Of a DNA stretch of 64,000 bases, positions 1-64,000 are shown piece after piece. The notes beneath the pieces are model-generated. The model was not told where the DNA came from. It saw nothing but the letters and a program-made list of their open reading frames with translations, and ran no database searches. How positions within the stretch are numbered: position 1 is the stretch's first letter; every line of letters starts with the position of its first letter. Made by a program: the position numbers and the translations under genes. Source of the DNA: Planctomycetota bacterium (GTDB lineage Bacteria; Planctomycetota; UBA1135; GCA-002686595); the NCBI GenBank assembly GCA_021413885.1, contig JAIOPM010000055.1, positions 1-64,000 on the forward strand, in the 5' to 3' direction.

Positions 1-1127
1 GGCAACGCGAAGTCGTACTCGACCGCGTAACCGTGGCGGAGGAACCGCGCGCGCTCGAGGCCTTCGATCGAATGGATCAACTCCTCCTGCACTTCGGCGG
101 GCAGCGACGTCGACACGCCGTTGACGTAGATCACGTCGGTCGAGAGCGACTCGGGCTCGAGGAAGATCTGGTGACGATCCTTGTCGGCGAAGCGCATCAC
201 CTTGTCCTCGACCGACGGGCAGTAGCGCGGCCCGACGCCTTGGATGCGGCCCGCGTACATCGGCGCGCGATGGATGTTGGCGCGGATCGCGGCGTGCGTG
301 CGCTCGTTGGTCCACGTGACGAAGCACGCGACCTGCGGCAACGCCGGAAAACCCGCGCGCGAAGTGCGGAACGAGAACGGCGTCGGGTGCGCGTCGCCGC
401 GTTCGGGCGCGAGCCGCGACCACTCGATCGACGCGGCGTCGAGGCGCGGAGGCGTGCCGGTCTTCAAACGCCCGAGCACGACGCCGAGGCGCTGCATCTC
501 GGCGGACAGACCGCCGCTCGACGCTTCGCCGACGCGGCCGCCGGAGCTCGTCTGCTCGCCGGTGTGCATGATCGCACGCAGGAACGTGCCGGTGGTGACG
601 ACGACGGCGAGCGCGCGCAGTTCGCTGCCGTCGGCGAGCCGCACGCCGCACACGCGCGGCCGCGCGCCGCTCGCGTCGACCAAGAAATTCTCGGCCGCGC
701 CTTCGACGACGCGCACGTTCGGCAGGGCCTCGATCGCGCGCGTCACCTCGTCGCGGTAGAGATGGCGATCGGACTGACAACGCGGTCCGCGCGACGCGGC
801 GCCCTTGCCGGTGCCGAGCATCTTGAACTGGATCCCGGTGCGGTCGGCCGCGAGCCCCATCAGGCCGCCGAGCGCGTCGACCTCGCGCACGAGCTGGCCC
901 TTGCCGAGGCCGCCGATCGCGGGGTTGCAGCTCATCTCGCCGATGCGGTCGCGCCGGAACGACACCAGGATCACGCTCGCGCCGAGCCGCGCGGCCGCAG
1001 CCGCCGCCTCGAGCCCCGCGTGACCGCCGCCGACGACGAGCACGTCGGCGTCGCGGCCCTGGTCGCGCCGGGCGAGCGCGTGCGGGTGGCTACGCGTGGT
1101 TTCGGAAGATCGTTCCAAGGAGCTCAT
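1..1127 (-). CDS. mnmG: tRNA uridine-5-carboxymethylaminomethyl modification enzyme MnmG (5' part)
   Basis: FAD-dependent enzyme that, with the GTPase MnmE, installs the (carboxymethyl)aminomethyl group on the wobble uridine of certain tRNAs in the cytoplasm. The reverse strand reads, after about 30 weakly conserved residues, an FAD-binding Rossmann motif ([15 protein letters not shown]). It is followed by the family hallmarks [43 protein letters not shown] and [11 protein letters not shown], ending at [11 protein letters not shown], where the window edge cuts it. About 375 of the usual roughly 620 residues are present. The ATG at 1127 is chosen because it is the first in-frame start ahead of the Rossmann motif; its N-terminal extension is slightly long. 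No mnmE or rsmG is visible next to it. Confidence 0.97.
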
Positions 1128-1248
1128 CGTTCGCGTTCGCGGACCGATCATTGGACCGCGAGCACGCTCGCGCGTCGACCCCGACCGACGCGGCGTTTCG
1201 GCCAACTCGTCTTCATCGGCGAGTTTCGCGCGGCCGAAAGCCTGCGCC

Positions 1249-1431
1249 ATGCACTCGTGGATCTTCCGCCACCGCTTGCGGCTGCTGCAGATCTACGGGC
1301 GCGTGCCGCCCCCGCCGCTGCCGGGCGCTCGCTTCGCGAAGAGCGAGCCCGCGCCCCCGAAGCCCGGCGGCGAGGTCGAACGGGCGGGCAAGTACGTCGT
1401 CGTGCGGCCGATGCCGCGCGCCGCGCGGTAG
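1249..1431 (+). CDS. small basic proline-rich protein, hypothetical
   Basis: A possible 60-residue protein starting [18 protein letters not shown] and continuing into a proline-rich middle (VPPPPLPG) and a hydrophilic end ([14 protein letters not shown]). It sits divergently from mnmG and 58 bases upstream of the HEAT/TPR gene. The aromatic/basic start followed by a proline-rich linker looks like a real short protein rather than a random high-GC frame, but no domain is recognised. There is no clear ribosome binding site before the ATG. It could be an antisense-type shadow; the opposite strand also has an open frame here. Confidence 0.35.
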
Positions 1432-1473
1432 CTCGCGCGCGCCGCGCGGGTACAACCGGCGCCTGCGGGCCGG

Positions 1474-1479
1474 TATCCT
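1474..1479 (+). promoter_or_regulatory. -10-like hexamer TATCCT
   Basis: TATCCT ends 10 bases before the ATG of the HEAT/TPR gene, which has no Shine-Dalgarno. A start site 6-8 bases after the hexamer would make the mRNA leaderless or nearly so. The same arrangement recurs at several other genes in the window. Confidence 0.35.
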
Positions 1480-1489
1480 GACGCCGCTC

Positions 1490-2815
1490 ATGGTGCTCCG
1501 AACGCTCTTCCTCGTCGCCGCCCTGGTCGGAACGCCGTCGCTCGGCGCGGCTCAGGACAAGTCCGCGCCGGAGCGCGAGCCCCCCCAGCGCGAGACCTTC
1601 GAAGAGTTGCTCGCGCGCGCGCGCACCCAACGCGATGCGTTGCAGCAGCGCCTCGGCAGCGACGTCAAGGACAAGGTCGCGCGCCTCGAGCCGAACGAGC
1701 GCGTCGCGAAAGCCGCCGACCTCGAACGCGCGATCGCCGACGTCGCCGCGCTCGGTTCGGAAGCGGCGCCGTTGCTCGTCCCCTACCTCGATCCCGGAGC
1801 GCAGCCGCCCGCGCGCGACTCCGTGCGCGCGAAGCGCGTCGCCGAGGCGTTGGTGCGCATGGACACGACGCCGGTGACCGAAGCGTTGCTCGCCGCGCTC
1901 GACAAGTTCGGCGACGACGGGCGCAAGAACGTCCTCGTCGTGCTCGAGACATCGAAGGAGCCCGACCGCGTGCGGCCGAAGGTCGCGGCGCTGTTCCGGG
2001 ACGCGCACGGTCAGGTCAAGGGCGCTGCGTTGCGCGCGCTCTTCGCGCTCGGCGCCGCGAACGACGAGGCGTTCGTCAAGGAGGTGCTGCTCGGCGCCGA
2101 TCCGGAGCTGACGCGCCTGACCTTGCGCGCCTTGGCGGACGGTCGCCAGCCGGCGTTGCTCGATTCCGTCGAGACGTTGCTCGCCGACACCAAGCGCGCC
2201 GCGCCGCTGCTCACCGACGTCATCGGCTACCTGCGCGCGGTCAAGGATTCCCTGCGCGACAAGGACGTGCTCGCGTTCGCGAAGCTCGCCAACGTGCAGG
2301 AGCTCGAGGTCGAGAAGCGTTCGGTCGTGCTCGACGTGCTGCCGAGCCTGGTCGACAAACTCACGCCCGAGTTGAAGAAGACGCTCGAGCGCGCGTCGGA
2401 GTCCCGCGACCGCAAGGCACGCGAGTCCGCGTTCGTCGCGCGCGTCTGCCTCGGAGACAAGAGCGCGCGCAAGGACCTGATGCTCGAGTACGACGAGCGC
2501 ATCAAGAAGAACGATCGCTGGGCGCCGGCCTTCGGCGAACGCGCGGAGATCCTCTACCGCATCCGCGACTACGACGCGGCGGTCAAGGACTACAACAACG
2601 CGATCGTCGTCGGGAAGAACGACCCGACGCCGCGGCCGGAGTACTACGTCGGCCTCGCGCGGAGCTACGCGATGCTCGGCCGCTTGAAGGAAGCCTCCGA
2701 GTGGCTCGAGCGCGCGCCGATCACGTTCGACGAGCTCAAGGCGCTCGCCGACGATCCCGCGTTCGCCAAGTTGCGCGACCACGCGAAGTACGGCGCCGTG
2801 TTCGGCGCGAAGTGA
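1490..2815 (+). CDS. secreted HEAT-repeat/TPR protein
   Basis: A 441-residue exported protein of unknown role. Residues 1-20 (MVLRTLFLVAALVGTPSLGAAQ) form a Sec signal peptide. The next stretch is charged and helical. Residues about 80-340 are repeated helical pairs rich in Leu/Ala/Asp typical of HEAT-like armadillo folds (for example VKGAALRALFALGA, PELTRLTLRALADG). Residues about 340-420 resemble TPRs (AEILYRIRDYDAAVKDYNNAIVVG; YYVGLARSYAMLGRLKEASEWLERA). The protein probably acts as a protein-protein scaffold in the periplasm or envelope. The ATG at 1490 is chosen because the signal peptide begins there, although the frame is open far upstream. It stands alone, followed by a 224-base gap to the tRNA in which I see no gene. 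Confidence 0.85.
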   Translation: MVLRTLFLVAALVGTPSLGAAQDKSAPEREPPQRETFEELLARARTQRDALQQRLGSDVKDKVARLEPNERVAKAADLERAIADVAALGSEAAPLLVPYLDPGAQPPARDSVRAKRVAEALVRMDTTPVTEALLAALDKFGDDGRKNVLVVLETSKEPDRVRPKVAALFRDAHGQVKGAALRALFALGAANDEAFVKEVLLGADPELTRLTLRALADGRQPALLDSVETLLADTKRAAPLLTDVIGYLRAVKDSLRDKDVLAFAKLANVQELEVEKRSVVLDVLPSLVDKLTPELKKTLERASESRDRKARESAFVARVCLGDKSARKDLMLEYDERIKKNDRWAPAFGERAEILYRIRDYDAAVKDYNNAIVVGKNDPTPRPEYYVGLARSYAMLGRLKEASEWLERAPITFDELKALADDPAFAKLRDHAKYGAVFGAK

Positions 2816-3039
2816 GAGCGGCTCGGACGCGCGGCGAGGGTCTCTCTCTCCTCGGTTCGTTCCCCAAGACGTTCCGACCCGGCGTTCGGCAGGACGTTCG
2901 ATCTGGCAACCGAGCGTGGCAGGCCTGCGTCGCGCCTAGTCGGACGGCGAGCGTTCGACGCGCGCCCGAGCCGACCTCGGTCAGGGGAGCGCGATGACCG
3001 ATCGCACCGAGCTTCTCGAAGAAAGGCGCGCGACGCGAA

Positions 3040-3132
3040 TGGCGGAGAGGGCGGGATTCGAACCCGCGGAACCCTAAGTAAGAGTTCAACGGCTTAGCAA
3101 GCCGCCGCTATCGGCCACTCAGCCACCTCTCC
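3040..3132 (-). tRNA. tRNA-Ser (anticodon GCT)
   Basis: On the minus strand a full class II tRNA can be folded. The acceptor stem is GGAGAGG (3132-3126) paired with CCTCTCC (3050-3044). The D-arm carries TGGCTGAGTGG, and the anticodon loop CTTGCTAAG holds GCT at 3098-3096. A long variable arm follows, then the T-arm GCGGG-TTCGAAT-CCCGC, discriminator G at 3043 and an encoded CCA at 3042-3040. The long variable arm and acceptor sequence are those of serine tRNAs; GCT reads AGC/AGT codons. Confidence 0.97.
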
Positions 3133-3209
3133 GCGCGAGAAGGCGAGGGAGGATAGCCGCGCGGCACCGGCGCGGCAAGCGCGGGGCGAGAAGCCGACGC
3201 CGAGCTTGC

Positions 3210-3215
3210 TACCCT
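3210..3215 (+). promoter_or_regulatory. -10-like hexamer TACCCT
   Basis: TACCCT lies six bases before the GTG start of the radical SAM gene. The close spacing and lack of a Shine-Dalgarno would fit a leaderless transcript. It is a weak match taken alone. Confidence 0.25.
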
Positions 3216-3221
3216 CGGTTC

Positions 3222-4070
3222 GTGACGAGGCTCGACGTTCACGACCACGACCGCGGAAGCGCGGGCTTCCTCTACACCTATCCGGTGGTTTCGCGCCGCG
3301 CGCGCGGCGTGTCGGTCGGCATCAACCTGAATCCGAACAACGCGTGCAATTGGCGCTGCGTCTACTGTCAGGTTCCCGACCTCGCGTTCGGCTCCGGGCC
3401 GGAGATCGATCTCGAGCGTCTCGAGCGCGAGCTCGACGAGTTGCTGACGCTGGTGCTCTCGCCGGGTTGGATGCTCGCCAACGTGCCCGAAGGGATGCAG
3501 CGTCTGAACGACGTCGCGTTGTCGGGCAACGGCGAACCGACGAGTTCACCGAGCTTCCACGACACGATCGAGCGCATCGGTCGCGTGCTCGCGCGACGGA
3601 ACCTGCTCGGCAAAGTGCGGCTCGTGTTGATCACCAACGGGTCGCTCGTGCACAAGCCCGAAGTGCTGTCGGGGATCAGCGCGCTCGCGGGGATGAACGG
3701 CGAAGTGTGGTTCAAGGTCGACAGCGCGACCGAGGACGGGCAGCGACGCACGAACTCGATCGCGCTCGGCGTCGAGCGCACGCGCGCCAACCTCGAGCTC
3801 GCGGCGCGCGCCGCGCCGACGTGGATCCAGACCTGCGTCTTCGCGCGCGACGGCAAGGCGCCGACGCCGAAGGAACAGCGCGCGTACCTCGAGTTCGTCG
3901 GCGATCTCGCGCGACGCGGCGTGCCGCTGCGCGGCGTGTTGCTGTACGGGCTCGCGCGGACTTCCTGTCAGCCGGAGGCGCGCGAGCTCGCGCGCTTGCC
4001 CGCCGAATGGCTCGAGAACTTCGCGAACGAGATCCGCACGCGCGGGCTCGAAGTGCGCGTCGATCCGTGA
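3222..4070 (+). CDS. radical SAM domain protein
   Basis: A 282-residue radical SAM enzyme. The cluster-binding CxxxCxxC motif is visible as CNWRCVYC (about residues 46-53), preceded by the conserved lead-in GVSVGINLNPNNA. A glycine-rich SAM-binding stretch follows (VALSGNGEPTSSP), then LVLITNGSL and VWFKVDSATEDG, matching the core beta-strands. It resembles the COG0731-like group (tRNA wyosine/imidazoG synthetase-related), but bacterial members have no settled function, so the substrate is unknown. The start is GTG at 3222, directly before MTRLDVHDHDRG. It is convergent with boxR; the two stop codons lie only a few bases apart. Confidence 0.85.
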   Translation: MTRLDVHDHDRGSAGFLYTYPVVSRRARGVSVGINLNPNNACNWRCVYCQVPDLAFGSGPEIDLERLERELDELLTLVLSPGWMLANVPEGMQRLNDVALSGNGEPTSSPSFHDTIERIGRVLARRNLLGKVRLVLITNGSLVHKPEVLSGISALAGMNGEVWFKVDSATEDGQRRTNSIALGVERTRANLELAARAAPTWIQTCVFARDGKAPTPKEQRAYLEFVGDLARRGVPLRGVLLYGLARTSCQPEARELARLPAEWLENFANEIRTRGLEVRVDP

Positions 4071-4074
4071 GCGT

Positions 4075-4815
4075 TCACTCGTCGAGACGCCGCGCGAGTT
4101 CCGCCGCGAGCGCGTCGGGCTCGCGCCGCGCCGTCTCGACGTGCCATTCGCAGCGCGAGTAGTCGCTCTCGCGTTCGGCGAGCAACGCGCGCAACTCCTC
4201 CATCGCGCGCGGCCGGCCTTGCATCGGACGCGGATCGCCCTGCGCGGCGACGCGCCGGTAGTGTTCGTCGGCGTCGGCCTTCAACCACACGGTGCGACAA
4301 CTCTCGCGGAGCCGCGCGAACGTCGCGGGCGAGCGCACGATCGAGCCGCCGGCGGCGAGGACCCAACGCTCGCCCTCCGCCAGGACTTTCTCCAGCGCCT
4401 CCGCCTCGAGCCGTCGGAAGTACGCCGCGCCGTGCAGATCGAAGATCGCGGCGAGCGACAGCCCCGCGAGTTCCTCGACGCGTCGATCGAGCTCGACGAA
4501 CGGCACCTCGAGCAGCAACGCGAGTTTGCGCCCGACCGTCGTCTTGCCCGCGCCGCGCAAACCGACCAACGCGATACGCCGCGGGTGCGCGACCTCGACG
4601 TCGAAGTCGAAGAAACGACTCGGGCGCAGGCCGAGCGCGCCGGCGAGCGCCGCGATCTTGGTCGCCGAGAGGTTGGCGCGGCCGGCCTCGGCCTCGGTCA
4701 GGTGACGACGGCTAACGCCGGAGCGGCGCGCGAGGTCGCTGACCGACACCTCGGCCTCTTCGCGGGCGGCGCGCAGGCGGCGGCCCAGGTCGACCAGAAT
4801 CGCGTGCTCGTCCAT
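4075..4815 (-). CDS. boxR: BoxR/BzdR-type regulator: XRE helix-turn-helix fused to shikimate kinase-like domain
   Basis: A 246-residue regulator of the kind that controls benzoate catabolism. In Azoarcus/Aromatoleum the homologs BzdR and BoxR repress their operons and respond to benzoyl-CoA through the kinase-like domain. Residues about 8-65 form an XRE-type helix-turn-helix (VSVSDLARRSGVSRRHLTEAE). Residues about 78-246 are shikimate kinase-like, with Walker A GLRGAGKTTVG (Lys91), ELDRRVEELAG and AAGGSIVRSP. The ATG at 4815 gives the usual short N-terminus; an extension to 4896 would run into the operator candidate and the boxC region. The gene is divergent from boxC-boxB, which supports the assignment. 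Confidence 0.88.
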   Translation of the reverse strand: MDEHAILVDLGRRLRAAREEAEVSVSDLARRSGVSRRHLTEAEAGRANLSATKIAALAGALGLRPSRFFDFDVEVAHPRRIALVGLRGAGKTTVGRKLALLLEVPFVELDRRVEELAGLSLAAIFDLHGAAYFRRLEAEALEKVLAEGERWVLAAGGSIVRSPATFARLRESCRTVWLKADADEHYRRVAAQGDPRPMQGRPRAMEELRALLAERESDYSRCEWHVETARREPDALAAELARRLDE

Positions 4816-4863
4816 TGCGGGGCTCCGGGCTGAGCTGTATCTTTCTCGCTCGACCGGAGACTT

Positions 4864-4879
4864 GAGCAGAATACTGCTC
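4864..4879. promoter_or_regulatory. candidate BoxR operator (inverted repeat)
   Basis: GAGCAGAATACTGCTC is a 16-base inverted repeat with only the A/A pair beside the centre unmatched. It lies in the 109-base gap between boxR and boxC. Its core read on the minus strand, TATTCT, resembles a -10 box, so a protein bound here could block transcription. The link to BoxR is inferred from position only; published BzdR/BoxR sites feature TGCA boxes, which this palindrome lacks (one TGCA occurs at about 4892). Confidence 0.45.
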
Positions 4880-4924
4880 GACTCCGAGCCCTGCAAGACC
4901 CGAGCGGACTCCGAGGCGTACGAC

Positions 4925-6577
4925 GTGGCCGAGACTCAAACCGCGCCCGAGCGCGTGAACTTCCAGACCCACCCCGACCGCTACCGCCATTGGCGTCTCG
5001 CGATCACGGGCGACGTCGCGACGCTCGCGATGAACGTCCAGCAGTTCGAGCCGCAGCGGCCAGGGTACGAGCTCAAGCTCAACAGCTACGACATCGGCGT
5101 CGACGTCGAACTCGCCGACGCGGTGCTGCGCCTGCGCTTCGAGCACCCCGAAGTGCGCTGTTGCGTCGTCACCGGTTCCCTCGACCGCGTGTTCTGCGCC
5201 GGCGCGAACATCGTGATGCTGCGCTCGTCGACGCACGGCTTCAAAGTCAACTTCTGTCGCTACACGAACGAGACGCGCCTCTCGATCGAGGACGCGAGCG
5301 CCAACTCGGGGCTACGTTTCCTCGCGGCGTTGAACGGCACGGCGTCGGGCGGCGGGTACGAACTCGCGCTCGCGTGCGACAAGATCCTGCTCGTCGACGA
5401 CCGCAACAGCGCGGTGTCGTTCCCCGAAGTCCCGTTGCTCGGCGTGTTGCCCGGCACCGGCGGGCTCACGCGCATCACCGACAAGCGCAAGATCCGCCGC
5501 GATCGCACCGACGTCTTCTCGACGATCGCCGAAGGCATCAAGGGCAAGCGCGCGGTCGAGTGGAACTTGGTCGACCGCATCGCGCAGCTCTCGAAGTGGG
5601 ACGAGGCGGTGTCGCAGATGTCGCACGAGCTCGCGAACGAAGTGCAGCCGCGTGCGACCAAGGGCGTTGAGCTCGATCACGTGGAAGCGGCTCATGAAGG
5701 CGGCACGCTGCGCTACCGCCACGTCGAGCTGAAGGTCGACCGCGCGACGCGCGTCGCGGAGTTGACGCTGGTCGCGCCCGATGCGTGCGCGAAGAACGAA
5801 ACGGAAGCGCACGGCCAGGGCGCAGCGTGGTGGTTCCTGCGCGCGTTCCGCGAGCTCGACGACGCGATCTGCCAACTGCGCTTCAACGAACCGCACATCG
5901 GGCTCGTGCTCTTGCGCGTCAAGGGCCCGGCGAGTTCGTGGGCGACGACCGACACGCTCCTCGCGACTTCGAAGCACTGGTTCGTCGTCGAGACGCGCCA
6001 CCTCGTCAAGCGCGTCCTCAAACGCTTCGAAGGCAGCGCGAAGAGCCTCTACGCGATCGCGGACGACGGCACGACGTTCGTCGGCACTGGCCTAGAGCTC
6101 GCGCTCGGCTGCGATCGCATCTACTTGCTCAACGATCCCGATCAGGCGGTGCAGATGGGCGTCACCGAAGTTCACGCCGGGCTCTTCCCGATGGCCAACG
6201 GACTGACGCGTTTGCAGACGCGCTTCCTCGGAACACCCGACAGTGTCGGCAAAGTCCTCGAGCAACGCGGGAAGCTCTTCGACGCCGCCACTGCGAACGA
6301 CCTCGGCCTCGCGACCGTCGCGCCCGATTCGATCGACTGGGACGACGAACTGCGCCTCGCGATCGAAGAGCGCGCGAGCTTCTCCCCCGACGGCCTGACC
6401 GGCATGGAGCAGAACCTGCGCTTCGCCGGACCCGAAACGATGGAGACCAAGATCTTCGGGCGGCTCTCCGCCTGGCAGAACTGGATCTTCCAACGCCCGA
6501 ACGCGGTCGGCGAGCGCGGTGCGCTCACGTGCTACGGCACGCCGACCAAGCCTGAATTCAACACGCTGCGCACTTGA
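4925..6577 (+). CDS. boxC: benzoyl-CoA-dihydrodiol lyase BoxC
   Basis: Ring-opening enzyme of aerobic benzoyl-CoA oxidation: it hydrolytically cleaves 2,3-epoxybenzoyl-CoA to 3,4-dehydroadipyl-CoA semialdehyde and formate. It is a double enoyl-CoA hydratase-like protein of 550 residues, the usual BoxC size. The N-terminal crotonase half has VFCAGANIVML and ALNGTASGGGYELALACDKILL with an oxyanion-hole glycine cluster. The second half has VGTGLELALGCDRIYLL and GLFPMANGLTRL. GTG at 4925 (MAETQTAPERVNFQTHP) is chosen for the family-like N-terminus; a TTG at 4862 would place coding over the palindrome. It is followed after 17 bases by boxB, presumably in one operon. Confidence 0.95.
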   Translation: MAETQTAPERVNFQTHPDRYRHWRLAITGDVATLAMNVQQFEPQRPGYELKLNSYDIGVDVELADAVLRLRFEHPEVRCCVVTGSLDRVFCAGANIVMLRSSTHGFKVNFCRYTNETRLSIEDASANSGLRFLAALNGTASGGGYELALACDKILLVDDRNSAVSFPEVPLLGVLPGTGGLTRITDKRKIRRDRTDVFSTIAEGIKGKRAVEWNLVDRIAQLSKWDEAVSQMSHELANEVQPRATKGVELDHVEAAHEGGTLRYRHVELKVDRATRVAELTLVAPDACAKNETEAHGQGAAWWFLRAFRELDDAICQLRFNEPHIGLVLLRVKGPASSWATTDTLLATSKHWFVVETRHLVKRVLKRFEGSAKSLYAIADDGTTFVGTGLELALGCDRIYLLNDPDQAVQMGVTEVHAGLFPMANGLTRLQTRFLGTPDSVGKVLEQRGKLFDAATANDLGLATVAPDSIDWDDELRLAIEERASFSPDGLTGMEQNLRFAGPETMETKIFGRLSAWQNWIFQRPNAVGERGALTCYGTPTKPEFNTLRT

Positions 6578-6594
6578 GACACGGAGAACGAGCC

Positions 6595-8007
6595 ATGGCC
6601 ACGATCGACTACTCGCAGAAGATCCCGAACAACGTCGACCTCGCTTCCGACAAGCGCCTGCAGCGCGCGCTCGAAGCGTGGCAGCCCAACTACCTCGAGT
6701 GGTGGGGCCAGATGGGCCCGACCGACTTCAACACGAAGGACGTCTACCTGCGCACCGCGGTGTCGGTCGACTCCGACGGCTGGGCGATCTTCGGTTACAC
6801 GAAGATGCCCGACTACCGTTGGGGCATCTTCCTCGAGCCGCGCGACGAGAAGCGCGTCGTCGGATTCGGCGATCACCTCGGCGAGCCCGCGTGGCAGCAA
6901 GTGCCGGGCGAATACCGCAATTGGCTGCGGCGCTTGATCGTCACGCAAGCGGACACCGAGCCCGCGTCGGTGGAGCAACAACGCTTGCTCGGGCACACCG
7001 CGCCGTCGCTCTACGATCTGCGCAACCTCTTCCAAGTCAACGTCGAAGAGGGCCGTCACCTGTGGGCGATGGTCTATCTGCTGCACACGTACTTCGGCAA
7101 GGACGGGCGCGAAGAGGCGGAAGAGCTGCTGCAACGCCGCTCCGGCAATCCCGATCACCCGCGCATCCTCGGCACGTTCAACGAGCCGTGCTCGGACTGG
7201 CTCTCGTTCTTCTGCTTCACGATGTTCACCGACCGCGACGGCAAGTTCCAACTGCTCGCGCTCGCCGAGTCGGGCTTCGATCCGCTCGCGCGCACGTGTC
7301 GCTTCATGTTGACCGAGGAAGCGCACCACATGTTCGTCGGCCAGACCGGCGTCGGCCGCGTGATCCAGAAGACGTGCGAGGTGCTGAAGGCGAATCCCGG
7401 CAAGGATCCGTTCGAGCTCGGCGCCATCCCGCTCGAGGTGATCCAGAAGTACATCAACTTCTGGGCGAGCTCGTCGACCGATCTCTACGGCGCCGAAGTC
7501 TCGTCGAACTCCGCGAACTTCTTCCGCTCCGGCTTGAAGGGCCGCGCATACGAGGACCGCTACACCGATCACAAAGCGCTCGAAGGCGTGTACGACTTCG
7601 AGAATTTGATCGAGGGCAAGCTCGTGAAGGAGCAAGTGCCGCTGCGCAACGCGATGAACGAAGTCCTGCGCGACGAATACGTCAAGGACAACGAGAAGGG
7701 CATCGCGTACTGGAACAAGATCTGTGAGAAGGCGGGCATCGAGTTCCGCTTCCGTCTCCCCCATCGCCGCTTCAATCGCCGCATCGGCGTGTACGCCGCG
7801 CAGCGTTTCGACCTCGACGGCGCGCTGCTCGACGAAGCGACGTGGAACGCGCACGTCGCGCAGTGGCTGCCGACCGAAGCCGAGCGAGCGAAGGTCAACG
7901 CGCTGATGGTGCGCTGCACCAAGCCGGGCGAATTCGCGAGCTGGATCGCGGCGCCGGCGAAGGGCGTCAACGATCAGCCGCGCGAATTCGAGTACGTGAA
8001 GCTCTGA
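6595..8007 (+). CDS. boxB: benzoyl-CoA 2,3-epoxidase oxygenase component BoxB
   Basis: Class I di-iron epoxidase that converts benzoyl-CoA to 2,3-epoxybenzoyl-CoA using O2 and electrons from the reductase BoxA. The 470-residue length matches the family. The ferritin-like metal sites are visible as NVEEGRHLWAMVY and, further on, LTEEAHHMFVGQ, the two ExxH-type ligand pairs. The ATG at 6595 follows GGAG by eight bases. No boxA and no benzoate-CoA ligase occur in the window, so the electron donor must be encoded elsewhere. The next gene downstream (8064) differs in codon use and is probably not part of this operon. Confidence 0.95.
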   Translation: MATIDYSQKIPNNVDLASDKRLQRALEAWQPNYLEWWGQMGPTDFNTKDVYLRTAVSVDSDGWAIFGYTKMPDYRWGIFLEPRDEKRVVGFGDHLGEPAWQQVPGEYRNWLRRLIVTQADTEPASVEQQRLLGHTAPSLYDLRNLFQVNVEEGRHLWAMVYLLHTYFGKDGREEAEELLQRRSGNPDHPRILGTFNEPCSDWLSFFCFTMFTDRDGKFQLLALAESGFDPLARTCRFMLTEEAHHMFVGQTGVGRVIQKTCEVLKANPGKDPFELGAIPLEVIQKYINFWASSSTDLYGAEVSSNSANFFRSGLKGRAYEDRYTDHKALEGVYDFENLIEGKLVKEQVPLRNAMNEVLRDEYVKDNEKGIAYWNKICEKAGIEFRFRLPHRRFNRRIGVYAAQRFDLDGALLDEATWNAHVAQWLPTEAERAKVNALMVRCTKPGEFASWIAAPAKGVNDQPREFEYVKL

Positions 8008-8063
8008 GCGCACCGATTTCGACGCGGCGCTTCGAAGCCGCGGGCACTGACCGAGCGCCGAAA

Positions 8064-8822
8064 GTGGATACGACGCAGACAGATTGGCCTTGGACGTGCG
8101 AGCCAAGGACTGTCGTCTACATCGACTTGCTCGGCACGCGCAGCGCGACGACCAACGCGGACGTGACGTGTGAGAGTCTGCGCCGGCTGGCGGCGGCCTA
8201 CGCGCAACTGCTTCAGGTCCAGACACACTTGCGTTGGGGGGCGGAGTTGCGCCCTGTCGAACGGGACGGGTGCCGAGCCTACTACCTATCCGACGGCTTG
8301 CTGCTCACTGGAGCCCCAACTGACGCCGGACTCTGCGACCTCCTTCGCTGGGCGCGAGAAGTTCACAACGACATGCTCCGCGATCACAGGCTTCTGGTGC
8401 GCGGAGCAGTGGATGTCGGACTCACGTTCGAACTCTGGCCAATCGTCCTGGGTCCCGCACCGTCCACCGTCGTCGAATTGGAGAAGTGTGCGGACAAGCC
8501 GCGCATCATCTTGTCGGAGCGCGCGTGCGCGCTCGCCCGGATCGACGGTGGACTGTTCGACGAGAACCACCTCGACCGCGTCGGCTGTGCGAGAGAAGGC
8601 GATACCGTGTTCTTGGATCCCTTGGGGCTCCCGGCTGACACCCGCGCGAGAAGCGGATCGCGATTCCGAGAGCAGCATGCGGCGCACCTCTCATTGCTCG
8701 ATCAGGCACGCCAGCTCTGCACCGCGACACTTGCGAACCCGACGGTGCCCAAGGCGGCGGTGCCCAAGTACGTGTGGCTGTTGGAGCGCGTGGTCATGAC
8801 CGAGACGCGCCTCGGACTCTGA
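8064..8822 (+). CDS. class III nucleotidyl cyclase-like domain protein, orphan
   Basis: A 252-residue protein with the layout of a class III adenylate/guanylate cyclase homology domain. VVYIDLLGTRS has the first metal-binding Asp in the FxDxxG position, and YYLSDGLLLTG has a second Asp. Further on come RGAVDVGLTF and a block ending ELEKCADKPRIILSERA, equivalent to the cyclase RLE..A..G.I.vS region. Related short stand-alone proteins occur in many genomes without known role, and some cyclases of this superfamily act in anti-phage Pycsar systems. No effector gene is visible beside it. GTG at 8064 is the only plausible start before the domain. Codon use is unlike its neighbours (AGA, GGA and CGA occur; less C/G at third positions), suggesting transfer. 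Confidence 0.62.
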   Translation: MDTTQTDWPWTCEPRTVVYIDLLGTRSATTNADVTCESLRRLAAAYAQLLQVQTHLRWGAELRPVERDGCRAYYLSDGLLLTGAPTDAGLCDLLRWAREVHNDMLRDHRLLVRGAVDVGLTFELWPIVLGPAPSTVVELEKCADKPRIILSERACALARIDGGLFDENHLDRVGCAREGDTVFLDPLGLPADTRARSGSRFREQHAAHLSLLDQARQLCTATLANPTVPKAAVPKYVWLLERVVMTETRLGL

Positions 8823-9015
8823 GGCGCACCGTTCGCACGGCGAACCAGGGTTCCTGGCCCGAGCCACTGCGTACGCGTGCAAGGCTCGTCGACCGGATCG
8901 GTAGACCGAATCCGCAGCCTCGTCTTCTTCGCGTTGCGTTCCGGCGCGGGTCGGTTTCCAGGGACTGAAGGCCCACGAAACCCATCGCTCCCCCGAAACC
9001 GACTCGGACGCCGCC

Positions 9016-10326
9016 ATGAAGACGACTTTGTTCTCGCTCCTCGCTTCCCTCGCCCTCGCTCCCCTCGTTGCTGCGCAGAACAGCGTCGACGTCGAGGTCT
9101 GGGCGCAGTTCTCGCACAACTACGCCGGGAGCGTCGGCTGCAAGCTCTTCGACATGGCGTACACCGCCGACGGTCACCTGATCGTCGCGTTCGCGGAGGA
9201 CCGGCCCGCGGGCTCCGACCGCTTGATCGTCGCGGAGTGGGATCCGACGACGTTGGTCTGGTTGAAACTCTGCGATCAAACGGTCGGCGTCGACGACATC
9301 ACCGGGATGGAGCTCGCGGTGCCGCGCATCAAGTACTCCGACAGCTTGCGCAATCAGTGGTACGTCGCGCTGTCGCTCAATCAACCGCCGGTTTCGTCGG
9401 GCAACTCGCCGCAGAACTACGTCGGACTCTTCACCGGCAAGATCGGCAAGGTCTGGGCGCCGATCGCGCGCTTCTTCCAGAACCTGCCGACGACGGTCAA
9501 CACGTCGGTCGACGTGCATCCGACGCTCGCGGTCACGCCGACGAAGCCCGGCGACTGGAAGGACTATGCGGTCGACGTGTTCGCGTGTTGGAGCGAGAAC
9601 GCGGGCGGCACCGGCGGCACGATCTGGCGCGCGACGTCGGTCGACTACGGTCGCTCGTTCGCGTTCGACCAACGCGTCGCGGGTCTCCAAGGAACGATGA
9701 AGCGCCTCGACGGCACGAAGATCGACACCGGCGAGTACGGCCGTCCGTCGGCGTACGGCGACTTCAACAACGCGTTCACGCTGCTCGCGTTCGAAGATCC
9801 GGCGCGCGGCACCGTGCGCATCGCGACGAGCACGATCGGCATGACCTCCACGTTCCAGGAGATCTTCGAGACCAAGAAGGACGGGCGCATCGAGTTCGTG
9901 CCGACGATCGTGTCGTACGGCAACGACGTCAACTTCACGTGCTTGACGAGCTTCAACCCGACGCTGTCGGGCTCGCTCGCGCTCACTTGGTACGTCGGCA
10001 CGCCGTTCGGATTGTTCGACGAGCTCCATGGGCTGCACATGAACGTCTCCACCGCCGCCGACATCCAAGCGTACGAGAGCGACGCGTACGTCACCGTGAT
10101 CGCCTACCCCGATCAGTCGGGAGCGAAGAGCGCGCTGACCTGGGAAGGCGACCGCGACGACACCACGATCACGCTGCCCTCTGTCAACGTCAGCGACGCG
10201 GGCAAGGCATGGGGCCCGGCGCGCGTCGCGGTCACGCCCGACGGCACGCAGCCCTTCCGCCACAGCTACGGTTGGATGTCGTTCACCGTCGGCGCGCCGA
10301 AGGCCGGCGTGTGGCTCGACCTCTGA
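9016..10326 (+). CDS. secreted protein with an Asp-box-like motif, function unknown
   Basis: A 436-residue exported protein. Residues 1-21 (MKTTLFSLLASLALAPLVAAQ) are a signal peptide. The rest is rich in beta-strand patterns and aromatics. One Asp-box-like stretch is visible (RATSVDYGRSFAFD), preceded by VFACWSENAGG, similar to sialidase/BNR propeller blades, so a beta-propeller fold is possible. No catalytic set can be assigned. There is no Shine-Dalgarno before the ATG. A 193-base gap separates it from the cyclase-like gene; it converges on the sulfotransferase gene with 10 bases between stops. Confidence 0.75.
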   Translation: MKTTLFSLLASLALAPLVAAQNSVDVEVWAQFSHNYAGSVGCKLFDMAYTADGHLIVAFAEDRPAGSDRLIVAEWDPTTLVWLKLCDQTVGVDDITGMELAVPRIKYSDSLRNQWYVALSLNQPPVSSGNSPQNYVGLFTGKIGKVWAPIARFFQNLPTTVNTSVDVHPTLAVTPTKPGDWKDYAVDVFACWSENAGGTGGTIWRATSVDYGRSFAFDQRVAGLQGTMKRLDGTKIDTGEYGRPSAYGDFNNAFTLLAFEDPARGTVRIATSTIGMTSTFQEIFETKKDGRIEFVPTIVSYGNDVNFTCLTSFNPTLSGSLALTWYVGTPFGLFDELHGLHMNVSTAADIQAYESDAYVTVIAYPDQSGAKSALTWEGDRDDTTITLPSVNVSDAGKAWGPARVAVTPDGTQPFRHSYGWMSFTVGAPKAGVWLDL

Positions 10327-10336
10327 TCCGAAAGCC

Positions 10337-11221
10337 TCAACGCGCGCCGGCGGGAGCTCTGACGCTCCAGTCGGCGCTCGTTTCGTAACCGAGTCTCTCC
10401 GCGAGGTCGGCGTAGACCTGCTTGAAGTGCGCGACGTGCTCCGGCGAGAAGTGGTTCTTCCAATCGCCGGCGACGCCCTTGCGGTAGTGGCTCTTCTCGT
10501 CGGTCTGGCCTTCCGTGCGGCCGCCGGCGAAGTTCGAGAAGCGGTGGTCGTGGACGATGCCGAGCAGACGCTCGGCGGGGAACGGAACCAACGGCGCGCG
10601 GAACGGCACGAGCTTCTCGTGATGCCAGTGCAGCACGTTGAGCGCGAGCTTCGCGTACAGCCACGGACGTTGCCGCATCCCGATGTGCGTCTCGTCGAGC
10701 AAGTCGAGGTGCGCGAGGATCCGCAGGAAGCCGCGGTACGGATCGGGCGCGAGCTCTTCCTGCCGCAGCTCGAGCACATGCGCTTGCGCGTAGTCCCACT
10801 TCGCCATCTCGCCCAGCACCTGACGCGTGAAGGAGAACTCGATCTCGGCGTGCAGGCCTTCGTCCTTCGAGCACGAATTCAACTTGTCCCGGTGCGCGGG
10901 CAGCTCGGGGAAGTCGTCGGTCGGGTGGCTGTTCTTGTGGGAGAAGTAGCCCGACACCACGATGTCACGCGGATCGCGCACGACGTGGAAGCCGCGGTAC
11001 GGCGGGAGATCCTTCACGAAGCTCGCGTCGGCGTTGACGTACGAGACGAAGTCGATGCCCTTCTCGCGCACGTGCTTCGCGAGGTCGTCACCGAAGTTGC
11101 GCGGCGCGTAGAGATAAGCGATCGACAACCCGCCGTCGGCGCAGATCGTCTCGAGGATCGAGTGGATCCAAGTCGAGGCGCACTTGTGGTGGCCGAAGTA
11201 GGCGTAGAGCGGACGGGTCAT
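10337..11221 (-). CDS. PAPS-dependent sulfotransferase
   Basis: A 294-residue sulfotransferase that transfers sulfate from PAPS, probably to a cell-surface glycan or lipid. The phosphosulfate-binding loop appears as GHHKCASTWIHS (residues 10-21). The 3'-phosphate site appears as VVRDPRDIVVSGYFSH, and near the C-terminus RKGVAGDWKNHFS matches the conserved RKGxxGDWKxxF motif. The ATG at 11221 is chosen because MTRPLYAYFGHHK begins the fold; an upstream in-frame start would add about 33 low-complexity residues. It follows the flippase and glycosyltransferase genes on the same strand, with 76 bases after the flippase stop, which suggests a sulfated surface polysaccharide. Confidence 0.88.
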   Translation of the reverse strand: MTRPLYAYFGHHKCASTWIHSILETICADGGLSIAYLYAPRNFGDDLAKHVREKGIDFVSYVNADASFVKDLPPYRGFHVVRDPRDIVVSGYFSHKNSHPTDDFPELPAHRDKLNSCSKDEGLHAEIEFSFTRQVLGEMAKWDYAQAHVLELRQEELAPDPYRGFLRILAHLDLLDETHIGMRQRPWLYAKLALNVLHWHHEKLVPFRAPLVPFPAERLLGIVHDHRFSNFAGGRTEGQTDEKSHYRKGVAGDWKNHFSPEHVAHFKQVYADLAERLGYETSADWSVRAPAGAR

Positions 11222-11297
11222 CGAGAACGCGGGGGACGCGGGAGAATCGGGAGCTCGGAGCGGTTGCGTGTCGGTCGGCTCGCGGCCTGCGCTTGAG

Positions 11298-12866
11298 TCA
11301 CGGTCGTTTCGAGCGCCCAAGGAGGCCGCCGACCACCGGCAAGCGCTCCAAGCGCGCGCCGAAACCGGACCGCTCCTCGCGCGTCAGGACGGCGAACCAC
11401 AAGAACGCGAGCATCGCCGAGAGCGCGGCTCCCTTCAAGAGCTGCGTGACGCCGACGGAGAACTCCGCGGCGAACCGCGTCTCGTACAGCACCGACGCGC
11501 CCAGGGCGACCACGACGACGGCGAGCACCTTGAGGATCCGCCCCCACTCGGTCGCGACGCCGCCGCGCTTGTTGGCGACGCCGACGCAGACGAACGCGAG
11601 CACGGCGAACGTGACCAGCTTCGCGGCCGCCGGTCCGACGTAGCCCCAACGCGGGATCCAGATCCAGTCGAGGCCGACATTGAGCGCGAGCGCTCCCGCG
11701 TTGAGCCAGAAGAGCGGCCACGTGCGCTTCTCCGCGAGCAACGTCACCTGCGCGAGCGCGTACAGCCCGTAGAAGACGTACGCCGCCGCGACCCACGGCA
11801 ACACGCGGTACGCGTCGAGGTACGCGACCTGGCCCGACAACCACTGCGTCACTTCGCGCGCGTAGAGGATCGGCACGAGACTCGTCGCGCCGACGAAGAG
11901 CATCGCGTACGCGTCGACGCGCGACTGCAAACGCGCGCGCTCGTCGCGATCGACCACCGCGAAGAGCGACGGTTGCCACGCCTGCATGAACGAGCCCATG
12001 CCCATCTGCTGGACCATGAACCCGACCTTGTAGCCGAGGCCGAACACGCCGACCCACGTCATCGCTATCTCCGCGGGCCCGAGCGCGCGCAGCATCACGC
12101 GGTCGACTTGGTGCAAGCCCATCTGCATGAGTCCGACCGGAATCAACGGCGCGGCGTACACCAGCATCGGCCGCAACTTCTCCCACGACACGCGCGGTCC
12201 GATGCGCGCGAGGATGCCGCCGGTCAAGAGCACCGAGGTGATCAGCTCGCCGACGAAGACGCTCGCGACCATGCCGACGACGCCCCAGTCGAAGTACGCG
12301 ACCATCGCGATCTTGAGGAAGAGCTCGACGAGCGACTTGGTCGTGCGCAAGGTCGTGTAGAGCTGCGAACGCTTCTCCGTCTGCAGGTAGCGGAAGCCCG
12401 CCTCGCTCGACATCGCGAGCGGGATCGTCGCGAGCACGACCGCGATGCAGCGCGGCAAGTTGTCGCCGGCGAGCAGGACGTCGCCGCTCTCGAACAACCA
12501 GTCGGAGATCTCGACGCGGAAGACGATGCCTATCCCGGCGACGATCCACGAGAACACGCCGAGCGCGACGACCGCGCTGCTGATCACGCGACGGCGATCC
12601 TCTTCGCGCTGGTAGTCGAAGTAGAAGCGCGTCATCCCCGCGAGCAAGTTCATGCCCGCCGCTTGCGTCGCCGCCACGACGACCAGGTCGAGCAGCTCGG
12701 ACGCGCCCCACTGCGCCGGATTGAGCTTCTTCGTGAACAGCGGCACCAACACGATGTTGAGCGCGCGCTGGAGCAACGGCACCAAGCTGTAGATCAGCGA
12801 GTGCTTGACCAACCCGCCGAGCGCGGAGCTCTTGCCCGGAGCGGGCGTCCCCTCCGACGGACTCAC
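11298..12866 (-). CDS. polysaccharide flippase (MOP/MATE-like, Wzx family)
   Basis: A 522-residue integral membrane protein with roughly 12-14 hydrophobic segments, typical of oligosaccharide-lipid flippases. N-terminal hallmarks are visible: LVKHSLIYSLVPLLQRALNI and VPLFTKKLNPAQWGASELL. It probably moves undecaprenyl-linked glycan units across the inner membrane. The start is a GTG at 12866, overlapping the stop of the upstream glycosyltransferase by four bases (GTGA), so translation is coupled. Its substrate cannot be read from the sequence; the sulfotransferase downstream hints at a sulfated polymer. Confidence 0.9.
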   Translation of the reverse strand: MSPSEGTPAPGKSSALGGLVKHSLIYSLVPLLQRALNIVLVPLFTKKLNPAQWGASELLDLVVVAATQAAGMNLLAGMTRFYFDYQREEDRRRVISSAVVALGVFSWIVAGIGIVFRVEISDWLFESGDVLLAGDNLPRCIAVVLATIPLAMSSEAGFRYLQTEKRSQLYTTLRTTKSLVELFLKIAMVAYFDWGVVGMVASVFVGELITSVLLTGGILARIGPRVSWEKLRPMLVYAAPLIPVGLMQMGLHQVDRVMLRALGPAEIAMTWVGVFGLGYKVGFMVQQMGMGSFMQAWQPSLFAVVDRDERARLQSRVDAYAMLFVGATSLVPILYAREVTQWLSGQVAYLDAYRVLPWVAAAYVFYGLYALAQVTLLAEKRTWPLFWLNAGALALNVGLDWIWIPRWGYVGPAAAKLVTFAVLAFVCVGVANKRGGVATEWGRILKVLAVVVVALGASVLYETRFAAEFSVGVTQLLKGAALSAMLAFLWFAVLTREERSGFGARLERLPVVGGLLGRSKRP

Positions 12867-14053
12867 GTCCCGGTCCGATTCCGCGGCGCGTTCGCAGCCG
12901 CGGTGAGCGCCGCGTCCATCTCGGCGCTCTTCTTCGACCACGTGTAGTGCTCGAGGACGGTCTCTCTCGCGCGCGCGCCGAGAGCGCGGCGTCGTTCGGG
13001 ATCGCCGAGCAACAGGACGAGCGTGCGCGCGAGCTCCTGCGAACCGTCCGCGACCACGATGTTTCGATCCGGCTCGAGCACGAGCCCGCCGCAGCTCTTC
13101 GACGTCGCGACGACGCACTTCGCCATCGACCACGCCTGCAGGATCTTGTTCTTGATGCCGGTGCCGCTGACCAACGGGCACACGAAGAGCGACCCGCGCG
13201 CGAGATAAGGCCGCACGTCGTCGACGACGCCGGTGACGTGGACGGACGAGCTCTCGAGCTCGCGCACCGCCGGCGCGGGATCCTTGCCGACGACGTAGAG
13301 CTTGGCGCGCGGCTCGCGCGCGAGCACCAGCGGCAAGACTTCGCGTGCGAAGTACAGCACGCCTTCGACGTTCGGCGCGAAGCCCATGTTGCCTTCGAAG
13401 ACGAGCGACGGATGCTCCTCGGGCTCGTCGCGCGGCGCGAAGTACTCGTGGTCGACGCCGTTCGACACGACGCGCACGTCGAGGCCCGGGTTCAGACGCG
13501 CGATCGCGTCGCGGTCGCCTTCCGCGACGACCGTGCAGACCGCGAGATGTTGGAAGAACAACTTCTGGTACCGCGTGATCTTCGAGAGGTCGCGCGCGTT
13601 GCGCAGCAGCTCGGTCGCCCCGCGGCTGTTCGCGAGCCGCGTGCGCGCCGGTCCGGTCTCGTCGTCGGCGACGTCGCCGAGCACGCGCGCACCGGCCAAG
13701 CAATGCGAGTAGACGAGCATCTTGATCCCGCCGGTCCACACGACGTCGAACTCCGCGGGCCGCAACGCTTCGATGCCGGCGAGCACGCGCGGATCGCAGT
13801 CGAAGACTTCGTGCACCGAGAACGAGCGCACCGCGCGCGTCAGTCGATTCCCGCGCGGCGTCGGCGCACGCGCCGGAAAAAGATGCATCGAGCGGAACAG
13901 CGGCGCGAGCTCCGGCGGAGGCGGCGGCGCGCCGATCGCGACCAAGTGGATCTCGTGACGGCGCGCGAGCTCGCGCACGTGGTGGTAGTTGTGCAGGTTG
14001 TAGCCGTCCCTCAGCGGGAACGGCGCCTTGTGCGCGAGGAAGAGCACTCTCAT
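12863..14053 (-). CDS. glycosyltransferase family 4 (GT-B)
   Basis: A 396-residue GT-B glycosyltransferase. The N-terminus MRVLFLAHKAPFPLRDGYNLHNYHHV is the acceptor domain start of group-1 glycosyltransferases that favour UDP/GDP sugars. The C-terminal donor domain shows VVSNGVDHEYFAP, VFEGNMGFAPNVEG and the acidic/glycine region CPLVSGTGIKNKILQAWSM typical of GT4 proteins of the exosortase- or exopolysaccharide-linked kind. The ATG at 14053 starts exactly at the conserved first strand. It forms a short operon with the flippase (GTGA overlap) and probably the sulfotransferase. Donor and acceptor sugars are unknown. Confidence 0.92.
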   Translation of the reverse strand: MRVLFLAHKAPFPLRDGYNLHNYHHVRELARRHEIHLVAIGAPPPPPELAPLFRSMHLFPARAPTPRGNRLTRAVRSFSVHEVFDCDPRVLAGIEALRPAEFDVVWTGGIKMLVYSHCLAGARVLGDVADDETGPARTRLANSRGATELLRNARDLSKITRYQKLFFQHLAVCTVVAEGDRDAIARLNPGLDVRVVSNGVDHEYFAPRDEPEEHPSLVFEGNMGFAPNVEGVLYFAREVLPLVLAREPRAKLYVVGKDPAPAVRELESSSVHVTGVVDDVRPYLARGSLFVCPLVSGTGIKNKILQAWSMAKCVVATSKSCGGLVLEPDRNIVVADGSQELARTLVLLLGDPERRRALGARARETVLEHYTWSKKSAEMDAALTAAANAPRNRTGT

Positions 14054-14265
14054 CGGGACCGTCGGCTCATCGGCTACACCAGTGCGCGGCCGAGAGCAAT
14101 GCACCGCCGGCCTCGCCCGACGCTGAACGGGGCCGGCGGACCCGAGCTCCCGCACCTCGAAACACGCTTCTCGACCCCTGTGGGACGACCGAACGCACGA
14201 AGTCGCTTTCTCTTCAGAAGCCCATCCCACCGCACCGAAAGTGGCGCCCGGAAGAGTGTGTGGTC

Positions 14266-14288
14266 GACCGCCTGCTGCGGCGGTCTTT
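14266..14288 (+). promoter_or_regulatory. leader hairpin with short T run
   Basis: GACCGCC (14266-14272), a six-base loop and GGCGGTC (14279-14285), followed by TTT, lie about 20 bases before the start of the large lipoprotein gene at 14309. There is no plus-strand gene upstream to terminate, so this could be an attenuator or a 5' stabiliser in the leader. It is short and may be chance in G+C-rich DNA. Confidence 0.3.
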
Positions 14289-14308
14289 CAGGGGAAGGTC
14301 CAAGGATC

Positions 14309-16843
14309 ATGGCAACAGAACATTTGGTGTCGCGGATTGCGCACCTGCGCGGCTCGTCCATGTCGCGCTCGGGTTGGCTCGTTCGAGTGTTGGGTTTGGC
14401 GGCGGTGTGCCTCGCGCTCGATGCGTGCGGCGCCGGCGCCGGAGCGGGTTCCGATGGGAGTCCCGCCGGGACCGCCTCGGCGACGCTCAGCGGTTCGGGG
14501 CAGGTCCTCGCCGAGCTCGAGCTCGGCGCGCCGACCATGAACACGTTCGTGCTGCGCGGCACTGTGCCGGTGCCTAAGGGTACCTACCCGCGGGCCGACG
14601 GAATGACGCCGTTCTCGATCCTCGACTTCGACGGCAACGTGGTGCCGACGCAGTGCGAGATCGTCAGCCGCTATCCGAACGACAACGACGGCGCCGACGT
14701 CGTCGAAGTGCTCGGGCGCGTGAAGCTGCAACCGGGCACGGCGCCCGGCACGCGCGTGACGTACGCGATCGTCGACGATCCGCACAAGGCGGGCAAGATC
14801 GCGGTGACGAAGTCGGTGCTCGGCATGATGAGCAAGCCGGGCTCGATCCTGTTGGTCGCGACCGATTGCTTCGGCCATCAGTACACGCTCGACCTGGTCT
14901 CGGACACGCGCCTCGCGTACTCGAAGGGCGCGACGAAGCAGATGCGCGACGGCGACGCCGCGAGTCAGCTGCGCACGTACGGCGTGCTGTTGCCGTCGAG
15001 CACGGTCAAGTCAGGTCCGCCGACCGGACCGCTGCCGCACCTCTTCGGCGCGCACGCGTACTTCGGCATGTGGGCCAAGTCGAACGTGTTGTCGCTCGAC
15101 CTGCGCGTCTCCAACGGCTTCAGCGGCCGCGACGCGACGACGAACAACGACGACCCGATCAACGACGTCTACTTCCGCTCGCTCGAACTCTGGGTGCGCA
15201 AGGGCTGGACGCTCGAGACGTCGCTCGTCGACTCGGGCGCCGGCCCGTCGTACGACGCGGGCAAGTGGACCGCGTTCCCGCTGGTCGCGCCGCGCGCCGA
15301 CGGGAAGCTGCACCTGATGCCCGATCAAGGTCAGTTCCACCGCCGCCTCGCGTTGACGCCGGTCGGCAACGAGACCGAGGCGCTCGCCTACGCTCGTGCG
15401 GAGAACCTGGGCTTCTGCAAGAAGGGTCTCGGCTCGACCGGCGCCGAGCTCTTCTCGTGGTGGAATCCGCTGACGTCGCGCTACTTCCCGCAGAAGCACC
15501 GTCTGCCGGAACTCGACCACATCGGCGCGACGGCGATGCGTCAGAAGCTCGGCGCCGAGCTCGCGAAGACCGAGCAGCGCATCAAGACCGGCCAACCGGA
15601 CGCGTTCCCCTACCCGACCAACGGCGCGATGGGCTGGGCCTATCCGTGGGGCTCGAAGTACGGCGGCATGACCGGCGGCCAAGAGATCTTCATGTACGAC
15701 GGCCTCACCACCGCGGCCGCCGCTTCGGCCGAAGGCTGGCGCGGCTACGAAGCGACGCACCGCATGTACAGCGATCGCCAACCGACGACGCTGTTCAACA
15801 AGGACGGTGAGCCGACGCGCGTCGCCGACTGGGTCGTGCACGGCTCGCAAGGCGACTACATCCCGATGTACTTCTTCTTGAAGCTGCAGACGGGCAACGA
15901 TCCGTTCGGCTTCAAGGTCGAGCCGACGTACCAGACGAGCTACGTCAAGGCGAACACGTTGAACCCGCCGTACGAAGCGGCGCTGCTCGGCTACAACGCG
16001 ATCGACTTCCAACACTACGTGCGTCGCACGCGCGCCGAGAAGGTGTTGATCTGGCTCGGCAACGACGCGATCGCGAAGGACGACGCGAAGATGGACGCGG
16101 AGATCTTCCACCTCTCGTACTGCGAGTACAACAACGACGCGAAGGGCAACGCGCAGGGCTCCGGTCTGCTCGCCGACATCCAGTCGGTGACGACCAAGCC
16201 CGGCCAAGGCTTCGGCTTCGGTCGCGGCGAAGGTTGGGGCATCGACGTCACCAACGTCGCGTACAACACCGGCTCGGTGAAGTGGCGCCAGGAGATGCTG
16301 CCCTGGTACCAGAAGATCGCGGACATGGTTCTCGCGGGCCAGGGCGACTGCAACGGCTTCTGGCAGAACATGTACAACGCGAAGTGGGTCGCGGGCCTCT
16401 ACCGCGCGCGCCAATCGTTCGAGCAATCGATCTGCGAGAACGCGCTGGTCGGCGCCATCGAAGTCGCGTTGCGCGACGTCGATCTCGCTCGCCAGCAAGA
16501 GGTCGAGACCTCGCTGAAGAGCTCGCTCTACGCGATGATCGGACCGATGGGTTGGAGCGCGAGCGCCAAGGGTCCGTGGACCGTGACGGCGGTCGCGCCG
16601 CTCTCCGGCGGGACTCCGTTCTGCGGCTCGCTCCCGCCGAACGGCGACTCGGGCAAGCCCGACAAGTACTACACGTGGTCGTCGTTCGCGTACGGGTACG
16701 AGCTCACCGGCGACCCGCAGTTCATCGACCTCGCCGAGGTGATGATCGGCGGCAACCTGCTCGCGATCCTCGAGGGTCAGGGGTACACCACGCTCGAGAA
16801 CCGAGCGGCGCTGCTCGCGCTGGTCCAGATGGGAATTCCCTAG
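14309..16843 (+). CDS. large exported lipoprotein, PcRGLX/YetA-like architecture (tandem paralog A)
   Basis: An 844-residue exported protein of unknown activity. After about 18 residues comes a signal-like segment (SGWLVRVLGLAAVCLALDAC) with a possible lipobox cysteine. An N-terminal beta domain follows (FVLRGTVPVPKGTYP ... FDGNVVPTQCEIVSRYPN). The middle looks like a beta-sandwich (LSLDLRVSN ... RSLELWVRKGW). The last 400 residues are helical, with SWWNPLTSRYFPQKH, GWAYPWGSKYGGMTGG, LIWLGNDAIAKDD and GFGRGEGWGID. This order recalls exo-rhamnogalacturonan lyase-like (PcRGLX) proteins, so polysaccharide cleavage is a guess at fold level. ATG 14309 has AAGGA just upstream; ATG 14360 would start nearer the signal peptide. 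A paralog follows at 17320. Confidence 0.75.
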   Translation: MATEHLVSRIAHLRGSSMSRSGWLVRVLGLAAVCLALDACGAGAGAGSDGSPAGTASATLSGSGQVLAELELGAPTMNTFVLRGTVPVPKGTYPRADGMTPFSILDFDGNVVPTQCEIVSRYPNDNDGADVVEVLGRVKLQPGTAPGTRVTYAIVDDPHKAGKIAVTKSVLGMMSKPGSILLVATDCFGHQYTLDLVSDTRLAYSKGATKQMRDGDAASQLRTYGVLLPSSTVKSGPPTGPLPHLFGAHAYFGMWAKSNVLSLDLRVSNGFSGRDATTNNDDPINDVYFRSLELWVRKGWTLETSLVDSGAGPSYDAGKWTAFPLVAPRADGKLHLMPDQGQFHRRLALTPVGNETEALAYARAENLGFCKKGLGSTGAELFSWWNPLTSRYFPQKHRLPELDHIGATAMRQKLGAELAKTEQRIKTGQPDAFPYPTNGAMGWAYPWGSKYGGMTGGQEIFMYDGLTTAAAASAEGWRGYEATHRMYSDRQPTTLFNKDGEPTRVADWVVHGSQGDYIPMYFFLKLQTGNDPFGFKVEPTYQTSYVKANTLNPPYEAALLGYNAIDFQHYVRRTRAEKVLIWLGNDAIAKDDAKMDAEIFHLSYCEYNNDAKGNAQGSGLLADIQSVTTKPGQGFGFGRGEGWGIDVTNVAYNTGSVKWRQEMLPWYQKIADMVLAGQGDCNGFWQNMYNAKWVAGLYRARQSFEQSICENALVGAIEVALRDVDLARQQEVETSLKSSLYAMIGPMGWSASAKGPWTVTAVAPLSGGTPFCGSLPPNGDSGKPDKYYTWSSFAYGYELTGDPQFIDLAEVMIGGNLLAILEGQGYTTLENRAALLALVQMGIP

Positions 16844-16865
16844 GTCGCGGCGATGGATCCAAGAA

Positions 16866-16911
16866 CTCCGGGCGTGTCGGCTACCAAGCTCGACGCGCCC
16901 GGAGACGTTTT
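16866..16911 (+). terminator. rho-independent terminator
   Basis: CTCCGGGCGTGTCG (16866-16879) pairs over 14 positions, with one T-G wobble, to CGACGCGCCCGGAG (16891-16904). The loop is 11 bases, and TTTT follows at 16908-16911. It lies 23 bases after the stop of the first large paralog, so the second paralog needs its own promoter. Confidence 0.8.
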
Positions 16912-17319
16912 CGGAGGCCCGATCGCGCGCCACCGCTCGCTTTGCTTGTGCAAGACCGCTCGTTCCGGTCGTCGGCGAACGTGTTGAGCGGCACAGCACA
17001 CCCTCGCTCGTCGCGCTCGACTTGGTTTCGTCGGCGAACGTCGAACGAGTTCGAGCTGCGTTCACGAAGTGGATGACAGTCCGGAGCTCTCGAGTCCGCA
17101 CCCGCCCCAGTGGCACGGCCATTGCCTTCGCAGCGGCGCACGCCATTCCGATCGTCGGTTCAGCATCGGTTCCGACCTTCGCATCGCGGATCGCCCACTT
17201 CGGTTTCGGAAGCCCGCACGCGACCTGACCGTTCGACGACCCGCTCGCGCGCAACCCTCGCGGCGTCCGGGAAGCAGGTCGCGAGGTTCCGAATCAAACC
17301 AAAGAAGAGGGGATTCACC
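16912..17319. other. intergenic region between the tandem paralogs
   Basis: About 410 bases without a convincing gene. A short direct repeat, TCGTCGGCGAACGT, occurs near 16971 and 17031. Small open frames on both strands look like random high-GC frames. The promoter of the second paralog should lie here, but I cannot pick a confident -35/-10 pair. GAGGGG about nine bases before 17320 is a likely ribosome binding site. Confidence 0.5.
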
Positions 17320-19830
17320 ATGAAGAGGGCCGTCGTCGGCACCTCGTCGATCCGGCGTCCAGCCGCCGATCGACGATCGCACCGTGAGCGTTTCGAGATT
17401 CGTCTGCGCGCCGGAGTCGGTCGAGCCTTGCTCGCGGCGTTCTGCTTCGGCGCGGCATCGAGCGCGGCATTCGCCGCGACTCCCGTTCAGGGTTCGCAGG
17501 GCACGATCGTCGGCGAATTCGAACTCGCCGCTCCCGCGTCGCAGAGCTTCACCCTGCGCGCGACGATCCCGGTGTTTCCGGGCACGTTCCCGAGGCCCGA
17601 CGGCCTGATGCCGTTCGCGATCCGCGATTCCAACGGCGCCCTCGTTCCGGCGCAGGTCGATCCGGTCAGCTATTACCCGAACGACGCCGTCGACGGCGCG
17701 GACGTGGTCGAGCTCACCGCGGCGGTCCGCGTACCGCCCGGAACGCAGGTCGGAGCGCACATCCAGTACAAGGTGATCGACTCGCCGCACCCGGCGGGAA
17801 CGTTCCCGCTGACGCCGGCGGTGCAGTCGCTCTTCACGACGGCGGGCGCGGTCTCGATCCGCACCCGCGATGTGTTCGGCAACACGTACGTCGCCGATCT
17901 GCTGCGCGGCGCTGACGACACGCGGCTCCTGCGCTCGGGCGAGTTCCGCGAGCAGACGCGCTTCTACGAGGTGATGCGTCCGACGACGACCAACTACGGC
18001 GCGCCGAGCGGTCCGTTGCGTCGGATGATGGGCGTGCACTCCTACGTCAGCACGTGGGCCGGCGAGGACATGATCAGCCTCGACCTCCGGATCCACAACG
18101 GCACCAGCGGCGAGGACGGCCAGGATCCGATCGACGATCCGCAAGAGCGCCTGTACTTCGACCAACTCGAGATCGTCGTCCCGCAAGGTTGGGTGCTGCT
18201 CCCCGACATCCAAGACGTCTCGTGGGGCGCGCCGGTCAACCAAGGCGCGACCACGGTCTACCCGATCGTCAAGGGACAGCCGGGCAACACGCTCAACGTG
18301 CTGCCGGTCCAAGCGCAGTTCCACCGTCGGTTGGTGCTCGCCAAGGCGAGCGCCGTCGTGCGCGCGCAAGACCTCGTCACCGAGCAGTGGCTCGGGTTCT
18401 GCCAACCGGACGCGGACACCAACGGTCCGTACTTGTCGTGGTGGAACCGCTTCACCGCGCGCTACTTCCCCCAACACCACGTGTTGCCCCGCTTCGACTT
18501 CAAGGGCAAGAACTCGGCGCTGGGCAAGATGAAGAGCGAGTTCGAGACCGACCACACCGCGCTGCTGACAGGCAAGTCCAACGGGGGGTACCCGTACTAC
18601 TCCGACCAGATGGGCTGGGCGTTCCCGTTCGGTTCGAAGTACGGCGGCATGACCGGCGGCTCGGACATCTATCTCTACGATGGAGTGGTCACCGCGTGGG
18701 CGGCGTCGAACGAAGGCTATCGCCACGCGCAAATCACCCACCGCATGTACACCGACCGACAGGCGGTCGCGCTCTACAACAAGGACGGCGATCCGACGTC
18801 GCTCCACGACTGGATCACGCACGGGCCGCAGTTCGACTACGTGCACATGGAGTTCTATCTGACTCCGTTGCCGGGTCCGGATCCGTTCGGGTTCACGTCG
18901 GCGCCGACGTACCAGATCGACGCGGTCGCCGCGCAAGGACGGCAACCGGCGTACGAGAGCGAGCTGCTCTCCTACTTCCCCATCGACGTGCAGCACCACA
19001 TCCGTTGGCTGCGGTCGCCGAAGGTGCTGTTGTGGCTCGGCAACGACGCGATCGCGAAGGACGATCTGCGGATGGAGGCCGAGATCTTGCGGCTCTCCTA
19101 TCACCAGTATCCGACGTCGCCGAGCAACGGCGTGATCCCGTCGGGGATGCTCTTCGACATCCGTTCGGTCGAGACGAATCCGGCAGTGGGCTTCGCCTGC
19201 GGTCGCGGCGAAGCGTGGACGATCGACTGCATGTGCGCGGCGTACTCGATCGCCGATCCGGCGTGGCGAGCCGAGGCGAAGCCGTGGTTCGACGCGGTCA
19301 CGAAACTGATGCGCTCGGGACAAGCCGATTGCTCGGGCTTCCTGATGCGCTTGAAGACCAACAAGGACTTCAACGGTCAGTACTTCGTCCGTCGTTCGAC
19401 CGAGACGGCGATGCTCGACCAGGCGTTGGTCTCGATAGTCGAGAGCGTCTATCGCGGCGTCGACGTTCCGCGGCAGAAGTCGCTCGAGTACGTGCTGACC
19501 AAGCAGTTCTACGGCGAGATCTCGCCGATGTCGTGGAGCGCCACGCAGAAGGGACCGATCTCGAGCATCGCGGTCGCGCCGCTCTCGGGCGCTCCGTTCT
19601 GCGGTACGACTCCGGGCCAGTTCCCCGACGCCGACAAGTTCCAATCGTGGAGTAGCCTCGCCTACGCCTACGAGTTGACGAGTGATCCGATCTTCTTGAA
19701 GCGTGCGGCGGAGATGAGCGGCTCGAGCGTCACGAAGAACACGCTCGGTGCCCAGCAGAACATGAGCTGGGGCAACCACGAGAACCGCGCGGGACTGCTC
19801 GCCTTGGTGCAGCAGCTCTGGCTGCCCTGA
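17320..19830 (+). CDS. large exported protein, PcRGLX/YetA-like architecture (tandem paralog B)
   Basis: An 836-residue paralog of the preceding gene. Its signal peptide has a long basic n-region and a hydrophobic core (VGRALLAAFCFGAASSAAFA) ending around residue 45, with no lipobox, so it is probably free in the periplasm or outside. The same blocks appear in order: FTLRATIPVFPGTFPRPDG, PAQVDPVSYYPND, LSWWNRFTARYFPQHHVLP, GWAFPFGSKYGGMTGG, HRMYTDRQ, LLWLGNDAIAKDD, ACGRGEAWTID, SPMSWSATQKGP and APLSGAPFCG. Conserved Asp, Glu, His and Trp in these blocks suggest a shared active site. Enzyme class is not known; polysaccharide lyase or hydrolase is an inference from architecture and the neighbouring beta-helix protein. 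A terminator follows. Confidence 0.78.
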   Translation: MKRAVVGTSSIRRPAADRRSHRERFEIRLRAGVGRALLAAFCFGAASSAAFAATPVQGSQGTIVGEFELAAPASQSFTLRATIPVFPGTFPRPDGLMPFAIRDSNGALVPAQVDPVSYYPNDAVDGADVVELTAAVRVPPGTQVGAHIQYKVIDSPHPAGTFPLTPAVQSLFTTAGAVSIRTRDVFGNTYVADLLRGADDTRLLRSGEFREQTRFYEVMRPTTTNYGAPSGPLRRMMGVHSYVSTWAGEDMISLDLRIHNGTSGEDGQDPIDDPQERLYFDQLEIVVPQGWVLLPDIQDVSWGAPVNQGATTVYPIVKGQPGNTLNVLPVQAQFHRRLVLAKASAVVRAQDLVTEQWLGFCQPDADTNGPYLSWWNRFTARYFPQHHVLPRFDFKGKNSALGKMKSEFETDHTALLTGKSNGGYPYYSDQMGWAFPFGSKYGGMTGGSDIYLYDGVVTAWAASNEGYRHAQITHRMYTDRQAVALYNKDGDPTSLHDWITHGPQFDYVHMEFYLTPLPGPDPFGFTSAPTYQIDAVAAQGRQPAYESELLSYFPIDVQHHIRWLRSPKVLLWLGNDAIAKDDLRMEAEILRLSYHQYPTSPSNGVIPSGMLFDIRSVETNPAVGFACGRGEAWTIDCMCAAYSIADPAWRAEAKPWFDAVTKLMRSGQADCSGFLMRLKTNKDFNGQYFVRRSTETAMLDQALVSIVESVYRGVDVPRQKSLEYVLTKQFYGEISPMSWSATQKGPISSIAVAPLSGAPFCGTTPGQFPDADKFQSWSSLAYAYELTSDPIFLKRAAEMSGSSVTKNTLGAQQNMSWGNHENRAGLLALVQQLWLP

Positions 19831-19858
19831 ACTTCGGGCAGGGATAGAAGGGGAATCG

Positions 19859-19895
19859 AGGAGTCGCCGTTCCGGCAGGGGCGGCGACTCCTTTC
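19859..19895 (+). terminator. rho-independent terminator
   Basis: AGGAGTCGCC (19859-19868) pairs perfectly with GGCGACTCCT (19883-19892), loop of 14 bases, followed by TTTCC on the plus strand. It lies between the convergent large paralog and beta-helix genes and mainly serves the plus-strand gene. Confidence 0.75.
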
Positions 19896-19911
19896 CGTTC
19901 CCTCCTCGGCG

Positions 19912-21192
19912 TCAGTGCGACTTCGGCGTCAGCGCCGAGACCTCGACGCTCTCGCCCGCGCGCGTGACGCCGCCGCGGACTTGCGTGTCGGTCGACACCG
20001 AGAGCGAACGGATCGGACTGTTGGCGAGCTCGCCGTCGTCGCCGAGTGGATCGACCGCCAGCGCGGGCACGCTTCCGCCGGAGACGAAACGGTTCTTGCC
20101 TTCGATGCGCACCTCGCGGCAACCGCCGAGCGAAACGAGCGGCCGATCGCCGCAGCCGCGCGCCATCTCGAAGTCGTTGTCGCGCAGGATCAGCGTTCCG
20201 TTCGGCGCGCCGGCGCCGCGGTCCCACGCGACCAACGCGCCGGTGCCGTACGGCGCGCCCTCGCGCGTCAAGCCGCGCAACTCGGGCGCGAAGCCCGCGC
20301 GGAAGATGTTCTTCTCGACGACGATCTCGCCGCCGTGGCGACCGGCGAACGTCAACGCCGAGCCGCCCTTGTAGTTGTCGCCGGCGGAGATCCCGACGTC
20401 GGAGATCTTGCAGTTGCGAATCGTGATCTTGCCGACGCCCGCGGGACCTTCCTTCTCGCGCGCGGTGATCTGGCAGAACGTGCGACCGAGGCGCGTCGCG
20501 TCGACGTTCTCGATCAACACGTCGCCCTTCAAGTTCTGGAGGTAGAAGCCGTGCTCCCACCGCACGTCCTCGACGATCGCGCGCTTCTGCCGGCCGCAGA
20601 ACTCGAACTCGGCGAGGCCGGAGCCCCACACGCCCCACTTCGATTTCTGTCCGGTCTGCGTCAAGTGGTTCCAACCGCCGTGGACTTCGCAATCCCAGAA
20701 GCGATAGCCCGCGTACGTCGAGCGTCCTCCATCGGCGCTGAAGAAGATGCCGGCGCGGTAGCCGCACTCGATCTTCAGGTTCTTGAACGTGAACCAGCCG
20801 TTGGGCACCGCTTGGCTGAAGCCGAGCGTGTCGCTCGACTTGCCCGGACGGATCCACACCTCGCCCTGGCCTTCGATCGTCACCGGCGAGTTCGCGTTGC
20901 CGCCGATCGTCTGCGCGTTCCACGGCGACGGCTTGCCGTAGCCGATCGCGAACGCCGGATACTCGCCCGCTTGCACGAGGATGCGCGTGCCGGGACCCGC
21001 ACGACCGAGCGCGGTCGCCAACGGATTGGTCGTCTTCACCGGACCGACGCCCTCGAAGTCGACGCGATCGGGATAGCAGGTGATGTTGAGCACCTGACTC
21101 GGCGGCTGCGGCGGAGGTTGCCGCGGCTTCTTCCCGCGATCCTGCGGTGCGAACACGAGCAACGAAGCGGCGAGCCACATGAGTCTTGTCAT
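19912..21192 (-). CDS. secreted right-handed parallel beta-helix protein
   Basis: A 426-residue exported protein. The signal peptide is MTRLMWLAASLLVFAPQ, followed by a proline-rich linker (PRQPPPQPPSQ). The body shows the short repeated strands of a right-handed parallel beta-helix, as in pectate-lyase-like and NosD-like proteins: GTRILVQAGEYP, PVTIEGQGEVWI, WFTFKNLKIECG, KITIRNCKISDVG, EIVVEKNIFRAG, TLILRDNDFEMARG. Such proteins bind or cleave polysaccharides; no specific catalytic set can be named. The start at 21192 follows AGGGGAAACG. It sits beside the two large exported proteins and a glycosyltransferase, which suggests a glycan-related role. Confidence 0.85.
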   Translation of the reverse strand: MTRLMWLAASLLVFAPQDRGKKPRQPPPQPPSQVLNITCYPDRVDFEGVGPVKTTNPLATALGRAGPGTRILVQAGEYPAFAIGYGKPSPWNAQTIGGNANSPVTIEGQGEVWIRPGKSSDTLGFSQAVPNGWFTFKNLKIECGYRAGIFFSADGGRSTYAGYRFWDCEVHGGWNHLTQTGQKSKWGVWGSGLAEFEFCGRQKRAIVEDVRWEHGFYLQNLKGDVLIENVDATRLGRTFCQITAREKEGPAGVGKITIRNCKISDVGISAGDNYKGGSALTFAGRHGGEIVVEKNIFRAGFAPELRGLTREGAPYGTGALVAWDRGAGAPNGTLILRDNDFEMARGCGDRPLVSLGGCREVRIEGKNRFVSGGSVPALAVDPLGDDGELANSPIRSLSVSTDTQVRGGVTRAGESVEVSALTPKSH

Positions 21193-21312
21193 CGTTTCCC
21201 CTTCGATCGCGGAGTCGATTCGAGGATAGACCGTTCGAGGCTCCCCCTCCATCTTCGGCACCGCGGAAGCCCGCGTCCCCGACGGCGAACGTGCTTCCGC
21301 CGACGGGACCCC

Positions 21313-21318
21313 TAGAAT
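21313..21318 (+). promoter_or_regulatory. -10-like hexamer TAGAAT
   Basis: TAGAAT (five of six to TATAAT) ends nine bases before the ATG of the family 2 glycosyltransferase. No Shine-Dalgarno follows, so a leaderless transcript is likely. Confidence 0.45.
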
Positions 21319-21327
21319 CGCCGTGCG

Positions 21328-22071
21328 ATGTCCAAGGCCGCCGTGGTGATCCCGTGCTTCGACGAAGCCGCCCGCCTCGCGGTAGACGTGATCCGCGCCG
21401 AGCTCGCGCGTTCGGCCCACGTCGACCTGGTCTTCGTCGACGACGGTTCGACCGACGGGACGCGCGCGCGGCTCGAGGACGTGCGCCGCGGGCTCGAGAC
21501 GCGCGTCGAAGTCCTCGCGCTCGAACGGAACCAGGGCAAGGCCGAAGCGGTGCGCCGCGGCGTGCTGCAGGCACTCGAACGCAAGCCAGCCTACGTCGGC
21601 TACTGGGACGCCGACCTCGCGACGCCGATCGAGGTGATCGAGGACTTTCGTCGCCTGCTCGAGTCGCAACCGCGCTTCGAGATCGTCACCGGCGCGCGCG
21701 TCGCGTTGCTCGGCCGCAAGATCGAGCGTCGGCCGTTGCGCCACTACGTCGGCCGCGTGTTCGCGACCGCGGCGTCGATGACGCTCGGCCTCGCGGTGTA
21801 CGACACGCAGTGCGGGGCGAAGCTCTTCCGCGTGCTGCCGCACACACGCGAACTCTTCGCCGAGCCGTTCGTCGGCCGTTGGGTGTTCGACGTCGAGCTG
21901 CTCGCGCGGCGCAAGGTGCTCGCGGCGCAGCGCGGACTGCCGCCGCTCGAGGATTCGCTCTACGAGTTCACGCTGGCGAACTGGCGCGACGTCGCGGGCT
22001 CGAAGGTGAAGCCGCTCGACCTGCTGCGTTCCCTGTGGGACCTCTCGAAGATCCGCCGCCGCTACTTCTGA
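21328..22071 (+). CDS. glycosyltransferase family 2, polyprenyl-phosphate glucosyltransferase-like
   Basis: A 247-residue GT-A enzyme resembling dolichyl/polyprenyl-phosphate beta-glucosyltransferases. VVIPCFDEAARL opens the nucleotide-binding fold. FVDDGSTDGTRARLEDV holds the UDP-sugar Asp pair, and YWDADLATPIEVI contains the DxD metal site. GARVALLGR, QCGAKLFR and GRWVFDVELLAR are family-typical later motifs. No membrane segment is seen, so it probably works at the membrane surface on a lipid-phosphate acceptor. The ATG at 21328 starts on the first strand. It is convergent with the aldehyde dehydrogenase gene, 10 bases between stops. Confidence 0.9.
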   Translation: MSKAAVVIPCFDEAARLAVDVIRAELARSAHVDLVFVDDGSTDGTRARLEDVRRGLETRVEVLALERNQGKAEAVRRGVLQALERKPAYVGYWDADLATPIEVIEDFRRLLESQPRFEIVTGARVALLGRKIERRPLRHYVGRVFATAASMTLGLAVYDTQCGAKLFRVLPHTRELFAEPFVGRWVFDVELLARRKVLAAQRGLPPLEDSLYEFTLANWRDVAGSKVKPLDLLRSLWDLSKIRRRYF

Positions 22072-22081
22072 CGCGCGGCGC

Positions 22082-23626
<1,545 letters not shown>

Positions 23627-23835
23627 GTGGAGATCCTGGTGAGCGGTGACGAGCCGCACAGGATAGCCGCGCGCTCGGAGCGACGACAGCGGTCGCGCTC
23701 GTCGCGCAGCGCGGACGAGCACGCACGCACCGTGAACGACGAACGATGCGCGGCCGCCCTCCTGAATGGAGCGCGGCCGCGCGACTTCGAAGCGGTGCGA
23801 ACGTCCGCGTCAGGCGCACGTTCGCGCGGGCGCTC

Positions 23836-26800
23836 TTACTTCTTGCCCTTGCCTTTCCCTTTGTCCTTGCCCTTCTCCTTGTTCTTGCCCTTGCCTGCGT
23901 TGCTGCCGCCGTGACCGCCGCCGGTCGAGGGGCCGGTCGGCGTGCCCGCTCCTCCGCCCGTGGCCGGGCCACCCGCCGACGGACCGGACGGACCGCCGGT
24001 CGACGGTCCCGTCGGAGTCGGCGTCGAGGGCTTCGGAGTAGAGGGCCCCTTCGGTGCACCGGTCGAGGGACCGGCAGGTCCGCCGGTCGACGGCCCCGCG
24101 CCGCCGCCGTCGCCGCCGGTCGACGGTCCCGGTCCGGTCGGGCCGGGATTGCCGCCATCGGTGTGCGGACCCGGCCCGCGCGGATCGCCGGTCGACGGAC
24201 CCTTCGGCGGACCGTCGGGACCCGGAGTCGAGGGCGGCGGACGACCGTTCGTGTCGTAGTCCTTCCAGGTGTCGAGTTCGCCCTTGTTGCCGCAGTGGTT
24301 CTTCCAGTCCTCGAGCTCCATGCGCGAGCAGAGGATCGACAGACGGTTTTTCGCCTCGATGATCGCCGGATCGGTCGGGTGATCCGGGCACTGCGCATCG
24401 CCCCACGTGACCTTGTCGGCCCACCATCCGAGGCGCTTCTTGGTCTTCGAGCCCTTGCGGCACTTCTTGCAGTACCTCGAAGCCCACGCGTGGCCGAAGT
24501 CGTGCACGAAGGTCTCGCCGTCGGTGTCGCGGTGATAGACCATGTCCTGAACGAAGTGCAGGAACACGCCCATCATCTCGGTGGAGCACATGCCGTGATT
24601 GACGGTCCACCAGTGCGTGTACCACTCCCAGCGCAACGCTTCGTCTCCGAACGCATGGAACCGTCCGTTCGTTGGCCCAGTCCGCGCGTCCTGGTAACCG
24701 GCCTCGCGAGCGCCGTTGTCTTGTCCCCAATTCGCTCGAACGATCGCCTTGGTGTCCGCGTCGTTGATGCCGGCCTTCTTGCAAGCCGCCAACGTTTCAC
24801 CGCAGTGGTCCTTCGACTTCTCGGTGCTCGTCACCGGATTGCCCTGATCGTTGGGCGGGACGAGTCCGAACGGATCGCGTCGGTGCGGGTCGTTGGTCCC
24901 GAGTTGATAGCGATTCATCGAGCCATCGACGAAGCCCAACGGATCCTGCTGCGCGAAGCGGCCCCACTCGGGCAGATAGATCCGATTGCGGAAGTCGAGA
25001 TACTTCTCGACACCGGCGACCGTCCAACGTCCTTGGAAGCCGATCTGCTGGTTGAAGACGCTCGGCGCCGGATCGGCGAGTAGGTTCCCGTTCGACACGT
25101 TCGCGCGGGTGCGCTTGCCGAAGTCGTTGTAGCGGAACGACTCGGTCACGTTGCCCGAAAAGTCGCTCGTCGCGATCAGGCTCTCCACCTCGTTGCCGAA
25201 CAACAACGACACCGTTCCGCTCGAACGATCGGAGGTCTCGAGTAGGTGATCGAGCTCGTTGCCGAAGTGGTATTCATACTCCTTCGTCGTCGCGCCGACC
25301 GTCGCCGTGCGCGCCATCGCTTGCCAATCCCAGTAGGTCACGAGCTCCGACTGGCTCGACTGCCCGGCCCACGTCTCGATGCGGCGACCGAAGACGTCGT
25401 ACTTCATGCGCAGATCGTTCGGCGCGAACGGCAGAGTCAGCGGCAGGTCGCGGTGATCGTAGGTCACCGCCGCGCCGCCGTTCTGCGAGACCAAGTTGCC
25501 GTTCGCGTCGTAGACCTGAGTCAGTCCGGCGATCTGAACGTACTCGTTGACCAAGTTCGACACGAAGGCGACCACGGTCCCGACCACACCGCGCTGGGTC
25601 GCACGGCTGGTCAGGTTCCAGACCCGGTCGAAAGCGTAGGACTCGACCAACTTCGCGTTCGTCGGATCCGCCGCCGCGTACTGCGCCTGAGTGAGACCCG
25701 ATTGACTGCGTTGGAGCTCGCCGGCGTCGTCGTACTGGTAGAGCACCCCGCCGTCGTACATCTTCGGCGCGATCGGATTGCCGCTCGCGTCGTAGAACTC
25801 CCGGAACGACCCGATGACTTTCCCTTCGGGATCGTACTGCAGATCGATCGAAGCGATCGGCCGGCCGGACGCCGAGTGATCCAGCGAGATGAGCCGGCGC
25901 AGGACGTCGTAGTCGCGCGCCGTGGAACGCGAAGGTGACTGCTCGGTGACCGGGAACTCACCGAGGTACGAATACGTCGCGACCACACGATTCGCCGCGC
26001 CCTCGAACTTGCGCACTTCACGTAGGCGGTCGATTCCGTCCCAGGTGTACTGCGCGTAGTCGGGCACTGCGGCGGTGTGCGCCGGATAGAAGACGCGTGA
26101 CGTCCGACCGACGGTGTCGTACTCGGCCTTGATCGTCTTGCTCCAGGCGATGTTCGTCGGAGAGACGGTTTCCGACTCCATCGAGTCGAGCGAGTTGTAG
26201 GTGCGAGTCACCAAGTAGTCGTCGTTGCGAGCGCTGACGGTGTGCCCTCGGGCGTCGTACCCGAAGATGCCAAACGTCTCGCCGGCGATGCCCGGCGCTG
26301 TCGCGACCGAGAATTGAGTCAGACGATTGAGCGCGTCGTAGGTGGCGCTCACGACGTTCTGACTCGGGTCGATGCTCTTCACGACGTTCGACATCGCGTC
26401 GTACTCGACGAGTTCGATCGTTCCATCTCCGTACGTCACACCCGTCGTGCGTCCGAACGCGTCGTGCTGGAATTGAGTCGTCTCGTCGTTCACGCCGCCG
26501 GTCAAGGCCGACACGGCGGCGAGCAGCGTTCCTTGATACGTCCGGAGCGTGGAGATCGGACCGCTCGCGCCCAGCGCGGTCGCGGTGACTTCCCGCGTGT
26601 CGAGGATCACGCGCCCCAATTCGTCGTACGCGGTCGTGCTCGCGCGCCCCGCGCGATCGACGAGACGCGTGACGTCGCCGCTCAGGCTCCACTCGAACGC
26701 TCGCTGGTGGCCAAGCGCGTCCTCGACGACGAGCGGACGTCCGACGCCGTCCTTCTGCAGGATGCGACCGACCAAGCGCGTCGTCGACGCGCCCGTTCGA

Positions 26801-29373
26801 TCGTCTCCGTCGACCTTCCACGCAGCCTCGAGCGCGCCGTCGGAACCGTAGTCGAAGTTCCAGCCGTTGCTCGGGAGCACCGAATCGCGGACGCTCTGCG
26901 GGCGACCGAGACTGTCGTAGGCGATGATCAGTCGGCTGCCGTCCTCACGCTCTTGGAGCGTCATGTTGCCCATCGCGTCGTACTCGAAGTCGACGGTCAG
27001 GTAGCCGTCGCCGACCGGCGTGCCGTCGGCGCGACGGTAGAGATCCTTGGTCTCGATCGTGCGATTCTGTTCGTCGAACGCGTTGAGGGTCTCGTCGATC
27101 AACTGGTTCGACGCGTCGTAGACGCGCATCGCGGTCACGTTGTCGTCTTCGTCGAAAGTCGCGACCGAGTACGAACCCAGCGGGTGCGTCACGCGCTCGA
27201 GCAACCCGTACGGTCCGTACTGCAGCGTCGTGTGCTTCGAGCGCGCGTCGACGATGCCCGAGAGCCGGCCGACCGAATCGTGCTCGTATGCGGTCACGAT
27301 GTCGTCGCTCGGATTCGAAGCGACGCCGAGGCGCCGCAGCTCGACGAGATCGTCGCGGTGGTCGTAGCCGTACTCGATCGTCGCGCCATCGGCGTCGGTG
27401 AGCTTGGTCAAGCGCTCCTTCGCGTCGTACACGAACGTCGTCGTCAAGCGCGTGCTCGCGTCGACGTCCTCGACGATCTTGGTGACGTTGTTCAGACGGT
27501 CGTACGTGAAGTCGCGCGTCGCCCAGCCGTCGCCGACCGGCGAATCGTCCGCGTCGCGGCGCCGGACGACGTTGCCGTTCTCGTCGTACTCGAACTGCGC
27601 GACCTGCGTCGTGTTCGCGTCGACGGTGCGGCGCACCTCGATCAGGTCGTTGCGCGCGTCGTAGACGTACGCGACGTGGCCGCCGGTCGGACAGGCGCAG
27701 TTGCTGTCGACCGTCAGCGGACTGTGCGCCTTGTTGTAGGTGTACGCGGTCGAGATCGCGGCGCCGCCGATGTCGCGGGTCTCGACTTGCGCGAACGGTT
27801 CGAGCTTCACGCCGCTGTACGCATAGGTCGATTGCGAGCCGTTGGGCTCGATACGCTTGGTCAGACGACCGAACGCGTCGTACTGGAACTGCAGCGAGAT
27901 GATCTGCGTGCCGTTCGGCGTCGTGACATCGGGGAACGTGACCTGCGAGAGATCGCCTTGCGGCGTGTAGACGAAGCGCGTCGACGCGGTCAGAGGCGCC
28001 GCGCCGCCGTAGAGCGCGTTCATGCGCGCCGACGTCTTCGTCGCGACGCGGTTGAACGCCGAGGTGTAGGTCCAGCTCGTCTTGTGCGGGTGCGGATCCG
28101 ACGCGCTCGACTTCACCTCGACCGAGAGCAAGTTCGAGCGTGACCGCGGATCGGAGTTCGTGACGTCGTACGTGTAGTGCTGGATGCGGCCGTCGGCCAT
28201 CAGGACGTCGTTGCGGTGACCCTGCGAGTCGAACGTGAAGATCGTCGTCGACGTGGCGCCGGTGACGGGATCGTGCTCGACGCGCCGCAGGATGTGGTGC
28301 GAGCTCGCGTCGACCAGGTAATCGACGACGTTGCCTTCGCGATCGGTGACGGTGACCCACGGGAACGCCGAGTAGTCGATCGTGCACAGCTGCTGCGACT
28401 CGCCGAACTGTTGCGCAACGACGCGACCGTTCGAGTCGTAGGTGTTCACCAAGTACGGCTTCGGCTTGCCCGCCTGCGTCGCCGATTCGATCCGCGAGCC
28501 CGAGAAGTACGTGTACGTGTCCTTGGTGCCCTTCGGGAACTTGGCGGTCGCGGGACGGACGACGGCGATCAGGTTGCCGGTCGCGTCGTACTCGTAGCTC
28601 GTCGTGCGGTCCGCCGCGTCGGTGTAGCTCGCGAGCCGACTCTGGTTCGCGCCGGCTCCCATGTACTTCAGGGTGTGCACGCCGCTCGTGCTGTCGGTGA
28701 TCGAGGTCAGGCGATCCTGGCCGTCGTAGGCGAAGCGGATCTTGTTGCCGTGCGGGTCCGAACTCTCGCGCAGTCGGAACCACGAGCCCACGCCGGTCGC
28801 GACCGTCGGCTCGAACACGTCGGTGTTGCCGCCCGCGTCGACGAGGTTGTACGTCCAGAGGCCGGCGCCGAGGCGCTTCTCGAGCGAGTAGAAGAGCCCG
28901 GCCGGCGTCTGGAACGTGACCAGCGTCGAGGTCGTCTGGAGCGGCGTGAACGTCTCGCTGCGACCGCGTCCGGAGCAATACACGATCGGCAATCCGGAGC
29001 CCGCTTCGTGGATCCGGCGGAACACCGGCGAATCCCACTTCTGTCCGAGCGGCCCGTCGATGTTCAGCCCGCCGTCGTAGTACCGGCGGAACTCGAAGTC
29101 GTGTCCGGCGACGCCCGGCAACGTCGAGTCGAGCTCGTCCATCAAGTACGCGCCGGTCGCAAGGTCGACGGGGTCCGGATCCTTCTTCGGCAGCCACATG
29201 ATGCAGCCGGGGAACTGCGCTTGACTCGTCTCGTGGTCGTACAGGATGAAGCCGCGGCAGGTGGGACCGCCTTGCGGCGCGGCATCGACGCGACTCGCGA
29301 CGGCAGCGAGCAGAGCGAGGGCGGAGAACCAGACCTTGGCCTGGAACGGTCGACGCGGAGTGCGGTGGTGCAT
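23836..29373 (-). CDS. Rhs/YD-repeat protein with phospholipase-like C-terminal domain and Gly/Pro/Lys tail
   Basis: An 1845-residue exported protein. A signal peptide (VWFSALALLAAVASRVDA) is followed by a DUF6531-like start (DPVDLATGAYLMDE ... GHDFEFRRYYD) and more than 30 YD repeats (YEYDATGNL, FEYDENGNVVRRRD, YDALNRLTQF) up to about residue 1500. The Rhs core motif is DPLGFVDGSMNRYQL ... DPFG. Residues 1504-1710 form a helical domain with FLHFVQDMVYH (1604-1614), FVHDFGHAW and four more Cys-containing turns, resembling zinc-dependent phospholipase C-like folds. Residues 1711-1825 are GPSTGG-type low complexity, and the last 19 are alternating Gly/Lys. Such tips are often toxins, but no immunity gene lies in the 209 bases after it. 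No Shine-Dalgarno is seen. Confidence 0.88.
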   Translation of the reverse strand: MHHRTPRRPFQAKVWFSALALLAAVASRVDAAPQGGPTCRGFILYDHETSQAQFPGCIMWLPKKDPDPVDLATGAYLMDELDSTLPGVAGHDFEFRRYYDGGLNIDGPLGQKWDSPVFRRIHEAGSGLPIVYCSGRGRSETFTPLQTTSTLVTFQTPAGLFYSLEKRLGAGLWTYNLVDAGGNTDVFEPTVATGVGSWFRLRESSDPHGNKIRFAYDGQDRLTSITDSTSGVHTLKYMGAGANQSRLASYTDAADRTTSYEYDATGNLIAVVRPATAKFPKGTKDTYTYFSGSRIESATQAGKPKPYLVNTYDSNGRVVAQQFGESQQLCTIDYSAFPWVTVTDREGNVVDYLVDASSHHILRRVEHDPVTGATSTTIFTFDSQGHRNDVLMADGRIQHYTYDVTNSDPRSRSNLLSVEVKSSASDPHPHKTSWTYTSAFNRVATKTSARMNALYGGAAPLTASTRFVYTPQGDLSQVTFPDVTTPNGTQIISLQFQYDAFGRLTKRIEPNGSQSTYAYSGVKLEPFAQVETRDIGGAAISTAYTYNKAHSPLTVDSNCACPTGGHVAYVYDARNDLIEVRRTVDANTTQVAQFEYDENGNVVRRRDADDSPVGDGWATRDFTYDRLNNVTKIVEDVDASTRLTTTFVYDAKERLTKLTDADGATIEYGYDHRDDLVELRRLGVASNPSDDIVTAYEHDSVGRLSGIVDARSKHTTLQYGPYGLLERVTHPLGSYSVATFDEDDNVTAMRVYDASNQLIDETLNAFDEQNRTIETKDLYRRADGTPVGDGYLTVDFEYDAMGNMTLQEREDGSRLIIAYDSLGRPQSVRDSVLPSNGWNFDYGSDGALEAAWKVDGDDRTGASTTRLVGRILQKDGVGRPLVVEDALGHQRAFEWSLSGDVTRLVDRAGRASTTAYDELGRVILDTREVTATALGASGPISTLRTYQGTLLAAVSALTGGVNDETTQFQHDAFGRTTGVTYGDGTIELVEYDAMSNVVKSIDPSQNVVSATYDALNRLTQFSVATAPGIAGETFGIFGYDARGHTVSARNDDYLVTRTYNSLDSMESETVSPTNIAWSKTIKAEYDTVGRTSRVFYPAHTAAVPDYAQYTWDGIDRLREVRKFEGAANRVVATYSYLGEFPVTEQSPSRSTARDYDVLRRLISLDHSASGRPIASIDLQYDPEGKVIGSFREFYDASGNPIAPKMYDGGVLYQYDDAGELQRSQSGLTQAQYAAADPTNAKLVESYAFDRVWNLTSRATQRGVVGTVVAFVSNLVNEYVQIAGLTQVYDANGNLVSQNGGAAVTYDHRDLPLTLPFAPNDLRMKYDVFGRRIETWAGQSSQSELVTYWDWQAMARTATVGATTKEYEYHFGNELDHLLETSDRSSGTVSLLFGNEVESLIATSDFSGNVTESFRYNDFGKRTRANVSNGNLLADPAPSVFNQQIGFQGRWTVAGVEKYLDFRNRIYLPEWGRFAQQDPLGFVDGSMNRYQLGTNDPHRRDPFGLVPPNDQGNPVTSTEKSKDHCGETLAACKKAGINDADTKAIVRANWGQDNGAREAGYQDARTGPTNGRFHAFGDEALRWEWYTHWWTVNHGMCSTEMMGVFLHFVQDMVYHRDTDGETFVHDFGHAWASRYCKKCRKGSKTKKRLGWWADKVTWGDAQCPDHPTDPAIIEAKNRLSILCSRMELEDWKNHCGNKGELDTWKDYDTNGRPPPSTPGPDGPPKGPSTGDPRGPGPHTDGGNPGPTGPGPSTGGDGGGAGPSTGGPAGPSTGAPKGPSTPKPSTPTPTGPSTGGPSGPSAGGPATGGGAGTPTGPSTGGGHGGSNAGKGKNKEKGKDKGKGKGKK
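23890..24243 (-). repeat. low-complexity GPSTGG-coding repeat
   Basis: The 3' part of the Rhs gene carries several near-copies of CCGCCGGTCGACGG (plus-strand sense), for example near 23994, 24079, 24114 and 24187. They encode irregular Gly-Pro-Ser-Thr-Gly-Gly units. The low complexity extends to the lysine-rich end of the protein. The run is prone to length change by slippage or recombination. Confidence 0.75.
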
Positions 29374-29531
29374 GGCGGTGGACGAGGAGGAGAAGGAGGA
29401 AACGGGGAACGGTGCGCAGTGAATGCGCCTCGACCGCGTTGGTGTCCGCCGGGCTCGCCGTGGTTCTCGCCGAATCGGCGAGAGAACGCCGTCTCGTCGC
29501 TCGCGCGCTCCACCTCCGAATCACGCGACGC

Positions 29532-29537
29532 TATGCT
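29532..29537 (+). promoter_or_regulatory. -10-like hexamer TATGCT
   Basis: TATGCT ends 11 bases before the ettA ATG; the sequence between is pyrimidine-rich (CTTCGCCCCCC) with no Shine-Dalgarno. The identical hexamer precedes the DHH gene at 38018. Confidence 0.45.
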
Positions 29538-29548
29538 CTTCGCCCCCC

Positions 29549-31246
<1,698 letters not shown>

Positions 31247-31248
31247 GG

Positions 31249-31854
31249 ATGGAGCTCGCGCGGCGCGAACTCGCGGCGTGGCGCGTCGGCGATCCGCGGC
31301 TCGCGGCGAACGCGGACTTGGCGCTCGCGCGCGCGGTCCTCGCCGCGTACGCCGTCCGCGACGAAGCGCAGCGCGCGGAGCGTGAACGGATGCTCGCGTT
31401 CGTCGACCTGCATCCGCTCGACGCCCATCGACGCACGTTGCAGGTCGGGCATCTCACCGCGTCGGCGTTGGTCGTCGATCGCACGCGCGGCGCCGCGTTG
31501 CTCACCCATCACAAGAAGCTCGATCGCTGGCTTCAACTCGGCGGCCACTGCGACGGCGACGCCAACTTGATCGGCGTCGCGCTGCGCGAAGCGCTCGAGG
31601 AGAGCGGCCTCGCGGACCTCGCGATCGATCCGACGCCGATCGACCTCGACATCCACACGATCCCGGCGCGCAAGGACGAGCCCGAGCACTTGCACCTCGA
31701 CACGCGCTTCGTCGTGTTCGCACCCGCGAACTCCGTCGCGACCGCGAGCGACGAATCGCACGCTCTCGCCTGGTTCACGCCGGCCGAGCTCTCTCGGATC
31801 GAGACCGACGACTCGGTGCGCCGCCTGTTCCGCACGGTCTTCGGGTCGGGCTGA
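31249..31854 (+). CDS. Nudix hydrolase
   Basis: A 201-residue Nudix-fold protein. Residues 1-60 form a helical N-terminal part (LAFVDLHPLDAHRRTLQVGHLTASALVVD). The Nudix box is LGGHCDGDANLIGVALREALEESGL: the REALEESG metal-binding core is intact, but the first glutamate of the consensus is Ala (GHCDGDA). Related GGHxDGD-type Nudix proteins are common in Gram-negatives without known substrate. A nucleoside diphosphate derivative is the likely substrate. It starts two bases after the ettA stop, so it is cotranscribed. Confidence 0.88.
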   Translation: MELARRELAAWRVGDPRLAANADLALARAVLAAYAVRDEAQRAERERMLAFVDLHPLDAHRRTLQVGHLTASALVVDRTRGAALLTHHKKLDRWLQLGGHCDGDANLIGVALREALEESGLADLAIDPTPIDLDIHTIPARKDEPEHLHLDTRFVVFAPANSVATASDESHALAWFTPAELSRIETDDSVRRLFRTVFGSG

Positions 31855-31925
31855 CGATCACGCGAGTTGTCGCGCGGCCGGACGACGGTTAGCGTCGCGG
31901 CCTCGGAATTCGCGGAGCTACGACG

Positions 31926-34361
31926 ATGCAAGACTTCGAAGGCCTAGGCACGTTCTATCTCGGCGCGCACTACGACCTCGCCGCCGGCACGCGGCGCGTG
32001 GACGAGCTCGCGCTCTACGACTCGAAGGATCTCGTCACGCACGCGGTCTGTGTCGGCATGACCGGCAGCGGCAAGACCGGGTTGTGCACCGTCTTGATCG
32101 AAGAGGCGGCGATCGACGGCATCCCGGTGCTCGTGATCGATCCGAAGGGCGACCTCGCGAACTTGATGCTCGGGTTCCCGGACATGCGCGCGAGCGATTT
32201 CGCGCCGTGGATCGATCCCGCGGAAGCGCAGCTGCAACGCAAGAGCGTCGACGCCGTCGCGGCCGAGACCGCCGAGCGTTGGAAGAACGGCCTCGCGGCG
32301 TGGGGCCAAGACGGCGAACGCATCCGCCGCATGCGCGAGACGTGCGAGTTCGCGGTCTACACGCCCGGCTCGTCGGCCGCGCGTTCGCTCTCGATCGTCG
32401 AGAGCTTCAAGGCGCCGACGCCGGACGAACGCGACGACGCCGAGGCGTTCCGCGAGCGCATCGCGACGACGGTGTCGAGCTTGCTCGCGCTCGCGGGCCT
32501 CGACACCGATCCGCTGAAAGGGCGCGAGCACATCTTGCTCTCGACGATCGTGCAGCAGGCGTGGAGCGAAGGCCGCGATCTCGAACTCGGGGCGCTGATC
32601 TCGGACGTCCAGAAGCCGCGTGTCGAACGCATCGGCGTCTTCGACCTCGAGTCGTTCTATCCGGCGAAGGAGCGCTTCGAGCTCGCGCTGACGCTGAACA
32701 ACCTGCTCGCGTCGCCGGGTTTCGCGGCGTGGATGCAGGGCGAGCCGCTCAGCATCGACACGTTGCTCTACACGAGCGCACGCAAGCCGCGCGTCGCGAT
32801 CCTCTCGATCGCGCACCTCTCCGACGCGCAGCGCATGTTCTTCGTCGCGCTGCTCTTCAACCAAGTGCTCGCGTGGACGCGCCGTCAGCGCGGCACGACC
32901 GCGTTACGAGCGCTCGTCTACATGGACGAGATCGCGGGCTACTTCCCGCCGGTCGCCAATCCGCCGTCGAAGGCGCCGATGCTGACGTTGATGAAGCAAG
33001 CGCGCGCGTTCGGCGTCGGGCTCGTGCTCGCGACGCAGAATCCGGTCGACCTCGACTACAAGGGACTCGCGAACGCGGGCACGTGGTTCGTCGGTCGCCT
33101 GCAGACCGAGCGCGACAAGGCGCGGTTGCTCGACGGGCTCGAAGGCGCCGCGTCGGCGGGCGGCGCCAACTTCGATCGCGCGACGATCGAGCGCACCCTC
33201 TCGTCGCTGCAGCCGCGCGTCTTCCTGTTGAACAACGTGCACGAGGACGGACCGCGCGTGTTCGAGACGCGCTGGGCGCTCTCGTTCCTGCGCGGCCCGA
33301 TGACGCGCGTCGAGCTCAAGGCGCTGGCTGCCCGCGCACCGGCGACTCCGTCCGCTCCCGCGGTCGTCCTCGCGCCGCCGACGGCTCCGACACCGAGCGC
33401 GAGCAACGCGCCCGCGTCCCAACGTCCCGTGTTGCCTCCCGAGATCGCGCAGTACTTCGTCCCCGCGCGCGGCGCGCAGGGCGGCACGCTCGAGTATCGG
33501 CCCGCGCTCTTCGGCTCGGCGAAGCTGATGTACTCCGAAGCGAAGACCAAGCTCGAGTGCGAGTCGACGGCCGCGCGCCTCTGCGCGTTCGGCACCGGCG
33601 CTGTCGCCATTGATTGGGACGGCGCGGAGTCGGTCGAGCTCGGCGAGAACGAACTCGAGAACGAGCCCGTGTCCGGCGCGCGCTTCGCCGCGCTGCCCGC
33701 GGACTGCACCAAGGCGAAATCGTACGACGCATGGAAGCGGGCGTTCGCCGACTCGCTCTTTCGCACGCAGAAGCTGGAGCTGTGCATGCAGCTCGACCTC
33801 GAACTCGTCGGCGCGCTCGGCGAGAGCGAACGCGACTTCCGTCTGCGCCTCGATCAGGCCCTGCGCGAACGCCGCGACGAATCCGTCGAGAAGGTGCGCG
33901 CGAAGTACGCGCCGAAACTCGCGGCGCTCGAGGAGCGCAAACGCAAGCGCGAGCAAGCGGTCGAAGTGCAAGCCTCCCAAGCCCGCGACGCGAAGATGTC
34001 GACCGCGTTGTCGTTCGGCGCCGCGCTCCTCGGCGCGTTCTTCAGTCGGCGCTCGACCTCGGGCACCGTCGGACGCGCCGCGACCGCCGCGCGCGGGGTC
34101 AGTCGCTCGGTCCGCGAATCCGGCGACGTCTCGCGCGCGCAGGAGGACGTGCGCGCGCTCGACGAGCAACGCGCCGAGATCGAACGCGCCGCCGAAACCG
34201 AGCTGCGCGCCGAGACCGAGCGCCTCGCGCGTCTCGCGAACGAGGTCGAGCGCGTGACGCTGCGCCCGAAGAAGACCGCGGTGTCGGTGCGGGCCGTCGT
34301 GCTCGTGTGGGTGCCCCACCGCGTCGGCGGCGACGGCGTCGCGACTCCGGCCTGGCGCTGA
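31926..34361 (+). CDS. HerA-like P-loop ATPase with C-terminal coiled coil
   Basis: An 811-residue ATPase of the HerA/FtsK superfamily (DUF87-like). Walker A is GMTGSGKTGLC (about residues 44-54), followed by VLVIDPKGDLANLMLGFPD. Walker B is ALVYMDEIAGYFPP; the sensor stretch VGLVLATQNPVDLDYKGL and an arginine-rich segment (QTERDKARLLDGLEG) follow. After an Ala/Pro-rich linker (about residues 470-505) comes an alpha/beta part, then a long charged coiled coil (about 640-790). Superfamily members translocate DNA or act as hexameric motors; this stand-alone type is uncharacterised. No NurA nuclease or defence gene adjoins it. SD-like GGAG lies 10-12 bases before the ATG. Confidence 0.85.
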   Translation: MQDFEGLGTFYLGAHYDLAAGTRRVDELALYDSKDLVTHAVCVGMTGSGKTGLCTVLIEEAAIDGIPVLVIDPKGDLANLMLGFPDMRASDFAPWIDPAEAQLQRKSVDAVAAETAERWKNGLAAWGQDGERIRRMRETCEFAVYTPGSSAARSLSIVESFKAPTPDERDDAEAFRERIATTVSSLLALAGLDTDPLKGREHILLSTIVQQAWSEGRDLELGALISDVQKPRVERIGVFDLESFYPAKERFELALTLNNLLASPGFAAWMQGEPLSIDTLLYTSARKPRVAILSIAHLSDAQRMFFVALLFNQVLAWTRRQRGTTALRALVYMDEIAGYFPPVANPPSKAPMLTLMKQARAFGVGLVLATQNPVDLDYKGLANAGTWFVGRLQTERDKARLLDGLEGAASAGGANFDRATIERTLSSLQPRVFLLNNVHEDGPRVFETRWALSFLRGPMTRVELKALAARAPATPSAPAVVLAPPTAPTPSASNAPASQRPVLPPEIAQYFVPARGAQGGTLEYRPALFGSAKLMYSEAKTKLECESTAARLCAFGTGAVAIDWDGAESVELGENELENEPVSGARFAALPADCTKAKSYDAWKRAFADSLFRTQKLELCMQLDLELVGALGESERDFRLRLDQALRERRDESVEKVRAKYAPKLAALEERKRKREQAVEVQASQARDAKMSTALSFGAALLGAFFSRRSTSGTVGRAATAARGVSRSVRESGDVSRAQEDVRALDEQRAEIERAAETELRAETERLARLANEVERVTLRPKKTAVSVRAVVLVWVPHRVGGDGVATPAWR

Positions 34362-34394
34362 AACGCACTTCGTGCGCGAGCGCGCGAGCTCGGG

Positions 34395-34424
34395 TTGGAC
34401 TTCCCGCGCTCCGGCGGGTTAGAT
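34395..34424 (+). promoter_or_regulatory. sigma70-like promoter for tig-clpP
   Basis: TTGGAC (34395-34400) and TTAGAT (34419-34424) are separated by 18 bases, giving a reasonable -35/-10 pair 53 bases before the trigger factor start. A GGGAC...GTCCC hairpin follows in the leader. Confidence 0.5.
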
Positions 34425-34477
34425 TCCGGGACTTTTCCGTCCCCACACGTCCGTACGCAACGCACCCGATCGCCGCC

Positions 34478-35764
34478 GTGGAAGTCACCGTCGAACGCCC
34501 CGCACCCTGTGTCGCCAAGATCTCCCTCAGCGTCCCCTTCGAGGAGTTCAGCTCCGAGAAGCAGAAGCTGTTGGTCAACGCCGGACGCCAACTGCGCGTC
34601 AAGGGCTTCCGACCCGGCCATGTGCCGCCGCAGGTCGTCGAGAAGCTCTACGGCAAGGAGGTCGAGCAAGAGACCAAGAAGAGCTTCATCCAACGCGCGT
34701 TCGAACGCGCGATGGAGGAGCACAAGTTCAAGCCGCTGACCAACCCGAACCTCGAGCTCGGCGAAGCGGCCGTGCTCGCGGGCGTCGGCTACCGTCACGA
34801 CTTCACGATCAACCTGCGGCCCGAATTCACGCTCGGGAAGTACAAGGGCCTCGAGCTCGACGGCGAGCAACGCCCGGTCAGCGACGAGGAGATCGAAGCC
34901 GCGATCGAGCAGGTCGCGAAGAACAACGCGCGGCCCGAACCGGCCGGTGACGACGGCCTCGCCGAGGACGGCATGGCGGTCGCGCGCGTCGAGTTCCTCT
35001 GGAACGACCAACAACTGTTCATGCGCGAAGGCTTGCGCCTCTCGCCGTCGAGTCCGATCGTTGGCGTCGAGCCCGAGGCGTCGAAGAAAGCGCTGACCGG
35101 CGTAAAGGACGGCGCGACGATCGAGCTCCCCGCGACGTTCCCCCAGGACGTCGAGCCCGCCGAAGCCCGCGGTCAGACCGGTCTCTGCCGGATCACCGTC
35201 GGCCAGGTCTTCAAGGTGCTCGTGCCGACGCGCGCGGAGCTCGTCACCGCGCTCAAGCTGACCGACGAAGCGTCACTGGTCGCGCGCGTGCGGGAGAAGC
35301 TCGAGGAAGCCGCCGTCGACATGGAGCAGAAGCGCATCGAGCAGGCGCTGGTCGAGCGCATCATCGACGCCCACAAGATGGAGCTGCCCGCGCCGATGGT
35401 CGAGGACAGCTTCAAGCACCGCGTCGAGACCCTGCGTCGGGATCTCGCCGCCCAAGGCACGCCCGAAGCGGACGTCGAGCAACAGATCGACGCTCAGTCG
35501 GGCTCCCTGCGCACGCAGTCGGAGCGCATGTCGCGCGGTTACTTCCTGATCGAAAAGATTGCCGAGCAGGAGAGCCTCAAAGTGACCGATGAAGAGGTCG
35601 TGAAGGAGCTGCGCGGCATCGCCGAACGCAACCGCACGTCCTTCGACGACGTCCACAAGTACTACCGCGAGAAGAACCTGATGTCGCAGCTCGTCATGGA
35701 GATCGTCGAGCGCAAGGTGCGCACGTTCCTCCGCGAGCAGGCGGTAATCAAGCAAGAGAGCTGA
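34478..35764 (+). CDS. tig: trigger factor (ribosome-associated chaperone, PPIase)
   Basis: Ribosome-bound chaperone for nascent chains. At 428 residues it is of normal length. The N-terminal ribosome-binding domain shows [19 protein letters not shown], equivalent to the signature G-F-R-x-G-K-x-P with His instead of Lys. The middle PPIase-like domain (residues about 150-240) has lost some FKBP signature residues. The C-terminal helical arms end [19 protein letters not shown]. The start is GTG at 34478 ([11 protein letters not shown]), immediately ahead of the fold. It leads the classic tig-clpP-clpX cluster. Confidence 0.93.
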
Positions 35765-35835
35765 GGCTCTTCGCGCCGAGCGAAGCCTTGAGACCTCGCA
35801 CCGCCGACACTACGAAGTCCGAGAACCCCAGAGAC

Positions 35836-36462
35836 ATGAACGACATCCAAAGCATGAGCGCGAACGCTTCGTACATCGTCCCCTACGTCATCGAGAAGAC
35901 CGGCCGTGGTGAGCGCGTCTACGACATCTACTCGCGCCTGCTCGAGGACCGGATCATCTTCATCGGCACCGCGATCGACGACATGGTCGCGAACTCGGTG
36001 ATGGCCCAGCTCCTGTTCCTCGAGAAGGCGAACAAGACGCAGGACATCAACATCTACATCAACTCGCCGGGCGGCTCGGTGACGTCGGGCCTCGCGATCT
36101 ACGACACGATGCAGTTCGTGCAGTGCGAGATCGCCACGTACTGCCTCGGCCAAGCGGCGTCGATGGGCGCCGTGTTGCTCGCGGGCGGCACCAAGGGAAA
36201 GCGTTTCGCCCTGCCGCACTCGCGCGTGATGATCCACCAACCGTGGGGCGGCGCCCAAGGCACGGCGATGGACATGGAAATCCAGGTCACCGAGATCCTG
36301 AAGCTGAAAAAAGCTCTCGAAGAGATCCTCGGCAAGCACAGCGGACGCACTGCGAAGGAAGTGTCGAAGGCGAGCGAGCGCGACAACTTCATGGACTCCG
36401 AACAGGCCAAGGAATTCGGCCTGATCGACCACATCGTCAGCTACCCCGCGAACAAGGCGTGA
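35836..36462 (+). CDS. clpP: ATP-dependent Clp protease proteolytic subunit ClpP
   Basis: Serine protease that forms the tetradecameric chamber served by ClpX or ClpA. The length of 208 residues is normal. The active-site Ser is in [13 protein letters not shown], His in [14 protein letters not shown], and the Asp lies in the following helix-loop. [20 protein letters not shown] forms the oxyanion/handle region. The ATG at 35836 ([20 protein letters not shown]) gives the expected short propeptide; a TTG at 35788 is possible but unneeded. It lies 71 bases after tig and 20 before clpX. Confidence 0.96.
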
Positions 36463-36467
36463 GCGGT

Positions 36468-36473
36468 TAGAAT
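36468..36473 (+). promoter_or_regulatory. -10-like hexamer TAGAAT before clpX
   Basis: TAGAAT ends nine bases before the clpX ATG and sits just after the clpP stop. It may give clpX a separate leaderless transcript in addition to operon read-through. Confidence 0.4.
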
Positions 36474-36482
36474 GCGGGACGC

Positions 36483-37928
<1,446 letters not shown>

Positions 37929-38017
37929 GTTCGCGCGTTCCGGCGGGCGCTCCGCGGACTGCGCGCGGAAGCGCGGGTAACACGGCGTCGCCACGCAACC
38001 GGACGCGCTCGCTCCGG

Positions 38018-38023
38018 TATGCT
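38018..38023 (+). promoter_or_regulatory. -10-like hexamer TATGCT
   Basis: TATGCT ends eight bases before the ATG of the DHH gene; CTCGCCCC between has no Shine-Dalgarno character. Same hexamer and similar pyrimidine-rich spacer as ettA. Confidence 0.4.
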
Positions 38024-38031
38024 CTCGCCCC

Positions 38032-38982
38032 ATGGTCGAGCGTCTCTGCATCCACTATCACCGCGACTTCGACGGCATGGTCTCCGCCGCGGTGCTCGCC
38101 GTCGCGCTGCGCGACACGCGCGGCGAGGACGCGACGTGGTCGGACATCAATTACGACCAACGCAACGACTGGGAGAACTTCCGCCAGGGCCAGCGCTTCG
38201 CGATCGTCGACTTCCACTTCCATCCGCGCGCCGAGTACTGGTTCGACCACCATCCGACGACGTTCCTCAGCGACGCGTTGCGCGCGGCGTACCAACCGAA
38301 CGAGCGTTGGCAATGGGACGAGACGTCGCCGTCCTGCCCGCCGCTGATCCTGCGTCACGCGACGCAACACTGGGGCTTCCAGGTCCCTGAACGCTTCGTC
38401 GAGATGGCGCGTTGGTCGGACATCGTCGACGCGGCGCGCTACAAGGACGTCGAGCAAGCGGTCTTCGGCGACGAGCCCGCGCTGCGCGTCGCGCGCGCGC
38501 TGACGGTCGCGCCGAACTCCGAGTGGCTGAACCAAGTCGTCGGCTGGATGACCGCCGACACGCTCGACGACCTCGCGCGCCGCACCGAGGTCGACAAGGC
38601 CTTCTCGCGCGCGTCGAAGAACCGCGACCGCGCGCTGCAACAGTTCCCGCCGACGGTCGAGTCGAAGAAGGACGGCGTGCTCTTCTACGACGCGTCGAGC
38701 CCCCACATCCGCCGCGAACGCTTCGCGCCCTTCTACCATCACCCCGACATCCACTACGCGGTCGGCGTGATCCCGACGCGCCAGGGCTTCCACGTCTCCG
38801 CCGGTCAGAACCCGTGGAACCCGCCGCCGGTCGACGTGCACATCGGCGAGATCATGGAGACGTACGGCGGCGGCGGTCACAAGGCGGTCGGCGGCGCGAA
38901 TCCGCCCGACCTCTCCGCGGCGCGTCGCGCGGCGGCCGAGATCGCGGAGAAGCTCCGTGGTTCGCTGCTCGGCCGCGTCTAG
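38032..38982 (+). CDS. DHH/DHHA1 family phosphoesterase
   Basis: A 316-residue metal-dependent phosphoesterase of the kind that degrades nanoRNA, pAp or cyclic dinucleotide products. IHYHRDFDGMVSAAVLA is the first metal motif, IVDFHFHP the second and WFDHHPTTF the DHH signature. The C-terminal DHHA1 domain shows YGGGGHKAVGGANPP. The substrate cannot be told from sequence; NrnA-like activity is the closest match by motif. It follows clpX after 103 bases with its own putative -10 box, and converges on the membrane-TPR gene, six bases between stops. Confidence 0.88.
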   Translation: MVERLCIHYHRDFDGMVSAAVLAVALRDTRGEDATWSDINYDQRNDWENFRQGQRFAIVDFHFHPRAEYWFDHHPTTFLSDALRAAYQPNERWQWDETSPSCPPLILRHATQHWGFQVPERFVEMARWSDIVDAARYKDVEQAVFGDEPALRVARALTVAPNSEWLNQVVGWMTADTLDDLARRTEVDKAFSRASKNRDRALQQFPPTVESKKDGVLFYDASSPHIRRERFAPFYHHPDIHYAVGVIPTRQGFHVSAGQNPWNPPPVDVHIGEIMETYGGGGHKAVGGANPPDLSAARRAAAEIAEKLRGSLLGRV

Positions 38983-38988
38983 CGACCG

Positions 38989-40965
38989 CTAACGAATCGT
39001 CCCGCGCGGAGCTTCGCGGCGCGCGTAGAGCGCGAGCTCGCGTTCGAGGTCCGCGGCCAACTGCGGCTTCTGCTCACGACGCGCGAGCTCGAGCGCAGGT
39101 CGCGCGAGAGCCTGCGCCTCGTCGAAGCGCCCCTTCGCCGCCGCGAGCACCGCGCGCACGCGCCCGAGCTCGGCGTCGCGCGTGTGAGTCTTCGGCCTGA
39201 CCGCGGCGAGCCGCGCGTCCGCGGCGGCGACATCGCGCACCGTGTCGTCGAGCGCGGTCGTTTGCAGCAGGATCATCAGCTCGAACGCGCCGAAGTCGTT
39301 CCGGTCGCGCTCGAGCACCGCGCGCGCTTCGGCGAACGCCGCGGCCTCGCGGCCGGTGCGCGCGAGCAAGCGCGCGTGCAGACGTCGGACGACGCCGGAA
39401 TCCGGATCGGCGGCGAGCCGCGGCGCGAGCTCGCGTTCCGCGCGCTCGAAATCGCCGCGGACGAGCAACGCGCCGACCAGGTTCTCGCGCTCGAGCGTCG
39501 CGGTCGGTTCGAGCGCGAGCGCGCGTTCGTAGCGCGCGATCGCGAGGTCGACGTCGCCGAACCCGAGCTCCAGCGTCGCCAGGTTGTTGAGCCAACGCGG
39601 GAACGTCGGGTGGAGCTCGACGGCGCGGACGTACGCGTCGTGCGCGCCGTGCAAGTCGCCGTTCTTGCGACGGGCCTCGCCGAGTTGGAACCACGCGCGA
39701 TCGTTCTCCGGCAGTGCCGCGACGTGGCGCATCCAGAAGCCTTCCGCGTCGTCGAAGACGCGGTTCTCGGCGCGCGTCTTCGCGATCGCCGCCGACGCGA
39801 CGAGCAGGAGCAACGCGAACGAGGGCACGCGCCCCACCCGCAGCCGTTCGAGCAGGAGGCTCACGCCGCACACGCCGAGCGCGACGAGGCACGCCAGCGG
39901 CAAGTACATCCGGTGCAGCGCGCGGAGCTCGTACGGGATCGGCAACACGCTCGAGGTCGGCGCGAGCAACAGGAACGCGACGACGACGACCGTCGCGACG
40001 CGGCTCTTGCGCCACCAAGCGACGAACGCGACGACGAGCACCGCGACGACCGCGAGCGCGGCCGGCAACCACTCCGAGACTCCGTGCGGGATCGGCCAGC
40101 CGTAATCGATCAACACCGGATCGGGCACGAGCGCCATGCGGACGTAGTGCGCGAGCGCGGCGGCCTGGCTCTTCAGCCACACCCACCACGTGAGTTCCGG
40201 CAACAAGCCCGCGGTCGATGCGCGTTGGAATCCGGAGACGCGCACCCAGAACGCGACCCACAGCCACACGGCGAAGAGGCTCACATGGAGCCCGCGTCGC
40301 GCGCGCCACGCGGCGGTGAGCGAGCCGCTCGCGAAGCCGACGTCCAGCACGAGCACGACCACCGGCAGGACGACGATCGACTCCTTCACCATCGCGCCGA
40401 GCGCCATCGCGAACGCCGCGAGTCCCCACCAACGCGCGCGCCGCTCGCCTCGAAAGCCGCGCAGCGCGCAGTACACGCCGGCGAGGAGGCAGAGCCCCAT
40501 CAACGACTCGCAACGTTGGATCACGTACGTGACCGACGTCACTTGGATCGGATGCACGGCCCACAGCAACGCGCTCGCGAACGCGAGTCCGTCGCGGCGC
40601 GCGCGCCAGGCTTCCGGCACACGGGCGAGCGAGAGCAGCTCGCGCACCACGCCGAACAGACACCACGCCGCGCACAGATGGATGACGAGATTGGTGACGC
40701 GGTAGCCCGCAGGCTCGAGCCCATGGAGCGCTCGATCGACCGCGAAACTAAACGCCGCGAGCGGCCGGCCCGAGAGCCCGAGCCCCGGCGTCGCCCAGAG
40801 CTCCGCGGTCGGCGGCCACAGCGGCTCGAGTCGCCGACTGGCGACGAGATCCTGGATGTCGTCGAGCACGAACACGCCGTGCAGCGAGTTGCCGAAGGCG
40901 ATCGCGATCGCGACGGCGATCGCCACGAGTCCCGCGATCCGCCTCGCCCGCGCTTCCGTGACCAT
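38989..40965 (-). CDS. multi-pass membrane protein with C-terminal TPRs (TMTC-like)
   Basis: A 658-residue membrane protein. Residues 1-400 hold about 10-11 transmembrane segments (GLVAIAVAIAIAFGNSLHG, FALLLLVASAAIA and others) and a GT-C-like early loop: FVLDDIQDLV, with the acidic pair after TM1, and GYRVTNLVIHLCAAWCLF. Residues about 430-650 are TPRs (AWFQLGEARRKNGDLHGAHDAYVRAVEL; LATLELGFGDVDLAIARYERALAL). This is the layout of TMTC-type O-mannosyltransferases and many bacterial relatives whose activity is not shown. ATG 40965 is chosen; ATG 40974 adds three residues. It is divergent from rlmN with 82 bases between. Confidence 0.85.
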   Translation of the reverse strand: MVTEARARRIAGLVAIAVAIAIAFGNSLHGVFVLDDIQDLVASRRLEPLWPPTAELWATPGLGLSGRPLAAFSFAVDRALHGLEPAGYRVTNLVIHLCAAWCLFGVVRELLSLARVPEAWRARRDGLAFASALLWAVHPIQVTSVTYVIQRCESLMGLCLLAGVYCALRGFRGERRARWWGLAAFAMALGAMVKESIVVLPVVVLVLDVGFASGSLTAAWRARRGLHVSLFAVWLWVAFWVRVSGFQRASTAGLLPELTWWVWLKSQAAALAHYVRMALVPDPVLIDYGWPIPHGVSEWLPAALAVVAVLVVAFVAWWRKSRVATVVVVAFLLLAPTSSVLPIPYELRALHRMYLPLACLVALGVCGVSLLLERLRVGRVPSFALLLLVASAAIAKTRAENRVFDDAEGFWMRHVAALPENDRAWFQLGEARRKNGDLHGAHDAYVRAVELHPTFPRWLNNLATLELGFGDVDLAIARYERALALEPTATLERENLVGALLVRGDFERAERELAPRLAADPDSGVVRRLHARLLARTGREAAAFAEARAVLERDRNDFGAFELMILLQTTALDDTVRDVAAADARLAAVRPKTHTRDAELGRVRAVLAAAKGRFDEAQALARPALELARREQKPQLAADLERELALYARREAPRGTIR

Positions 40966-41047
40966 CGCCTGCATCCTGCGCGCCGCTCGGCCCGGCGGCA
41001 AGATCGTGTTCGACTCCGCGCGACCGCGCGGCGAAGATCTCCGTTCG

Positions 41048-42112
41048 ATGTCGACCGCCGAAGCGCCGCGCCCGCTGTTCGCGTTCCACCCCGAGGAGCT
41101 CGCCGCCCTGTGCGTCGAGCTCGGCGGCAAGGCGTTCCACGCCAAGGTCCTGCGCGCCGAAGTGCTCGAACGCGGTGTGCTCGACTACGCGGCGATGACC
41201 GGGCTCTCGAAGACGTTGCGCTCCGCGCTCGCCGAGCGCGCGCCCATTCTCGTCGGCAGCGAGGTCGCGCGTTCGACGTCCGGCGATCGCACGACCAAGT
41301 TGTTGATCGACTTCGGAGCGGTCGAAGGTCGCTCGGGCGCCGTCGAGACCGTGCACATTCCTTCGCTCGAACTCGCGGCGGGCAAGGGCGCGACGTTGTG
41401 CGTGTCGACGCAGGTCGGTTGTCCGGTCCAATGTCCGTTCTGCGCGTCGGGCAAACTCGGCCTCGCGCGCAACCTCGAAGCGCACGAGATCGTCGAACAA
41501 TACCTGCGCGGTCGAGCACTCGGGCCCGTCTCGCGCAGCGTCGTGATGGGCATCGGTGAGCCGCTGCTCAACTACGCGAACGTCTCCGCGGCGCTCGATG
41601 TCGTGCACGACGACCTCGGCCTCGGCGCGCGCAAGGTGACGGTGTCGACCGTCGGTTTCCCCGATCGCCTGCGCAAGATCGCGCCCGAGAAGCCGCGCTT
41701 CCAACTCGCGATCTCGCTGCACACTCCGTTCGACGAACAGCGCGACGAGCTCGTCCCCGCGATGAAGGGCGTGCCGATCGAGGAAGTCCTCGCCGCCGCG
41801 GACTTCTGGTTCGAGTGCACCGGTCGCGAAGTGACGTACGAGTACGTGTTGCTCGCCGGCGTCACCGACACCGAAGAGCACGCGCGGCACCTCGCCGAAC
41901 GTCTGCGCCGTCGGCGCTGCACGGTCAATTTGATCCCGTTCAATCCCGTCTCGGACTCCGAGTACGCACGGCCGAGTTCGCAAGCGGTCGAGCGCATGCA
42001 GCTCGCGCTCGCCGAGCGCGGCGTGGTCGCGACCGTGCGTTGGTCGCGCGGCGTCGCGGACGACGCCGCGTGCGGACAACTGCGCGTGCGAGCGGCTACC
42101 GCGCGTTCTTGA
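41048..42112 (+). CDS. rlmN: dual-specificity RNA methyltransferase RlmN
   Basis: Radical SAM enzyme that methylates C2 of A2503 in 23S rRNA and of A37 in some tRNAs. The 354-residue length fits. The cluster motif is CPVQCPFC within CVSTQVGCPVQCPFCASGK. GIGEPLLNYANV is the SAM-contact GEP motif, and VSTVGFPDRLRKIA and QLAISLHTPFDEQRDELVPA are diagnostic. The C-terminal ACGQL carries the conserved mechanistic Cys. ATG 41048 precedes the HEMN-like N-terminal domain. Its end overlaps the end of the convergent lipoprotein gene by 17 bases. Confidence 0.96.
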   Translation: MSTAEAPRPLFAFHPEELAALCVELGGKAFHAKVLRAEVLERGVLDYAAMTGLSKTLRSALAERAPILVGSEVARSTSGDRTTKLLIDFGAVEGRSGAVETVHIPSLELAAGKGATLCVSTQVGCPVQCPFCASGKLGLARNLEAHEIVEQYLRGRALGPVSRSVVMGIGEPLLNYANVSAALDVVHDDLGLGARKVTVSTVGFPDRLRKIAPEKPRFQLAISLHTPFDEQRDELVPAMKGVPIEEVLAAADFWFECTGREVTYEYVLLAGVTDTEEHARHLAERLRRRRCTVNLIPFNPVSDSEYARPSSQAVERMQLALAERGVVATVRWSRGVADDAACGQLRVRAATARS

Positions 42113-42797
42113 CGTCGCCGTCGAGCGACTCGCCCCACGCGAGTTCGAGATCGTCGAACGACGTGCGCGCGTCGGCCTTGGTCCAGAGTCCGATGCGGCC
42201 GCGTCCGGAGAACGTCGCGTCGTCGACCGACAAGAGCGGCGCTCCGTCGAAGCTCACCTCGTGGTGCGCGCCGGTCGCGCGCACGGCGAGGCGATGCCAT
42301 GGCGTCGGATCGGCCGTCACGTCGGCGGAGGCGAGCTCCTCGCGCTGCCCGTCGACCACGCGGTAGACACGCACGTTGTTCTCGAGCGGATTCCAGCGCG
42401 TCACGTAGTAGTCGTGCGCGCACTCCGCGCGCCAGACGAGCCCGCCGCCTCGATCCTCCGTGCCGCCGTCCGCGCGGAGGAACACCGAGAGCACGAAGTC
42501 GTCGGTGAACTCGCGCCGCGAGAGCAACACGTTGTAGACCTGGCCCGCACCGTGCGTCTCCGCCACCGCGACGCAGCGACCGCGGTCGCACTCCTGCACC
42601 TCCCAGCGCGCGAGCTCGGCCGGACCGCCGGTTTGCGCGACGCGCCACTGACTGCGCAGGAACGCCGCGTGATCGAAACCGAAGTACCGAGCTCCGCCCG
42701 AGATCTTGGCTTGCGTGATGGGCCCGAGGTTGACGACGCAACCCGCGCCGAGCACGACGACGCACAACCACGCTGCGACGATCCGAAAGTTGCGCAT
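42096..42797 (-). CDS. lipoprotein with LamG/DUF1080-like jelly-roll (paralog 2)
   Basis: A 233-residue lipoprotein. The signal MRNFRIVAAWLCVVVLGAGC ends in a lipobox (LGAGC, Cys20). The rest is an all-beta domain with RADGGTEDRGGGLVWRAECAHDYYVTRWNPLENNVRVYRV and GRIGLWTKADARTSFDDLELAW, the pattern of concanavalin-like/3-keto-disaccharide hydrolase (DUF1080) domains that bind or act on glycans. It is clearly related to the 45311-46012 product: both share RWNPLE, VWRA and FDDL blocks. It follows the membrane protein gene by 35 bases on the same strand, and its end overlaps rlmN. Confidence 0.85.
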   Translation of the reverse strand: MRNFRIVAAWLCVVVLGAGCVVNLGPITQAKISGGARYFGFDHAAFLRSQWRVAQTGGPAELARWEVQECDRGRCVAVAETHGAGQVYNVLLSRREFTDDFVLSVFLRADGGTEDRGGGLVWRAECAHDYYVTRWNPLENNVRVYRVVDGQREELASADVTADPTPWHRLAVRATGAHHEVSFDGAPLLSVDDATFSGRGRIGLWTKADARTSFDDLELAWGESLDGDVKNAR

Positions 42798-42832
42798 CGC
42801 AGCCGCCCAACGGCCGACGCCGAGCTCGCGCC

Positions 42833-43351
42833 TCACGCCTTCTTCAATCCGAGCGTGCGCGTGTCGCGCCACAGCTCCGCGAGTCGGCGTGAGCCGAGGA
42901 CGAGCCACACCGCGACAACGAGGGAGAGCACGTCCTCGACGCAACCCCGCCAGCCTCCGACCGCGGACGCGACCGATTGTCCTTTCTCGAGCGAAGCGAG
43001 CCCGCCGATCACGCGCCCGCCGAGATCCGGACCGACGTGGGCCACGATGAAGACACCGATCGCGGCGAAGACGAGCTGCGCGGCGTCGACCGAAGGCCGC
43101 GGTTCGGCGGAGTCGTCGCGCATCCCCCGCACCATCAACGCTGCGATCGGGCTGCCCAAGAACCACAACACGAGTGCCGCCGCGAAATGGAGCGCCGCGG
43201 TCTCGACCACGGGCGAATGGAGCGGCATCTCCGGCATCGAGTCGGCCATGCGCTGGGCCGCGATGACCGCGGGAACTTGCACGACGACGTCGACGGCGAG
43301 CCACAACGCGAAGCTGCGGCAGATCAACGTGGCGATGTCGCGCGGATGCAT
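42833..43351 (-). CDS. four-helix integral membrane protein, hypothetical
   Basis: A 172-residue membrane protein with about four hydrophobic helices (ALWLAVDVVVQVPAVIA, FAAALVLWFLGSPIAALMV, LVFAAIGVFIVAHVG, VLSLVVAVWLVLG). No domain is recognised. AGGAG eight bases before the ATG at 43351 supports the start. It lies between the haem-motif/ankyrin gene and the second lipoprotein on the same strand, so the four genes may form one unit. Confidence 0.75.
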   Translation of the reverse strand: MHPRDIATLICRSFALWLAVDVVVQVPAVIAAQRMADSMPEMPLHSPVVETAALHFAAALVLWFLGSPIAALMVRGMRDDSAEPRPSVDAAQLVFAAIGVFIVAHVGPDLGGRVIGGLASLEKGQSVASAVGGWRGCVEDVLSLVVAVWLVLGSRRLAELWRDTRTLGLKKA

Positions 43352-43427
43352 GGCGAGCTCCTGGGTCGAGCGCTCCGGGAAGATCGGTCGAGCGCGGCGC
43401 GAGTGTAGCGCCGCGAACGGCGCGCGC

Positions 43428-45314
43428 TCACTCGGCCTTCGCGCCGGCGGCGAGCAACAGCTCGACGTGACCGCGTAGATGTTCGCGTTCGGCGCCCATC
43501 AACGCGGTCGTGCCGTCCGGCGCTCGCGCATGGACGTCGGCGCCCTTCGCGAGCAGCGCCGCGACGATCGCGCTGTCGCCGTAGTCGACGGTCGCGGCCC
43601 ACATGAGCGGCGTCAGGCCGTCGCTGTCGCGCGGGTCGACCTTCGCGCCGCGCGCGAGCAGGAGTTCGACGATCTCGGTGCGACCGTCGAGCACCGCCCA
43701 GGCGAGCGGCGTGCCGTTCTCACCGAGCGCCGGCGAGTCGACGGCGGCGCCGTGGTCGAGCAACCAACGCGCGGTGACGACGTCCCCTTGCATCGTCGCG
43801 GCCGAGAGCGCCGTCAGCTCGGCCGGGCCCTTCGGATCGAGCACCGCGCCGGCCGCGAGCAACAGCGCGAGCTTGTCGCGATCGCCGCCGAGCGCCGCGG
43901 CGATCGCCGCGGTCGTGCCGTCCTGCGCTTCGACGCCGACCTTCGCGCCGTGTTCGAGCAGGAGCTTCAACGCTCCGAGTCCGTCGGCGTGCCCGGCCGC
44001 GAGCAGCAGCGCGGTGAACCCGAGTTCACTCCTCGCGTCGACCTTCGCGCCGCGTTCGAGCAACATGCGCGTCTTCTCGACGTCGCCGACCGCGCACATC
44101 AACGCGGTCAAGCCGTGCTTGCTCGTCGCATCGACGTCGGCGCCGGCCCCACCTGCCTCGAGCAGCGCGCGCACCGCCGCGACGTCCTCGTAGCACGCCG
44201 CGAGCATCAGCGGCGTCACGCCGTCGTCGTTCGTTCGCGGAGCCGCGCGTTCGAGCGGCGCGACGCGCACGAAGGTCGGCGACGGACCGGGCTTGACCGT
44301 CAGCGCGAGCGCGAGCGTCGCCCAACACGTCCCGGCGCACGAGATGAACTGGTGCTCGCCGTGCGGAAAGCCGGACTCGAAGTGCTCGAGGCCCGGCGCG
44401 CGTCGGCGCGTCTCGACGAGCCACGAACCGTCGTCGTGTTGCGTGCGCAGCAGGAACTCGACGCCGCGCAGGTACGCAGGATCTGCGACGGACAGGCCGC
44501 CGGCTTGATTCAGCGCGACGAGCGCTTGCCCGGTCGCATACGCGTCGCTCGCGCGCGTCGCGAGCTGCGCCCAACCGCCGTCGGGCCGTTGCTCGGCCTG
44601 CACCGCCTGCCGCGCGCTCGCGAGCGTCGCCGCGTTCGCGCCGCCCCACGCGAGACCGAAGAGGCGCATCGCGCGCTCTTCCTGCGTCCGCGGCGTCGCG
44701 CTCTCGAGCCAAACCCGTGCGCGCGCCGCGCGACGTTCGAACGCGGACGCGAGCCCCGGCGGCGCGTAGAGTCGCAGCGCGCGCAACGCGAACGCCGTGG
44801 CCGTGAACTCGCTGTCCTCGAGCGGCGGTCGATGGCTTCCCGAGAGCCAAGCTCCGTCGGGCTGCTGGCGACTCGCGACGAAGAGGACGCGCGCGTCGGT
44901 CGAGTCGTTCGCCGCGACGCCGACCGCGGCGAGGCCGAGCAACTTGTAGGGCTGACCGAATTGCGCGTTGATGCCGGCGTCGCCTTGGAGCACCGATTCG
45001 CGCACTTTGTCCGGCGTCGGCAGCATGCGCGCGACGACTTCGGCGATCCGGCTCTCGTCGACGACGAAGCCGCGCTCGCGCGCGACCGCGGCGGTCATCA
45101 GGCCGAGCGAATGATGATGGCAAGAGATACACGAGCGGCTCGCGAACCAACCGTGCTCGGTGCTCTCGATCAGCGGCAGGCTCTTCTCGACCGCGCGCCG
45201 CACCTCGGGCCGGCCGTCGTCGTCGCCCGTGAATCGGGGGGCGGCCGGAGCCGCGAGCACGGCGACGAGCAACGCGAGCTGCACCTTCGACGGGAGCCGC
45301 AGGTCGCGACTCAT
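43428..45314 (-). CDS. exported protein: CxxCH haem motif, squalene-cyclase-like repeats and ankyrin repeats
   Basis: A 628-residue exported protein. A signal peptide (VQLALLVAVLAAPAAP) is followed by SCISCHHHS, a CxxCH c-type haem motif at residues 62-66. Residues about 70-330 are prenyltransferase/squalene-cyclase-like helical repeats, with recurring Q..DGAW/GGWA turns (RQQPDGAWLSG, EQRPDGGWAQLA, TQHDDGSWLVE). Residues about 350-628 hold eight ankyrin repeats (DGVTPLMLAACYEDVAAVRALLEAG and on). CxxCH plus squalene-cyclase repeats are known in exported planctomycete and acidobacterial proteins; the ankyrin addition is less usual. Its ATG overlaps the stop of the upstream lipoprotein gene by four bases. 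Confidence 0.88.
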   Translation of the reverse strand: MSRDLRLPSKVQLALLVAVLAAPAAPRFTGDDDGRPEVRRAVEKSLPLIESTEHGWFASRSCISCHHHSLGLMTAAVARERGFVVDESRIAEVVARMLPTPDKVRESVLQGDAGINAQFGQPYKLLGLAAVGVAANDSTDARVLFVASRQQPDGAWLSGSHRPPLEDSEFTATAFALRALRLYAPPGLASAFERRAARARVWLESATPRTQEERAMRLFGLAWGGANAATLASARQAVQAEQRPDGGWAQLATRASDAYATGQALVALNQAGGLSVADPAYLRGVEFLLRTQHDDGSWLVETRRRAPGLEHFESGFPHGEHQFISCAGTCWATLALALTVKPGPSPTFVRVAPLERAAPRTNDDGVTPLMLAACYEDVAAVRALLEAGGAGADVDATSKHGLTALMCAVGDVEKTRMLLERGAKVDARSELGFTALLLAAGHADGLGALKLLLEHGAKVGVEAQDGTTAAIAAALGGDRDKLALLLAAGAVLDPKGPAELTALSAATMQGDVVTARWLLDHGAAVDSPALGENGTPLAWAVLDGRTEIVELLLARGAKVDPRDSDGLTPLMWAATVDYGDSAIVAALLAKGADVHARAPDGTTALMGAEREHLRGHVELLLAAGAKAE

Positions 45315-46012
45315 CGCGCCGTCTCTTCCTTCCAGTCGACGTGCAAGTCGTCGAACGACGTCGCGGCGTCGGCCTTGGTCCACAGACCGAAGTGGCCGTC
45401 GCCGAGGAACGTCGCGTCGTCGACGATCGCGACGCGCTTCGTGCCGAACGAAATCTCGAACTCGTCGCCGCGGGCGCGCACCGCGAGCTCGTGCCAGTCC
45501 TTGACGTTCGCGTCGACGTCGACGCTCGACAGCATCGAACGCCGGCCGTGCTCGACCTTGTACGTGCGCAGGTTCTTCTCGAGCGGATTCCAACGCGCGA
45601 CGTAGTAGTCGTTCGCGCCCTGCGCGCGCCACACCACGCCGCCGCCTTGGTCCTCGGCGCCGGAGTCGGCGCGCAGCTTGACCGAGAGCTCGAAGTCCGC
45701 CGCGATCTCGCTCTTCGAGAGCAACACGTTGAACGTCGCGCCGGCGTTCTTCGTCTCGGCGAGACGCACGAAGCGGTTCGCGTCCTTGCCTTCGCCCTCT
45801 TGATCGACTTTCCACGTCGCGGGCGTGCCGGCGCCGTTGGTCTCCGCGACGCGCCAACCGTCGGGCAACACGCCGACGACCGCGTCCTCGAAGTCCGCGT
45901 CGACGCCGAGCGCGCGCACGACGCCGGTCGACGCCGCGTTCGAACGCTGAGCACGAGGCAGGTTGCAGCTCGCCGTCAGCCCGACCAAACAGATCCACGC
46001 GTACCGCTTCAT
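45311..46012 (-). CDS. lipoprotein with LamG/DUF1080-like jelly-roll (paralog 1)
   Basis: A 233-residue lipoprotein. The signal MKRYAWICLVGLTASC ends in a lipobox (Cys16). The body repeats the blocks of its paralog at 42096-42797: SVKLRADSGAEDQGGGVVW, NDYYVARWNPLEKNLRTY, GHFGLWTKADAATSFDDL. It is predicted to be an outer-membrane-anchored glycan-binding or 3-keto-glycoside-type jelly-roll. AGGAG eight bases upstream supports the ATG at 46012. It is translationally coupled (ATGA) to the haem-motif/ankyrin gene, which suggests a complex at the envelope. Confidence 0.86.
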   Translation of the reverse strand: MKRYAWICLVGLTASCNLPRAQRSNAASTGVVRALGVDADFEDAVVGVLPDGWRVAETNGAGTPATWKVDQEGEGKDANRFVRLAETKNAGATFNVLLSKSEIAADFELSVKLRADSGAEDQGGGVVWRAQGANDYYVARWNPLEKNLRTYKVEHGRRSMLSSVDVDANVKDWHELAVRARGDEFEISFGTKRVAIVDDATFLGDGHFGLWTKADAATSFDDLHVDWKEETAR

Positions 46013-46114
46013 CGCTTCGCTCCTAGGGCTTGGGGTTGGAGGAGCAGCCTACGCTCAGTCGAGCCCGTCGGCGATGCGCGACTCGCGGCCCCCGACGGAG
46101 CCCGAGCCGCCGAA

Positions 46115-46405
46115 TCAGCGTCGACGCGGATCGACCGTCGCGAAGCGCGCCGTCAGCTCCGCGAACGCGACGGGATCGACGGGTTTGCGAAGTTCGCGCG
46201 CGACGGCCGGGTACTTCTCGCGCAACCCGCTCGGACGCACCGGGCGGCGTTCGAAGCCGCCGCCGCAATTGGGGCAAACGTTCGCGAGGCATCCGTCGAC
46301 GCACGCGCTGCAGAACGTGCACTCGAACGAGCAGATGCGCGCCTCGTCCGAATCCGGAGGCAACGCCTTGCCGCAGTGTTCGCAGACGGGACGGAGTTCG
46401 AGCAT
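46115..46405 (-). CDS. DUF1272 zinc-ribbon-like protein
   Basis: A 96-residue protein whose first 50 residues match DUF1272: LRPVCEHCGKALPPDSDEA, ICSFECTFCSACVDGC and VCPNCGGGFERRPVRP. Nine cysteines in CxxC-type pairs would bind zinc. The C-terminal half is helical and charged. Its function is unknown. The start at 46405 gives the normal DUF1272 N-terminus (MLELRPVC). It lies 29 bases after the lysine aminotransferase stop on the same strand. Confidence 0.92.
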   Translation of the reverse strand: MLELRPVCEHCGKALPPDSDEARICSFECTFCSACVDGCLANVCPNCGGGFERRPVRPSGLREKYPAVARELRKPVDPVAFAELTARFATVDPRRR

Positions 46406-46434
46406 CAGCGGGCCGCGGAGGTTCGAGAACGCGT

Positions 46435-47760
<1,326 letters not shown>

Positions 47761-47875
47761 GGGCGGTCTTTCCTGACGAATCGAGTATCGAACTCGAGGC
47801 CACCCGCAACCGGTCGCCCGGACGCGAGTCATCCCCCATCGACCGCCTTCGGCCTCGCACCGAAGCGCCGGAGCT

Positions 47876-49120
47876 TCAGGCGTCCAGCGTGCGCGCGAGC
47901 TCTGCGCCCGCCCGCGCGTCCGGAACGCGCAAGAGCCCCAGCACCGGCACGGCTCGTCGGAAGCGTCCGATCCGCGTTCGCGGGTCGACGTTGGTGAACA
48001 CCACCGGTCGCACCCCGAGCGCTCGTCGCACGCCCCCGCGGTCCCTGCCGGGGCCGCCCCCCCCTATCACACGCGGGATCTCGACCGAGCTCCCGCGCGC
48101 ACCTTCCTCGTTCGCGAACCAAGGGTCGCCTCCCGAGAGCGGAGTCGCCCCCTCGTCCAGACCGAGGAACCAGGCCTCCCGCAAAGCGTCCAGGGCATCC
48201 GGTTCGATCAGCGGGACCGGACGCACGACGTCCGGGTGCCGATCGAGGGCGCCGAGGAGCTCCTCGCAGAAACGCGAGAAGTGCCTGCGGGGGCACAGGA
48301 CCCGGCCTATTCGGCCGGGCAGCTGACCGGAGAGTGTAGCGGATCGCCCGAAAGATGTCTCCAGTAGGTCGGCGGCGGCGCGGACGGGATCGAGCTCGTC
48401 GGCGAGCACGCGGGTGATCGAAACCGTCGGACGCAGCGCGAGCGCGAGCCCCGCGTGCGCCTTGCGACCGAGGTCGGCGAGACGCGCTTCGTCGCCCGCG
48501 AGCCGCGCGAAGTCGACACGCGCGTCGGCGAGGCAGGCGTCGAGCGCCGCGCGGCCGTCGTCGAACAGGACGTTAAGGACGCCGGGCGGGAGCTCGCTTC
48601 TTTCCGCCGCGCGAGCGAGCGCCTCGCCTCCGCGCCCGAACAGCGGATCGGCGACGACGACCCACGTCGCTCCGGCCGCGAGCGCGCCGACCGCGCGACC
48701 GGCGAGCCGTCCCGCGCCGTCGCTCCAGTGCGCGCCGAAGAGGCCGACGCCCGCGCGCTCCGCCACGTCGTCGGCGACGATCTCGAGGCTCTGGCGCGCG
48801 TGGAAGAGTTCCGCGTCGCGCCACGCGTGTGCTTCGTCGGCGGTCAACGCGAACGCGGACTCGAACGAGGCGCAGAGCGTCTCGTCGGCGAGCAACGCGT
48901 CGAGCCACGCGCGCAAGTGCGCCACTCGCGTCGCGCGTGACGCGCTCGCCCACGCCGCGCTCGCGTCCACGCCGGAACGAATCGCCTCGTTCGCGTCGCG
49001 CGCGTCCGCTCGGGGCCACTTGCGCGCCGGAGCGACGAACGTCTGCCCCTCGAACGCGATCTCGCTCCTCCCCGGCCGCCACGAGCCGCCGATCCAGTGC
49101 GAGAGTTCCGGGTTCGGCAT
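47876..49120 (-). CDS. aldehyde dehydrogenase-like pseudoenzyme
   Basis: A 414-residue protein with the ALDH fold order but without its catalytic residues. The start (HWIGGSWRPG) and AWASASRATRVAHLRAW match ALDH N-termini. AGRAVGALAAGATWVVVADP and LPPGVLNVLFDDG match the cofactor half. The region equal to the catalytic Cys loop reads SFGRSATLSGQLPGRIGRVL, and LELGG is replaced by LALRPTV, so both the nucleophile and the general base seem lost. It is also 70-90 residues short. It may be regulatory, structural, or decaying. It is divergent from rnpA, with 49 bases between starts. Confidence 0.72.
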   Translation of the reverse strand: MPNPELSHWIGGSWRPGRSEIAFEGQTFVAPARKWPRADARDANEAIRSGVDASAAWASASRATRVAHLRAWLDALLADETLCASFESAFALTADEAHAWRDAELFHARQSLEIVADDVAERAGVGLFGAHWSDGAGRLAGRAVGALAAGATWVVVADPLFGRGGEALARAAERSELPPGVLNVLFDDGRAALDACLADARVDFARLAGDEARLADLGRKAHAGLALALRPTVSITRVLADELDPVRAAADLLETSFGRSATLSGQLPGRIGRVLCPRRHFSRFCEELLGALDRHPDVVRPVPLIEPDALDALREAWFLGLDEGATPLSGGDPWFANEEGARGSSVEIPRVIGGGGPGRDRGGVRRALGVRPVVFTNVDPRTRIGRFRRAVPVLGLLRVPDARAGAELARTLDA

Positions 49121-49150
49121 CGAAGAGCGGGTTCCAAGTCCCGCCGTGAC

Positions 49151-49157
49151 TAGGATA
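49151..49157. promoter_or_regulatory. overlapping divergent -10-like elements
   Basis: TAGGAT (plus, 49151-49156) faces rnpA, 13 bases before its ATG; the same bases read TATCCT on the minus strand (49157-49152), 31 bases before the ALDH-like start. Divergent start sites could share this element. Confidence 0.35.
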
Positions 49158-49169
49158 GGCGCGAGTTCG

Positions 49170-49571
49170 ATGAGCACCAAACCGACCCGGCTGCGTCATC
49201 CGAAGGACGCGCGGATGCGCGGGCTCTCGGACTTCCAACGCGCGTACCGCGAAGGCTCGCGAGCCAAGGGCTCGATCGTGGTCGTCGTCGCGCGCGCGAA
49301 CGGGCTCGAACGCTCGCGCCTCGGCCTCTCGGTCGGCCGCGCGATCTGGAAGAGCGCGGTGCGCCGCAATCGGATCCGTCGGATCTTCCGCGAGGCGTTT
49401 CGGTTGGAGAGCGCGTCGCTGCCGGTCGGCTACGACTTCGTGTTGATCCCGGCGCAGCCCAAGCTCGAGCCCGAACTCGCCGCGACCCGCGCCGAACTCG
49501 TCCACCTCGCGCGCAAGGCGGTGCTGCGCGCGAACGAGCGGCGGGCGAAGCTCGAGGCGGGCGGGGCGTGA
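49170..49571 (+). CDS. rnpA: ribonuclease P protein component
   Basis: Small basic protein that helps the RNase P RNA mature tRNA 5' ends. Its 133 residues include the signature KSAVRRNRIRRIFREAFR plus DFQRAYREGSRAKGSIVVVVA and YDFVLIPAQP. ATG 49170 (MSTKPTRLRHPKDARMRG) fits other N-termini. It is followed by yidD with a four-base GTGA overlap. The usual partner rpmH (ribosomal protein L34) is not upstream; the ALDH-like gene sits there instead. Confidence 0.95.
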   Translation: MSTKPTRLRHPKDARMRGLSDFQRAYREGSRAKGSIVVVVARANGLERSRLGLSVGRAIWKSAVRRNRIRRIFREAFRLESASLPVGYDFVLIPAQPKLEPELAATRAELVHLARKAVLRANERRAKLEAGGA

Positions 49572-49882
49572 ATTTCTTCGGGCGCGTGTTCGCGTGGCCG
49601 GTGCGTCTCTACCGGCGCTTCGTCTCGCCGCTCAAGCCGGCGACGTGTCGCTTCTCTCCGACGTGCAGCCAGTACGCAATCGACGCGTTGCACCGACACG
49701 GCGGCTTCCACGGCGGCTTGCTCGCGACTTGGCGCATCCTGCGTTGCCAACCGTTCGCGCGCGAGGGTTTCGATCCGGTGCCCGTCGAGCGCCCGCGACA
49801 TTTCTGGCACGCCGGGCCCTTGAAAGTCGCGTCGAACGACGGCGGGATGACGCGTTCGCCGACCTCCAAAACACAACGATGA
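49568..49882 (+). CDS. yidD: membrane protein insertion efficiency factor YidD
   Basis: A 104-residue protein that aids YidC-dependent insertion of membrane proteins. The family core FVSPLKPATCRFSPTCSQYAIDAL and GLLATWRILRCQPFAREGFDPVP is complete, with the three conserved cysteines. A GTG start overlaps the rnpA stop. The last 20 residues extend past the usual end and overlap the next gene's ATG by four bases. YidC itself is not in the window. Confidence 0.95.
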   Translation: MNFFGRVFAWPVRLYRRFVSPLKPATCRFSPTCSQYAIDALHRHGGFHGGLLATWRILRCQPFAREGFDPVPVERPRHFWHAGPLKVASNDGGMTRSPTSKTQR

Positions 49883-51000
49883 ATCGCAATCGAACCGCGT
49901 CCTTGGGTCTGTTCCTGCTCGCCGCCTGCTCCGCCGTGAAGGCGCGCGACGACGCACCGCCGCTCGCGGTGCTCGGGCCCGTCGATCAGCTGATCCAGCC
50001 CGACGAGAAGCACTTCGCGCACCTGTGGCAGATCACCAAGGGCGGCGAGAACGCGGAGGGCTATTGGAGCTTCGGCGGTGATCGCCTGACGTTGCAACGT
50101 CGCTTCGGCGACGCGAAATGCGACCGCATCTTCGTCACCGATCGATCGGGCGACGCGCCGGGCGAGCACGGCGTCTTGTCGCAGCTCTCGAACGGCAAGG
50201 GCGTCTGCACGTGCTCGTACTTCATGCCCGGCGACCGCGAGGTGATCTACGCGTCGACGCAGGCCTTTCACGCCGAGTGCCCGCCGCCGGTCGATCGCAG
50301 CGACGGCTACGTCTGGCCGATCCATCCCGAGTACGACATCTACGTCCACGATCTCGCGACGGGAACCGAGCGCCGCTTCACCGACTCTTGGGGTTACGAC
50401 GCGGAAGCAACCGTTTCGCCGAAGGGTGATCGCGTCGTGTTCACGAGCGAGCGTTCGGGCGATCTCGAGCTCTGGACCGCCAGGCTCGACGGCAGCGATC
50501 CGCGCCAAGTCACCGACAACCTCGGCTACGACGGCGGCGCGTTCTTCAGTCACGACGGCAAGCAGCTCGTCTTCCGCGCGACGCACTTCATCGAGCCGGG
50601 TCCGAACGGCGAACTGATCGGCACGCGAGAGCAGTACGTCGATCTCCTGAAGAAGCACAAGATCCGCCCCCACCGACTCGATCTGTTCGTGTGCGACGTC
50701 GACGGCTCGAATCGTCGGCAAGTCACCGATCTGCACGGCGCGTCGTGGGCTCCCTATTTTTTCCCGGGCGACAAGCGGATCGTCTTCTCCTCGAACCACC
50801 ACGACACCAAGACGCCACAGGTCGAGTTCGATCTCTTCGCGATCGACGTCGACGGCAAGAACCTCGAACGGATCACGACCTACACGGGCTTCGACAGCTT
50901 CCCGATGTTCAGCCCGGACGGAAAGTGGTTCGTCTTCGCGTCGAACCGGGGCGGGACGGATGCGGGTGAGACCAACCTCTTCCTCGCCGAGTGGCGTTGA
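49879..51000 (+). CDS. lipoprotein with TolB-like (PD40) beta-propeller
   Basis: A 373-residue lipoprotein: MNRNRTASLGLFLLAACSA ends in a lipobox (LLAAC). The body shows PD40/TolB-type blades: YWSFGGDRLTLQRRF, ATVSPKGDRVVFTSERSGDLELWTARLDGSDPRQVTDN, FFSHDGKQLVFRAT, YFFPGDKRIVFSSNHHD and MFSPDGKWFVFASNRGG. It probably binds proteins or glycans in the periplasm. The ATG overlaps the yidD stop (ATGA), an uncommon partner for that operon. Confidence 0.9.
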   Translation: MNRNRTASLGLFLLAACSAVKARDDAPPLAVLGPVDQLIQPDEKHFAHLWQITKGGENAEGYWSFGGDRLTLQRRFGDAKCDRIFVTDRSGDAPGEHGVLSQLSNGKGVCTCSYFMPGDREVIYASTQAFHAECPPPVDRSDGYVWPIHPEYDIYVHDLATGTERRFTDSWGYDAEATVSPKGDRVVFTSERSGDLELWTARLDGSDPRQVTDNLGYDGGAFFSHDGKQLVFRATHFIEPGPNGELIGTREQYVDLLKKHKIRPHRLDLFVCDVDGSNRRQVTDLHGASWAPYFFPGDKRIVFSSNHHDTKTPQVEFDLFAIDVDGKNLERITTYTGFDSFPMFSPDGKWFVFASNRGGTDAGETNLFLAEWR

Positions 51001-51395
51001 CTCGGGTACAGGCTCAGGCGCGCCCCACGCGAACAGCGTGGGCAGCAGCGAGTCTCGAGCGTCGCAGCTCGCGTACTTGTGGGGCTCCCACGGGTGCGCG
51101 TGGTTGTTCGCGAGGCACGCATCGGCGCCTGGGGCGAGGAACACGAGTTCGGTGCAGCGTGGTGTGGCGTGCAGGACGTGTTTGCCGTAGCAGCCTTCGA
51201 TCACCCACTCGGAACGCTCGGTCAAGAAGCGCTCGAATCCGCGATCCTGTCCGCCATGGATCAGGCGACGGCGATCCGATTGGGCGCCCACGCGATCGTG
51301 TCGAGGTCGAGGTGCGCGAGCCCGTGCTCCGTCAACAGCCGCCGCGCGAGATGGCTCTTCCCCGACCCGGAGTTCCCGAACACCAGCACGCGCAT
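51001..51395 (-). pseudogene. broken P-loop nucleoside-kinase-like gene (frameshift)
   Basis: The minus strand from 51395 begins MRVLVFGNSGSGKSHLARRLLTEHGLAHLDLDTIAWAP, an adenylate-kinase/topology-modulation-like P-loop start, and stops at 51263-51261. A different frame then continues as FERFLTERSEWVIEGCYG, PRCTELVFLAPGADACLANN and PWEPHKYAS, which are the conserved later blocks of the same small family. One indel near 51270 would restore it. The C-terminus also appears shortened near 51001, where the PD40 gene ends. It is either a pseudogene or a sequencing error. Confidence 0.6.
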
Positions 51396-51523
51396 CGCGG
51401 CGACGACGATACACGCGCGACGGAAGCGAGTGAACGACGGCACGCCCATGGTCCGAGCATTCTCGAACCACGGGCGCGAGGTTTCGTCCCGACGCCGCCC
51501 GCTTGCGCGGACCGCGGCGCAAA

Positions 51524-52180
51524 CTACGGCTTCATGCTGACGGACTTCTTGTCGTCGTAGCTACGTTCCACCACGTCGCAGTCGCCGGACGCGGCGTCCA
51601 GTTCGACGCGGGCGAGAGCGACTTGCTTCTCGGCTTCGCGCACGACGGCTTCGCTTTGGGGCACGTCGACGTTGCGCGACTGGGCGCGGTCGATCTTCGC
51701 GAACGCGCGGGACTTCTCGAGTTCGACGCGCGCAACGGCCAATTCGTGCTCCCGGCGTGCGAGCGTCTCGGCCTTCTCGGAGCGAGTGACTTGGCATTCG
51801 CGCAGGCGGATGAGCTCGCGTTGCGGAATCAGCTTGGCCTCGGCGACGCGCAAACCTTCGCGCGCGTCGGTCATGTCGTCGGTCGAGCCGGTCTCGGCGA
51901 CCGCGACGACGGCCTTCGCCTTGTCGACGCGCGCGTCCGCGACGTCGAGATCGGACTTGGCGAGATCGTGTTCCGCCTTCGCGCGCACGACATCTTGGTG
52001 GGCGACGGCGAGCTCGTCGCTGCGGTGATCCTGTTCGGTGCGCGCGGCGTCGATCGGTTTGCGCTGGGCGTCCGACAGATGCGCGATCAGCGAGTCGTTG
52101 TCCTCGTTGTCGTGGCGGAGATTCGAACAGCCCGCGAGAGCGAGGCAAGCGACGAGACCGGCGTAGTGAACGAAATGCAT
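51524..52180 (-). CDS. coiled-coil lipoprotein, hypothetical
   Basis: A 218-residue lipoprotein. MHFVHYAGLVACLALAGC ends in a lipobox (LAGC, Cys18). The rest is a long heptad-like helix rich in Ala, Glu, Lys and Asp (HQDVVRAKAEHDLAKSDLDVADARVDKAKAVVAVAE; REHELAVARVELEKSRAFAKI), so it probably forms a periplasmic coiled coil. AAGGA lies seven bases before the ATG. It is the last gene of the minus-strand run. Confidence 0.85.
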   Translation of the reverse strand: MHFVHYAGLVACLALAGCSNLRHDNEDNDSLIAHLSDAQRKPIDAARTEQDHRSDELAVAHQDVVRAKAEHDLAKSDLDVADARVDKAKAVVAVAETGSTDDMTDAREGLRVAEAKLIPQRELIRLRECQVTRSEKAETLARREHELAVARVELEKSRAFAKIDRAQSRNVDVPQSEAVVREAEKQVALARVELDAASGDCDVVERSYDDKKSVSMKP

Positions 52181-52277
52181 GGAGATTCCTTGGGTGCATG
52201 GATACGGAGGAGCCTTTCTCTTACGCCTCACGCACCACGCCGAACCTCGGCATTGCCGTCGATACGGCGCCGCAGAT

Positions 52278-52538
52278 CTAGGTAGCGAGCGGTCGGACGT
52301 GCAAGCGGTCCGAGCCGCGCAAGCGCTTGACCGCGTGCTCGACGCGTTGCGCTTCGCCGCGCGCCTCGAACGGACCGAAGCGTTTGCCCACCCGCCACGG
52401 ACGATGCGCGCGCGTCGCTTTCGCTCCGCCCGGCAACTTGCCGTTGTGTTGCGCGAGCCGTCGCCGCACGTCGAGCGCGATGCCGACGTACGTGCGCTTC
52501 GAAACTCGCGACACCAACACGTACACGGTCCAGGCCAT
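52278..52538 (-). CDS. GIY-YIG nuclease superfamily protein
   Basis: An 86-residue single-domain protein. The motif appears as VYVLVSRVSKRTYVGIALDVRRRLAQHNG, where the usual GIY is replaced by VYV and YIG by YVG. It resembles YhbQ-like small endonuclease-fold proteins, whose role in repair is unclear. Arg in RRRL and the later Gly/Arg region (PWRVGKRF) are conserved. It lies 20 bases after the prfC stop. Confidence 0.85.
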   Translation of the reverse strand: MAWTVYVLVSRVSKRTYVGIALDVRRRLAQHNGKLPGGAKATRAHRPWRVGKRFGPFEARGEAQRVEHAVKRLRGSDRLHVRPLAT

Positions 52539-52557
52539 GGCGAGGAGCGCGCCGGGC

Positions 52558-54177
52558 TCACGCGATGTCGACCAACTTGTGGTTGGGGTTCTTGCGCGCG
52601 GCGGCTTGCTTGTCCCATTCGCTCATGAAGAGCACCACGGTCCGCCCGCGCGCGTCGCGCGTCACCATCGACGTGGTCGGCTCGACGAACGTCTTCGGAT
52701 CGCCTTCGACCCACGCGCTGCATTCGTAGGGCAACGACGAAAGCATGGTTTCGACGCCGTACTCGTCGCGCAAACGGTACTCGAGCACTTCGAACTGCAA
52801 CTTGCCGACGGCGGCGAGCAACGGATCACTGTTCGAACGATCGTCGGTCGAGAGCTTCTGCACCGCGCCCTCGGCGATCAATTGTTCGAGACCGCGGTCG
52901 AACGACTTGCGCTTGCCGAGATCCTTCGGCGCGATCCGTGCGAACACTTCCGGTTGGAAATGCGGGAGCGGCTTGTGCTCGAAGCCGCCGCGCGTGGAAA
53001 TCGTGTCGCCGATCCGAAAGGTGCCGCGGTTGATCAGGCCGATGATGTCGCCGGGATACGCGACGTCGACGGTGTTGCGCTCCTGCGCGACCATCGAGTG
53101 CGGGCGCGAAAGACGGATATCGCGATCGAGCCGATGATGATGCACGAGCTGATCGCGCTCGAAACGCCCGGAGCACACGCGCACGAACGCGAGCGAATCG
53201 CGGTGGCGCTTGTCCATGTTCGCCTGGATCTTGAAGACGTAACCGCTGAACGGCGCGGTCACGGGATCGAGGGCGAGCTCGCCGCCGTCGGGCAGATCGA
53301 CGCGCCGCGCGCTCGGGGACGGAGCGAGTTCCGCGAACGCATCGAAGAACGGCTCGACGCCGAAGTTGGTCAACGCGGATCCGAAGAACGTCGGCGTCAC
53401 CTCGCCGCGCAGGAACGCTTCGCGCGAGAACGGATTGCCGGCGATCGAGAGCAGCTCGAGATCGTGACGCGCCTTCTCGAGCAACGTCGGTCCGACGCGC
53501 TCGAGCAGACGCGGATCGTCGAGCCCCATGCGCTCGAGCTCCGGCCTCGACGCCCCCGCCGCCGAAGTCTTGGTGAACAGGAGCACGTCGCCGGTCCCGC
53601 CGCCGTCGAGCCGCCGCTCGACGACGCCCGCGAAGTCGCGGCCCGAACCGATCGGCCAATTGAGCGCGCTCGAGTGGATGCCGAGAACTTCTTCTACCTC
53701 GTGCATCAGGTCGAGAGGCTCGCGCCCCGGCAAGTCGAGCTTGTTGACGAACGTCAACACCGGGATCTTGCGGATGCGGCAGACCTCGAAGAGCTTGCGC
53801 GTCTGCGTCTCCACGCCCTTCGCCGCGTCGAGCACCATGATCGCGGAATCCGCCGCGGTCAGAGTGCGATACGTGTCCTCGCTGAAGTCCTGGTGCCCCG
53901 GCGTGTCGAGCACGTTGATCACCGCGCCCTTGTAGGGAAACTGCATCGCCGACGAGGTGATCGAGATGCCGCGCTCCTGCTCCATCCCCATCCAATCCGA
54001 CGTCGCCATCTTCCCCTTGCGACCCTTCACCATCCCCGCGGTGCGGATCATGCCGGAGTAGAGCAGGAGCTTCTCCGTCAACGTCGTCTTGCCGGCGTCG
54101 GGATGCGAGATGATCGCGAAGGTGCGCCGCCGCGCGATCTCGCGGGCGAGCTCGTTGTCGAGGGTTTCGGAGGTCAT
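52558..54177 (-). CDS. prfC: peptide chain release factor 3
   Basis: GTPase that recycles RF1/RF2 from the ribosome after termination. The 539-residue length is normal. G1 is AIISHPDAGKTTLTEKLLLYSG, G2 lies near ISITSSAMQF, G3 is DTPGHQDFSEDTYRTL and G4 is TFVNKLDLPGREPLDL. The RF3 domain II/III blocks GDIIGLINRGTFRIGDT and FEVLEYRLRDEYGVE are present. The ATG at 54177 precedes ELAREIARRRTFAI. It is 112 bases downstream of the TPR-CHAT gene stop. Confidence 0.96.
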   Translation of the reverse strand: MTSETLDNELAREIARRRTFAIISHPDAGKTTLTEKLLLYSGMIRTAGMVKGRKGKMATSDWMGMEQERGISITSSAMQFPYKGAVINVLDTPGHQDFSEDTYRTLTAADSAIMVLDAAKGVETQTRKLFEVCRIRKIPVLTFVNKLDLPGREPLDLMHEVEEVLGIHSSALNWPIGSGRDFAGVVERRLDGGGTGDVLLFTKTSAAGASRPELERMGLDDPRLLERVGPTLLEKARHDLELLSIAGNPFSREAFLRGEVTPTFFGSALTNFGVEPFFDAFAELAPSPSARRVDLPDGGELALDPVTAPFSGYVFKIQANMDKRHRDSLAFVRVCSGRFERDQLVHHHRLDRDIRLSRPHSMVAQERNTVDVAYPGDIIGLINRGTFRIGDTISTRGGFEHKPLPHFQPEVFARIAPKDLGKRKSFDRGLEQLIAEGAVQKLSTDDRSNSDPLLAAVGKLQFEVLEYRLRDEYGVETMLSSLPYECSAWVEGDPKTFVEPTTSMVTRDARGRTVVLFMSEWDKQAAARKNPNHKLVDIA

Positions 54178-54289
54178 GGGATTCGTCGGGCGAGTCCGCG
54201 GCGCGCGCGAACCCAGGATGCGAATCGCAGAGGTTCGCCGATCCCGGCGCGCAGGTCCAGAGGTCGTTGGTGCGATCGCGCCGCGCGCC

Positions 54290-57200
54290 TCAGTCCGGCT
54301 CGCCGGTCAGCACCCACGCCGCCCAGTCGCGCGTGGTGTGGAGCGGCTTGCCGTCGGCGTCGCGTGCGTTGCGCAGCTTCGTCTTCGCCTCCCACAACGC
54401 TTGCCACTTCGGTTTCTTCTCGACCCACAGGCGCCGATAGAAGTCGAGCATCAGGTCCTTCGTCGCAACGTCCGGGACTTTCCAGAGCGACGTGATCACG
54501 CTGCGCGCGCCCGCCATCTGCAACGCCTTCTGCAAACTGGCGATGCCCCGGCCACCACGAGCGAGCTTGCCGACGCCCGTATCACATGCACTCAACACGG
54601 CGAGCTCGCAGTTCGACAGGTCGAGCGCAGCGAGTTCCTCCGCGGTGATCAAGCCGGGGACTCGGCCGAGCGGGTCCTGCCGTGAATTCGCTCCTGCCAA
54701 CGCGAGACCGCACAGCAGCAGCGGACTCATGCCCTGCACTTGCTCGTCGCCGCTCTGGCGCATGCCTAGTCCGGACCACGCGTCGAGAGGTTCGGGATCG
54801 TTCCACGAACGAATCGAGTCGGGCGCATACCAACCATGCGTCGCGACGTGAACGAACCGAGCGCGCTGAGCGAGAGCGACGACACGGACCTTCGTCGCGT
54901 CCGCGCCGTCGACGATCGTGCAGTTCGCGTCGTTCCCGAACGCGGAGACGAAGCGCGCTGCGATGCCGGCAACCTCGCTTCGCGTCGCCGGAAGCGGCGA
55001 GAAGCCCGGTGCCCACGGCGTGTCCGCCAGGATCCCCGCTTCAGACGAACCACGGGAGGGATCGTTCACGGGAGCAGCTCGAGCATCGGGCCCCGATCGC
55101 TCGCCGTAGTCGACGGCGCCGACGCCCAGCCAACCGTTCGGCGCATCGATTGCGACTTGCGCGCCGATGATCTCCGCGAGCGTCGCGCGGACGTCGATGC
55201 GAACTCCATCGCCGAGGAACGCCTCGCCCATTCGATCCGCAGGAAGTGCGTCGAGCGGCACGAGGTTCAGGACGTCGTCGAGTTCGACCACGACGTGATC
55301 GCAATCGCCCAGAGCCGGACGCAGCGGATCGAAGACCAGGCGACGCAACACATCGCCGTACCCGTTCGTGTCGGTAGCGGTCGAAGCGCCACCGACCGAT
55401 ACCCCGCGCGCGCCGGCAACGCCGAGCGCTTGCCGCCAATCCTCGACGGCACGTTCGACCGGCTCCATCGAACCGAGATCGAGGACGACGAGCCGCGGAG
55501 GGACAGCGCCGGGATCCGACCGCGAACTCCGCACCACGAACGCGCAAAGGTGCTCCGCCGATCTCGCCCCGGCCGTAGGCGTTCCGTTCGCCTTCGACGT
55601 CGCCGCCACCGCGATGTGCGACATCCGAAAGCGCCTGAAGGCGACAGCGGCATCGCGCGGACCGAGCTTCGCGGCGATCGCCTCGACCCCAGGGGCGATC
55701 CGGAACGGCATGTCCGGCAGCCCGTCGAGCAGCACGACGAGATCGCGCTCGGCGGCGTCGCGCGCCACACGCGCCCGATCGAATTCACGGCTTGTCGCTC
55801 CGTGTCGCACGAGCGTGGCGAGGTCCTCGCTTGCGGCCGACAGTGCATCGCGCAACTCGCGATAGCGCCGATCGCTCACCGCACGCTTCGAGAGCACGGT
55901 CGAAGTCAACGCGGCGCCGCGCGTGACTTCGGCGAGTTCGAAGGCGTCCGCATCCAGCTCGTGCGACGGCGAGAACACGCCGCCACCGAGCACGAGGGAC
56001 AGGACCGTGTCCAGCGCTTCGGCCGACTTCCCGCAACGCGCCTCGGCCTCGCGGGTCGGGCTCCCTACCAGCGATCGTCTCGCGGCCCGTGTCTGCGCCC
56101 GGCAGAGCCCGCCGAGCAACCCCACGCACTGCTTTCGCGCCGTCTCCCGTGCTTCGTCGTCGGCGGCCCCACGCTCCGGTTCACGCGGCGTGCGCGCGAC
56201 TTGCATGGCGATGGTCAGCGCGAGATTGCTGCGCGCGCGCTGTCGGTCCGGGTGATCATCGGGCAACGTGCGCGCGTAGGTCTCGAGGACCGACTCCTCC
56301 AACGTGCGCGCAGCGGACGGGTCGCCGAGATCCCGGAGCGTCAGCGCGAGGTCTAGTCGCGCGGCCTGGAGGTCCGGATGATCGGGAGGCAACGTGCGCG
56401 CGCGTACGTCGAGCACTTTCTCGAAGAGCGCGTGAGCGCCCTCGATGTCGCCTTGCGCCCACAGCGTGCCGGCGAGATTCTGGCGGGCTCGCTGCAGGTC
56501 GGGATGGTCGTCCGACAATCGGCTCGAGAACACCTCGAGCACTTTCTCGTCCAAGGATCGGGCGGCGGTGAGGTCGCCGAGCATGTGGAGCGTCGACGCG
56601 AGGTTCGACCGAGCTTCCTGAACGTCCCGATGGTCGTCCGACAGCGCGCGCGAGCGAACCTCGAGCGCTCGCTCCTCCAGCGCTCGCGCTCCCGCAAGGT
56701 CGCCGAGCGACTTGAGCACCACGGCCAGGTTCTGGCGCACGGCCTGCACGTCCGGGTGGTCCTCCGGGAGCGTGCGCGCGAACACCTCGAGCGTCTGCTC
56801 GAACAGGACACGAGCACCTGCAAGGTCGCCGACCGCGTACAGACTCGCCGCGAGATCGACGCGTGCATGCTGCAAGTCGCGATGGTCCGCGGGCAGGGTT
56901 CGGGTGCGAACCTCGACGACCTTCTCGTCCAACGCGCGCGCACCGTCGAGGTCCCCCAACTCCGCGAGCGTCGCGGCGAGACTGAGGCGCACGGTCTGGA
57001 GATGCGGGTGCTCGTCCGGGAGCGTGCGCGCGAAGACGTCGAGCACGGCTTGCTGAAGCTCGAGCGCTCCGTGGAGATCGCCGAGAGCCTTGATCGTCAC
57101 GGCGAGATTGAAGCGCGCCGCCTGCAGATCGGGGTGGTCGGCGGGCAACGTGCGCGAACGGACCTCGAGCACCTTCTCCTCCAACGCTCGCGCGCCTTGG

Positions 57201-58000
57201 AGATCCCCCAACTCCGCGCGAGTCTCGGCGAGGTTCTGTCGTGCCCGCTGGAGGTCGGGGTGCTCGTCGGGCAGCGTCCGTGCGAAGACATCCAGCACCT
57301 GTTCTTCCAATGCGCGTGCGCCTTCCAGGTCCCCCAGCGCGGAGATCGTCACCGCGAGATTCTGCCGCGCGATCTGGAGATCGCGGTGATCCGGGGGCAG
57401 CGTGCGCAGCCGCACCGCAAGAACCTGCTGTTCGAGTGCGAGCGCCGCCGGCAGATCGCCCAGCGTCTTGATCGTCACGGCGAGGTTCTGTCGCACCGCT
57501 TGCAGTTCGGGATGCTCCTCCGGCAGCACACGCGCCAACACCGCTTGCACCTTCTCGAGGAGCGCGTGCGCTCCTTCGACGTCTCCGAGCGACTGGAGCG
57601 CCAACGCGAGATGGCCCCTGACCCGCTGGAGTTCCAGATCGTCGTCCGGAAGCGCGAGCTCACGGTGCGCGAGCACTTCCGCCCAGGCGCTTCGCGCGGT
57701 GCCCGCGTCCTGCGCTTGCCAAGCGGAAAGACCGGCCTCGTCGAGAAGCTCCAACCACGACGCATCGCGCTCGGCGGCCGGTCGCTCCAACAGCAGGGTG
57801 ACAGCTTCGGTCGCTCGCTCGCGCGCCGCTGCGTAGTCCGAGGCGTCCCGCGCGACGTTCGCGTCGCGGAGCAGGCCGCGCACCGGTTCGGCGTCGACCG
57901 CCGATCCAGGCGACATCGCCGGCGACTCGGCCGGCACGGACCGGGTCGCGGAGGTGCAGGCCGCCACCGCAGCGAGCACGAGAAGTTGGAGTCGCCTCAT
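54290..58000 (-). CDS. TPR-CHAT (caspase-like) lipoprotein
   Basis: A 1236-residue exported protein. MRRLQLLVLAAVAAC forms a lipoprotein signal (Cys15). Residues about 115-600 are 11 full and one partial 42-residue TPRs of kinesin-light-chain type (ARTLPDEHPDLQRARQNLAETRAELGD and relatives). After a helical spacer, residues about 820-1236 form a CHAT domain. The catalytic dyad is visible as VATHGWYAP (His1055) and LSACDTGVGKLARGGRG (Cys1139); LVPLDALP and ITSLWKVPD are other family marks. CHAT proteases cleave protein partners, often on a trigger sensed by the TPRs. Secretion is unusual for the type. It is 82 bases downstream of the hybrid kinase stop on the same strand. Confidence 0.93.
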   Translation of the reverse strand: MRRLQLLVLAAVAACTSATRSVPAESPAMSPGSAVDAEPVRGLLRDANVARDASDYAAARERATEAVTLLLERPAAERDASWLELLDEAGLSAWQAQDAGTARSAWAEVLAHRELALPDDDLELQRVRGHLALALQSLGDVEGAHALLEKVQAVLARVLPEEHPELQAVRQNLAVTIKTLGDLPAALALEQQVLAVRLRTLPPDHRDLQIARQNLAVTISALGDLEGARALEEQVLDVFARTLPDEHPDLQRARQNLAETRAELGDLQGARALEEKVLEVRSRTLPADHPDLQAARFNLAVTIKALGDLHGALELQQAVLDVFARTLPDEHPHLQTVRLSLAATLAELGDLDGARALDEKVVEVRTRTLPADHRDLQHARVDLAASLYAVGDLAGARVLFEQTLEVFARTLPEDHPDVQAVRQNLAVVLKSLGDLAGARALEERALEVRSRALSDDHRDVQEARSNLASTLHMLGDLTAARSLDEKVLEVFSSRLSDDHPDLQRARQNLAGTLWAQGDIEGAHALFEKVLDVRARTLPPDHPDLQAARLDLALTLRDLGDPSAARTLEESVLETYARTLPDDHPDRQRARSNLALTIAMQVARTPREPERGAADDEARETARKQCVGLLGGLCRAQTRAARRSLVGSPTREAEARCGKSAEALDTVLSLVLGGGVFSPSHELDADAFELAEVTRGAALTSTVLSKRAVSDRRYRELRDALSAASEDLATLVRHGATSREFDRARVARDAAERDLVVLLDGLPDMPFRIAPGVEAIAAKLGPRDAAVAFRRFRMSHIAVAATSKANGTPTAGARSAEHLCAFVVRSSRSDPGAVPPRLVVLDLGSMEPVERAVEDWRQALGVAGARGVSVGGASTATDTNGYGDVLRRLVFDPLRPALGDCDHVVVELDDVLNLVPLDALPADRMGEAFLGDGVRIDVRATLAEIIGAQVAIDAPNGWLGVGAVDYGERSGPDARAAPVNDPSRGSSEAGILADTPWAPGFSPLPATRSEVAGIAARFVSAFGNDANCTIVDGADATKVRVVALAQRARFVHVATHGWYAPDSIRSWNDPEPLDAWSGLGMRQSGDEQVQGMSPLLLCGLALAGANSRQDPLGRVPGLITAEELAALDLSNCELAVLSACDTGVGKLARGGRGIASLQKALQMAGARSVITSLWKVPDVATKDLMLDFYRRLWVEKKPKWQALWEAKTKLRNARDADGKPLHTTRDWAAWVLTGEPD
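56201..57538 (-). repeat. 126-base tandem repeats in TPR region (252-base higher-order unit)
   Basis: Ten full plus one partial 126-base units, each coding one 42-residue TPR. Successive repeats alternate at their first residues between R-x-R-T-L and F-A-R-T-L types, so the array appears to have grown by duplication of a two-TPR, 252-base unit. Confidence 0.8.
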
Positions 58001-58082
58001 CGTTGGATCAGCTTCGTCGGACCCAGGATCCAACGTCCTCGTTCGCCATTCGGACCGGCCGGTTGCTGCACTCGGATTCCGC

Positions 58083-60077
58083 TCACACCCTCGCATGCAG
58101 CATCGCCCGCACCTTCGCCAGCAGCTCGCTCAGCATGTACGGCTTCGCGATGAACTCGTAGCCCGCGCCCGCGATCGCGCGCCGGTCGACCAGATCGTCG
58201 GTGTAGCCCGACATCAACAGCACCGGCAGGTCGGGGCGCACGTCGCGCAGCCGATCCGCGAGATCGCGGCCGTTCATGTGCGGCATCACGACGTCGGTGA
58301 CGAGGAGCTCGACGCGCGCGCCTTCGCGGCCGAAGAGCTCGAGCGCTTCGCGGCCGTCGCCCGCCTCGAGCACGACGTAGCCCTGGCGCGCGAGCGCGCT
58401 GAAGACCATGCGCCGCAACGACGGCTCGTCCTCGACCAACAACACGGTGCCCGAATCGTTCGGCGCGGCGCCGACGGCGGCGAAGGCCTTCGGCGGCGCG
58501 GGCTCGCCCTCGGCGCGCGGCAACGCGATCCGGAAGCACGAGCCTCGACCGATCGCGCTCTCGACCGTGATCGCGCCGCCGCTCGCGCTGACGATGCCGT
58601 GCACGGTCGCGAGGCCGAGGCCGGTGCCCTTGCCGCGCGGCTTGGTGGTGAAGAACGGCTCGAAGAGCCGCGCCTGCGTCGCCGGATCCATGCCGACGCC
58701 GTCGTCGCGCACCGCGAGCTCGACGTAACGTCCGGGCGCGAGCAGATCGAAACCCTCGTCGCGTCCGCCGACCAGCGTCAAATTGCGCGTCGAGATCACG
58801 ATGCGTCCGCCGTTCGGCAACGCGTCGCGCGCGTTGACGATCAAGTTCACGAGCACCTGCTCGAGCTGCGACGGATCGACGAGCACGCGGCCGAGGCGCG
58901 GCTCGGTCTCGAGCAGCAGCTCGACGTCCTCGCCGATCAAGCGCCGCAACATCACCAGCAGGTTCGCGATCAACGCGTCGAAGTCGACGACGGCGGGCGC
59001 GACGAGCTGTTGGCGGCTGAACGCGAGCAGTTGCTGCGTCAACGACTTCGCGCGACCGCACGCGGCGTGGATCTCGTCGACGCACGCGCGCGCCGGATCG
59101 TCGCCGGCGAGCGTGTTGCGCGCGAGCTCGCTGTAGCCGTGGATCACCGTCAACAAGTTGTTGAAGTCGTGCGCGATGCCGCCGGCGAGGCGGCCGATCG
59201 CTTCGAGCTTGTCGACCTGGCGCAGCCGGCGCTCAGCTTCCTCGCGCTCGATGCGCTCGCGCTCGAGGCGTTCGTTCGCCGTCACCAATTCGACCGTGCG
59301 CTCCTCGACGCGCAGTTCGAGCTCGTCGCGGCTGCGGCGCAACTCCTCTTCGAGACGTTTCCGCGCGAAGAAGTCGGGGATCTCGTAGCTGCCGACGCGC
59401 GGCAAGAGTTCCGGCCGCGTGCTCAAGTAGTTCGCGACGCGCTCCTCGATCCGCGCCGGCGGCGCCATCACGAAACGACAGCAATCGTCGCCCTTCGCGC
59501 GGCACAGGATCTCGGCGGCGACGAGCTCGACACCGAAGCTCGCCTCGGTCCAACCCGACGAGTAACCGGCATTCATGATGCACACCGGGAACGTCGCGCG
59601 TTCGCCCGCAGCCATCCACGCGTGCGATTCGAACGAGTACGGATGGTCGTAGACGAGGAAGCAGCTCTCGTCCTGCGCAGGCGTCGACTCCTCGAAGAGG
59701 TCGACGAACGCCCATCCGGTGTACGCGAAGTGCACGGGGCCGGCGGAGAGCTTCGCGACCGGATCGACGAGGCCCATGCGCTTGTGGAACGCTTGCGCGT
59801 CGGACTTGCCGATCGCGTGCGCGAGGTCGAAGAGGATGTTGCGCGCGAAGCGTTCGGCCTCGGCCTCGCGACCGGCGCCGTAGAGCTCGCGCGCGACGCG
59901 GAAGAACTCGACCGACAACGCGGCGCCGCGCACCAGGACGTAGCGCTCCTCGAAGACTTCGATCGTGCCTTGCTCGGGATCCTCGCGGCGGCGCGCGAAG
60001 TAGGAAGCGACGGTCTTCTCCGCGGTCGCGAAGAGCTCGCGCATCGACTCGGGCACGCGAACGGTCTTCGGATCCAT
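58083..60077 (-). CDS. hybrid sensor histidine kinase with V4R/XylR-N-like sensor and receiver domain
   Basis: A 664-residue soluble two-component protein. Residues about 40-215 form a sensor related to the XylR N-terminal/V4R domains that bind small aromatics or hydrocarbons: GYSSGWTEASFGVELVAAE and the cysteine pair CRAKGDDCCRFV. A coiled coil (235-290) leads to HisKA with the phosphoacceptor His303 (GGIAHDFNNLLTVIHGYSELA) and an HATPase (NLIVNARDALPNGG, VRDDGVGM, GKGTGLGLATVHG). A C-terminal receiver follows, with LLVTDVVMPHMNG (Asp595) and AKPY (Lys645). No membrane segment is seen, so it senses a cytoplasmic signal. It lies between the M28 peptidase (22 bases) and the TPR-CHAT gene. Confidence 0.93.
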   Translation of the reverse strand: MDPKTVRVPESMRELFATAEKTVASYFARRREDPEQGTIEVFEERYVLVRGAALSVEFFRVARELYGAGREAEAERFARNILFDLAHAIGKSDAQAFHKRMGLVDPVAKLSAGPVHFAYTGWAFVDLFEESTPAQDESCFLVYDHPYSFESHAWMAAGERATFPVCIMNAGYSSGWTEASFGVELVAAEILCRAKGDDCCRFVMAPPARIEERVANYLSTRPELLPRVGSYEIPDFFARKRLEEELRRSRDELELRVEERTVELVTANERLERERIEREEAERRLRQVDKLEAIGRLAGGIAHDFNNLLTVIHGYSELARNTLAGDDPARACVDEIHAACGRAKSLTQQLLAFSRQQLVAPAVVDFDALIANLLVMLRRLIGEDVELLLETEPRLGRVLVDPSQLEQVLVNLIVNARDALPNGGRIVISTRNLTLVGGRDEGFDLLAPGRYVELAVRDDGVGMDPATQARLFEPFFTTKPRGKGTGLGLATVHGIVSASGGAITVESAIGRGSCFRIALPRAEGEPAPPKAFAAVGAAPNDSGTVLLVEDEPSLRRMVFSALARQGYVVLEAGDGREALELFGREGARVELLVTDVVMPHMNGRDLADRLRDVRPDLPVLLMSGYTDDLVDRRAIAGAGYEFIAKPYMLSELLAKVRAMLHARV

Positions 60078-60099
60078 CGTCGTCGCGCGTCCTCGCGTC

Positions 60100-61968
60100 C
60101 TACTGTTTGTTGCGGGTCGCGAGCGTGACGCGCACGCTCTCTTCCTTGCCGTCGCGCAGGAACTTCGCGAGCACCGTGTCCCCCGCCTTGTAGAGCGAGA
60201 GCATGTAGACGAAGTCCTGCATCGTGTCGATCTTCACGTCCCCGACCTGGATCAACACGTCGTCCTTCCGCATGCCCGCCTTCTCGGCCGGACTGCCCGC
60301 GGAGGTTCCGGCGAGCTTCAGTCCCGGGCCCTCGAACGAATACTCGGGCACGGTGCCGAACCACGTTCCGTTGCTGCCGCGCGACGGCGCGGCCGGCGCA
60401 TTCGGATCCTTCAGCGGCTCGACGTACGCGAGCTCGCCCGCCGCGCCGAGTTTCGCGATCAAGTCGACGGTCAAATCGACGGTCGCGGCCGCGCCGTCGG
60501 ACTCGAAGCGTTCGATGTCGTCGCTCGGCTTGTGGTAGTCGTCGTGGACGCCGCTGAAGAAGTGCAGTGCGGGAATGCGGTGTTCGAGGAACGGTTGGTG
60601 GTCGCTGCCGCCGATGCCTTGGCCGCTGCCGTTCAACGCGAGCTCGAAACCGTGGTCGCGACCGAGTTCACCGAGCCACGCTTCGAACGGCGCCGCGCTC
60701 GCGACGCCGAGGACCTGGAGCTTGTGTGCGTGCGCGCGCCCGACCATGTCGAGGTTGACGTTCGCCGCGACGCTCGCGAGCGGAACCGTCGGCTGCTCGA
60801 TCCAATGACGACTGCCGAGCAGCCCGAGTTCCTCGCCCGACCACGCGGCGAAGACCACGTCGCATTCGAGGGTCTCGCGTTGCGACAGGAGCCGCGCGAT
60901 CTCCAGGATCGCCGCCGTGCCGCTCGCGTTGTCGTCGGCGCCGTTGTGGATCGCGTGGACGCCGGGCGCCTTCGATTCCGGTCCGCCCATGCCGAGGTGA
61001 TCGTAGTGCGCTCCCACGACGATGCAGCGCGCGCTCGTCTTGCCCTTCAAACGCGCGAGCACGTTGAACGCCGCGCCTTTCTTGTGTTCGACGTCGGCGA
61101 CGACTTCGACGGTGCGTTCGGGCGCGCCGACCTCGACCAAACCCTTCATCGGATGGTCGAGCATCCAGCTCAACGTCTGCACGTACTCCGGCGCGAGCTC
61201 CATGAGCACCTGCGCCGACACGATCAACACCGGCAGCGACGTCGCGCGCGCTTCCGCAGCGTCGAACGCGGGCAGGGCCTCGGGGTGCTCGGGATGCTCG
61301 ACGACGACCACCGCGACCGCGCCACGGCGCTTGCAGTTCATCACCTTGGTCAACACCGAGGTGCTCGCGCCCCAATCGTTTCCCGCGACGACGTTCGCGT
61401 TCGCGTCGGCGACCGGAGCCGCCTTGCGACGCGGCGGCGCGCCGCGCACGATCAACGCGACGCGGCCGGCGAGCGAGTCGTTCGCGTCGAGCCCGAGCTG
61501 CTTGAAGTCGTTCCACTCGAGCGCGTCGTTCTCGACGCCGTAGCCCGCGAACGCGAGCGTTCCGGTCGCGCTCGCGCCGTCGGAGCAGTACGCGGGGACT
61601 ATTCGATCGGCGCCGCTCCAAGACTGCGTGCCGCACGAGACCTTCGAGCCGCCGCGATCGACGGCGGCGAGCGGCACGTCGAACGGTTGGAGGAAGCCCT
61701 GCTCCCCCGCCGGCTCGAGCCCGAGCGCCGCGAAACGCTCCGCGAGCCACTCGCCGCAACGACGTGCGTCGTCGGTGCCCGCGCGTCGTCCGCCTTGCGC
61801 GTCGTCGGCGAGCCACGCGACGTCGTCGTGCAGTCGCTGCGCGTCGGCGAGTCGCGCGCTCGACGACGAGCTCGTCGCCGGCGCCGTCGACTCGCGCGGC
61901 GCGGTCGAACAAGCGGCCAAGATCGTCGCGCTCAGGAACCCGAGTTGGAACGTTCGTCGCAGGTGCAT
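60100..61968 (-). CDS. M28-family metallopeptidase lipoprotein with PA and PDZ domains
   Basis: A 622-residue exported zinc aminopeptidase. The signal QLGFLSATILAAC ends in a lipobox (Cys20), followed by a Ser-rich linker. A protease-associated region (about 110-290) precedes the M28 core: GAHYDHLGMGG (His), NGADDNASGTAAI (bridging Asp), AWSGEELGLLGSRHW (catalytic and metal Glu), VNLDMVGR (Asp) and GGSDHQPF (His). A C-terminal PDZ (GTSAGSPAEKAGMRKDDVLIQVGDVKID) probably binds substrate ends. It likely trims peptides in the periplasm. A TATCTT box lies six bases upstream of the ATG. Confidence 0.94.
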   Translation of the reverse strand: MHLRRTFQLGFLSATILAACSTAPRESTAPATSSSSSARLADAQRLHDDVAWLADDAQGGRRAGTDDARRCGEWLAERFAALGLEPAGEQGFLQPFDVPLAAVDRGGSKVSCGTQSWSGADRIVPAYCSDGASATGTLAFAGYGVENDALEWNDFKQLGLDANDSLAGRVALIVRGAPPRRKAAPVADANANVVAGNDWGASTSVLTKVMNCKRRGAVAVVVVEHPEHPEALPAFDAAEARATSLPVLIVSAQVLMELAPEYVQTLSWMLDHPMKGLVEVGAPERTVEVVADVEHKKGAAFNVLARLKGKTSARCIVVGAHYDHLGMGGPESKAPGVHAIHNGADDNASGTAAILEIARLLSQRETLECDVVFAAWSGEELGLLGSRHWIEQPTVPLASVAANVNLDMVGRAHAHKLQVLGVASAAPFEAWLGELGRDHGFELALNGSGQGIGGSDHQPFLEHRIPALHFFSGVHDDYHKPSDDIERFESDGAAATVDLTVDLIAKLGAAGELAYVEPLKDPNAPAAPSRGSNGTWFGTVPEYSFEGPGLKLAGTSAGSPAEKAGMRKDDVLIQVGDVKIDTMQDFVYMLSLYKAGDTVLAKFLRDGKEESVRVTLATRNKQ

Positions 61969-61974
61969 CGCGCC

Positions 61975-61980
61975 AAGATA
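61975..61980 (-). promoter_or_regulatory. -10-like hexamer TATCTT
   Basis: On the minus strand TATCTT ends six bases (GGCGCG) before the ATG of the M28 peptidase; no Shine-Dalgarno is possible in so short a spacer, so a leaderless message is implied if this is the promoter. Confidence 0.4.
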
Positions 61981-62060
61981 CGCCGCGCCTCGGCGAGCCC
62001 CAAACACGAGTCCGCGCCGCACGGTTGAGTCGCACGCGCCGGACCGCATGATGGCGACCC

Positions 62061-64000
62061 ATGCGGCGGAACCTCTTGGCGCTCGGGCTGCTGCTCGTGC
62101 TGCCGTTGGTGCTCTTCGCGCCGACGGTCGTCTCCGGCGCGCTCTTCCTGCCGCAGGCCCCGGTCGGGCTCGAACCGCTCGCGACCGAGCACCAGGACCT
62201 CGCCGCGCAAGCGTGGACGCAGGCGAACTACCTCGCGTCCGATCGCCTCTTCCCGATCCTCACCGACGAGCTCGAGATCGCGCGTCAGCTCCGCGAAGGT
62301 CATCTCCCACTCTGGAACGCGAAGCAAGGTCTCGGCTTGCCGTTGCTCGGCGGGACGTTGGTCGGGCCGCTCTACCCGCCGAATTGGATCGCGTACGCGA
62401 CCGATCCGGTGCGCGCGGCGCCGTTGCTCGCCGCGTTGTCGCTTTTCCTCGCGGGCCTCGGCGCGTGGCTCTTCCTCGAACGACGCGGTGTGTCGTTCGG
62501 CTCCGCGGCGATCGGAGCGTTGGCGGTGCAGACCGGCGGCTTCGTGCTGTGCAACTTGCACTACCGGATGAAGGTCGACGCGGCGTTGTGGTTGCCGTGG
62601 ATGTTGTGGGCGATCGACGGGATCGCGTCGAAGAAGCCGCGCGCGAGCGCGGCGCTCGCGTTCTCGGTCGCGGCGAGTTTCCTCGCCGGGTTCCCGACGA
62701 TCGCGGCGTTCGCGGTCGGCGCGGCGGTCGTGTACGCGCTCGCGCGGCGCACGCTCGATCGCGTGAAGACGCTCGCGCTCTCGCGTTGCGGCGCCGCGGT
62801 GCTCTGCGGCGTCGCGATTGCCGCGGTGCAGCTCGTGCCGACGTGGGACGCGGCGCGCGAATCGTTGCGCGGCGCGCGGACGAGCGCGAGCGTCGCGGCG
62901 GAGAGCCTGCCGCTCGGCACCGCGCTCGGCCTCGTCGTCCCCGACCTGTTCGGTTCGCCGAACGAGCCGCTCGCCGCGCCGCACTTGCCGGTGCCGTGGT
63001 GGTTGTCTCGGGCGACCGAGAAAGAGGCCGCGCAGAACGCGAACCAGCTCGAGTGGCAACTCTACGTGGGCGTCGCGGTGCTGGTACTCGCGCTCGCGGG
63101 TTGCGTCGCGTTCCCGCGCGACACGCGGGTGTTGCTCGGCCTCGCGGTCGGCGCGCTCGCGTTCGTGCAGGGCTGGCCGTTGGCGCGCGAGCTCTTCGCG
63201 TTGCCCGGCCTCGACGTCGGCGCGCCGGCGCGCGCGGCGTGCGTGCTGTGGATCGCATTGCCGTTGTGCGCGGGCTTCGGCGCGGAAGCGTTGTGGCGGC
63301 GCCATCCGCGCGCGTTGAAGACCGCGGCGGGAGTCGCGGTCGTCCTCGCGCTCGTCGGCGCGGCGTTCCGCGCGACGATCGAACCGGAGAATTTCGTCCT
63401 CGCGCGCGAGACCGAAGTCGCCGCGCGCCACGGCGTGACGCTCGGCGAGGTGCGCGCGCTCTTGCCGCACGACGCGTCGCTCGCCGCCGCGCAACGTCTC
63501 GCGCATGCGAGCGAACGCCTCGCGCTCGTCGGCCTCGCCGCCGCCGCGGCCGCCGCGTTCCTGCACTGGAGCCGCCGACGCGAACAGACGCGCGCGCCGT
63601 GGTTGCCGCTGTTCGCGGTCATCCTCGTCGAAGGCGTCGCGGGTTCCGGCGCGCACCTCGTGCCGCGCGCCGCGTCGCTCGGCGCGTTGTTCCCGAAGTC
63701 CGAGTCGATGGAAGCGATCGCGTCGGCGGCGGGCGACGGACGCGTGTTGCGCCTCGACCTGAGCCAGAGCGGCGTCGACGACGTGCTCGTGCTCGCGCGC
63801 CCGAATCTGCCGGAGGCGTACGGACTCTGCGATCTGACGCCGTACGTCGTCTTCAGCCAACGCAGTTTGGTCGAGCTGGTGCAAGCGATCGATCCGCTCG
63901 CGAGCTACCGCACCGGGATCAGCCGCCTCTCGCTGCCGGCGCGCGTCGACCATCCGGTGCTCGATTGCCTGCGCGTCGGCGCGTTGGTCTCGAAGGATCC
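62061..64000 (+). CDS. YfhO-like multi-pass membrane protein (5' part)
   Basis: The 5' 646 codons of a polytopic membrane protein. MRRNLLALGLLLVLPLVLFAPTVVSG is the first membrane helix, followed by a periplasmic loop (DLAAQAWTQANYLASDRL). The hallmark LPLWNAKQGLGLPLLGGTLVGPLYPPNW resembles the YfhO/GT-C-like L-W-N...G-G-P...P motif. At least ten further hydrophobic segments follow. YfhO proteins are linked to glycosylation of lipoteichoic acid or surface glycans in Firmicutes; here the role is unknown. The window ends before its stop. It is divergent from the M28 peptidase, 92 bases between starts. Confidence 0.85.
   Translation, partial: MRRNLLALGLLLVLPLVLFAPTVVSGALFLPQAPVGLEPLATEHQDLAAQAWTQANYLASDRLFPILTDELEIARQLREGHLPLWNAKQGLGLPLLGGTLVGPLYPPNWIAYATDPVRAAPLLAALSLFLAGLGAWLFLERRGVSFGSAAIGALAVQTGGFVLCNLHYRMKVDAALWLPWMLWAIDGIASKKPRASAALAFSVAASFLAGFPTIAAFAVGAAVVYALARRTLDRVKTLALSRCGAAVLCGVAIAAVQLVPTWDAARESLRGARTSASVAAESLPLGTALGLVVPDLFGSPNEPLAAPHLPVPWWLSRATEKEAAQNANQLEWQLYVGVAVLVLALAGCVAFPRDTRVLLGLAVGALAFVQGWPLARELFALPGLDVGAPARAACVLWIALPLCAGFGAEALWRRHPRALKTAAGVAVVLALVGAAFRATIEPENFVLARETEVAARHGVTLGEVRALLPHDASLAAAQRLAHASERLALVGLAAAAAAAFLHWSRRREQTRAPWLPLFAVILVEGVAGSGAHLVPRAASLGALFPKSESMEAIASAAGDGRVLRLDLSQSGVDDVLVLARPNLPEAYGLCDLTPYVVFSQRSLVELVQAIDPLASYRTGISRLSLPARVDHPVLDCLRVGALVSKD

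Follow-up and report, generated by a model that had tools for sequence, protein, structure and literature searches.

Among bacterial CHAT-domain proteases, those whose role has been worked out are intracellular; Csx29, SAVED-CHAT and further defence effectors belong here. The locus described here lies in a 64,000-nucleotide stretch of a Planctomycetota genome (contig JAIOPM010000055.1), referred to as the window, and encodes a TPR-CHAT protein that begins with a predicted lipoprotein signal. It raises the question of whether a caspase-like protein of this kind is placed outside the cytoplasm, and with which partners it might act. A sequence-only reading of the window had proposed a single envelope-anchored protease, possibly in one circuit with a neighbouring hybrid kinase and an M28 peptidase lipoprotein.

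Gene structure and domain architecture

The source genome (62 contigs totalling 4.74 Mb, with a completeness of 87.6%) carries the gene as one open reading frame, and its features are listed in Table 1. The reading frame starts with ATG, and a codon-model gene caller also begins at position 58000. An alternative ATG lies upstream, at 58096, where the kinase gene has not yet reached its stop (58083); its use would add 32 residues, most of them hydrophilic. The reading frame, the Pfam matches and the residue positions agree with the earlier claim that lipobox, TPRs and CHAT dyad belong to one protein of 1236 residues.

Pfam TPR_10 was found in 11 stretches (E 6.5e-83), so the earlier count of about 11.5 TPRs was right within half a repeat. 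The best PDB match of the array was kinesin light chain. A 126-bp period is visible in the DNA at 56910-57407, within the TPR region; the repeat units are near-uniform in the paralog L015_4361 (126 bp x 11.3) and far less so in the window copy. The profile of the TPR protein of FxSxx-COOH systems (NF040586) scored 291.8 bits, with its best stretch within the TPRs, and this identity was rejected because the score lies under the curated cut-off of 300.

Table 1. Coordinates of the TPR-CHAT gene, its parts and its neighbours within the window.
Feature	Position	Strand	Basis
TPR-CHAT lipoprotein gene, 1236 aa (lipoprotein predicted)	54290..58000	minus	ORF and translation, Pfam (TPR_10 x11, CHAT), codon-model call
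Lipoprotein signal MRRLQLLVLAAVAA-C15, predicted lipid-modified Cys15, +2 residue Thr	57956..58000	minus	sequence, paralog N-termini
42-residue kinesin-light-chain-type TPR array, about residues 117-598	56207..57652	minus	Pfam TPR_10, 11 stretches
CHAT (caspase-like) domain, residues 882-1233	54302..55357	minus	Pfam PF12770, genome search, structure model, Foldseek
Predicted catalytic His1055 codon (VHVATHG)	54836..54838	minus	invariant in alignment A2; after predicted strand
Predicted catalytic Cys1139 codon (VLSACDTG)	54584..54586	minus	invariant in alignment A2; after predicted strand
Hybrid histidine kinase with V4R/XylR_N-like domain, upstream neighbour, outside the system	58083..60077	minus	Pfam; congeners
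M28 peptidase lipoprotein with PDZ domain, second upstream neighbour, outside the system	60100..61968	minus	Pfam; congeners
GTPase resembling peptide chain release factor 3 (prfC), downstream neighbour, outside the system	52558..54177	minus	
Element GATCGGCGAACCTCTGCGATTC upstream of prfC, mark of the insertion site, outside the system	54216..54244	minus	intergenic comparison with L122, L123 and L124

An export-like N-terminus in paralogs and relatives

In MRRLQLLVLAAVAA-C15, a basic start leads into hydrophobic residues and then a canonical lipobox (VAA-C15), and the protein thus has the features of an SPase II substrate: an n-region, a hydrophobic h-region and a lipobox with its cysteine. 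Hydrophobicity along the protein peaks at this N-terminus, and no second membrane segment appeared among the other 19-residue segments. The source genome has genes for both Lgt and LspA.

We identified 12 CHAT proteins in this genome, nine of which, including the window copy, form one TPR_10-CHAT group with 40-70% identity across the last 680 residues. A short N-terminus is common to the paralogs (MSLARLSLVLLVAAC, MSLVRLLLLLPIVSC, MLLVRLFLVLLSVVSC), and the pattern of the window protein recurs in L015_4361, L016_5224 and L018. Canonical lipoboxes are present in the window protein (VAAC) and in these three (VVSC, VAAC and IVSC, respectively), while those of L017 (GSAC) and L019 (IATC) are less canonical, and L014, L015_8172 and L016_8647 have signal-peptide-like starts in place of a lipobox. 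The remaining three CHAT proteins, which are more distantly related, are export-like too: L013, whose lipobox reads IGSC, L020 and L021. As a result, an export-like N-terminus was called in 12 of 12 proteins, on a hydropathy and lipobox rule applied to paralog N-termini that came from a home-made gene caller and were checked by eye.

We also found export-like starts in 54 of 61 long planctomycete homologs (9 lipobox, 45 signal-peptide-like), compared with 67 of 149 control genes that were signal-like (45%) and 13 of 149 that were lipobox-like under a similar rule, the homolog and control counts both relying on a generous home-made rule and the controls including genuinely exported proteins. 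Because paralogs and planctomycete relatives have like N-termini, the lipobox of the window protein is more than a lone coincidence.

The sister copies with a cleavable-type signal carry a PPC-fold domain where the window copy has its lipobox. A Pfam search with this N-terminal domain gave no match at E 0.1; modelled from nine sequences (pLDDT 76.8), the domain matched the PPC/collagen-binding domain of secreted collagenases (ColG PPC, 1nqj; E 7e-4, TMt 0.85). PPC domains are typical of secreted proteins, and the PPC fold in the signal-peptide relatives thus lends independent support to export. The earlier reading of the N-terminus as a lipoprotein signal has held up, and the window protein is probably an exported one that a lipid anchors in the cell envelope. 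Lipidation would fall on Cys15, and the lipobox indicates neither the membrane nor the face on which the protein would be displayed.

The CHAT domain and its fold

The window protein matched PF12770 with an E-value of 4.2e-45 and 154.8 bits (cut-off 24). His1055 and Cys1139 lie where the sequence-only reading had placed them and are invariant (H459 and C543) in a MAFFT alignment, A2, of 42 sequences from Planctomycetota, Acidobacteriota, Cyanobacteria, Bacteroidota and Proteobacteria, with identity down to 19-25%. The column of Cys1139 was cysteine in 115 of 117 aligned homologs. A PDB profile search with an alignment of nine sequences returned chance matches only.

An AlphaFold model of the last 640 residues confirmed the expected CHAT fold with good overall confidence (mean pLDDT 84.6, pTM 0.89) and with a mean pLDDT of 65 for the block that holds Cys1139. 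In the model, the histidine follows strand 453-457 and the cysteine follows strand 537-541, in a caspase-like arrangement. The Foldseek matches were headed by the Craspase TPR-CHAT protein, Csx29, followed by DdvA, separases, gingipain RgpB and SAVED-CHAT, and model and matches together assign the domain to a caspase/separase-type fold. The conserved dyad and this fold suggest that the window protein may be proteolytic; a conserved dyad can also serve structure or binding.

Genomic neighbourhood and insertion site

The M28, kinase, CHAT and prfC-like genes share a strand and are separated, in this order, by 22, 82 and 112 bp; we take the product of the last to be prfC from its sequence. Three genomes of the same genus contain M28-kinase-prfC orthologs (67-88% identity) arranged alike, and in these genomes kinase and prfC are separated by 83-427 bp that hold no CHAT gene. 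The element GATCGGCGAACCTCTGCGATTC is intact between the CHAT stop and prfC, and is kept in the window genome and the three congeners. Because the order M28-kinase-prfC exists without a CHAT gene, either the window gene was inserted or each of the three congeners has lost it. Similarly, CHAT genes are absent from the congeners examined at the sites of L016 (a tandem pair), L017 and L018, where the flanks are broadly in order and some sites hold another gene. Recombinase genes occur close to two other CHAT loci, as a serine recombinase fragment next to the L015 pair and as a tyrosine recombinase in the vicinity of L019, but the window copy showed no gene of this type.

We further clustered the genes within four positions of CHAT copies at many planctomycete loci by blastp and found no recurrent partner beyond generic families (ABC ATPases, Ser/Thr kinases and sulfatases) and one orthologous locus pair. 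The M28-kinase-CHAT circuit of the sequence-only reading is contradicted by the synteny in the three congeners.

Expansion within the lineage and wider distribution

Of 128 genomes of the class, 96 gave CHAT matches, usually one or a few copies each. The source genome with its 12 stands between its congeners, with 4-5 copies, and four genomes with 16 to at least 17 (G022, G024, G071 and G100). In the phylogenetic tree, the window copy falls in a group of five copies from its own genome (SH-aLRT 88), nested in a larger group that also contains copies from two other planctomycete MAGs, suggesting that both older exchange and later duplication were involved. Copies with a lipobox and copies with a signal peptide are intermixed in the tree, suggesting that anchoring switches easily. 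Tandem CHAT neighbours are common, and some pairs consist of a predicted lipoprotein and a soluble PPC-domain protein. A search for a promoter shared by the paralogs found no 8-mer in more than four of ten upstream regions. The window gene is best read as one copy of a lineage-expanded family that spreads by duplication and insertion, its members sitting at scattered sites of a chromosome whose gene order is otherwise kept.

Outside Planctomycetota, 25 of 40 long homologs were signal-like under a conservative version of the rule. Among the planctomycete relatives, a signal-bearing TPR-CHAT protein is the rule; such proteins are also frequent in Cyanobacteria, Bacteroidota and Betaproteobacteria, and putatively exported ones occur in Acidobacteriota. 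The related metacaspases were noted in 2012 to have N-terminal helices or signal peptides, and extracellular action was proposed (PMC3501461). The part of the literature that we covered contained no description of TPR-CHAT lipoproteins. Judged by their N-termini, exported TPR-CHAT proteins are a widespread, hardly studied class, of which the window protein is not an exceptional member. The premise that TPR-CHAT proteins are otherwise cytoplasmic was not supported: signal-bearing relatives are common, DdvA is among the closest folds, and HetF is localised at the membrane (PMC8406250).

Proposed function and alternative explanations

On balance, we favour the view that the window gene encodes a stand-alone, exported and lipid-anchored TPR-CHAT protease, triggered by a ligand, which belongs to a lineage-expanded, inserted family and lies outside the system of the M28 and kinase genes. 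The protein would be exported by Sec and then lipidated at Cys15. Its TPR solenoid would face the envelope or the outside and bind a peptide or protein ligand, and binding would switch on the C-terminal caspase-type cysteine protease (His1055/Cys1139). The protease may then cleave a target protein in the envelope or outside the cell, perhaps one of the sister CHAT proteins.

The chief rival keeps export and lipid anchor and takes the CHAT domain to be non-proteolytic, part of a ligand-binding protein or scaffold, a surface sensor or an adhesion-type protein, with DdvA as a model. DdvA (8rot, 8rw5) indeed belongs to the closest solved folds, both long TPR arrays and PPC domains serve as binding modules, and no substrate gene is linked to the CHAT genes. 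However, histidine and cysteine are invariant across phyla and throughout an expanding family, an invariance that a pure scaffold would not need, and the fold relatives separase, Csx29 and gingipain are proteases; we regard this rival as a serious but minority reading. We give less credence to a system for recognition or conflict (serving kin discrimination, predation or envelope anti-phage defence) in which variable TPRs recognise and CHAT is the effector. Its patchy presence across the class, from 0 to at least 17 copies, the insertion differences among congeners, the tandem pairs, the repeat arrays of varying length with near-uniform 126-bp units in L015 (11.3 copies) and the recombinase genes adjoining some copies would all fit, as would the control of a Myxococcus defence island by DdvS, the sigma partner of DdvA (PMC12288465). 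It is made improbable by the lack of any linked immunity, toxin or secretion partner or PADLOC match, and by an export signal unlike the known intracellular CHAT defence effectors.

The two remaining explanations appear much weaker. The protein might be cytoplasmic and the lipobox a chance match ahead of the true start, since the signal is short (15 aa), the upstream start at 58096 and a downstream Met29 exist, and starts are difficult to call in planctomycetes. Yet the N-termini of the paralogs are alike while their C-terminal 680 residues share 40-70% identity, relatives combine a signal peptide with a PPC fold, and translation from the upstream start would begin before the kinase gene has ended, which leaves a cytoplasmic protein very unlikely. 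The idea of an output protease for the hybrid kinase and the M28 lipoprotein draws on the common strand and the gaps of 22 and 82 bp; with M28-kinase-prfC lacking CHAT in three congeners and no other CHAT copy having such neighbours, we give it hardly any weight.

Should the family prove proteolytic, planctomycetes would have an entire class of caspase-fold enzymes acting outside their cells, with up to at least 17 copies per genome. A bolder proposal, which we consider a long shot, is that Planctomycetota possess an extensive, polymorphic family of caspase-like proteases outside the cytoplasm, made of lipid-anchored and soluble pairs, with variable TPRs for recognition in surface recognition or conflict, and spread by insertion. 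Such a polymorphic, paired family, if real, would be the outside counterpart of the intracellular CHAT effectors. The predicted lipoprotein copies offer a tractable entry, being single genes with no obligate partner in sight, a mutable dyad, and congeners that naturally lack them.

Comparison with known systems

Csx29 of Craspase (type III-E CRISPR) resembles the window protein in combining TPRs with a C-terminal CHAT domain and a His/Cys dyad, and it was the best solved-structure match (7y8t, E 5.4e-10) at about 10% identity. Csx29 is not exported, and the window protein differs from it in its long kinesin-light-chain-type TPR array. A RAMP-type Cas protein (PF03787), as in the partner Cas7-11, was absent from the 87.6% complete genome in a search whose controls worked, and membership in Craspase was rejected on this ground. 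No PADLOC-DB family of anti-phage defence matched the window protein at E 0.01.

DdvA of Myxococcus xanthus is a membrane protein whose fold matches the TPR-CHAT module of the window protein (8rot, E 4.6e-9; 8rw5, 1e-8). It is a transmembrane anti-sigma factor of the ECF sigma factor DdvS (PMC4374960), which controls a defence island (PMC12288465), whereas the window gene has no adjacent sigma factor and its product no DdvA-type transmembrane helix or sigma-binding domain: there is no internal hydrophobic segment, only the lipobox ahead of the TPRs. HetF of Anabaena, a membrane CHAT-TPR protein of the divisome that works with FtsI (PMC8406250), likewise combines CHAT and TPRs at the membrane. 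In contrast to the order lipobox, TPR, CHAT in the window protein, HetF has its CHAT domain within residues 1-555, a separate, single predicted transmembrane segment and no described lipobox.

Gingipain RgpB (C25) shares the caspase fold (E 1.4e-4) and is a secreted cysteine protease, although it belongs to another family and has no TPRs. The putatively exported CHAT-TPR proteins that sequence databases contain from Cyanobacteria, Bacteroidota and Betaproteobacteria, which the papers found do not characterise, are mostly of the signal-peptide rather than the lipobox type, and share with the window protein an N-terminal signal and a C-terminal CHAT domain with its dyad.

Tandem CHAT genes and neighbouring elements

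Two tandem TPR-CHAT pairs were identified at other CHAT-bearing loci of the window's genome (L015 and L016). In each, the first gene encodes a lipoprotein TPR-CHAT, and a gap of roughly 30-50 bp separates it from the second, whose TPR-CHAT product carries a signal peptide and an N-terminal PPC-like domain. Because its 126-bp units are almost uniform, the TPR array of L015 suggests recent repeat homogenisation or expansion. Recombinase sequences adjoined CHAT genes at L015 and L019. Extreme CHAT expansion was observed in two other planctomycete genomes of the class, with 33 subfamily profile matches in Planctomycetota isolate OFTM220 (G024) and at least 17 CHAT domains in G100.

The M28-PDZ lipoprotein gene adjoins the hybrid histidine kinase gene in all four genomes of the genus examined. 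The short element GATCGGCGAACCTCTGCGATTC, upstream of the release-factor-3-like GTPase gene prfC, is kept in the four congeneric genomes and is probably a prfC promoter or leader.

Coordinates of features in the window and at other CHAT-bearing loci of its genome
Locus	Position	Feature	Detail
Window	54216-54244	Element 5' of prfC	
Window	58083-60077	Hybrid histidine kinase	N-terminal V4R/XylR_N-like domain
L015	2858-3934	Serine recombinase	Fragment
L015	4361-11816	Tandem pair	
L015	4794-6217	TPR array	11.3 units
L016	5224-12030	Tandem pair	
L019	4500-5045	Tyrosine recombinase	
L021	9415-11856	Divergent CHAT protein	N-terminal signal-like stretch, C-terminal hydrophobic anchor
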